DNA of 32,844 nucleotides from Candidatus Tiamatella sp. (GTDB taxonomy: Archaea > Thermoproteota > Thermoprotei_A > Sulfolobales > Acidilobaceae): NCBI GenBank assembly GCA_015522645.1, contig WALV01000029.1:1-32844 (forward strand). Direction: 5' to 3'. The notes beneath the pieces are model-generated. The model was given only the letters and a program-made list of their open reading frames with translations, ran no database searches and had not been told where the DNA came from. Of the stretch, positions 1 to 32,844 are shown piece by piece; the first letter of the stretch is position 1, and each line of letters opens with the position of its first letter. The position numbers and the translations under genes are program-made.

Positions 1-329
1 ATTTTAATTCTCTCAGGGTTGAAACCGGCTTCCTTAGCTTTTCTAAGGGCTGCATCTACTCTTCTCGCCGTCCTATCCGTACAGTCTGAAAGATAAGGGC
101 AATCCGTTCCATCTGCAGCGATAAATACTCCATCGAAACCCTGCTCAAGCGCTAGAACAATCCATTCCGGCCTTATCATAGATGAACATGGAAGCCTAAC
201 AATAGACGTGCTTGAAGGATAATGCATGTGCAGTAGCCCTGCATAGTCGATGCCGACATCGGATATTAGGTTAGTAGAAAAAACCAGTATGCGGGGATGG
301 AACTCTCCCCCTTTCTCGTTTTCTGCCAA
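1..329 (-). CDS. MvhD/FlpD-like iron-sulfur protein, partial (3' end outside window)
   Basis: The reading frame runs off the left edge; 109 residues are visible. It resembles the MvhD (methyl-viologen-reducing hydrogenase delta subunit) family, which carries a [2Fe-2S] cluster and passes electrons to HdrA-type partners. Family-like segments are ILVFSTN near residues 14-20, the G-x-D-Y-A-G-L-L turn at 26-33, PCSS at 47-50 and the DGVFIAADGTDCPY block at 66-79. The canonical N-terminal cysteine group (F-C-C-N-W-C) is replaced by F-S-T-N-L-I, so only C48, C77 and C83 remain; cluster binding is therefore uncertain. I chose the TTG start at 329 because GGGGG lies 7 bases upstream and no ATG is in a suitable place. 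It follows the TusA-like gene by 32 bases on the same strand, so it is probably the last visible gene of a three-gene operon. Family assignment is fairly sure; function is inferred. Confidence 0.7.
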   Translation of the reverse strand, partial: MAENEKGGEFHPRILVFSTNLISDVGIDYAGLLHMHYPSSTSIVRLPCSSMIRPEWIVLALEQGFDGVFIAADGTDCPYLSDCTDRTARRVDAALRKAKEAGFNPERIK

Positions 330-361
330 AACAATTCCCCCTTAAACTCTATGGGTGGGGG

Positions 362-622
362 CTACTTCTTCCTCTTGATGAATATTCGCGAGTACCCTGG
401 CTCCTCTATAACACCTAGGAATTCATGCCCCATCTTTTTAGCCCAGAGAGGTAGATCCCGTTTTGTCCCCGGATCCGATGATAATACTTCCAGTATACCT
501 CCTACGGGCACGCTTGAAATAGCTCTCTTAGCCGCTAACAATGGACCTGGACATGAGGTCCCCCGGGCATCCACAACTTTATCAGCCTTTAGATTCTTGA
601 GTTCATCTGGACTCATACTCAT
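362..622 (-). CDS. tusA: TusA/SirA-family sulfur carrier protein
   Basis: An 86-residue protein with the TusA fold signature: a D-A-R-G-T-S-C-P-G-P block in which C24 is the expected persulfide-carrying cysteine, then an alpha helix (LLAAKRAISSV), the G-G-I-L-E-V-L-S-S-D-P strand and turn, and a C-terminal strand. TusA proteins carry sulfane sulfur between rhodanese- or DsrE-type donors and acceptors in thio-modification, cofactor synthesis or dissimilatory sulfur metabolism. The ATG at 622 has GAGGTGA about 8 bases upstream; a second in-frame ATG lies two codons later. The gene sits between a DsrE2-like gene (28 bases upstream) and an MvhD-like gene (32 bases downstream), all on the minus strand. 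That pairing points to sulfur metabolism rather than tRNA modification, but this is inference. Confidence 0.88.
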   Translation of the reverse strand: MSMSPDELKNLKADKVVDARGTSCPGPLLAAKRAISSVPVGGILEVLSSDPGTKRDLPLWAKKMGHEFLGVIEEPGYSRIFIKRKK

Positions 623-650
623 GGATTATTCACCTCTATAGACTTCTTGT

Positions 651-1061
651 TTAGATGAAGAGGTTGATTTTGCCCTCTCTCATCTTCTCTATCCATTCGC
701 CGGCGCCAATGATGTCGTCAACCAGCTCTAGGTCCTCTTTCTTGACATTCCATATGTTCGCTGCGAGGCTGCATGCATAGATCTTTACTTTACCTAGTTC
801 CTTCGCCTGTTTCAGCAATTCAAACCACATTGGTAGTTTGAGTTCCTGAATTCTCTGGGCAACTTTCTCTCCTAGTTCTCCGAATTCGCTTAAATTCATA
901 TTTTGGTGCATTACATCCTTTTTGAAGGCGTATACTCCCCAGAGTTGTAGGAATATTTCTACTTCCATGTCCATCGATACTGCTCCGCTGGCTAGTATAG
1001 CTGCTCCTGTAAGGCGGTCTATGCTTCCGGACATTATGGTTAGGCACATTTTATCGGGCAT
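651..1061 (-). CDS. DsrE/DsrF/DrsH-like (DsrE2-type) sulfurtransferase
   Basis: A 136-residue protein resembling the DsrE2 family. It has an N-terminal beta strand (CLTIMSG), a helix rich in small residues, the M-E-V-E-I-F-L-Q-L-W-G strand-turn, and a late K-V-K-I-Y-A-C-S-L segment. C97 in that segment is the likely sulfur-carrying residue; C6 is a second cysteine. DsrE-type proteins hand persulfide sulfur to or from TusA. No membrane segment is visible, unlike some DsrE2 relatives. The start is taken as ATG 1061 because GGTGA lies 5 bases upstream; an in-frame GTG at 1070 falls inside that binding site. It is the first gene of the operon with the TusA-like and MvhD-like genes. The family call is good; the exact sulfur substrate is unknown. 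Confidence 0.78.
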   Translation of the reverse strand: MPDKMCLTIMSGSIDRLTGAAILASGAVSMDMEVEIFLQLWGVYAFKKDVMHQNMNLSEFGELGEKVAQRIQELKLPMWFELLKQAKELGKVKIYACSLAANIWNVKKEDLELVDDIIGAGEWIEKMREGKINLFI

Positions 1062-1114
1062 GGTTTTCACCGGTTACATTATTTTTTATTTTATTATATT
1101 TTAATTTTTATGTG

Positions 1115-1132
1115 CTATTTTTATAAAAATAG
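1115..1132. promoter_or_regulatory. Perfect 18-bp A/T-rich palindrome in a probable promoter region
   Basis: CTATTTTTATAAAAATAG is its own reverse complement. It lies in the A/T-rich 100 bases between the DsrE2-type gene and the gene ending at 1173, both read leftward, about 55 bases upstream of the DsrE2 start. It includes a TATA-like core, so it may be the TATA box of the sulfur operon, an operator overlapping it, or both. A/T richness makes short palindromes likely by chance, so confidence is low. Confidence 0.3.
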
Positions 1133-1172
1133 AAGATAAATTTATTTACGACTTTAATATGATAATAATACC

Positions 1173-1781
1173 TCATCCCTCGACGAGCTTTCTAAGCAAC
1201 AGGAAATGCTCAGCAGTCAAAGGGAACTCAGCTACACGTTCAATGGATACTTTCCCATCAGAAACAGACAATCTGCCAAATAAGAATGTCATTTCTCCCA
1301 AATTGGCGTCATAACCCATAACACTCCATAGCCGCAGGTACTTAAGTAATTCAATGTAGCTCAAGACACTAACATCAGCCTTAGTTATATCAGATAAGCA
1401 ACCTGACAGATAACCTCTAAGGCAAATCACTATATCAGATTTAAATGTCCTTTTAGCAAATTCTTCAAGTACATTCTTCAGGAATATCTCACACTCCTCC
1501 ATCCTCTCCATACCGCCTACAATCACTACAGTCGCCTGAGGCTCAAAAGCTAGAACTCCATCAACAGTCTTCTTCAATTCCTCATGCGACAATGGAAAAA
1601 ACCGGGCTATTCCACCTGCCAAACTCTCAAAAGTTGATATGAGAGACGAGGATGTAGCGAGACACTGATCACCCATCTGAGATAACACGGCTATCCTGTT
1701 ATAATCCCTCAAACTCTTACCCATAACTTCTCCATTAAGAATTCCAAGTCTAACTTTCTCCTCCGTTGTGAGGATTGTCAA
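1173..1781 (-). CDS. Hypothetical protein
   Basis: A 202-residue soluble protein that I do not recognise. It has no signal peptide, membrane segment or clear catalytic motif. There is an alternating helix/strand pattern: a helical N-terminus, a hydrophobic strand with small residues (A-T-V-V-I-V-G-G, about 83-90), then a second strand (DIVICLRGYLSGC) with cysteines. The GG after a strand could be a ligand-binding turn, but no family can be named. The start is TTG at 1781, supported by GGTGA 6 bases upstream. It is read in the same direction as the sulfur-carrier operon (DsrE2 start about 110 bases downstream), but an A/T-rich spacer with its own promoter-like sequence separates them, so co-transcription is uncertain. 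Codon use matches its neighbours and the frame is uninterrupted, so it is probably a real gene. Confidence 0.72.
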   Translation of the reverse strand: MTILTTEEKVRLGILNGEVMGKSLRDYNRIAVLSQMGDQCLATSSSLISTFESLAGGIARFFPLSHEELKKTVDGVLAFEPQATVVIVGGMERMEECEIFLKNVLEEFAKRTFKSDIVICLRGYLSGCLSDITKADVSVLSYIELLKYLRLWSVMGYDANLGEMTFLFGRLSVSDGKVSIERVAEFPLTAEHFLLLRKLVEG

Positions 1782-1946
1782 TTTTATTCACCATTATAAA
1801 TTAATATTATAATATAGGTTAAAAAATATTAATTACAATATTTTATATAAAAACAATAAATAAACACTGTTCGACCGCAAATACGATAATAACAATAAAA
1901 ACCAGAAAACACATCAAGCAACCATGATACTAGGTGATGAGAGGAA
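1782..1946. promoter_or_regulatory. A/T-rich divergent intergenic region with TATA-like elements
   Basis: This 165-base region separates the leftward hypothetical gene from the rightward mini-protein gene. The first 75 bases are very A/T-rich. A good rightward TATA candidate (TTTATATA) lies at 1842-1849, which would give the mini-protein a leader of roughly 70-80 bases. Several leftward TATA-like stretches lie near 1801-1830. A binding site GGTGATGAGAGG lies just before the mini-protein ATG. No RNA gene is evident. Confidence 0.4.
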
Positions 1947-2105
1947 ATGCCTAAAGAGTATATGTGCATTTGCACGGTAAAATGTATAGTACACGTAGAA
2001 GCAGAAGACCCCGAGGAAGCGATGGAGAATGCAGAGGAAGAAGCACAACTAGGGTGTGAAGAAGTAGAAGAAATAAATGAATGCGAGTGCAGTGAAGAAG
2101 AATAA
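1947..2105 (+). CDS. Cys-rich acidic mini-protein (52 aa), function unknown
   Basis: A short open frame encoding 52 residues: starts MPKEYMCICTVKC and ends ECECSEEE, then TAA. The ATG at 1947 is preceded by GGTGATGAGAGG (1933-1944), a strong archaeal ribosome binding site, which is the main evidence that the gene is real. The protein has six cysteines (7, 9, 13, 37, 46, 48) in C-x-C-x3-C and C-x-C patterns and is about one third Glu/Asp. A strand (VKCIVHVEAE), a helix (DPEEAMENAEEEAQLG) and another short segment suggest a small beta-alpha-beta fold. The cysteines suggest metal or Fe-S binding, or disulfides. It ends 6 bases before the converging FG-GAP gene. I do not recognise the family. Confidence 0.7.
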   Translation: MPKEYMCICTVKCIVHVEAEDPEEAMENAEEEAQLGCEEVEEINECECSEEE

Positions 2106-2111
2106 CAATCA

Positions 2112-3641
2112 TTAGTCTCTTGTATAGATAAGAGCCGCAAACACTATAGCTAACGAGACTATGACCGCTCCAGCTATGATTTGCCAATTAATACTAGGTT
2201 TATATTCTCCTATGCCTTGGGTTAACCCTATGGTTTTTACGCTATTAATTGTCCCCGTCTTCTCATGGGTTATAACCGATGTTGCCTGGTTTACTACTGG
2301 TGCTACCGGAGTGATTGTAGTGGAAACACTAGTATTGCTAGCCGGAATAGATTGGGAGACTACTGGTTCAATCATGTATAAGCGGTAGTCTCTGCTTCCT
2401 ATGAAAATTTCCGGTATACCATCGCCATTAACATCTGCTATAGAGGCTGATCCCATTATTGGTCCTCCTGTGACGTATACCCACTCTAGGACATTAAAGG
2501 TTTCATTTCCTTTTAATGGATCTATTATATCGAACTGCCCGTTTTCCTCTCCAATAAGAATCTCGTAGTGGCCGTCACCATCTACATCCGCTATTATGGG
2601 GCTTGAGGTGTATACTTTGATTAGCTTGAAGCTCTTGTATAAAGTCAGATTAGGATAATATATGAATAACCCGTTCATCGTACCAACAACAATGAACGGG
2701 GGACCATTCTTCCATAACTGACCTACTGAAGGGGGTGATGTAGTCTCGTACGTATTAAGCTTTACAATGTTGATAACACGACCCTCCTTGAAACTATAGA
2801 TTCCAAGGTAGTTGTCTTGCGTCGTGAAGACAGCCTCAGGTATTCCGTCACCGTCGAAATCATATAGTGCAGGAGGACTGATCAGTCGGTGACCTATGTT
2901 CCCAGTATACACTATGAACTTACCTTTATCGTAGTCTATTACATGTATATAAGATCCTTCGACGCCGACTATTTCCGGTAAACCGTCACCATCAACGTCT
3001 GCTGCATCCAGAGTCCCAGGATTAAAGTCACCCACCTTAACTTTTACTATGCTAGAATTACCAAGTCTTATGTAAACATGCCCGTCTACGGAACCCATAG
3101 CCACGTCAAGCTTTCCATCACCATCAAAGTCAGCCACTACAGGTGCACCCTTATAGAATCCGCCGTCTATGCTCCAGAGAAGCTTACCGTTGCCAGATAA
3201 GCAATATAGTATTCCACTATCTCCCGCACTGAGTATTACGGGTTTACCGTCACCGTATAAGTCCGCTATAACCGGGTCAACGAAGCCTCCCCCTGTTTTA
3301 AACTTCCATAACATACTTCCATTCAAGGTTGAGACTACGTAAAGATAGCCGTCGCATGAGTCGAAGACTGCTTCAGGTATACCATCGCCATTAACGTCGG
3401 CGATAGCTGGCTCCGAGGTAATACATAGGTTAGCCGTGAAATTCCATACTATAGTGAAGTCGTTTGCTTTACTCATATTCCAAGTTTTGGGCACGAAACC
3501 TGTTCTAGTGTTAGAGTACTTATATGTAGGCCAGAGTATATCACTGTTTGCTTTGACGGCTTCAGCATTAGGAATTAAGGATCCAATTAACCCTATTGCG
3601 ATTACTAGTAGAACAAGTGTCATGAGGGCGGTGGTCTTCAA
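2112..3641 (-). CDS. Membrane-anchored FG-GAP/VCBS repeat surface protein
   Basis: A 509-residue extracytoplasmic protein. Residues 1-28 form a signal peptide or anchor (hydrophobic LVLLVIAIGLIGSLIP followed by N-A-E-A). Residues about 60-430 contain at least seven repeats of the form (I/V)-A-D-(V/F)-(D/N)-G-D-G-x-(P/E), the calcium-binding loop of FG-GAP beta propellers, interleaved with PQQ-like strands such as DGYLYVVSTLNGS. A Ser/Thr/Val-rich linker follows, then a C-terminal membrane helix (IIAGAVIVSLAIVFAALIY) and a short charged tail. It is therefore probably a beta propeller displayed on the cell surface, possibly binding calcium, sugars or another protein. The TTG start at 3641 has GGTGT about 6 bases upstream; an ATG six codons later lacks a good binding site. 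It is divergent from an ABC exporter (85-base spacer). The ligand is unknown. Confidence 0.8.
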   Translation of the reverse strand: MKTTALMTLVLLVIAIGLIGSLIPNAEAVKANSDILWPTYKYSNTRTGFVPKTWNMSKANDFTIVWNFTANLCITSEPAIADVNGDGIPEAVFDSCDGYLYVVSTLNGSMLWKFKTGGGFVDPVIADLYGDGKPVILSAGDSGILYCLSGNGKLLWSIDGGFYKGAPVVADFDGDGKLDVAMGSVDGHVYIRLGNSSIVKVKVGDFNPGTLDAADVDGDGLPEIVGVEGSYIHVIDYDKGKFIVYTGNIGHRLISPPALYDFDGDGIPEAVFTTQDNYLGIYSFKEGRVINIVKLNTYETTSPPSVGQLWKNGPPFIVVGTMNGLFIYYPNLTLYKSFKLIKVYTSSPIIADVDGDGHYEILIGEENGQFDIIDPLKGNETFNVLEWVYVTGGPIMGSASIADVNGDGIPEIFIGSRDYRLYMIEPVVSQSIPASNTSVSTTITPVAPVVNQATSVITHEKTGTINSVKTIGLTQGIGEYKPSINWQIIAGAVIVSLAIVFAALIYTRD

Positions 3642-3725
3642 CTTGTTACACCGTGTGAACAGTTATAGAGGAGGATAGTTAATATAGACCTCTCCCTCCA
3701 CTCTCTCCATACTGGAGTGGTATAT
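3642..3725. promoter_or_regulatory. Divergent promoter region, surface protein / ABC exporter
   Basis: An 84-base spacer between outward-reading genes. A TATA-like GTTAATATAG lies at 3678-3687, placed to give rightward transcription starting near 3705-3710, shortly before the ABC ATPase start. GGAGTGG at 3714-3720 serves as its ribosome binding site. No clear inverted repeat was found. Confidence 0.35.
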
Positions 3726-4730
3726 TTGGATGGGCCTCCTATTCTCGTTGATCACTTATTAAAGAAGTATGGCCGTTTGATTGCGGTTAAACACCTGTCT
3801 TTCAAAGCAGGGGAAGGCGAGATACTGGGTATACTGGGGCCTAACGGTGCGGGTAAAACTACAACGCTCAGAGCTATAGCGGGTGCTTTGAAGCCGACTA
3901 TGGGTAGAGTTTTAGTCTATGGTATGAATTCCTATAAGGAATCCTCGAGGGTTAAGAGGATTATAGGGGTAATGCCCGAGGTACCAAGTCTATTCCCCGA
4001 GCTCACTGTGAGGGAGAACCTGGAGTTCCTGGGTAAGGTATACGGGCTAAGCCGGTTGGAAGCTAGGAAAGCGGCTGAACAGACTATAGATTTGATGGGG
4101 TTAACTGACTATGTAGAAGTTAGATACGGGCATCTCAGTAAGGGGCTTAAGAGAAGAGCAGATATGTCGGGTGCACTCGTCCATGATCCGCGTATCATAG
4201 TATTGGATGAGCCTACTGCAGGACTGGATGTGTTCTCGGCAAGCCGTCTCAGAAGTATTATTAGAGAACTAATGAAAACAGGGAAGACTATCATTATCTC
4301 CTCCCATTACATTGACGAGATAATGGAGTTGTCTAAAAGGGTAGTCATCCTTTACAAGGGAACCAAAGTCTATGAGGGTGAGCCTAGGAGGCTACGGGAT
4401 ATATTGGATTTGGGTAAAAGAGTGAAAGTAGTGTTTGACAGGGAGCTCGATGAAAGTTTCTGGTCGGCATTGAAGGATAAGATCTCCAGTTATATAGACG
4501 ATACTCTCCTTTTCACCGGTGATTACCTTGAAGTGTATACCAAGGATCCCTTGCATCTACTGGACGTGTTGAAGGAGTCCCTGGAGGGTAACGGTTACAG
4601 TATTGTGGATATTGACATACTACCTCCATCCTGGGAGGACGTGTTCAAGAGGTATATGATAGAGGCACGTGATCCCACAGGATTTACATTCAAATCTGAG
4701 GGGAAACCTTGCTCCTGCGGGGCTGGTTAG
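3726..4730 (+). CDS. ABC-2 type exporter ATP-binding protein
   Basis: An ABC ATPase of 334 residues. Walker A is GPNGAGKTT at 38-46, the signature is the variant L-S-K-G-L-K-R-R, Walker B is IIVLDEPTAGLD, and the H-loop is IISSHYIDEI. The sequence resembles the DrrA/CcmA/NatA group, which partners one separate ABC-2 permease; the next gene supplies it. About 80 residues follow the nucleotide-binding domain, as is common in this group, ending in an odd P-C-S-C-G-A-G tail. I chose TTG at 3726 because GGAGTGG is 5-8 bases upstream; a GTG at 3717 overlaps that site and is less likely. The stop codon is one base before the permease start, implying translational coupling. The substrate cannot be told from sequence; drugs, lipids or surface polymers are possible. 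Confidence 0.9.
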   Translation: MDGPPILVDHLLKKYGRLIAVKHLSFKAGEGEILGILGPNGAGKTTTLRAIAGALKPTMGRVLVYGMNSYKESSRVKRIIGVMPEVPSLFPELTVRENLEFLGKVYGLSRLEARKAAEQTIDLMGLTDYVEVRYGHLSKGLKRRADMSGALVHDPRIIVLDEPTAGLDVFSASRLRSIIRELMKTGKTIIISSHYIDEIMELSKRVVILYKGTKVYEGEPRRLRDILDLGKRVKVVFDRELDESFWSALKDKISSYIDDTLLFTGDYLEVYTKDPLHLLDVLKESLEGNGYSIVDIDILPPSWEDVFKRYMIEARDPTGFTFKSEGKPCSCGAG

Positions 4731-4731
4731 G

Positions 4732-5457
4732 TTGAGTAGAAGTATCACCATATTCGTAAAAGACTTGAAACAATACTATCTCAAAGCTCCCGTACTCAGC
4801 TGGGGGTTCCTCTTCCCCATCGCTATAATAGTTTTACTCACCATGACAGTGAAATCCTTCGGAGAGAGTGTGATGGTCCCGGCAATGTATAGTGTAAGCC
4901 TCTTGTTCGCCTCAACAAGTATGGCCCAGGTCTCAGTTAGCTTCGAGAAGATGAACGGGTCTATTCATAGACTAGTGTATGCTCCTCTCACAGGCTTCGA
5001 CTTAGTCACTTCTAAGACCCTAGGCGGCGTGTTCTATGGGCTCATAGGAGTTTTTGTTGCAACCGTTTCAGTATTCTTATTTACGGGTCACCTTATTGTC
5101 CTCCATATAATATACTTCACTGTCTCGATAATACTTGCATCACTCCTATACTCCCTTCTAAGCGTACTGATAGCTTTAACAATGGATCCTCTGAAGACGG
5201 TTGCCATCCTCAACATAGCCAGGTTCTCAATGATATTCTTCGGAGGAATGGTTATCCCCCAAGTTCTCCTCCCTCACTGGATGCAGGAACTAACACTTGC
5301 CTTCGCATCTCTTTACATTACAGACTCCATTAGATATGGAATGTATAATACTTGGGAAACTGTTGACCCCTATACTTCGCTTATAGTTACTTTAATAGTG
5401 ACAGTGACACTGTACTTCGTTGCTTACAGAACCGCGTTGAAAGCGCTTACACCCTGA
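4732..5457 (+). CDS. ABC-2 type transporter permease
   Basis: A 241-residue membrane protein with about six hydrophobic segments: WGFLFPIAIIVLLTM, a second near MYSVSLLFASTSMA, a third LGGVFYGLIGVFVATVSVFLF, a fourth IIYFTVSIILASLLYSLL, a fifth near FSMIFFGGMVIPQVLL and a last LIVTLIVTVTLYFVAY. The fifth contains the ABC-2 (NodJ/DrrB) family feature F-F-G-G-M-V-I-P followed by W-M. It forms the channel of the exporter with the preceding ATPase. The TTG at 4732 is preferred: it is one base after the ATPase stop and GGGGCTGG precedes it. An earlier in-frame GTG at 4669 would overlap the ATPase by 62 bases. It converges on the kinase-like gene. Confidence 0.85.
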   Translation: MSRSITIFVKDLKQYYLKAPVLSWGFLFPIAIIVLLTMTVKSFGESVMVPAMYSVSLLFASTSMAQVSVSFEKMNGSIHRLVYAPLTGFDLVTSKTLGGVFYGLIGVFVATVSVFLFTGHLIVLHIIYFTVSIILASLLYSLLSVLIALTMDPLKTVAILNIARFSMIFFGGMVIPQVLLPHWMQELTLAFASLYITDSIRYGMYNTWETVDPYTSLIVTLIVTVTLYFVAYRTALKALTP

Positions 5458-5485
5458 ATTATACCCTGTTAAGCTATTAGAGATC

Positions 5486-6886
5486 TTACTCTCTCATAGG
5501 ATTCTCATTCATTAATTGATCGAGAATCCTCTTCGATTGAACGTATATATGGGGTACTGTAGGCAGTATGCCGATCCACGTGTACTCTTTCGACGCCTCT
5601 TCTAAAACATTCATAGGATTATGGGCTTCCTGCATGTATCCTTCGAGAAATCTTGTTATTAATTTCTGATTCACCCTCCAGAAGAGGCTTGTCGATACGA
5701 ATGTTACAATATCCCATGCCGCTGTCTTCAAAGAGTAATCATGTGACTGCTCCGCATCTATGATGCCGACCTCATTGCATGGTGTTAGAATGAAGTTTCC
5801 AGGGTTAGCATCCCCTAAAGTTACTCCATGATTATGTAGCATTCCTAGTGTTTCACCTGCCTTAGTCCAGTTGTTTGATTCACTTGTTTCCCTTAGTATT
5901 GTCCCCTCTAGATAATCCCTTACAGCAATTGCTCTTTGGCCCTGAGTACTGCAAAGCTCGTGGAAGAACGGTGTTCTCACGCTTTTTATCCCAGTCATCT
6001 CTTTCATCGCTGTATATTCAGCTATCATTCTAGCCCGTGGGCTTATCCGGTATTCTATCATGGGTTTAGCCATTATTTTCAAGATTACCCATTTACCACC
6101 CATTTTACCGTAGTCTTTCACAACAAGTTTTCCTCCATTGCATTCGCATAGAACGCTGCTAGAGATGAAGTGCCCCTGCGTACACTTGATTCCACCCTTA
6201 CACTGAAGGTAGTCCTTGACCATTTCCTCTGGTTTTCCACATTTTACACCTATTTTCGTGGAGTCAATAAAGGCGTGTGACCTTGTTATCCGTAAGTCAG
6301 GCCCTTTAACCTCCGATCTTATCCTCTTCATTATTCCCGCAGCCATTGTCCGTTTAATATCAGTGGAAGGAATTGTTGTAACTGTCATTGATTTACTTGC
6401 TAGTCTACTGGGATTGTCTATCTTGTAGAAACCATTGGTAAACGATAGTCCATCAACCCTGCTCAGAAAGTCTTCATATTCTTTCTCTACCCGCGATTTT
6501 TCCCTTATGTCAGCTTCCATATTAACATAGAGTTTCGATAGCAACCCGTCGACAATTTCTGCTTTCCTCACAAGCGGATAGAGGGGGGTTATTCTAATCT
6601 CCGGGGTTAGCGGCTCGTATGCTCTTACGAGTTCACTCAACGAGTTCCGGACTGTTTTCTTGGTGTAGTATTCGACTAGTTTTTCCAGGTCACTCCATAC
6701 CTCACTTGATTCTAGCGGCGGGTATAGTAGTAGGGACGCTATTGTCTCGCCTAGCGTGGCATATGTCGCGTCAGCTTTTAGGAGGTTGTATGATATCCTG
6801 AGGATTTGGTTCTTTAAGGAGAAGTTAGGGATCGCTGAATCCGTCACTACGAGCTTTAGTAGCGGATACGTCAGTGTTGCCTCCAA
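5486..6886 (-). CDS. Protein-kinase-fold protein with Cys/His cluster
   Basis: About 466 residues. The C-terminal half looks like a protein-kinase or aminoglycoside-kinase-like fold. Candidate elements are a lysine strand (WVILKIMAKPM), a helix with Glu (ARMIAEYTAM), a hinge-like segment (IAVRDYLEGTIL), a catalytic-loop-like H-N-H-G-V-T-L-G-D-A-N-P-G-N, and a metal-binding D-A-E replacing D-F-G (V-G-I-I-D-A-E-Q-S). This resembles RIO/Bud32 or lipopolysaccharide-kinase relatives. The N-terminal half is mostly helical and unrecognised. Between them lies a cluster of cysteines (C-G-K-P, Q-C-K-G-G-I-K-C-T-Q-G-H, C-E-C) that could bind zinc. Starts: GTG at 6895 or, with GGTG 6 bases upstream, TTG at 6886, which I prefer. 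It stands alone, converging on the ABC-2 permease. The substrate is unknown. Confidence 0.7.
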   Translation of the reverse strand: MEATLTYPLLKLVVTDSAIPNFSLKNQILRISYNLLKADATYATLGETIASLLLYPPLESSEVWSDLEKLVEYYTKKTVRNSLSELVRAYEPLTPEIRITPLYPLVRKAEIVDGLLSKLYVNMEADIREKSRVEKEYEDFLSRVDGLSFTNGFYKIDNPSRLASKSMTVTTIPSTDIKRTMAAGIMKRIRSEVKGPDLRITRSHAFIDSTKIGVKCGKPEEMVKDYLQCKGGIKCTQGHFISSSVLCECNGGKLVVKDYGKMGGKWVILKIMAKPMIEYRISPRARMIAEYTAMKEMTGIKSVRTPFFHELCSTQGQRAIAVRDYLEGTILRETSESNNWTKAGETLGMLHNHGVTLGDANPGNFILTPCNEVGIIDAEQSHDYSLKTAAWDIVTFVSTSLFWRVNQKLITRFLEGYMQEAHNPMNVLEEASKEYTWIGILPTVPHIYVQSKRILDQLMNENPMRE

Positions 6887-7050
6887 CGATAACACCGCCG
6901 CTAAGGTTAACTATGAAGGTGGCCGTTGGTAAAATGCTTATTGAATATGTTGGTTTCCAGTTGCTAGCGGTTCTGGTTTAATGTATTACCATTCCATTGT
7001 TTCACATTTTATGCAAAAACTCGCTATAACACAATGTTAATAATGTAATA

Positions 7051-7060
7051 TTTTTTAAAT
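7051..7060 (+). promoter_or_regulatory. TATA box for BMP-type importer operon
   Basis: TTTTTTAAAT in an A/T-rich run, about 50 bases upstream of the ATG at 7109. A start site about 25 bases downstream would give a leader of roughly 30 bases containing AAGGTGT as the ribosome binding site. The 6887-7108 spacer is divergent; no strong operator is visible. Confidence 0.5.
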
Positions 7061-7108
7061 AGACATTAAACACTATTCCAACCCGGCAATTCTCCAAGGT
7101 GTACACGC

Positions 7109-8383
7109 ATGAATAAAAAAGGGTTAAGTCAAACCGGTATAGCAGCCATAATTATAATCATCATCCTAGTAGGTATTGGAGCCTACTACTTTTCATCACC
7201 AGGCAAAGGCAGCATAACCACCACGACAAAGACAACTAGCCAGTCAATGTCAACGGCTTCAACCACATCCAAGAAGATTAAGGTTGCAGTTCTCTTCGAT
7301 GTAGGTGGAAGAGGAGATCTAAGCTTTAACGATATGGCTTATATGGGTGCAATGGAAGCAGCGAAGGAATTAGGTGTTACGGTCAATTTCCTAACCCCTA
7401 AATCGACTACTGACATGGAGCCCTTACTCAGACAGCTTTCCCAGTCAGGTCAATATAATTTATTAGTACTCGTCGGATTCCTGTGGACTGATGCGTTAAA
7501 CAGGACTGCCGGAGACTTCCCCAATCAAAAATACGCTTTAATAGACTCTACTACAGGAGTTGTTAGGAAGAACGAGGTGGATATACTATTCAGGGAACAG
7601 GAATCAGCCTCACTAGTAGGAGTACTTGCGGCAGGCATAGCACACCAGCTTGGAGGGAATACTGTTGGAGCCGTCGCTGGAATGGATATACCCCCGCTCT
7701 GGAAGTTCCATATCGGATACCTCTTCGGAGTCAAGTATTACGACTTGAAGACGGGGAATAAGGTTAACGTGCTGTGGCAATACACGGGAACCTTTGGGGA
7801 CACCCAGAAAGGATACGAGACTGGCATGCAAATGCTCCAACAAGGCGCTAAGGTAATATATGGAGTTGCGGGTCTAACACACCTAGGAATGTTCGATGCA
7901 GTCGCAGACTGGAACCAGAAAGGCTATGGTAAAGCGTTTGCTATAGGTGAGGATGCAAGCCAGGAATGGTATAACCCGCATTATATAATATTGAGCGGCG
8001 CTAAGAGAGTTGACACAGCAGTTTATACCGCTATAAAGATGGTGGTTGACGGCTCATGGAAAGGTGGGATAAAAGTCCTTGGCCTCAAAGATAACGGCGT
8101 AGGTATATGGGATCTTAACGGCGTCAAGTACTTCGCACAGCTAGCTTATGATAACCATAAAACCAACCTCACACCTACAGAGATAGTCAATATTGTGAAG
8201 GAGATGAGGCAGAAGTATATTCCACAGCAGGCGTGGAACATTATGAAACAGCTTGAGGAGCAGATAAAGTCGGGTCAAATAGTGTTTAAGACACCGACAA
8301 GTGAAGAAGAGTATAATTCAATAATACAAGAATTAGAGAAAGGTAACCTGAACGCTGCCCTTGAAAAGGGAACAGTATCCTAA
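7109..8383 (+). CDS. BMP-family ABC transporter substrate-binding protein
   Basis: A 424-residue extracytoplasmic binding protein of the BMP/TmpC (PnrA) family, which binds nucleosides or related compounds. The N-terminus is K-K-G-L-S-Q-T-G then a long Ile-rich hydrophobic stretch, which resembles an archaeal class III (pilin-like) signal cut by a prepilin peptidase after the glycine. A Thr/Ser-rich linker (about 36-55) follows, as in other crenarchaeal binding proteins. The body has the family's first strand (KVAVLFDVGGRGDLSFNDMA, about 58-77), a central E-Q-E-S-A-S-L-V-G-V-L-A-A-G block and V-I-Y-G-V-A-G near residue 250. Start ATG with AAGGTGT about 7 bases upstream. It heads the operon with an ATPase and two permeases. 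The exact ligand is inferred only by family. Confidence 0.88.
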   Translation: MNKKGLSQTGIAAIIIIIILVGIGAYYFSSPGKGSITTTTKTTSQSMSTASTTSKKIKVAVLFDVGGRGDLSFNDMAYMGAMEAAKELGVTVNFLTPKSTTDMEPLLRQLSQSGQYNLLVLVGFLWTDALNRTAGDFPNQKYALIDSTTGVVRKNEVDILFREQESASLVGVLAAGIAHQLGGNTVGAVAGMDIPPLWKFHIGYLFGVKYYDLKTGNKVNVLWQYTGTFGDTQKGYETGMQMLQQGAKVIYGVAGLTHLGMFDAVADWNQKGYGKAFAIGEDASQEWYNPHYIILSGAKRVDTAVYTAIKMVVDGSWKGGIKVLGLKDNGVGIWDLNGVKYFAQLAYDNHKTNLTPTEIVNIVKEMRQKYIPQQAWNIMKQLEEQIKSGQIVFKTPTSEEEYNSIIQELEKGNLNAALEKGTVS

Positions 8384-8451
8384 TAACCTAGGTTAACCCT
8401 TACCCTCACCATCCTTTTTCCACTCCAACTACAGCTAGTCGGTGTATGACC

Positions 8452-9957
8452 ATGACTACTCCTGCGATTCAAATGCGAGGTATCGAGAAAGTTTATCCAG
8501 ACGGTGTCAAAGCACTTGATAACGTTGATTTCGAAGCACTCAAAGGAGAGATACATGGACTGCTCGGAGAGAATGGCGCGGGGAAAACTACGTTGATGAG
8601 AATTCTATACGGTGAAATAAAACCGACTAGAGGAGAAATCATAGTCTCAGGTGAAAAAACCTCCTTCCATGGTCCATGGGATGCAATCCGTAAAGGAATC
8701 GGAATGGTATACCAGCGCTTCGCACTAGTGCCGACGTTCACTGTAGCTGAAAACCTCCACCTAAGCTACCTAAGCATAAAGCCTCAAGCAAGCATGTCTG
8801 AATCCTTGGATAGGGCTAAACAGATAATGAGTGAAACGGGGTTAAATTTCCCTTTCGACGCTGTCGTTGAGGATTTACCGGTAGGTCTCCAGCAGAGAGT
8901 TGAGATAGTTAAAGCCTTATCGAGAAATGCCCGCATTCTAATTTTAGACGAGCCAACAAGCGTACTTACACCCATAGAAGTAAGGGAGCTGTTTAAGGCC
9001 CTGAGGAAACTCAGGGACAATGGGATAACTATTATCTTCATCACGCATAAACTCAAGGAAGTCATTGAGCTAGCTGATAGGATAACAGTTCTGAGGAAAG
9101 GTAAGAAAGTCGGTGCTCTTGTAAACGATAACATTAACCCGGGAATACTCGCTGAGATGATGATAGGTAAGTCTATTAAGGAAATAGGGGAGAAAAGGAG
9201 AAGCATTGGACGTAAGACACTACTCAAGGTAGAAGGGTTAACCGTATATGATGAGCATGGTATAATCAAGGTTGATAATCTATCCTTCGAGATCCATTCG
9301 GGAGAGATACTTGGAGTAGCGGGAGTACAGGGAAACGGCCAGAGAGAGTTAGCTGATACTATTGCGGGAATATCGAACCCGTCCAAGGGTAAGATTTTAT
9401 TGGGAAACAAGGATATTACTGGTTTACCGCCTGGAGAGAGATATAAGCTAGGGCTAGGGTACATACCTGAATCAAGGGGAATCGGTTTAATATTCGATAT
9501 GAGTATCACGGAGAACTCTATGCTCACGAACCTGCATTTAATCCTATCCAAAGGGAGAAGAATCCAGTGGAGTAGAGCCCGCGAGATCTCAGGTGAAATA
9601 GTGGAGGAACTGGGTGTTAAGACTCCGAGTTTAGATGCCCTCGTGAAATACCTGAGCGGCGGTAACCAGCAAAAGGTTATGGTTGGGAGAGAGATAGTTA
9701 GAGAACCGGATGTTATCATTGTTGCGGAACCCACGCAAGGCTTAGATATTTCGGCAGCCGGATTCATACATAGTACATTACTGGAATTGAGAAACCAAGG
9801 TAAAGGCATCCTCCTCATCTCAAGCGATCTAGACGAGATCTACGAGCTATCCGATAGGATAGCTGTAATGTACGAGGGGAAATTCATCGGCACGGGAACT
9901 CCAGAGGAGTTGACTAGGGATAAAATCGGCGTGCTCATGGGGGGTGTGAGAACATGA
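8452..9957 (+). CDS. Nucleoside/sugar-type ABC importer double ATPase
   Basis: A 501-residue protein with two fused nucleotide-binding domains, typical of the RbsA/YufO (NupO) group that energises BMP-dependent importers. Domain 1 has Walker A GENGAGKTT, signature L-P-V-G-L-Q-Q-R and Walker B ILILDEPTSVLTP. Domain 2 has a degenerate Walker A (G-V-Q-G-N-G-Q-R-E-L), signature L-S-G-G-N-Q-Q-K and Walker B VIIVAEPTQGLD. Loss of the second Walker A lysine is normal for this group, so only one site is expected to hydrolyse ATP efficiently. The ATG at 8452 is preferred over 8446 because GGTG lies 7 bases upstream of it. It follows the binding protein by 68 bases, with a short T-rich run between (8416-8420), and overlaps the next gene by 4 bases (ATGA). 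Confidence 0.93.
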   Translation: MTTPAIQMRGIEKVYPDGVKALDNVDFEALKGEIHGLLGENGAGKTTLMRILYGEIKPTRGEIIVSGEKTSFHGPWDAIRKGIGMVYQRFALVPTFTVAENLHLSYLSIKPQASMSESLDRAKQIMSETGLNFPFDAVVEDLPVGLQQRVEIVKALSRNARILILDEPTSVLTPIEVRELFKALRKLRDNGITIIFITHKLKEVIELADRITVLRKGKKVGALVNDNINPGILAEMMIGKSIKEIGEKRRSIGRKTLLKVEGLTVYDEHGIIKVDNLSFEIHSGEILGVAGVQGNGQRELADTIAGISNPSKGKILLGNKDITGLPPGERYKLGLGYIPESRGIGLIFDMSITENSMLTNLHLILSKGRRIQWSRAREISGEIVEELGVKTPSLDALVKYLSGGNQQKVMVGREIVREPDVIIVAEPTQGLDISAAGFIHSTLLELRNQGKGILLISSDLDEIYELSDRIAVMYEGKFIGTGTPEELTRDKIGVLMGGVRT

Positions 9958-10985
9958 GCATAACTAGTCTGGTGGACTATTTGAAAGCTAGGAAGACGGA
10001 GTACATAACAGGTGCCATGGAAGTAACCTTATCAGCTATTACAGGGTTCTTTATAGCCGGGATCATACTCCAGTCAATGGGTTATAATGCACTAAGCATA
10101 TTCAATATAATGATCACCGGAGGCGTCTCAGATCTAAGCCATCTAGCCGGGAAGAGCGCCCCTCTCGTAATGACCGGTTTAGCCTTCTCCATCCCGTTAA
10201 TGGCTGGAGTATTTAACATTGGAGGTGAAAGCCAGCTATACATGGGAGCTCTGGCCGGGCTAGTCGGGACATACTACTCGGGAAACATACTGATAGGACT
10301 CGTTCTAGGATTCCTGGCAGGCGCTTTCTGGGGGTGGTTAATGGCTGCTTTGAGGGTGTATAGAGGGATAAACGAGGTTATAACAGCTATAATGCTTAAC
10401 TGGACGGCCTACTATTTCATTATATACCTTATAATCAAGTATCTCCCCAACCCTGAGAAGCCCTATATGAGTATTCAATTACCTCAGAGTGAAATGCTCT
10501 CCATGAACACAACCTTCCTACTATCAGTCCTAGGAGCATTAGCAGCCTACTACATAATCTACTATACAGATCTAGGGTATAAAATGAGGGTATCCGGTTT
10601 CAACCCGAAAACAGCTCAGTACTCAGGCTTCGATCCAAGCAAAAGCATCCTTTTCTCCATGGCACTAGGTGGAGGTCTAGCTGGATTCGGTGGAGCACTC
10701 CTAGTCATAGGCGTGTCAAGCGGTATAGACACAACCATGACATCCCTATACGGGCTAGGGTTCACGGGAATAGGTGTAGGTTTACTTGGCAGGAACCACC
10801 CGATAGGCATAATTTTCTCCTCACTATTCTTCGCTGACCTGATAATAGGGGGCCAGTGGGTTGAACTAGAGACAGGTGCACCGCCATACGTCTCAGACAC
10901 AATAATAGGCATCATAGTCATAGCTCTATCAGCACCTTACGCGTACAAGAAACTAGTAGAACTATATAGGCTAAGAAGAAGGTGA
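9954..10985 (+). CDS. BMP-type ABC importer permease, subunit 1
   Basis: A 343-residue polytopic membrane protein of the RbsC/YufP (NupP) family, with about eight to ten hydrophobic helices. Family features visible are the segment N-I-G-G-E-S-Q-L-Y-M-G-A-L near residues 86-98 and G-F-N-P-K-T-A-Q-Y-S-G later, matching the cytoplasmic motif 'G-x-N-x-x-A-A-x-Y-x-G' of these permeases. It pairs with the next gene to form the heterodimeric channel. The ATG overlaps the ATPase stop codon as ATGA and GGGGGTGTGAG lies before it, so it is translationally coupled. Confidence 0.92.
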   Translation: MSITSLVDYLKARKTEYITGAMEVTLSAITGFFIAGIILQSMGYNALSIFNIMITGGVSDLSHLAGKSAPLVMTGLAFSIPLMAGVFNIGGESQLYMGALAGLVGTYYSGNILIGLVLGFLAGAFWGWLMAALRVYRGINEVITAIMLNWTAYYFIIYLIIKYLPNPEKPYMSIQLPQSEMLSMNTTFLLSVLGALAAYYIIYYTDLGYKMRVSGFNPKTAQYSGFDPSKSILFSMALGGGLAGFGGALLVIGVSSGIDTTMTSLYGLGFTGIGVGLLGRNHPIGIIFSSLFFADLIIGGQWVELETGAPPYVSDTIIGIIVIALSAPYAYKKLVELYRLRRR

Positions 10986-10992
10986 TGGTCCC

Positions 10993-11913
10993 GTGATCAC
11001 TGATATAGTTAATTTACTATCAAACACCTTTCTCAGCATGACACCACTCCTCCTAGCTGCAGTAGGAGAAGTGATTGCAGAGAAGTCAGGTGTAGTAAAC
11101 ATAGGGCTAGAAGGGATTTTCCTAATCACAGCACTCACCTCTACAGTATCAACGTTCTATACAGGAGACCCGATACTAGGACTCATAATAGGAGTCATTA
11201 TAGGACTACTATCCGGTGGCCTACACGGATTTATAAGCGTGTATCTCAGAGGAGACCAAATTATCGCTGGAGTAGGGTTCAACAGTTTCGCATACGGTCT
11301 AAGCATACTAACACTCATTTTCCTCTGGGGAGACTACTCAAGTAGCCCTAGTATACCCAAAATAACCCCGTGGAGCCTGAGAATAGCTGGGACGAATCTC
11401 GTGATACCGCAAATACTAATCATCGCACTAATAACGGCCATTGCAAGCTGGTATATACTGGAGAAAACCGGTTGGGGTTTGAAGCTGAGGGCATGTGGGG
11501 AAGACCCACGGGCAGCTGAAGCCATGGGCGTCAATGTGAATAAGACAAGGTTTTACGCAACCACAATAGGAGGAGGACTAGCCGGCCTAGGCGGTGCATA
11601 CCTATCCATAGGATGGTTGGGTTCCTTCACAAGAACGATTTCCGCAGGAAGAGGCTTCATTGCACTAGCTGACGTAGCTTTCGCTAACTGGAACCCCCTC
11701 ATAGCCATAATTGGCGCGTTCATATTCGGTTTCGCCGACGCATCTGGAACCTATCTACCTATAATGCTACAGAAAATGACCGGTACACAATTTACAGCTG
11801 AAACATACCTGTTCCTAACAATTCCCTACCTGACGACTCTGATAGCTGTAGCTGCCATAATGAAGAAAGTAAAAATGCCCAGAGCATTAGGCAAGCCCTA
11901 CATAAAGGAATAA
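10993..11913 (+). CDS. BMP-type ABC importer permease, subunit 2
   Basis: A 306-residue membrane protein of the YufQ (NupQ) family. Features are A-V-G-E-V-I-A-E-K-S-G-V-V-N-I-G-L-E-G near residues 19-37, which is the hallmark of this second permease, and the later R-A-C-G-E-D-P-R-A-A-E-A-M-G-V segment. About eight hydrophobic helices are present. Start GTG at 10993, with AAGGTGATGG just upstream; the spacer to the previous gene is only 7 bases. It completes the importer begun at 7109, and converges on the dehydrogenase gene 5 bases later. Confidence 0.92.
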   Translation: MITDIVNLLSNTFLSMTPLLLAAVGEVIAEKSGVVNIGLEGIFLITALTSTVSTFYTGDPILGLIIGVIIGLLSGGLHGFISVYLRGDQIIAGVGFNSFAYGLSILTLIFLWGDYSSSPSIPKITPWSLRIAGTNLVIPQILIIALITAIASWYILEKTGWGLKLRACGEDPRAAEAMGVNVNKTRFYATTIGGGLAGLGGAYLSIGWLGSFTRTISAGRGFIALADVAFANWNPLIAIIGAFIFGFADASGTYLPIMLQKMTGTQFTAETYLFLTIPYLTTLIAVAAIMKKVKMPRALGKPYIKE

Positions 11914-11918
11914 CCTAC

Positions 11919-12920
11919 TCAAGGCTCTAACTGTATCTTAACACTTTTCCTATCAAAACTAGCCTCAAAAGCCTCCACCCCACTCTCTAAAGGATAAACC
12001 CTTGTTATAAGCCTCGAGAGATCACTACCGTATTTCCTCACGAAACTCAAGGCTTTATCGAACGGACCGCACCTGCTGCCAATAAGCCTAGCCTCCTTAA
12101 CAATTAGCTTTGTATAATCAAATGTCACTGGCGAACCGTGAGTCGACTTGCCCGCGACAACTCCTCTAGGCCTAACAAGGTCTAAAGCCATGTCAAGTCC
12201 TTGTGGGGTACCGGTTGCTTCAACAACATAGTCAAACCCCTGTCCCTCAGGGGTTTCAGCCAAGGATACCTGGACTGCCTCATTGAAAGACACTACCTTC
12301 CGTGCTCCCAGTGATAATGCCAGGCCCGACTTAGGCGTATCCTTCCTGGCAACCCCGATTAACAATCGGGGATTAAATGTTTTCAAATAGGCAATAGATA
12401 ACAAGCCTATGGTTCCCAGGCCAAGGACAGCAATATTTGCCTCCCGGGGTATCTCCTCCATCTCATTCATCTCGATAACAGCAGCTAAAGGCTCTACAAG
12501 CGCTAGCAGCCCCGGGTCTAAATCATCTGCCAAGTGTATGAGGTCGCTTCTAGTTAACACGTACTCAGCCATACCTCCATCCCTAGTTATACCAATGGTC
12601 TCACGGTGCGGGCAATGGGTTGGCATGCCGTGATGGCAGTACCAGCATTTCCTACAATGAATATTTATTTCAGTCGTAACCCTGCGGCCAATAAGATCCC
12701 TGGAAACCTGTTCCCCGACCATGTCTATTCTACCTGCTATTTCATGGCCAGGTATCAACGGCTGCTTCAACAGTTTATAGGAGCCCATATAGAATGCCTT
12801 GTCTGTACCACATATTCCCACTCTTTCAACCTTGATTCTGACCCATTCGCCTCTCGGCTCGGGGTCACCTAGTTCCACCAGTCTGAGATCACCAGGTGAA
12901 TAGAGCATTAACGCCTTCAT
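11919..12920 (-). CDS. Zinc-dependent medium-chain alcohol dehydrogenase
   Basis: A 333-residue zinc MDR. The catalytic-zinc region is G-I-C-G-T-D-K followed by P-G-H-E. The structural zinc loop is complete: H-C-R-K-C-W-Y-C-H-H-G-M-P-T-H-C, with four cysteines in the usual C-x2-C-x2-C-x7-C spacing. The Rossmann motif is V-L-G-L-G-T-I-G-L-L. It resembles threonine/sorbitol/alcohol dehydrogenase relatives that oxidise a secondary alcohol with NAD(P); the substrate cannot be fixed. The start is ATG 12920 (MKALMLYSPGDLRL), typical for this family, with GGAAGTGG upstream; a TTG at 12941 would add 7 atypical residues. It is divergent from the crotonase gene, with about 80 bases between, so the two may share regulation. 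Confidence 0.9.
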   Translation of the reverse strand: MKALMLYSPGDLRLVELGDPEPRGEWVRIKVERVGICGTDKAFYMGSYKLLKQPLIPGHEIAGRIDMVGEQVSRDLIGRRVTTEINIHCRKCWYCHHGMPTHCPHRETIGITRDGGMAEYVLTRSDLIHLADDLDPGLLALVEPLAAVIEMNEMEEIPREANIAVLGLGTIGLLSIAYLKTFNPRLLIGVARKDTPKSGLALSLGARKVVSFNEAVQVSLAETPEGQGFDYVVEATGTPQGLDMALDLVRPRGVVAGKSTHGSPVTFDYTKLIVKEARLIGSRCGPFDKALSFVRKYGSDLSRLITRVYPLESGVEAFEASFDRKSVKIQLEP

Positions 12921-12999
12921 CACTGTCCACTTCCGGCTCAATTAATGTAGACTTTATATCTTATTCAGCTATAAAGAATAACTGCCAGAGGGATAAGTA

Positions 13000-13761
13000 T
13001 TGGTAGCCGCTGTCGAGTCCACCGTACGGAACGGTATTTACTGGATAATTCTCAATCGGCCGGAAAAGCTAAACGCTCTAAACAGTGAGATCTGGATCCT
13101 CCTCGAGTCTAACTTCGAGAAGGCCTGCAACAGTGATTACCAGGGTATAGTCCTCACTGGCCGCGGAAGAGCATTCTCAAGCGGAGATGACATATATGAC
13201 ATGTATAGCTTCCACTCACTCTCCGAAGCCAAGGAGTTCTTCCATAGAATCTACCGGATAATCGAAATGCTAGTTGACTGCGCGAAACCTCTCGCCTCAC
13301 TAGTCAACGGGCTGGCCGCGGGCGGAGGCGGGGAAATAATACTGTTCCTAGACCATAACGTCGCACTAGAACACGTCGAGATATTCTATCCAGAAGTAAA
13401 CATAGGCTTATACCCACCTATGCTAATAACCCACGGCAAAAGAATAGTGGGACCAGACCTCGCCATGGAGCTTGCCAAGACAGCAAGAAGGTTATCAGTG
13501 GAGGAAGCATCCAAGATAGGTATAATCGATGAAACCGCCTCCTCTATAGATGAAGCCCGGGGTAAAATAGAGGAATGGATGAGAAGAGTCAACCTAAACC
13601 CAGGTTTGAATACGAGGAAAAGGAGGAGAGGAGTCAGGGATTACCTGGATGAGATGAAGGAGACTATAGATTCCCTAGCGGAGAAAGCGTTGACACCAGA
13701 GGCTAGGGAGATGATGGGGAGAGTGATCGCTGAATGGCAGCGGAGGAAAAGTGGCGGATAA
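13000..13761 (+). CDS. Crotonase/enoyl-CoA hydratase family protein
   Basis: A 253-residue crotonase-fold protein. The oxyanion-hole segment is G-R-A-F-S-S-G-D-D at about 56-64, matching the family's A-F-S-x-G-x-D. The second segment is V-N-G-L-A-A-G-G-G-G-E at 102-112, and the later F-Y-P-E-V-N-I-G-L-Y-P. Both acidic residues used by true hydratases seem present (E112 and E132), so hydratase activity is possible, but isomerase or hydrolase relatives share the fold. TTG start at 13000 with GAGGG 7 bases upstream. The gene overlaps the MFS permease by 28 bases, suggesting one operon. No other beta-oxidation genes are near, so its pathway is unclear. Confidence 0.85.
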   Translation: MVAAVESTVRNGIYWIILNRPEKLNALNSEIWILLESNFEKACNSDYQGIVLTGRGRAFSSGDDIYDMYSFHSLSEAKEFFHRIYRIIEMLVDCAKPLASLVNGLAAGGGGEIILFLDHNVALEHVEIFYPEVNIGLYPPMLITHGKRIVGPDLAMELAKTARRLSVEEASKIGIIDETASSIDEARGKIEEWMRRVNLNPGLNTRKRRRGVRDYLDEMKETIDSLAEKALTPEAREMMGRVIAEWQRRKSGG

Positions 13762-14906
13762 CCGGTATACTAGTAGCGGCTCTACTCGCAAGCATATCAG
13801 CGGGACTTATCAGGCCCTCCCTCGCCCTTCTCCTGAAAGTCAATCTACAAGCAACTGTAATCGCAGTCTCCAGTCTCACAAGCGGATATATGGCGGGAAG
13901 AGGAGCTATGAGCCTCGTTGCAGGTTTCATAGGTGATGTAAGCCCTGAGAAAAGGAAGCTACTCACCATAATCCCATTAACCATCGCATCAGCGGTAATA
14001 TATACCGCCACATATTCAGCAAACCCGATTTCTCTAATACTAGCAATGACACTATGGGGCTCATTAGCAGGCCTGGCATGGCCTACAGCCCAAACTTTAA
14101 TTGTTGACGCTACAAGGGGGAAGCCAGGAACCCTCCTATCCCTGTACTTCGCCACGGGAACACTTGGGGTAGCTATAGGCGGCTATTTATTCGGAATTCT
14201 CCCACTAACATATTATGCTATTGCTAGAATTGGAACAATACTCCTAGCCTCGAGCGGAGTAATCCTATGGGCCTCATCCATGGGAATAACCCCCACTACT
14301 AGAAAAAGGCTCAAACTGAAGGAAACCACGAGAATAATCGACCGCAAGGTAGGATGGATACTTTACTCCGCCTTCACAGCAGGCTTCCTCACTGGCCTAC
14401 TAAGAGAATACTTCTACGTCTACGTGTACGAGGAATTCCACATCGGGAAAACAGGCCTAGGAAGCCTACTAGCTATAGGATCCCTCGTCGCGCTGATAGG
14501 AGGCTTAATCGTGGGACCACTAAGCGATCGAATAGGAGTCCCCAAAACCCTATTTTTAACACTACTCCTAGCTACCACAGGAGCTGCACTATTATCTCTG
14601 GACAAGATTTTTGTAGTAACAGCTCTTGGCTTCATTCTAGCCCTTACCGCTGGAAGATCCACCCTCCCCCTAACAAGAAACGCGGCCCTACTAGGAGTTG
14701 GCAAAGGAGGATCAACAATGGTAGGGTTCTCAAACATGCTATCAAACCTAGGCAACATGATAAGCCCACTAATAGCCGGAATACTATACACATACAATAC
14801 ACACATCTCAAGCCTAGGGAAAGGAACAACACCCTACATCATAGCCACCGCAATGATACTCCTAGACATCGCGTCATACAATCTAATCAGGAGGCAACAT
14901 AGATGA
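13734..14906 (+). CDS. Major facilitator superfamily transporter
   Basis: A 390-residue protein with about twelve hydrophobic helices and MFS features: a loop rich in Gly/Arg after helix 2 (S-G-Y-M-A-G-R-G-A-M-S-L-V-A-G-F-I-G-D-V, where G-D after F-I matches the family's G-x-L-x-D motif) and, in the second half, G-P-L-S-D-R-I-G-V-P, the matching motif of the C-terminal repeat. Substrate unknown; sugars, acids or drugs are possible. ATG at 13734 lies inside the crotonase gene (28-base overlap). It is the last gene before the archaellum region. Confidence 0.87.
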   Translation: MAAEEKWRITGILVAALLASISAGLIRPSLALLLKVNLQATVIAVSSLTSGYMAGRGAMSLVAGFIGDVSPEKRKLLTIIPLTIASAVIYTATYSANPISLILAMTLWGSLAGLAWPTAQTLIVDATRGKPGTLLSLYFATGTLGVAIGGYLFGILPLTYYAIARIGTILLASSGVILWASSMGITPTTRKRLKLKETTRIIDRKVGWILYSAFTAGFLTGLLREYFYVYVYEEFHIGKTGLGSLLAIGSLVALIGGLIVGPLSDRIGVPKTLFLTLLLATTGAALLSLDKIFVVTALGFILALTAGRSTLPLTRNAALLGVGKGGSTMVGFSNMLSNLGNMISPLIAGILYTYNTHISSLGKGTTPYIIATAMILLDIASYNLIRRQHR

Positions 14907-15078
14907 TAGATCATAGTGAGTATTACTTATACGAGAAATACATTTAAACCCTTACACGTCAGAATGATGTAACACAGATAAGTAGATAGTAATAACGTAT
15001 TACCATAAAACTAATAGATTATAACTGAGTAATATTTGGAATGACAGCTGCTATTTATATATACCATTAAACCAGATG

Positions 15079-15086
15079 TATAAAAA
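15079..15086 (+). promoter_or_regulatory. TATA box for the archaellum operon
   Basis: TATAAAAA in the 273-base spacer before arlB, about 95 bases upstream of its ATG. A start near 15108 would give a leader of about 70 bases. A second TATA-like stretch (ATTTATATATA) lies at 15053-15063. The ribosome binding site is GGTGGTC at about 15169-15175. A small inverted repeat, GGTT-AAC-AACC, lies at 15089-15099 just after the TATA box and might be an operator. The rest of the spacer (14907-15050) is A/T-rich with nothing else clear. Confidence 0.5.
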
Positions 15087-15179
15087 CAGGTTAACAACCT
15101 TTAAAGCACAAAAATAGTATTCATACAATATGACCATCCTCAAAAACAAATAAAGCCCAAGCTAACTTGGTGGTCTGGC

Positions 15180-15875
15180 ATGAGGAGTAGGAAGAAGAAG
15201 GGTATAGTTGGGATCGAGGCTGCAATAGTCCTTATAGCCTTCGTAATAGTAGCAGCAGCACTAGCCTTCGTAGCACTAAACATGGGACTCTTCACCACAC
15301 AGAAAAGCAAAGAAGTAATACAGCGCGGCCTAGAAGAATCAACAACCGCACTGGAAGTAGACGGATCAGTAATAGGATACACGCCTGATGGCAATGTAGT
15401 TAATGTCACCGCTATACCTATAAAAGTGGCTCCAGGAAGAGGGCAAGTGGATCTGGCAAAAGATAAGACAAGTATAACGTTAATACTCCCATCGAATACT
15501 TATGAGGATATCAACAAGGGAGTATACGTTCTGGTCGCCAATAATACCGGTTATTATTATCTAGTAAACCCTACTAATCCTTCGGACGAAATAAATCTAG
15601 CAAGCCAGAATGCTAGTTTAGATGTCATCATAAGCCATCTGTGGAATAAAACTCCAAATGGTACAGAAGCCTATGTAATATTCGTCCAAGGAAATAATAA
15701 CACAGTACTTGAATACGGTGAAAAAGCGATATTACTGGTATCATTTGGAAAAGACGGTGTGCCATCTTACCAGAGTTTTACGGTTGAAGTAAAACCGCCT
15801 GAGGGAGCTCCATTAACTGTGGATAGAACAATTCCAGCAACCTTGCCAAGTTCAGGTACGGTTGATCTAGGTTAG
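15180..15875 (+). CDS. arlB: Archaellin (archaellum filament protein)
   Basis: A 231-residue archaellin (FlaB). The class III signal peptide is M-R-S-R-K-K-K-G followed by I-V-G-I-E-A-A-I-V-L; the prepilin peptidase is expected to cut after G8. The next 25 residues are the hydrophobic helix that forms the filament core, with the conserved G-I-E-A-A-I-V. The rest is a beta-rich outer domain with several N-x-S/T sites (for example N-V-T, N-N-T, N-A-S, N-K-T), likely N-glycosylated. Start ATG with GGTGGTC upstream. Only one archaellin gene is present here. A/T-rich, T-run sequence follows it before the next gene, so it can be made in excess of the other components. Confidence 0.93.
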   Translation: MRSRKKKGIVGIEAAIVLIAFVIVAAALAFVALNMGLFTTQKSKEVIQRGLEESTTALEVDGSVIGYTPDGNVVNVTAIPIKVAPGRGQVDLAKDKTSITLILPSNTYEDINKGVYVLVANNTGYYYLVNPTNPSDEINLASQNASLDVIISHLWNKTPNGTEAYVIFVQGNNNTVLEYGEKAILLVSFGKDGVPSYQSFTVEVKPPEGAPLTVDRTIPATLPSSGTVDLG

Positions 15876-15931
15876 AAAATAATTAATATTGATTTTTATT
15901 ATTGTTAAAAATATTATTATTTTTATTTTTA
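15876..15931 (+). terminator. T-rich partial terminator after arlB
   Basis: The 56 bases after the archaellin stop contain several T runs (GATTTTTATTATTG, TTATTTTTATTTTT), the usual archaeal transcription-stop signal. Because the downstream archaellum genes lie close behind, this is likely a leaky terminator giving more filament protein than machinery, but a second promoter for the downstream genes within the same A/T-rich stretch is also possible. Confidence 0.45.
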
Positions 15932-15943
15932 AGGGTGGGAAAT

Positions 15944-16633
15944 ATGCCTGAAAATGATTCGGGGAACGGGGAAGAGCTTGGAGAACTAGTTAAAGCTCTT
16001 AAGGATGCTATTGTTGAGCTTAAGAGTATTGTCATGGAGGCTGAGAGTCCTTATAGGGAGAAACCTCCTGCTATAAAGTCTGTTAAGATAAGTAATGTCT
16101 CTGAGCCCACGGAGGAGGCAAGGGAGGCTGTTCATGTTAAGCCACAGTCGGTTGCAGAGGTTTTAGCTTCCCAATCTAGAGAGAAGCATAGTGGTGGGAT
16201 TGCCGCTGGGATACCCGCCAAGATTCCTCCTTCTGTTGATGAGGCTAAAGAGAAGATTGAGGAGGCCTTATCGAGTAAGGGTTCTTCCCTTCGAGAGTTG
16301 AGTTTTAGGAGAATATTGAAGCTTACCCGTATATTCTTTAATATTAATAAGCCTGTTCTCCAGGATAATCTATCCAAAATTATACATATGTTGGAATTAA
16401 CCGGGTATGTGAATGAGGCTGAGTCTGAGCTTCTTAAGCTGCTCGCCGATTTAGCTATGGATAGTAGAAAGTTTAAAGTTAGGCCTGAGGATAATGTTAT
16501 TATTGCTTATATGATTGCCCGCACTCTCGGTGTTGAGGATAAGGAGTTCGAGAGTGACCTGTTAGAGGTGTTATATAATATTGCAATGAGTGGAAGGGGG
16601 GAGGGTGTAGGTGAATGGGCGAGTCAACAGTAA
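15944..16633 (+). CDS. Putative archaellum protein in the arlX/arlCDE position
   Basis: A 229-residue protein between arlB and arlG. In crenarchaea this place is usually filled by ArlX, a membrane-anchored ring protein, and in euryarchaea by ArlC/D/E. From ATG 15944 (GGGTGGG upstream) no membrane helix is predicted; the longer frame from 15902 would add a hydrophobic LKILLFLFLRV stretch but lacks a binding site. Residues about 10-35 look like a coiled coil (EELGELVKALKDAIVELKSIV), the middle is Pro/Ser/Lys-rich linker, and the C-terminal 120 residues are helical (LRELSFRRILKLTRIFF onward). I do not recognise a named domain, so function is inferred from position. It overlaps arlG by 19 bases. 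Confidence 0.65.
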   Translation: MPENDSGNGEELGELVKALKDAIVELKSIVMEAESPYREKPPAIKSVKISNVSEPTEEAREAVHVKPQSVAEVLASQSREKHSGGIAAGIPAKIPPSVDEAKEKIEEALSSKGSSLRELSFRRILKLTRIFFNINKPVLQDNLSKIIHMLELTGYVNEAESELLKLLADLAMDSRKFKVRPEDNVIIAYMIARTLGVEDKEFESDLLEVLYNIAMSGRGEGVGEWASQQ

Positions 16634-17106
16634 TAACTCATGCGATGCTGACGATTCTCGCTATTACTATTACCTCTATTTTTGCAGGGATAATTATAAC
16701 TGCCTCTTACAGGGCTGGTAACACTATTTCCTCTGTTCTCAATCTTAATACTGAGAAGGTTTCCACGGACGTGGACCTAGTTTATATTTCTAAGACCTCT
16801 ACTTCAAGCGGTTATCTTTACGAGATTTACTTGAAGAACGTTGGTACACAACCCCTGTCATCTCTAGATTCTATGGATGTATTCATAGGTAATTACACTG
16901 AAGAACTATACTACTTCAAGTATAACTCAACTGCGTCCAATGGGGAGTGGAACTATACTATAATCGGAGGCACAAACGGTATCTGGGATCAGAAGGAGAC
17001 CCTAGTAATTTATGCCTACAGCCAATATAGTTTCGGGCCGCTCATAGAGGTTCGGGTCGTTCTTCCAACGGGCGGTGTGGTATCTAGTGTCGAGAGTGTT
17101 GGGTGA
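16615..17106 (+). CDS. arlG: Archaellum protein ArlG
   Basis: A 163-residue archaellum stator protein. An N-terminal membrane helix (about residues 8-31, I-T-H-A-M-L-T-I-L-A-I-T-I-T-S) is followed by a beta-sandwich domain with L-K-N-V-G-T-Q-P-L-S and V-F-I-G-N-Y-T, typical of ArlG/ArlF. ArlG forms the pseudoperiplasmic filament that with ArlF anchors the motor to the S-layer. ATG at 16615 lies within the end of the previous gene and has GGAGGGTG upstream. It overlaps the arlF frame at GTGA, but see arlF for the preferred start. Confidence 0.85.
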   Translation: MGESTVITHAMLTILAITITSIFAGIIITASYRAGNTISSVLNLNTEKVSTDVDLVYISKTSTSSGYLYEIYLKNVGTQPLSSLDSMDVFIGNYTEELYYFKYNSTASNGEWNYTIIGGTNGIWDQKETLVIYAYSQYSFGPLIEVRVVLPTGGVVSSVESVG

Positions 17107-17114
17107 TAGCTCTC

Positions 17115-17669
17115 ATGGGAGTATCAGTAGCATTCTCAGCGATTATCATTGTGATAGCACTGCTTGTAGCACTAGCTCTAGTACTCTCAGCTGTAACATA
17201 TAATATTGATAAGCTGGCTGAGTCACTAAAGGAGATTCCCAGTTACTCCAAAATATCTACTCTAGTGAGGATAGTTAACGCCAGTATATACAATGTATCC
17301 CCTGATGGGAGAGTTAATTTGTCTATAACAGTTAATAACTACGGGTCTACCAGGATATGGGACTTCAATCATAGCCAGATCATCGTTGATATAGTGAATA
17401 ATAGCCGCACACTTGACTCGTACCTCCTCAAATACCGGGATAACTGGAGTATTTCCAACATATCCAACGACGGGACAGTCACCCCTTATAGTGAGGGCGA
17501 ACCTGTTTATCCCGGTGAAAACATGACTATAATTGCAGCCTTGAAAGTCCCGTCTTCTCTCTACACCTCAATCAATGGATCAGCAAAGTTATTGTTTAAC
17601 GAGATGGACCTTATCTTCATTTATGCTAACGGTGCGAGAGGAGAGTACAGGGTGATGGTTAATGGCTGA
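17115..17669 (+). CDS. arlF: Archaellum protein ArlF
   Basis: A 184-residue protein starting M-G-V-S-V-A-F-S, then a membrane helix (about 6-28) and a beta-sandwich domain with several N-x-S/T sites. ArlF binds the S-layer and forms the stator with ArlG. The segment N-L-S-I-T-V-N-N-Y-G-S-T-R-I-W-D-F is typical of this family. ATG 17115 is preferred: GGGTGAT lies 7 bases upstream and the protein begins like other ArlF proteins; GTG at 17103 overlaps the arlG stop and would add 4 residues. The gene ends 8 bases into arlH. Confidence 0.85.
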   Translation: MGVSVAFSAIIIVIALLVALALVLSAVTYNIDKLAESLKEIPSYSKISTLVRIVNASIYNVSPDGRVNLSITVNNYGSTRIWDFNHSQIIVDIVNNSRTLDSYLLKYRDNWSISNISNDGTVTPYSEGEPVYPGENMTIIAALKVPSSLYTSINGSAKLLFNEMDLIFIYANGARGEYRVMVNG

Positions 17670-18384
17670 GAGACGGGTCTATATAAGGATTATACCTACA
17701 GGGAACGAGGAGTTCGATATAAAGCTAGCCGGAGGTATACCTTTCCCTTCCCTAATATTCATAGAGGGCCCCCACGGTACTGGAAAGACTGCTCTCTCAC
17801 AGTTATTCATCCGGGGTGGGTTGTATCTAGGCATGAAAGCTGTCGCCCTGGTTTCCGAGGCGACAATCGAGGGTTATTTGGATAAGTCTAAAACTGCTGG
17901 ATTGGATTTGACGGACTATTTCATTAGAGGGTTGCTGGATGTTTACTCGCTGCAGACTAGTGGTTCAAGTTGGAGTAAGGAGAGGTTAAGGAAGCTTTTG
18001 CCTATAACTGAATCCTTCATACTTGGATCCGCTGATAAATACGATATTTTCTTGGTTGACAGTTTGAGTCATTTGGCTGTGAACTCGTCTGCAAGCATGA
18101 TACTAGCCTTCTTCTCTACCCTCAGGAGGGTCACTGATATGGGTAAGCTCGTTATAGTCACCATGCATGAGGGTGTCCTACCGGAGGACCTCGTTACTAG
18201 AGCAAGGGCTATATGTGACGGTTACATGAAGTTGGGCACCGCTGTTCTTGCAGGCAGGAGTGTTAACGTGCTTAGGATTGTCAAGCTGAAGGGTGCTCCC
18301 ACCACATTTGAGAGCACTATCTCGTTTAATATAGACCCTGCTTTCGGAATAAAGCTTGTCCCCATAGCGTTGGCTTCCGTGTAA
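17662..18384 (+). CDS. arlH: Archaellum ATPase ArlH
   Basis: A 240-residue RecA/KaiC-like protein. Walker A is GPHGTGKT at 36-43 and Walker B is IFLVDSLS with D133. ArlH binds ATP and, through its autophosphorylation state, interacts with ArlI at the motor base. No second catalytic domain is present, as expected. ATG 17662 has AGGGTGATGG upstream and overlaps the end of arlF by 8 bases. It is followed by arlI after 17 bases, a constant neighbour pair. Confidence 0.92.
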   Translation: MAERRVYIRIIPTGNEEFDIKLAGGIPFPSLIFIEGPHGTGKTALSQLFIRGGLYLGMKAVALVSEATIEGYLDKSKTAGLDLTDYFIRGLLDVYSLQTSGSSWSKERLRKLLPITESFILGSADKYDIFLVDSLSHLAVNSSASMILAFFSTLRRVTDMGKLVIVTMHEGVLPEDLVTRARAICDGYMKLGTAVLAGRSVNVLRIVKLKGAPTTFESTISFNIDPAFGIKLVPIALASV

Positions 18385-18401
18385 AAAGGGGTGATACGCC
18401 A

Positions 18402-20111
18402 GTGTCGGTGGTTAAGGGATTGTTCGCGAGGAAGAAAGGTCCCTCCCTGTCTGAGATTGAGGTTCAGGAACCCGAGTTTGGTGAGTCACCGGAGTATCTC
18501 CGCGAGTATATACGGTCTTTTATGGAGAAGACTGGGAGGGAGGAGCCGCGGATTGTTGACAAGATATCCGGCAGTATGAAGAATGCAAGGGTTTTCAATT
18601 TGATTTATCCTATTGGGGCTGGTATTTTCATTCACACGTATAATGATCCCATGACTGAGAGTGGGTATAATAGGTATGTGGTTATCGACCCGCCTAAGCC
18701 GGATAAAAAGCTTTTCGAGGTTATGGAGTATAAGCTGGCTACTATTATTACAGAAGAGGATGTGCCGAGGAGTAGTGAGGAGAAGAAGAAAATCCTCCTC
18801 GCTGCAACGGATCTAATAATTTCTCCCATGGAGGGGGAGGTGGATTACGGGAAGATTAAGCCAACGATGAAAAGGATCCCTGTTAACGCTAGGGAGGCTG
18901 AATACCTGAAGTACCATCTTATCCGGGACAAGGTTGGAGTTGGACCGCTGGAGCCATTCCTCAGGGATCCATACTTGGAGGATATTACTAGTGATGGTAT
19001 GGGTCCAATATACGTTATACATAAAATGTTCGGTGCCCTCCAGTCGAACGTGGAGTTTAAGACTGAGGAAGAGTTAGACCAGTTTATAATTAAACTCGGG
19101 GAGAAGATAGGTAAGCCCATTAGCCATGCACGCCCTATTGTGGACGCTACTCTCCCTGATGGGAGTAGAATCAACATAGTGTACGGGAGTGATGTAAGCC
19201 TTAGGGGTAGCAATTTCACTATTAGAAAAGTATCTAAGGTTCCTATCAGCGTTATCCAACTGATAAAGTGGGGTACATTCGACGCTAGGATAGCTGCTTA
19301 TATGTGGATGATGCTGGAGGAGGGTATGAGTGTATTCATCTGTGGTGAAACGGCTAGCGGCAAGACTACATCGCTTAACGCTATATCAGTATTCATTCGG
19401 CCTAGCGCTAAGATCGTCACGATAGAGGATACCGCGGAGGTTGTCATGCCTCATCCCAACTGGACCAGAGAGTTGACGAGGGATACTGGTAAGCCTGAGA
19501 CTAGTGTTACAATGTTCGATATGCTGAGAGCCGCTCTGAGGCAGAGGCCTAATTATATAATAGTAGGAGAGATCAGGGGCGCCGAGGGTAACATTGCTTT
19601 CCAGGCAATGCAGACAGGCCACCCTGTTATGTCTACATTCCACGCTGCAAACCTGAGCAGGCTTCTCCAGAGGCTCACAAACTACCCTATCAGTGTTCCC
19701 AAGACAAACCTGGATAACTTGAATGTAGCATGGTTTCAAAGCGCTGTTTACGTTAAAGGGTTCCCCGCTAGAAGGGTAATAGAGATAGATGAGATCATAG
19801 GCTACGACCCTGCAAGTGGTGCTATAGCTGCCGTTCCCTCCTTCACCTGGGATCCTGTATCCGATAAATTCCAATTCTCCGGTAGAGGGGCAAGCTATCT
19901 CCTGGAGGAAAAGATAGCCACATTGAAAGGGATCCCTAGGAATCGTCTAAACGAGATTTACGAGGAGCTAGAGTTGAGGAGGATGTACCTACAAATGCTA
20001 GCGGACAAGAACATAGTCAACTATTTCGATGTATACAAAGCCGTAGTCAGGGCCTATAGTCTGGGTATAGAAAGGGCTTTGAAACTACTGGAAAGAAATG
20101 AGTTACTATAA
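18402..20111 (+). CDS. arlI: Archaellum assembly/rotation ATPase ArlI
   Basis: A 569-residue type II/IV secretion-superfamily ATPase that drives archaellum assembly and rotation. Walker A is GETASGKTT at about 315-323; Walker B region is Y-I-I-V-G-E-I-R-G-A-E-G near 385-395; the His box is H-P-V-M-S-T-F-H-A near 405-413. The long N-terminal domain (about 1-250) is typical of ArlI; residues R-P-I-V-D-A-T-L-P-D-G-S-R mark the family's N-terminal ATPase core. GTG start at 18402 with GGGGTGATAC upstream. Neighbours arlH and arlJ are on either side. Confidence 0.95.
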   Translation: MSVVKGLFARKKGPSLSEIEVQEPEFGESPEYLREYIRSFMEKTGREEPRIVDKISGSMKNARVFNLIYPIGAGIFIHTYNDPMTESGYNRYVVIDPPKPDKKLFEVMEYKLATIITEEDVPRSSEEKKKILLAATDLIISPMEGEVDYGKIKPTMKRIPVNAREAEYLKYHLIRDKVGVGPLEPFLRDPYLEDITSDGMGPIYVIHKMFGALQSNVEFKTEEELDQFIIKLGEKIGKPISHARPIVDATLPDGSRINIVYGSDVSLRGSNFTIRKVSKVPISVIQLIKWGTFDARIAAYMWMMLEEGMSVFICGETASGKTTSLNAISVFIRPSAKIVTIEDTAEVVMPHPNWTRELTRDTGKPETSVTMFDMLRAALRQRPNYIIVGEIRGAEGNIAFQAMQTGHPVMSTFHAANLSRLLQRLTNYPISVPKTNLDNLNVAWFQSAVYVKGFPARRVIEIDEIIGYDPASGAIAAVPSFTWDPVSDKFQFSGRGASYLLEEKIATLKGIPRNRLNEIYEELELRRMYLQMLADKNIVNYFDVYKAVVRAYSLGIERALKLLERNELL

Positions 20112-20132
20112 TACCTGACCGGCTGATAAGAC

Positions 20133-21764
20133 ATGGAGGCTAAGGAGTTTTTCTACAAGTTCGGCTTCGTAATCATGGGACTCATAGTAGCTGTATTTAT
20201 CTCCATACTTGCTCCCCGTCCTATGGGAATAGTTATCTCAATAGTACTTGTCGTGGCGTTGATAGGGATTCAACTGGTAGTGTATATTATAAAAACGAAA
20301 CTCATCCTCGTTGACGTGGACTTGGTATACACATTACTCCATAGTAGACTAATAGCCTCGGGGAAGCCGCCTATTGGTGATATTTTCAAGAGTGTAGCTG
20401 AGAGAAGAGAGGTGTATGGAGGATACGCTGATATCGCTCGCCGGGTTTACCTTCTCGGTAAGGAGTGGGGGTACAGTTTCCCCCAGGCTATAAGAATAGT
20501 CGCCGATAGTATAAGAGACAAGGTAACTAAAAATATATTGTATAGGCTTGGCGGTGTTCTTGCTGTTGGAGAAGATGTTGAACAATTCCTTGAGAGAGAA
20601 TACATTACCTTACTTGCCGAGTACAGGAGTATTTATACAAGAACAATGGATAACACTAGAGTTCTACTCGGATTATACGTTACGATGATAGGGTCACTAA
20701 TGTTCCTAGCAGCCACATTCCTCATATTATCGGTTTTCTTCGGGAGCAACGCGGGTATTCTTAAGGCATCCTACTTTGGTATAGAGCTGGCGCTCATAGT
20801 TCAAGCAGTCCTAGTGTACATATCCGTCCGCCCCGAGCCCTTCGAATACGAGGGACGTGAGAACCGTACTAGGAGACTATTACGCCTCATAGGTATGGCT
20901 ATGATAGCAGCTTCCATATTTTCCGGAGTGTTACTAGTTTTAAAAGGAGTTACCGGGTATAAATTGATATCACTTACACTCCTCGTTCTCGGTATAACTA
21001 CCCTCCCGATAGGGTTGACAGGTAAACTCGGGGAATCCCAGGTAAAGGAGATCGATGAGTTTTTCTCCGTATTCATTAGAAGCTATGGTATGCACCTTGC
21101 TACGATTCCAAATATGATAAAGTCCCTGGAGCCATTGCTAGCAAGTAATTTAGGCCCATTAATTCAGCCTCTCAAACGGTTGTATGCAAGACTTGTCAAT
21201 TCTATCCTCCCTAATCACGCGTGGACCCTATTTTCACGTGACACCCGAAGCGAGCTTGTGCACAGGGGGACAGTGATGTTCATCGATACCATAGAGTACG
21301 GTGGAGACCCAGGTCTCGCCGGTTCCTTGATTTCGGATCACCATAATGAAATGAATAGGCTCAGGAAGGTTAGATACGAGGTTTCTAGCACGTTTTCTTC
21401 TACGCTATTAATAATGCATGCTACAGCTATTAGTATATTAATTGTGATGGCCGAGTTAATGAATCTCTTCTCCAATGTAATATCTACTTTATCCACTCAA
21501 GTGCCGCCGCAGTTCGTATCGCTGTTCCCGTTCTCAGCTGTGAATATGAGTATCATTAGTATATTCAATTCGATAATCATCATAACTTTAACAATAGCTA
21601 ACAGCGCTGTTCTATACAGGGTGGCCCCTGGGTCGAAGCTCTCGTTCTTCTACTACCTAGGGCTATATGCTATAGTCTCCGCTGGAACAGTTTATGCTTC
21701 TGCAATCCTCATAGATATGGTTTTCAGCAAAGTAATCGTTCCAACCGGTATCCTACCGGTTTAA
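20133..21764 (+). CDS. arlJ: Archaellum membrane platform protein ArlJ
   Basis: A 543-residue polytopic membrane protein, the archaellum counterpart of type II secretion GspF proteins. Hydrophobic segments are found at about 10-52 (two helices), about 180-200 and 210-230, about 255-300, and near 410-440, 465-490 and 500-535. Two soluble T2SSF-like domains lie between; the first contains R-V-Y-L-L-G-K-E-W-G-Y-S-F-P-Q-A-I-R. ATG start; upstream GGCTGATAAG is a weak binding site. It ends the archaellum operon, 21 bases after arlI. The aldehyde oxidoreductase starts 31 bases later in the same direction. Confidence 0.93.
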   Translation: MEAKEFFYKFGFVIMGLIVAVFISILAPRPMGIVISIVLVVALIGIQLVVYIIKTKLILVDVDLVYTLLHSRLIASGKPPIGDIFKSVAERREVYGGYADIARRVYLLGKEWGYSFPQAIRIVADSIRDKVTKNILYRLGGVLAVGEDVEQFLEREYITLLAEYRSIYTRTMDNTRVLLGLYVTMIGSLMFLAATFLILSVFFGSNAGILKASYFGIELALIVQAVLVYISVRPEPFEYEGRENRTRRLLRLIGMAMIAASIFSGVLLVLKGVTGYKLISLTLLVLGITTLPIGLTGKLGESQVKEIDEFFSVFIRSYGMHLATIPNMIKSLEPLLASNLGPLIQPLKRLYARLVNSILPNHAWTLFSRDTRSELVHRGTVMFIDTIEYGGDPGLAGSLISDHHNEMNRLRKVRYEVSSTFSSTLLIMHATAISILIVMAELMNLFSNVISTLSTQVPPQFVSLFPFSAVNMSIISIFNSIIIITLTIANSAVLYRVAPGSKLSFFYYLGLYAIVSAGTVYASAILIDMVFSKVIVPTGILPV

Positions 21765-21795
21765 AATAACTCGAGTAACCTTCTCTAATTATGGG

Positions 21796-23655
21796 GTGGT
21801 TACACTGGATACACATGTCTTATATATAGATTTGAACAGCGAGGATAGCGAAATCAGAGAATACCATCTCTCCCGGAGGCTGCTGGGCGGTAGAGGCGTA
21901 GCCAGCTACCTATTATACCTTAACACTGATACAGGGACATGTTCCTTATCGCCTGAAAACCCCTTGATTATAGCTCCCGGCTTACTAGTAGGCTCTGGTT
22001 TCCCCACAGCCAGTAAAACCACATTCGCTGCGAGGAGCCCTTTAACAGGGTTGCTGGGGAGATCTTCTGTAGGCGCCTTGTTAGGGGTGCATATTAAGTG
22101 GAGCGGCCTCGACGCTGTAGTGGTTAAGGGGTCACTGGAGAATCCTGGGGTACTTGTAATAGATAGTGGGAATGTACATATAAGGGATGCCGGGGAGCTA
22201 TGGGGTTTACGCGTATCGGATGCTGAGAATGCCTTGAGGAAGGAGTTTAAGGGTTATGGCGCGTGTGTTATAGGGCCTGCGGGAGAGAATCTCTCCAGGA
22301 TCGCTGATATTGACTGTAACGGCCGCCAGGCAGGTCGCACTGGTCTAGGAGCAGTTATGGGTTCGAAGAAACTTAAAGCAATAGTCGCTAAGGGTGGCTT
22401 AGGCTACGAATCCAGGGACCCTGTGAGGTTTAAGGAAATAGTTGCCGGGACGAGTAAGTCGCTGCCTAAATCTCTCTCGAGCAAATCCTTGGTGGAGTAT
22501 GGTACTCCTGCTATTGTTAAGCTCACGGAGACCCTGGGGGTATTCCCGTCTCTTAACTGGAAGCGAAGTACCTTGGGATGGTGCAGTGATAGGAGTAGGG
22601 TGAGGGAGAAGTACGCGTCATTCGAATCGGAGAACAGAGTATCCAGGAATCCCTGTCCTCATTGTAACAGACCTTGCAGTCAAGTAATTGAAGTTGAGGA
22701 CCCGTTTGGGAGTGGGAGAGCGAGGGTTGACGGGCCCGAGTATGAGGTACTCTGCAGTCTGGGCAGCAATATTGGGCTATGTGATCCCTGGCAGGCTGCG
22801 ACCCTGTCGTACATGGCGGATGAGTTAGGGTTTGACGCGATTAGCCTTGGAGCTGCACTTGCCTGGGCCATAGAGTTGAATGAGAAGGGACTGCTGGGAG
22901 AGTACGCTGAGGGCTACGAGGCCCTCAAATGGGGCTCGACGGGAACTCTGATAAGACTAGTGGAGGATATGGCTTACAGGAAATCAAGGCTTGGTGAGCT
23001 CTTGGCTGACGGAGTAGCGTGGGCGGTTAAGAAGTTAAAGAGGGGGGAGAGTGAGGCCGTTAATGTTAAGGGACTAGACCTTCCAGCGTATGACGCTAGG
23101 GGGTTGAAGGGCATGGCACTGGGATACGCTGTGGCTAGCAGGGGAGGGGATCACTTGACTAGTGGTATGTATGCTTTAGAGTTGGGCGGTAGCCTCTGGA
23201 TATACGAGAATGTTGACCCGTTATCCTATGATGGTAAACCAGTTATGGTCCAAGCCATGGAGAACCTCTTCGCTCTCTACGACGCGCTTGGGATATGTAA
23301 GTTCAGTAGAAAAGAGCTGCCGCCAGAGAAACTGGTTGAACCTGTGAATACTGTGCTTGGAGCTGAATTCGATGAAGGAGACCTATTGCTAGTTGGTGAG
23401 AGAATTATAACACTGGAAAGAATGGTTAACCTGAAATTCGGTTTAACCCCGTCGGATGATACTATCCCTCCAAGGCTCCTGCATCAAGGAATAAGTGACG
23501 GGCCTAGGAAAGGCGAGGTAGTCGATGCTCGAGTGCTAAATGATATGGTAAGAGAATACTATAGCCTGAGGGGCTGGAGTAGAAACGGGGTACCCTACAG
23601 GGAGACACTAGTAAAGCTGGGGCTGAATGGTCTAGGCGTTAAGTTAGGGGAGTAA
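21796..23655 (+). CDS. Tungsten-dependent aldehyde:ferredoxin oxidoreductase
   Basis: A 619-residue member of the AOR family, which oxidises aldehydes to acids with ferredoxin using a tungstopterin and a [4Fe-4S] cluster. The four cluster ligands are in the expected places: C287, C290, C294 (N-P-C-P-H-C-N-R-P-C) and C501 (A-L-G-I-C-K-F). A tungstopterin segment is A-G-R-T-G-L-G-A-V-M-G-S-K-K-L-K-A, and G-P-E-Y-E and G-D-H-L-T match the active-site Glu and His regions. Which aldehyde it uses (AOR, FOR, GOR or WOR type) cannot be told. Start is uncertain: GTG at 21796; GGGGTGG at 21793-21799 would place a start a few codons later, but only CTG is there. Its end overlaps the convergent dehydrogenase by 12 bases. 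Confidence 0.92.
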   Translation: MVTLDTHVLYIDLNSEDSEIREYHLSRRLLGGRGVASYLLYLNTDTGTCSLSPENPLIIAPGLLVGSGFPTASKTTFAARSPLTGLLGRSSVGALLGVHIKWSGLDAVVVKGSLENPGVLVIDSGNVHIRDAGELWGLRVSDAENALRKEFKGYGACVIGPAGENLSRIADIDCNGRQAGRTGLGAVMGSKKLKAIVAKGGLGYESRDPVRFKEIVAGTSKSLPKSLSSKSLVEYGTPAIVKLTETLGVFPSLNWKRSTLGWCSDRSRVREKYASFESENRVSRNPCPHCNRPCSQVIEVEDPFGSGRARVDGPEYEVLCSLGSNIGLCDPWQAATLSYMADELGFDAISLGAALAWAIELNEKGLLGEYAEGYEALKWGSTGTLIRLVEDMAYRKSRLGELLADGVAWAVKKLKRGESEAVNVKGLDLPAYDARGLKGMALGYAVASRGGDHLTSGMYALELGGSLWIYENVDPLSYDGKPVMVQAMENLFALYDALGICKFSRKELPPEKLVEPVNTVLGAEFDEGDLLLVGERIITLERMVNLKFGLTPSDDTIPPRLLHQGISDGPRKGEVVDARVLNDMVREYYSLRGWSRNGVPYRETLVKLGLNGLGVKLGE

Positions 23656-24579
23656 TACTATTCTACCTACTCTTCTACTTTTCAATACTAGCTCGACAGC
23701 TTCATTTATATCCTCAAGCTTATACGGTTTATACACTGGTTTGATTCTTCCTTCACCTACTAATCTAATAGCTTCAATCCACTCGTCGTGGGTGAACGCC
23801 ATAGATCCCTTTATGACTAACTCTCTCTGCACAATCATAGCAGGACGGTTCAAGGTTACAGGTGTTCCCTCAGTATTCCCTATCAACACGAGGGTTCCAC
23901 GCTGTTTCAGGCTTCTCAGGCTATCATTGATAACTGGAGCTCCAACGTTTTCAAAGACGTAATCCACCTTCCCATATTCCTTATAGAATAACGGGTCGTT
24001 GACGGGAATAGCTCCTAGTTTTTCCAGTAGTTCATTGTGTTCTCTCCTCCTCGTATAAGCATACACTTTCACACCTAGTTGAACCAGGTACTGAAGACCG
24101 TGTATACCCACTCCTCCGGTTGCACCTGTAACCAGAGCCGAGTCTCCAGGTCTTATTCCCGCTATCTTGGATGCATGTATTAGAGTAGCTACACCGCAAA
24201 CAGAAGCCGCGTATCTCTCGTATTCTCTTGTTGGTAGCTTAACTATATTCTCCTCCGGGACATCGACGTACTCAGCGTATCCTCCTGGAAGGTTTTCTCC
24301 CAGTATGAGGAGCCTGCACTCGCCTGTGCTACAGTCAAGTATCGCGGGGTAAACTGATACAGGTTCCCCGTCAAGCTCGCCGAACACCTCGTGCCCGGGA
24401 ATTATAGGAGGCTTAATATTGGGGAATCCGCCCTTCCAAACCACTAGGTCTCTACCGCACATACCGACTGCTTTTACATTGACCCGAACCCATCCCTCGC
24501 GAGGCTTATCGGGTGCATTGATTTCTCTAACCGAGAAAGGCTTTTGATACTCCTCTATTACCGCGGCCTTAAACTTCAA
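23644..24579 (-). CDS. Medium-chain zinc dehydrogenase/reductase (alcohol dehydrogenase family)
   Basis: A 311-residue MDR protein. The catalytic region is G-M-C-G-R-D then P-G-H-E-V-F-G-E; the Rossmann motif is V-T-G-A-T-G-G-V-G-I-H. The structural-zinc loop is unusual: only D-C-S-T-G-E-C-R remains, so two of the four zinc cysteines are missing. The T-G-A-T-G-G-V-G motif and short loop resemble quinone oxidoreductase or acryloyl-CoA reductase relatives more than classical alcohol dehydrogenases. TTG 24579 is preferred (GGAGAGTGG upstream, then L-K-F-K-A-A-V); a TTG at 24624 would add 15 residues. The gene converges on the aldehyde oxidoreductase, overlapping by 12 bases, and diverges from the DUF1464 gene. 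Linkage to aldehyde metabolism is a guess. Confidence 0.85.
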   Translation of the reverse strand: MKFKAAVIEEYQKPFSVREINAPDKPREGWVRVNVKAVGMCGRDLVVWKGGFPNIKPPIIPGHEVFGELDGEPVSVYPAILDCSTGECRLLILGENLPGGYAEYVDVPEENIVKLPTREYERYAASVCGVATLIHASKIAGIRPGDSALVTGATGGVGIHGLQYLVQLGVKVYAYTRRREHNELLEKLGAIPVNDPLFYKEYGKVDYVFENVGAPVINDSLRSLKQRGTLVLIGNTEGTPVTLNRPAMIVQRELVIKGSMAFTHDEWIEAIRLVGEGRIKPVYKPYKLEDINEAVELVLKSRRVGRIVLLP

Positions 24580-24685
24580 TACAACCACTCTCCTAGGATC
24601 AATTAGTTCATTATTATCCGCCAAGTTATTTTAACAATCCCCACTAATTCTATCATGGAAATTATGTTTAGATAGGGGGAATAAA

Positions 24686-25840
24686 ATGGTTAGAGTCGTA
24701 GGCATCGATCCAGGTACGGCCAGCTTCGACATAGTACTCCTTGATGATGGGTATATAGTTGGGGAGAAGAGTATACCCACGCCAGACGTAGCTAGGGATG
24801 CCGAGCTTGTTCTGGAGGCTATGAGGGAGTTAGGTAAAGTGGACGCCATCGCAGGCCCCTCCGGGTATGGAGTACCGGTAACTTGGAACAAGGAAATCGT
24901 TGACCCTAGAAAATTCGCAGTTGAAGTCCTACTCCTGTCTACGGAAGAGCAATTAGCGAGAGGTATGGCTGCCGGGGAAATAGGGGTAATGGTGTATCAA
25001 GCCCTAGCGCAAGTAGTGGTCGAGTTTTGGAGGGAGAAGCTCCCCGTAGTATACATACCCAGCGTTATACTCCTACCAACAGTCCCATTCCACAGGAAGC
25101 TCGGCAGGCTCGACATGGGGACCGCGGATAAAATGGCGTTAACACTTCTAGGCATCCACACGTACTCCAGGGATAACGGGGTCGACCCTAGGCAGACGAA
25201 TTTCATTGTAGTCGAAATGGGCTACGGGTATAACGCTATTACCGTTGTGAAGAAGGGGAGAATAGTTGACGGCTTAGGAGGAACCATGTGTTGCAAAGGC
25301 TTCCTCACTCAAGGACCGATAGATATAGAGCATGTCATTCTAGGCGGGGAGTGGGATAGAAGCGATGTCTTCCACGGGGGAGTCGCTACTGTCGCTTCAA
25401 TAGAGGATCCCTTGGCTGTATGGAAGGAGTGGATGAAAGGAAAGGAGCCTGCTTACAGTATTGTTGAATCAGCACTGGAGGACTTGTCTAGAGCGGTTTA
25501 TGGCATGTCGAAACTCCATGATATTAGGACTATTCTACTTTCAGGCAGGCTATCCAGGGTTAATGAGGTTAGAAGCAGTGTGCTCGAGAGGCTGTCAGAG
25601 TTGAACGTAAAGCCACTAGGCCTTCTCGATGGAGCTAAAATATCGAAAGAAGCAGCTCAGGGTTACGCTTTAGTTGCAGACGGACTCCTCGGCGGCAGGT
25701 ATAGCCATATAGTATTCTTGAACCAGCTAGCAGAAGCTAGGGGGACTGTTGTAGACTACGCTATCCATCCGAGGCTAGTTCCTGCGAAGCAGAGGATTAG
25801 GAATGCATACAAGTCCTCGGTAAGGACACCTAAATTATAA
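24686..25840 (+). CDS. DUF1464 family ASKHA-fold protein
   Basis: A 384-residue protein of the archaeal DUF1464 family, distantly related to ASKHA kinases (acetate/sugar kinases, actin, Hsp70). It begins with a phosphate-1-like motif (V-G-I-D-P-G-T-A-S-F-D, about 5-15), has a middle strand I-V-V-E-M-G-Y-G-Y-N-A near 175-185 matching the phosphate-2 region, and a late I-L-L-S-G-R-L-S-R that resembles the adenosine-binding segment. It may bind ATP and act on a small acid or sugar, but no activity can be named. ATG 24686 has AGGGGGAAT upstream. The HAD phosphatase follows 22 bases later, likely in the same operon. Confidence 0.75.
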   Translation: MVRVVGIDPGTASFDIVLLDDGYIVGEKSIPTPDVARDAELVLEAMRELGKVDAIAGPSGYGVPVTWNKEIVDPRKFAVEVLLLSTEEQLARGMAAGEIGVMVYQALAQVVVEFWREKLPVVYIPSVILLPTVPFHRKLGRLDMGTADKMALTLLGIHTYSRDNGVDPRQTNFIVVEMGYGYNAITVVKKGRIVDGLGGTMCCKGFLTQGPIDIEHVILGGEWDRSDVFHGGVATVASIEDPLAVWKEWMKGKEPAYSIVESALEDLSRAVYGMSKLHDIRTILLSGRLSRVNEVRSSVLERLSELNVKPLGLLDGAKISKEAAQGYALVADGLLGGRYSHIVFLNQLAEARGTVVDYAIHPRLVPAKQRIRNAYKSSVRTPKL

Positions 25841-25862
25841 TTCTAGAAAGGGCTGTATAGCG

Positions 25863-26648
25863 TTGATCAAAGTTATTGTTAGTGATATAGATAGCACTCT
25901 TGTAGATTATACATACGATCTGACCCCAACTGCCCCGAGAATACTGGAATTCTTATTCAGTGGTGGATACATAGTTTTCGCTACAACTAAAACACTAGAC
26001 GAAGTCCTATTATACATAGAGAAATGGGGGCTCCCTAGGAGTAGAGTGTACATAGTCTCAGAGGCAGGTGGATTAGTTGCAGGTGCAGACCTATTGAAGT
26101 ATGACTGGAGTTATAGGGGGTACCGCGTGCTCGAGTTGGGTGAGAGACTAGTTAAGGATGACTTTGACCTCATAGAGAAATCCGGCTGCGAAGTTAAAGG
26201 TTACCGGGATATGAGTATAAAGGAGCTAGGGGAAGTCACTGGGTTGGAAGAGGATTTCGTTAAGGCCGCGCAAAGGAGGTTATTCACTGAGAGCCTGTAT
26301 TCTCCGCGTAGGGACTGCTTGGAAATGCTAGGAGAGGAGTACAGATCTAGAGGCTACTTCGTCCATATCGGCAGGAGATTCCTGACAATAGGTAAAATCC
26401 CCGGTAAAAGAGCAGGGGTGAGGGCTGTCCTTACATATTCCTCGCAGTTCACGGTTACAAGCGTGTATACCTTTGGGTTCGGCGACGCCGACATGGATAC
26501 TGGGATGCTGGAGGATGCCGACATGGCTTTCCTGATTCCCTCGTATTCCAGGGTTACATTGAAGCGTAGTGACTATATCAAGTCGCCTATACCGGCTCCC
26601 CATGGATGGATCTACCTTTATGATAGGTATGTGAAAAACTTTTCGTGA
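25863..26648 (+). CDS. HAD-IIB phosphatase, mannosyl-3-phosphoglycerate phosphatase-like
   Basis: A 261-residue HAD-superfamily IIB phosphatase. Motif I is S-D-I-D-S-T-L-V-D (7-15), the nucleophile Asp and general acid Asp. Motif II is F-A-T-T-K-T-L-D-E-V, close to mannosyl-3-phosphoglycerate phosphatases. Motif III lysine is probably in G-K-I-P-G-K-R-A-G-V. Motif IV is G-F-G-D-A-D-M-D-T-G-M-L, where the usual N-D is M-D. The protein could make the osmolyte mannosylglycerate, found in hyperthermophiles, but no synthase gene is in the window, so the substrate is unsettled. TTG at 25863 is a weak start with GAAAGGG upstream. It follows the DUF1464 gene and converges on an SDR gene 6 bases later. 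Confidence 0.78.
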   Translation: MIKVIVSDIDSTLVDYTYDLTPTAPRILEFLFSGGYIVFATTKTLDEVLLYIEKWGLPRSRVYIVSEAGGLVAGADLLKYDWSYRGYRVLELGERLVKDDFDLIEKSGCEVKGYRDMSIKELGEVTGLEEDFVKAAQRRLFTESLYSPRRDCLEMLGEEYRSRGYFVHIGRRFLTIGKIPGKRAGVRAVLTYSSQFTVTSVYTFGFGDADMDTGMLEDADMAFLIPSYSRVTLKRSDYIKSPIPAPHGWIYLYDRYVKNFS

Positions 26649-26654
26649 GTATAA

Positions 26655-27422
26655 CTAGCACGGGAAGGGCAAAGCTAGGAGCTGGCCAGAGTCCACCACG
26701 AAGACGTTCCCTGTAATGTTCCTAGCATCTTCGCTCGATAAGTAAACTACTATTCTAGCTACTTCAACAGGCTCAACAAGTTTCCCTGTTAACGTGTACT
26801 TCGCTTCGTAGTCCTCCACACTTACCCCTGTCGCCTTAAAGAAGCTCAAACCCATTTCCGTCTTAGCGAAGCCTACCGCCACCGCGTTAACCGTTATACT
26901 AGATCCTGATAGTTCCTGTGCCAATGCTTTAGTGAAACCTATTACACCTGCTTTCGCTGCGCTATACGCGGCTAACCCTGGTAACCCCCTTATTCCAGCT
27001 ATGCTAGTTATATTGATTATTCTCCCACTAGGGGATTTGGATAGGAGGGGTAGCGCTTTCCTAGTCACGTAGAAGACTCCGTCAAGGTTGACTCTTATAT
27101 GCCTATCCCATAGCCCGGTATCCATATCTGCAACACGCGTGAGGTACCCCCATCCAGCATTATTAACCAGCACGTCTAAACGGTCGAAATTATCAGTTAC
27201 AACGTTAATCATATCCTGGACCTGGAGAGGGTCGCTCACGTCAGCTTTAGCCATCACCGCATCCACACCATACTTCTTTAATGTATCTATAGTTTTCCTG
27301 GCATCTTCTTCCCTTTTCCTGTAGTTAACAACTATGGAGTACCCTTCCTTCGCTAATTCGATTGAGATGGCCCTTCCTAAACCTCTACTTGCACCCGTAA
27401 CTAATGCTACTTTTGACCCCAT
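26655..27422 (-). CDS. Short-chain dehydrogenase/reductase, FabG-like
   Basis: A 255-residue classical SDR. Cofactor motif is T-G-A-S-R-G-L-G (10-17), with N-Y-R-K-R in place to prefer NADP(H); the N-N-A-G motif, the catalytic N-I-T-S-I-A-G and Y-S-A-A-K follow. The C-terminus has the S-S-E-D-A-R-N-I-T-G-N-V-F-V-V-D-S-G pattern. The sequence resembles 3-oxoacyl-ACP reductases and sugar/alcohol reductases; archaea have no classical fatty acid synthase, so the substrate is likely another ketone. ATG 27422 has GGGAGG about 9 bases upstream. It lies 26 bases downstream of the EncFtn-like gene and is probably co-transcribed. Confidence 0.9.
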   Translation of the reverse strand: MGSKVALVTGASRGLGRAISIELAKEGYSIVVNYRKREEDARKTIDTLKKYGVDAVMAKADVSDPLQVQDMINVVTDNFDRLDVLVNNAGWGYLTRVADMDTGLWDRHIRVNLDGVFYVTRKALPLLSKSPSGRIINITSIAGIRGLPGLAAYSAAKAGVIGFTKALAQELSGSSITVNAVAVGFAKTEMGLSFFKATGVSVEDYEAKYTLTGKLVEPVEVARIVVYLSSEDARNITGNVFVVDSGQLLALPFPC

Positions 27423-27448
27423 CTCACAGGCCTCCCATATTTAACGGT

Positions 27449-27736
27449 CTACCCTTCGTGCTCCCTAACTTCTTCTTCACCGTGCTCCATCATTTCCACA
27501 AGGGTCTTATCACATTTCTTCAGTAGATACATAAACTCTCCCAGATGCTCTTTCTCCTCTTCAGCGACCTCCTCGAAGACACGTTTAACCAGCTTATCAT
27601 CAGCTGCTTCCGCGATTTGCCGGTATAGTGTGACAGCGTCTATTTCCGCTATTATCGCAAGTCTCAAAGCATCACAGAGCCTTCCCCCGCTGAGCTTGGC
27701 TCCCGGAGAGAGTTCCAGAGGATGTTTTCCGAACAA
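27449..27736 (-). CDS. EncFtn-like small ferritin-fold protein
   Basis: A 95-residue protein with two long helices, half the size of a classical ferritin. Helix 1 carries E31 (A-E-I-D-A-V-T-L-Y, with Y38), helix 2 carries E61-x-x-H64 (E-E-E-K-E-H-L). These positions and lengths match encapsulated ferritins (EncFtn), whose ferroxidase residues E32, E62 and H65 come together by dimerisation. The family stores or oxidises iron inside an encapsulin shell. No encapsulin gene is in the window. The C-terminal tail is acidic (HGEEEVREHEG). TTG 27736 is preferred: GGTGG lies 5 bases upstream; GTG 27745 overlaps that site. It is divergent from the hydrolase gene and upstream of the SDR. It could instead be a rubrerythrin-like diiron protein. 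Confidence 0.72.
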   Translation of the reverse strand: MFGKHPLELSPGAKLSGGRLCDALRLAIIAEIDAVTLYRQIAEAADDKLVKRVFEEVAEEEKEHLGEFMYLLKKCDKTLVEMMEHGEEEVREHEG

Positions 27737-27766
27737 AATAACCACCTAGGTTTGATTTCGAGCGAG

Positions 27767-27779
27767 TTAATTATATATC
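27767..27779. promoter_or_regulatory. TATA-like element between divergent genes
   Basis: TTAATTATATATC lies in the 120-base spacer between the leftward EncFtn-like gene and the rightward hydrolase gene. Read leftward it would start transcription close to the EncFtn-like start, giving a short leader. Read rightward it may also serve the hydrolase, whose binding site GAGGTGTG is at about 27845-27852. Confidence 0.4.
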
Positions 27780-27856
27780 TTGCGATCTATTATTATTTAA
27801 CGATGATAAACCTGGAATCTATCCAATTTCCTCTGATATTAGTCGAGGTGTGTGCG

Positions 27857-28741
27857 TTGGAGTTTTCAATAGAGAAAGTATCCTTCCCATGCTCTGGTAC
27901 TGAGTGTTCGGGATTACTGTATAAGCCAAATACGGAAAGGGAGACCCCCGGGATAGTTATGGCGTTCGGCTTTGGAATGATAAAAGAGATCCATGCAGGA
28001 GATTACGGGCCGAAGTTCGCTGAAGCAGGGTTCACCACACTCATATTCGATTATAGACGCTTTGGAGGCAGTGAGGGATCACCTAGACAGGCGTTATATC
28101 CCATGGACCAAGTACAGGATTACCGGTGTGCCGTCAACTATGTTAAGAACCTGGACAATGTCGATGGATCAAGAATATGTGTATGGGGCACAAGTTTTAG
28201 TGGAGGGCACGTTATCCTTCAACTAGCATTCCCGCAGCCGGGGGTAACGTGTGGAATATCGCAGGTACCTAATCTATATAGTTTTAAGACAGCCATAAGC
28301 TATGCGGGAAGCCTTGACCCGTACATGCAGCTCGTCGAAGCCTTTAGGGGTAAGGCGTGTGAGGGGAGTGTTGACCATATACCTATAGTCTCGAGAGAAG
28401 GGCCCAGTGTGATCAGAAGCGAGGAGGCCTACGACTACTACATGAGGAAAGCATCGAAATTCCCGGGCTTCAAGAATTATATTACAGCTGACAGTCTTGA
28501 GAGGATATTGACGTATTCTCCTGGATTATACGCGGATATAGTTTCCAGACCCGTTTTCCTCCTAGTAGCAAGTAAAGACAAGACCACTCCCCCTCAATAC
28601 ATTAGGGATATAACCAGAGTAATTAAGCCTGATAAGGAAGTCATGGAGATTGACGGAGGTCACTTCGATATATACGAGGAGCCATTCCTATCTAAAATAG
28701 TTGAGAGAGAAATATTATTCGCAAAGAAGTATCTGGGTTGA
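27857..28741 (+). CDS. Alpha/beta hydrolase
   Basis: A 294-residue alpha/beta hydrolase. The nucleophile elbow is W-G-T-S-F-S-G-G-H (about 110-118); S115 is the likely nucleophile, with the preceding strand ICVWG. The acid is probably the Asp of A-S-K-D-K-T-T-P-P and the histidine that of D-G-G-H-F-D-I-Y. The N-terminal segment F-S-I-E-K-V-S-F-P-C-S-G-T-E-C-S-G-L-L-Y-K-P and Y-R-R-F-G-G-S-E-G-S-P-R resemble X-Pro dipeptidyl-peptidase or dienelactone-hydrolase-like relatives. Substrate unknown; an ester or peptide is likely. TTG 27857 is preferred, with GAGGTGTG upstream; the open frame extends to 27722 but that part is promoter sequence. It runs into the MBL-fold gene with at most a short overlap, so the two are probably one operon. 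Confidence 0.85.
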   Translation: MEFSIEKVSFPCSGTECSGLLYKPNTERETPGIVMAFGFGMIKEIHAGDYGPKFAEAGFTTLIFDYRRFGGSEGSPRQALYPMDQVQDYRCAVNYVKNLDNVDGSRICVWGTSFSGGHVILQLAFPQPGVTCGISQVPNLYSFKTAISYAGSLDPYMQLVEAFRGKACEGSVDHIPIVSREGPSVIRSEEAYDYYMRKASKFPGFKNYITADSLERILTYSPGLYADIVSRPVFLLVASKDKTTPPQYIRDITRVIKPDKEVMEIDGGHFDIYEEPFLSKIVEREILFAKKYLG

Positions 28742-28746
28742 TCAAT

Positions 28747-29670
28747 ATGAACAAGTGGGAGAGCGGTCTAATCCAAGTTAAACCTGGTTTTTACGCATAC
28801 ATAGACCCTGATGGAGGCTGGTTTAAGAGTAATACAGGAATTATCGACGCAGGCGACTACACCGTCCTTGTCGATACACAGTACAATGCTCCTAGAATGA
28901 AGAAAATACTGGAAGCAATGAAAGAGAGGAATCTTCCGGAGCCTAGATTGATCATTAACACACACCATCACGGTGACCATGTGTGGGCTAATCATGTAGT
29001 GGGGAACGCCCTTGTTATTAGCCACCTAGTAACATCAAGGCTTATAGAGCAAAACATGGATATAGACCCTAGCATGTTCAAAGCCTTCTTCCCAGAACTG
29101 GACTTCACCGGTAGCAAGCACACTTTACCTAACGTAGTCTATGAAGGAGGTATAGGCCTCCTAAACCTCCCAAACGGTGTAAAAGTTAAAATGGTTTATA
29201 TGGGACCAGCCCATACCCCTGGAGACACTCTAGTCTTAGCCGAGGAGGAAGGCATAGCGTATACTGGGGACTTGGTTTTCTATAAGGTAACACCTTTCGC
29301 GTTAGACGGTTACTTGAAGGGCTGGATAGATGCTGTGGAGAAGAGCTTAATGGAGATAAACATCGATTACTTCGTACCTGGTCATGGACCGGTTACCGGT
29401 AAGAGGGGCTTAGAAGATATGTTGGAGTACTTGGAGCTGGTAATCCAAGCTGCCGGGGAGGGTTATAAGAAGAAGCTAACTCCACTACAAGCTGCCTTGG
29501 AAACCGATCTAGGTAGGTTCGACGAGTGGGTTGATAGGGAGAGAATAGTGGGGAATATTTATAGGGCATACATGGAAATAGAGGGAGCCATGCCCGCTGA
29601 ACCTGTTAAAAATATTGCAAGTATAGCTCTGGACATGCTATCCTATAAGAATAGGAGAAATCAGGAGTGA
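28747..29670 (+). CDS. MBL-fold metallohydrolase
   Basis: A 307-residue metallo-beta-lactamase fold protein. The metal-binding motif is T-H-H-H-G-D-H (H-x-H-x-D-H), with further ligands in G-P-A-H-T-P-G-D-T, Y-T-G-D-L-V-F and P-G-H-G-P-V. This arrangement fits a dinuclear zinc or iron hydrolase; relatives include lactonases, glyoxalase II-like and thioesterase-like enzymes. It has no beta-CASP domain. Start: ATG 28747 is used; TTG 28738 overlaps the hydrolase stop (TTGA) and would add three residues, with neither binding site being strong. It is probably co-transcribed with the alpha/beta hydrolase. Its 3' end overlaps the convergent NifX-like gene by 10 bases. Confidence 0.87.
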   Translation: MNKWESGLIQVKPGFYAYIDPDGGWFKSNTGIIDAGDYTVLVDTQYNAPRMKKILEAMKERNLPEPRLIINTHHHGDHVWANHVVGNALVISHLVTSRLIEQNMDIDPSMFKAFFPELDFTGSKHTLPNVVYEGGIGLLNLPNGVKVKMVYMGPAHTPGDTLVLAEEEGIAYTGDLVFYKVTPFALDGYLKGWIDAVEKSLMEINIDYFVPGHGPVTGKRGLEDMLEYLELVIQAAGEGYKKKLTPLQAALETDLGRFDEWVDRERIVGNIYRAYMEIEGAMPAEPVKNIASIALDMLSYKNRRNQE

Positions 29671-30005
29671 AGCTGGTCTAAAACCTTTTTGACAGCATCC
29701 TCCACTTTTAAACCGATGAAACCTGTAAGGACTTTTATACCCAAATACTGGATTGCAGCATACGCGTTGGGACCAGGGTTAGGTCCTGAATAAACATTAA
29801 CACCGTTGTCACCTAGCACTTGGGCTGCCTTGACACCTGCACCGCTCCCTGCATGGTAGCCTGGATTGCCCACTACTTTAACATCCTTTATATCCCCAGT
29901 AGAATCATCTACTTCCACTATACTGAAAGTCGGGGCTCTACCGAGCCTATCATACACGACGTCGTCAAGTCCACCTTTCCCAGTTGGGAAGGCTATCTTC
30001 ACCAC
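29661..30005 (-). CDS. NifX/NifB-associated dinitrogenase cofactor-family protein
   Basis: A 114-residue protein of the dinitrogenase iron-molybdenum cofactor biosynthesis family (NifX/NafY-like). It begins V-K-I-A-F-P-T-G-K-G-G-L-D-D-V-V and has the G-R-A-P-T-F-S-I-V-E-V-D and G-A-G-V-K-A-A-Q-V-L-G-D-N-G segments typical of the fold. Such proteins bind or carry metal clusters; in non-diazotrophs they commonly sit near Mrp/MinD-type ATPases, as here. No nitrogenase genes are present. GTG 30005 follows GAGGTGG by 7 bases. It ends overlapping the MBL-fold gene by 10 bases on the opposite strand. Confidence 0.85.
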   Translation of the reverse strand: MVKIAFPTGKGGLDDVVYDRLGRAPTFSIVEVDDSTGDIKDVKVVGNPGYHAGSGAGVKAAQVLGDNGVNVYSGPNPGPNAYAAIQYLGIKVLTGFIGLKVEDAVKKVLDQLHS

Positions 30006-30084
30006 AACAATCCACCTCTAATAGATTTCCATTATCGAGGGATCTACTATGCATAATGCTCATTAAAAAGATAGGGTTTATATT

Positions 30085-30555
30085 TCATCCTCCAGGGGAT
30101 CCATGCCATGGACTATCCTTCCAGATAGCATCCCATATGTCCGCTTCAGTTATTGTCTCCCTTCTAGCTAGCTTGTCCTTTATATCAAGGAGGATCTTGT
30201 GATGCTTTATTTCGTCCTCATGTATTGCTTTGAGTAAGAGCTTGAGCCTGGGGTCGTCTACCTCTTCCGACCACTGGCTGGTTAATCTAACCATTTCCGC
30301 CTCCATTTCTATATGCTTCTCAATGCTTTCCTCGATAATCTCGAGTTCCTCCTCACTGAGCCCCGGCTGAGTTTCTCTTAGCAAATCGGCTATTGCCGCG
30401 TATAGGATGCTGTGTTTTCTACTATCCATGGAGATCCCCTTTATCAATCCTTGGAGAACCGGATGCCTAAAACTCTCTGATAGTTTCTCCAACTCTTCAG
30501 CATATCTCTTCTCTTCATCTACCATTTCGAGGATTTTATTCATATCTAGTACCAT
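30085..30555 (-). CDS. Ferritin-like diiron protein
   Basis: A 156-residue protein predicted as a four-helix bundle. Likely diiron ligands are E14/E15/E21 in helix 1, D44 and H48 in helix 2 (D-S-R-K-H), E83/E85 in helix 3 (E-K-H-I-E-M-E) and E115-x-x-H118 in helix 4 (E-D-E-I-K-H-H). The pattern is ferritin/rubrerythrin-like but there is no C-terminal rubredoxin domain. It may store iron or protect against peroxide or nitric oxide. ATG 30555 is supported by GGTGATC 4 bases upstream. It sits between the NifX-like gene and the tandem ATPase genes on the same strand, suggesting a role linked to metal clusters. Confidence 0.75.
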   Translation of the reverse strand: MVLDMNKILEMVDEEKRYAEELEKLSESFRHPVLQGLIKGISMDSRKHSILYAAIADLLRETQPGLSEEELEIIEESIEKHIEMEAEMVRLTSQWSEEVDDPRLKLLLKAIHEDEIKHHKILLDIKDKLARRETITEADIWDAIWKDSPWHGSPGG

Positions 30556-30636
30556 ATTTGATCACCAAGAAAAAGGCTTGATTCAGTCATTATTTTAGTA
30601 GTTGTGTAGTAGAGCTATAAATATTGTGTATTTATA

Positions 30637-31626
30637 CTATAAGGAAGGTTTCACTATAACAGGTATATAGGGCTCAGGCCTCTTGGGCTTGTATTTCATC
30701 CGGAATTCGCGCCAACTCGGAACTATCTCCGTTACTATTTTCTCTGATACTTCTCTTATCGCTTTCGCTGCAGGTGTATCAGGGTATTCCGTGATTACAG
30801 GCTTGTTTCTAGCCATGCTTTCAGGTACCTTGGGATCATACGGTACCTTCCCTATTATCGGTATGTTCTCTTTCTCAGCGTAATCCTCTAATATACTAAC
30901 GAAATCCAGGTTTGTATCATACTTGTTGATAACCATCATGGGCGCTATCATGAAATGCTTTGTGAGTTTATGAATTCTCTGCAAATCGCTGAAACCGGCT
31001 GGCGTCGGCTCTGTTACTAGCACCGCCAGGTGAGCGCCTGTCAGGCTTGATATAACCTGGCACCCTATTCCAGCTGCAGCATCTACCAGCACGAATCCTT
31101 TATCACCGATCAGTGAATATGCCTTATTCTTTACTTCAGTTACTAGCTTTCCGCTGTTCGGCCTACCAGGGAGGATTTCACCTGATACCAATGGGAAATT
31201 ATACATTGTTCTTTCCTTTACCCTTATTTCACCCGCTTTTACCTTGAACTTGTACCTGATCGCGTTTTCCGGGCATTTTATGCTGCAAGTTACACACCCT
31301 TCACAAATATACTGGTTAATAGTGTACTTCCCATCATTGTATTCCACAGCTCCCAGAGGGCACTCTTCATAGCATATCCCACAGTTAGTACATTTATCCT
31401 CTAATATATAGGCAGTTCTACCCTCATAGTAGTCCTCGACATCATCCCAGTCAGAAACGCCTAATACCAAGTGTAGATTAGGTGCCTCCGCGTCTGTATC
31501 AACGGCTATGAGTTTATAGTTGTATTCCCCTGCTACGATAGCTATGCTTGACGTTACAGTGGATTTCCCTACTCCCCCCTTACCGCTGGCAACTACGAGT
31601 TCAACCCTGTCATTCAAGTCTACCAT
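30637..31626 (-). CDS. MinD/Mrp-type ATPase with inserted 2[4Fe-4S] ferredoxin domain
   Basis: A 329-residue ParA/MinD-fold ATPase. The deviant Walker A is A-S-G-K-G-G-V-G-K-S-T (13-23). A ferredoxin domain is inserted at about 78-122, with two full C-x2-C-x2-C-x3-C-P motifs: C79, C82, C85, C89 and C108, C111, C114, C118. The ATPase domain resumes with D-K-G-F-V-L-V-D-A-A-A-G-I-G-C (switch 2) and V-T-E-P-T-P-A-G. Family members of this kind, often in pairs, occur in anaerobic archaea and bacteria and are suggested to act in Fe-S cluster assembly or transfer, but the role is unproven. ATG 31626 has GAGGTGCG upstream. It follows the second ATPase gene by 13 bases. Confidence 0.9.
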   Translation of the reverse strand: MVDLNDRVELVVASGKGGVGKSTVTSSIAIVAGEYNYKLIAVDTDAEAPNLHLVLGVSDWDDVEDYYEGRTAYILEDKCTNCGICYEECPLGAVEYNDGKYTINQYICEGCVTCSIKCPENAIRYKFKVKAGEIRVKERTMYNFPLVSGEILPGRPNSGKLVTEVKNKAYSLIGDKGFVLVDAAAGIGCQVISSLTGAHLAVLVTEPTPAGFSDLQRIHKLTKHFMIAPMMVINKYDTNLDFVSILEDYAEKENIPIIGKVPYDPKVPESMARNKPVITEYPDTPAAKAIREVSEKIVTEIVPSWREFRMKYKPKRPEPYIPVIVKPSL

Positions 31627-31639
31627 TACTACGCACCTC

Positions 31640-32524
31640 TTAAACCACGTTATCTACCATTGATGCGAGTTCGGAAAGGGTTTTTGACACAGGTGAACTC
31701 GGGTTATACAGGGGAACAGGTAACCCCTTAGTGTAAGCTTCAACAGCATCTTTATGGAAGGGGATTTTATGTATATACTCAACGCCGTAGTCTTTAGACA
31801 CTTCTACAACAGGTTTTTCGTCAGCTATGCCATACCTATTTATAACAACCCAAGTCCTGTATCCGAGGCCGCTTGTAATTCTAAGTATGGATTCGAGATC
31901 GTGTTTTCCGAGAGGCGTGGGTTCTGTTACAGCTATAACTAGATTACTATATTGTATGCCGATTGATATGCTGTTACCTGTCCCGGCTCCAGTGTCAACT
32001 ATCAGTAAGGAATTCTCTTTAGTTGCAAGGCTCACTGCCTTGTTTTTCGCCCCTCTCACAGCTGGCGCAGTGTGTTCTTCACCGTACCTCAGGACCCCTG
32101 TTAGAAGCTTGAACCAGCTATCTTTTACACGTACCTCATTGAGGTACGTGTATCCTATTACTCTCTCACCCGGCTTTATGGCGTCAAAGGCACAAGCATA
32201 TATGCATGCCTTACAGCCGCTGCATAATCTGGGCATTACTATGGGAGGCTTGCCTTTGGACATTATTATTGCTCCAGTGTCACATACCTTGGCGCATGCC
32301 CCGCAAAGAGTGCATTTCGAATAATCTATCATTGGAAAGAATATTTTGATAGGTTCCTCCGGTCCTAACTTATCTACCCCCAGTAGTATGTAGTCGTTGG
32401 GAGCTTCCACGTCCAGGTCAGCGAGGAGCAGTTTCTTATTGCTGGCCAATAGGTAGGAGAGATTGGTTGCAACGAAACTTTTCCCTGTACCTCCTTTACC
32501 CCCAGTAATCGAGATAATATTCAT
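31640..32524 (-). CDS. Second MinD/Mrp-type ATPase with inserted ferredoxin domain
   Basis: A 294-residue paralogue of the next gene downstream. The Walker A is T-G-G-K-G-G-T-G-K-S-F (7-17). The inserted ferredoxin part has C71, C74, C77, C81 and C101, C104, C107, C111, again two [4Fe-4S] sites, but without the usual proline after the fourth cysteine (C-D and C-A). Switch 2 is L-L-I-V-D-T-G-A-G-T-G-N. The two ATPases probably work as a heterodimer. ATG 32524 is preferred: GAGGT is 8 bases upstream; ATG 32530 is too close to it. A perfect 13-bp inverted repeat lies inside this gene (32126-32152). It is 53 bases downstream of a partial gene. Confidence 0.9.
   Translation of the reverse strand: MNIISITGGKGGTGKSFVATNLSYLLASNKKLLLADLDVEAPNDYILLGVDKLGPEEPIKIFFPMIDYSKCTLCGACAKVCDTGAIIMSKGKPPIVMPRLCSGCKACIYACAFDAIKPGERVIGYTYLNEVRVKDSWFKLLTGVLRYGEEHTAPAVRGAKNKAVSLATKENSLLIVDTGAGTGNSISIGIQYSNLVIAVTEPTPLGKHDLESILRITSGLGYRTWVVINRYGIADEKPVVEVSKDYGVEYIHKIPFHKDAVEAYTKGLPVPLYNPSSPVSKTLSELASMVDNVV
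32126..32152. repeat. Perfect 13-bp inverted repeat in coding sequence
   Basis: TACACGTACCTCA and its reverse complement TGAGGTACGTGTA, separated by one base (T at 32139). It lies inside the second MinD-type ATPase gene, in the codons for T-Y-L-N-E-V-R-V. A perfect repeat this long is rare by chance in a window of this size. It could form a hairpin in RNA or DNA, be an odd-length operator, or reflect a past template-switch mutation. Confidence 0.85.
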
Positions 32525-32577
32525 TTCCATAAACCTCTACTGTATCCTTCCCGGTTTCATGCTGTTCTTTCAAGCAC

Positions 32578-32844
32578 TTATTCCTCTAATAGATTCGCGA
32601 ACATTGGATCACTTACAACGGTATTATTCAATTCCATATCGCCTAGTTTTTCTGCTTCAAGTATAGCTTTGTCAAGGTATCTAAGATACTCCTCTCCTAC
32701 TCCCAAATTCACTTGGCAAGTGTACTCTAAACACCCTTTCTTCCCCTTATCAGGGTCTCCTTCCTGTTTAACGAAACAACTATCCTTCTCAACCAACTCT
32801 TTAAGGCCTTCAATATAGAAAGCCCCTGGACCATTCTTATATAC
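32578..32844 (-). CDS. Hypothetical Cys-containing protein, partial (5' end outside window)
   Basis: The frame is open to the right edge of the window, so this is the C-terminal 88 residues of a longer protein; a TTG at 32796 lies inside it but an upstream in-frame stretch (K-N-G-P-G-A-F-Y-I-E-G-L-K-E-L) is clearly coding. I do not recognise it. It has three cysteines (K-D-S-C-F, K-K-G-C-L, Y-T-C-Q), a Gly/Lys-rich loop (E-G-D-P-D-K-G-K-K-G), and a helical end rich in Leu/Glu. It precedes the two Fe-S ATPases on the same strand by 53 bases and is a candidate operon member, possibly a partner of those ATPases. Confidence 0.65.
   Translation of the reverse strand, partial: VYKNGPGAFYIEGLKELVEKDSCFVKQEGDPDKGKKGCLEYTCQVNLGVGEEYLRYLDKAILEAEKLGDMELNNTVVSDPMFANLLEE

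Follow-up and report, generated by a model that had tools for sequence, protein, structure and literature searches.

Beside sulfur carriers, what is the role of an MvhD-like protein from which the usual cysteine motif of its family has disappeared? MvhD is the link by which electrons enter flavin-bifurcating Hdr complexes. The question is raised by the left end of the window, the whole stretch of 32,844 nucleotides of Candidatus Tiamatella sp. that was analysed. Between positions 1 and 1070, a DsrE-like gene, a TusA gene and a FlpD/MvhD gene follow one another on the minus strand. Since the window is one complete contig (C29) of its genome, the FlpD/MvhD gene at the left end is cut. Its product is called FlpD' here.

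The Gene Series at the Contig End

The FlpD' gene (3–329, minus strand) has a TTG start at 329 and is open at the contig end, so that its first 109 codons are present. About 38 last codons, including the pair C114-x2-C117, lie beyond the contig and were read from a locus of the same genus (L015, genome G001). The window part matches PF02662 at 74.9 bits (cut-off 22.3), and the full-length protein of L015 does so at 90.7 bits. The gene before it encodes a TusA sulfur carrier (362–622, minus strand; PF01206, 79.8 bits against a cut-off of 28.6), the translation of which contains SCPGP and thus the cysteine of the CPGP motif. The first gene of the conserved set (651–1070, minus strand) encodes a DsrE/DsrE2-like sulfur carrier with matches to PF13686 (63 bits, cut-off 25) and PF02635 (34 bits). 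Its single cysteine (YACS) is kept in all 14 aligned archaeal copies. A sequence-only reading had described DsrE2-type and TusA-type genes that lead into an MvhD-like gene. The order is as described; the DsrE2 assignment is supported by PF13686 and not by the NCBIfam equivalog model (NF047629), of whose 210 bits the protein reaches 31.1.

Relocation of the Cysteines in FlpD'

The usual motif FxCNWC is replaced by FSTNLISD in the window, in agreement with the sequence-only reading, which gave F-S-T-N-L-I in place of F-C-C-N-W-C. An alignment of 97 profile-found FlpD sequences (23 encoded beside TusA, termed TusA-type, and 74 others; numbering of L015) revealed how far the change extends. C19 is present in 0/22 of the TusA-type sequences versus 69/73 of the others, and C22 in 0/23 versus 67/73. 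C73, in the motif GCHxGDC, is likewise missing (1/23 versus 70/73). C48 and C77 are invariant on both sides (22/22 and 74/74; 23/23 and 73/73). Three further cysteines mark the TusA-type sequences: C83 (23/23 versus 0/73), C114 (22/22 versus 1/73) and C117 (22/22 versus 0/73). FlpD' has therefore lost C19, C22 and C73, kept C48 and C77, and gained C83, C114 and C117. It does not carry the five usual cysteines of the FlpD/MvhD family (C19, C22, C48, C73 and C77), each of which is kept in 67 to 74 of the 73–74 comparison FlpDs.

The earlier statement that C48, C77 and C83 remain is right for all three positions and for the retention of C48 and C77, but C83 is a new residue. That the first cysteine group is lost also holds as far as C19 and C22 are concerned, and was incomplete, as C73 has gone with them. 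What does not stand is a plain loss. A compensating group was sought in the end of the protein that is missing from the window, and it was found there as CSVC (C114-x2-C117). This new C-x2-C, which reads KMAAICSVCAEPF in L015, is present in every full-length relative. Because the CSVC pair and C83 were gained, the cysteines of FlpD' have been moved more than lost, and a plain loss of the cluster was rejected on the same grounds. A mutation in a single genome or an assembly error was rejected as well, since every readable relative shows the change and the operon continues on another contig of the same genome (C27).

The fold of the protein is that of MvhD. An AlphaFold2 model of FlpD', built on seven aligned sequences, has a mean pLDDT of 82 and falls below 50 at residues 19–21, around the old motif, which is its least certain part. 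The best Foldseek matches were 5odh, 5odc, 8rvu and 7bkb (E 3.5e-11 to 1.8e-9), with Z scores of 17.8–18.4 against 8.9 for lumazine synthase, the next fold. Strands of the model end just before its residues C43, C72 and C109/C112, which correspond to C48, C77 and C114/C117, and its residue C78 (C83) stands within the opening turns of the helix that follows. Judging from this modelled topology, one edge of the sheet would hold all of these cysteines.

In another family of the order, three degenerate FlpDs (L050:1483-1908, L052:1489-1914 and L054:1495-1911) have lost the cysteines of the first motif with no replacement. An HdrA-like ORF adjoins these genes and TusA does not.

Association with TusA

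TusA adjoins FlpD' at all 28 loci, which come from 27 genomes (G610 has two) and comprise the 23 first found and five found later in Actinomycetota. The CSVC pair is present in 27/27 readable TusA-adjacent FlpDs (22/23 in the first set, where the window copy is cut, and 5/5 in the second), and it is the only pair that all of them share. Neither TusA nor DsrE was found near the other FlpDs, at 68 loci (74 rows of the alignment) and 23 more, for which the flanks covered about 1.5 kb in most cases and ranged from several kb up to about 16 kb in the rest. CSVC was found in 0/97 of these FlpDs without a TusA nearby (74 + 23). The comparison FlpDs are part of the matches listed; in one search, about 150 matches were obtained, of which 30 were taken to loci. 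DsrE accompanies TusA at 15/15 archaeal loci and, as detected by an archaeal model, at 7/13 bacterial loci; one bacterial locus, L063, has a DsrE by Pfam. The two types of FlpD can coexist in one genome, as in G044 (L019, L022), G444 (L096, L143) and G610 (L110, L122, L124).

The full new five-cysteine set is present in 25 of the 27 TusA-adjacent FlpDs other than that of the window. Both exceptions have CSVC. One is split, so that C48 is unread (G531), and the other is an outlier, L192:1453-1947 (equal to L216:8144-8638, G858), which lies next to TusA in the same operon and has lost C48, C77 and C83. Its cysteines at 22, 73, C114 and C117, positions read by eye, make a third set. Because CSVC is kept here despite the loss of the three others, C114 and C117 are regarded as the core of the new set. 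Whether the cysteine loss is shared near TusA, a check that the sequence-only reading had proposed, can thus be answered with yes, and the FlpDs without TusA differ.

Evolutionary History

In a tree of the FlpDs from which the cysteine columns had been removed, the 23 TusA-type sequences fall on one side of a single branch (SH-aLRT 100), in an alignment of few columns with long branches. The change is consequently neither chance nor a single-genome event, the latter an option that had been raised against a new role, but is common to 23 sequences that form one clade. Trees of HdrA-B, the second HdrA-like subunit of the operon, agree, with one clade at SH-aLRT 100 that held 20 of 49 rows and then 25 of 54. 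The clade spans Thermoproteota, Conexivisphaerales and Actinomycetota. Its archaeal part comprises the family of the window, another family of its order, Conexivisphaerales, the family of Vulcanisaeta and one more; its bacterial part is Actinomycetota. The HdrA-B of the outlier L192/L216 is the deepest branch of the clade, and its placement is unsure because this branch is long. The association with TusA thus probably arose once and was then inherited and transferred. As there is one clade, the 28 loci should not be counted as 28 independent cases.

The Complete Operon

The sequence-only reading had asked whether Hdr genes follow, and HdrA-like genes indeed stand downstream, both in L015 and in the window's own genome. 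L015 gives the whole operon, with FlpD' of 147 aa, HdrA-A of 446 aa, HdrA-B of 652 aa, a winged-helix protein of 95 aa and a QmoC-like protein of 364 aa, the last of which combines an HdrC-type domain with a membrane part that matches QmoC and the nitrate-reductase gamma subunit. In the window's genome, the rest of the operon is on contig C27 (1–4229, 91% identity); about 545 query bases between the C29 and C27 matches are covered by neither contig. The archaeal order is DsrE, TusA, FlpD', HdrA-A (about 450 aa), HdrA-B (about 650 aa), winged-helix protein and QmoC-like protein. The operon is conserved in Archaea and Actinomycetota, and at the loci scanned FlpD' has a gene of its own, which precedes HdrA-A.

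The HdrA-like subunits also differ from those of related operons. The same HdrA-HdrA-QmoC layout without TusA was found in six operons (L132, L141, L143, L145, L020 and L023), in which FlpD is canonical and none of the eight cysteines in the inserted ferredoxin of HdrA-B is missing (6/6). The archaeal TusA-type HdrA-B lacks the inserted-ferredoxin cysteines C252 (0/9) and C255 (0/12), and in all eight bacterial copies the ferredoxin insert is absent. The N-terminal cysteines of HdrA-B are kept in 20/20 TusA-type copies. In bacteria, the HdrA-A at L126:5740-8457 (minus strand) is 905 aa long and contains a GltD-like NAD(P)H module as an insert (PRK12771, 434 bits). Other bacterial HdrA-A proteins have a comparable length, and the scan for the insert covered L126. 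At 4/8 bacterial loci, a CCG (HdrB) domain is encoded a short way downstream. In the archaeal operon, no PF02754 is among the families listed for the four downstream products of L015 (for HdrA-A, 25 of 27 families).

The presence of two HdrA-like subunits and a QmoC-like membrane subunit is a Qmo-like trait. The QmoC-like protein reaches 192.4 bits (L015) and 198.1 bits (window's genome) with the QmoC equivalog model NF038018, below the cut-off of 300 bits, which was exceeded in none of 398 genomes. APS reductase, the expected company of a Qmo complex, is present in only part of the genomes. Among the 22 operon-bearing genomes that were counted (the five later Actinomycetota genomes stand outside this count), AprA is over the cut-off in seven and present as a split copy in an eighth, and a long DsrA match of 322–384 bits, below the cut-off, occurs in eight. 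Both AprA and DsrA are absent in 14/22, including the window's genome, where the search for AprA gave just a generic match of 35 bits. The 14 comprise six genomes of the window's order, seven of Actinomycetota (all seven tested) and the incomplete genome G477. A role linked to APS reductase can therefore not be general.

Comparison with Known Systems

Among the nearest relatives are MvhD/FlpD (PDB 5odc chain D; 8rvu chain F, ElpC; 7bkb chain F), with which FlpD' shares the fold, the adjoining HdrA and the residues C48 and C77. According to an excerpt of PMC12350162, MvhD/ElpC carries a [2Fe-2S] cluster near the flavin of HdrA. FlpD' differs from these proteins in that it is without C19, C22 and C73, has C83, C114 and C117, and is always adjacent to TusA.

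The Qmo complexes are a second group. In the available part of Neukirchen et al. 2023 (PMC10504309), a 'type II' QmoAB is placed in V. moutnovskia, nearer to HdrA and with a role to be clarified, and type II Qmo is also found without Dsr and Apr. Type II QmoABC resembles the operon in its pair of HdrA-like subunits and its QmoC-like subunit, the operon's QmoC-like protein scoring 192–198 bits with NF038018. However, the operon has a separate and altered FlpD, DsrE and TusA, a QmoC below the cut-off, and no AprA or DsrA in 14/22 genomes. The QmoB of Thermosulfurimonas bears an MvhD-like domain at its C-terminus, as excerpts of PMC4911364 have it, whereas no such fusion is present in the operon, where FlpD' is a gene of its own. 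Strict membership of Qmo was rejected on the QmoC score and on this missing MvhD fusion. The partial text of PMC9872577 reports qmoABC for V. souniana, whose sulfate reduction it calls controversial. In the genome of V. souniana (G329), the sole QmoC-family match is the QmoC-like gene of this operon, and because there is no other match, the reported qmoABC is very probably this operon. The sulfate question in V. souniana is thereby touched, as its only qmoC-like gene belongs to an operon that occurs without AprA or DsrA in the majority of the genomes tested.

Two sulfur systems share the carriers. The sHdr sulfur-oxidation cluster of Sulfolobales and Acidithiobacillus, given in an excerpt of PMC3654217 as hdrC1-B1-A-orf2-C2-B2 with dsrE and tusA, also combines HdrA-like flavoproteins with neighbouring DsrE and TusA. 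In contrast, the archaeal operon has two HdrA-like subunits, a FlpD and a QmoC-like subunit; membership of sHdr was rejected for it, with no HdrB/CCG subunit among the families listed (L015). The YTD cluster of sulfur disproportionators (yedE, tusA, dsrE) unites TusA and DsrE as well; YedE was not noticed in the operon, and the portion of PMC12998232 at hand describes no Hdr genes for it. In the literature searched, which did not extend to Chernyh et al. 2020 on V. moutnovskia, no description of the operon or of the cysteine change was recognised, and no priority is claimed for the operon.

Proposed Mechanism and Alternatives

A clade of FlpDs that has discarded three cysteines and adopted three others, only beside sulfur carriers, indicates a change of job, and together with its sulfur-carrier genes FlpD' suggests a specialised machine for bound sulfur. 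Since a role linked to APS reductase is not general and TusA is the constant partner, the complex is read as one in which electrons pass between the sulfane sulfur bound to TusA on one side and quinone or NAD(P)H on the other. Our proposal, about evenly balanced between acceptance and doubt, is that the operon encodes a sulfane-sulfur:quinone oxidoreductase complex with FlpD' as its TusA-facing site, bearing a relocated cluster or a dithiol. DsrE would load sulfane sulfur onto TusA, and through QmoC the complex would connect this sulfane sulfur with the quinone pool, electrons being exchanged between the two; in bacteria, the GltD-like module in HdrA-A may bring in NAD(P)(H). We infer the centre bound by FlpD', the direction of the electrons and the contact with TusA as follows. 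FlpD' would be the subunit in contact with TusA. The moved cysteines, centred on C114/C117, may form either an Fe-S cluster in a new place or a dithiol/persulfide site, which would pass sulfur or electrons to the HdrA flavins. Either direction is possible, and in the window's lineage, with neither AprA nor DsrA, reduction of sulfane sulfur to sulfide is favoured. The sequence-only reading had offered sulfur transfer or a different cluster. With CSVC present, a different cluster gains over no cluster, and it is by its context alone that sulfur transfer is favoured, with TusA always adjacent and 14/22 genomes without AprA and DsrA.

How does this bear on the type II Qmo complexes? It is conceivable, if still doubtful, that the type II QmoABC of Vulcanisaeta is a sulfane-sulfur:quinone (or NAD(P)H) oxidoreductase and not primarily a partner of APS reductase, the rebuilt FlpD performing the sulfur chemistry. 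The persulfide of TusA would then dock on FlpD', and C114-x2-C117 with partner cysteines would take the sulfur or the electrons, in replacement of the HdrB centre. If this were true, the MvhD fold would carry an active site of a new kind, common to Archaea and Actinomycetota. The opposite assignment makes the complex a type II Qmo, the quinone-linked donor or acceptor of AprAB, to which TusA and DsrE are incidental and for which FlpD' is a wire with a moved cluster. It draws on the V. moutnovskia placement in the excerpt of PMC10504309, which also has type II Qmo without Dsr and Apr, on the qmoABC of V. souniana (PMC9872577, in part), where the sole QmoC-family match is that of the operon, and on the presence of AprA in 8/22 genomes. 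In the eight genomes with AprA and DsrA, the complex could indeed serve APS reductase. We nevertheless consider it unlikely, with neither enzyme in the other 14, among them the window's genome and 7/7 Actinomycetota, and with the adjacency of TusA kept at 28/28 loci in two domains.

The remaining alternatives concern what the cysteines bind. The five cysteines may hold a [2Fe-2S] cluster in a new place, in which case FlpD' would still just transfer electrons. In its full form, this explanation has an ordinary [2Fe-2S] bound via C77, C83, C114 and C117, electrons running between the HdrA subunits, and sulfur chemistry taking place elsewhere, for example in a partner enzyme. Four or more conserved cysteines in the new set, the retained MvhD fold and the intact N-terminal cysteines of HdrA-B (20/20) are all consistent with it, and the CCG domain downstream at 4/8 bacterial loci could do the disulfide chemistry. 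It leaves unexplained, however, why the shift is confined to the neighbourhood of TusA, and no CCG/HdrB subunit is among the families listed for the archaeal operon (L015); we would call it rather improbable, if worth keeping in view. Far less probable, and scarcely credible in our estimate, is that FlpD' is a degenerate FlpD with only a bridging role between subunits, its new cysteines serving as zinc ligands or in structural disulfides. A C-x5-C with a C-x2-C would suit a zinc site too, and the relatives' degenerate FlpDs without replacement cysteines (L050, L052 and L054) offer a parallel. Five cysteines strictly conserved in both Archaea and Bacteria, together with the redox complex to which FlpD' belongs, lower the likelihood of this explanation and do no more than that.

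Accompanying Genes

Several other genes were noticed around the operon. The winged-helix protein between HdrA-B and QmoC occurs in archaea and bacteria (e.g., L015:12088-12375 and L098:8143-8445) and may be either a regulator or a structural subunit. Right after the QmoC-like gene in G044, L019:1331-5378 (minus strand) encodes a molybdopterin oxidoreductase, a 4Fe-4S subunit and a cytochrome b561-type subunit. The oxidoreductase has a TAT signal and is PhsA-like, below the cut-off; the trio is possibly a sulfur or thiosulfate reductase that shares the quinone pool.

Directly upstream of DsrE in the window, an ORF of 202 aa (1173–1781, minus strand) belongs to an unknown family, with no match in Pfam or NCBIfam. 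It was found in this position at four of the 15 archaeal loci scanned (the window, L015, L016 and L019) and was undetected at the others; it is probably co-transcribed with the operon, in this lineage only. Divergent from it lies a small acidic, cysteine-rich ORF of 53 aa (1944–2105, plus strand), likewise without a Pfam or NCBIfam match. L015 and L016 show overlapping reverse-frame ORFs, which suggests that the small ORF is conserved in the genus.
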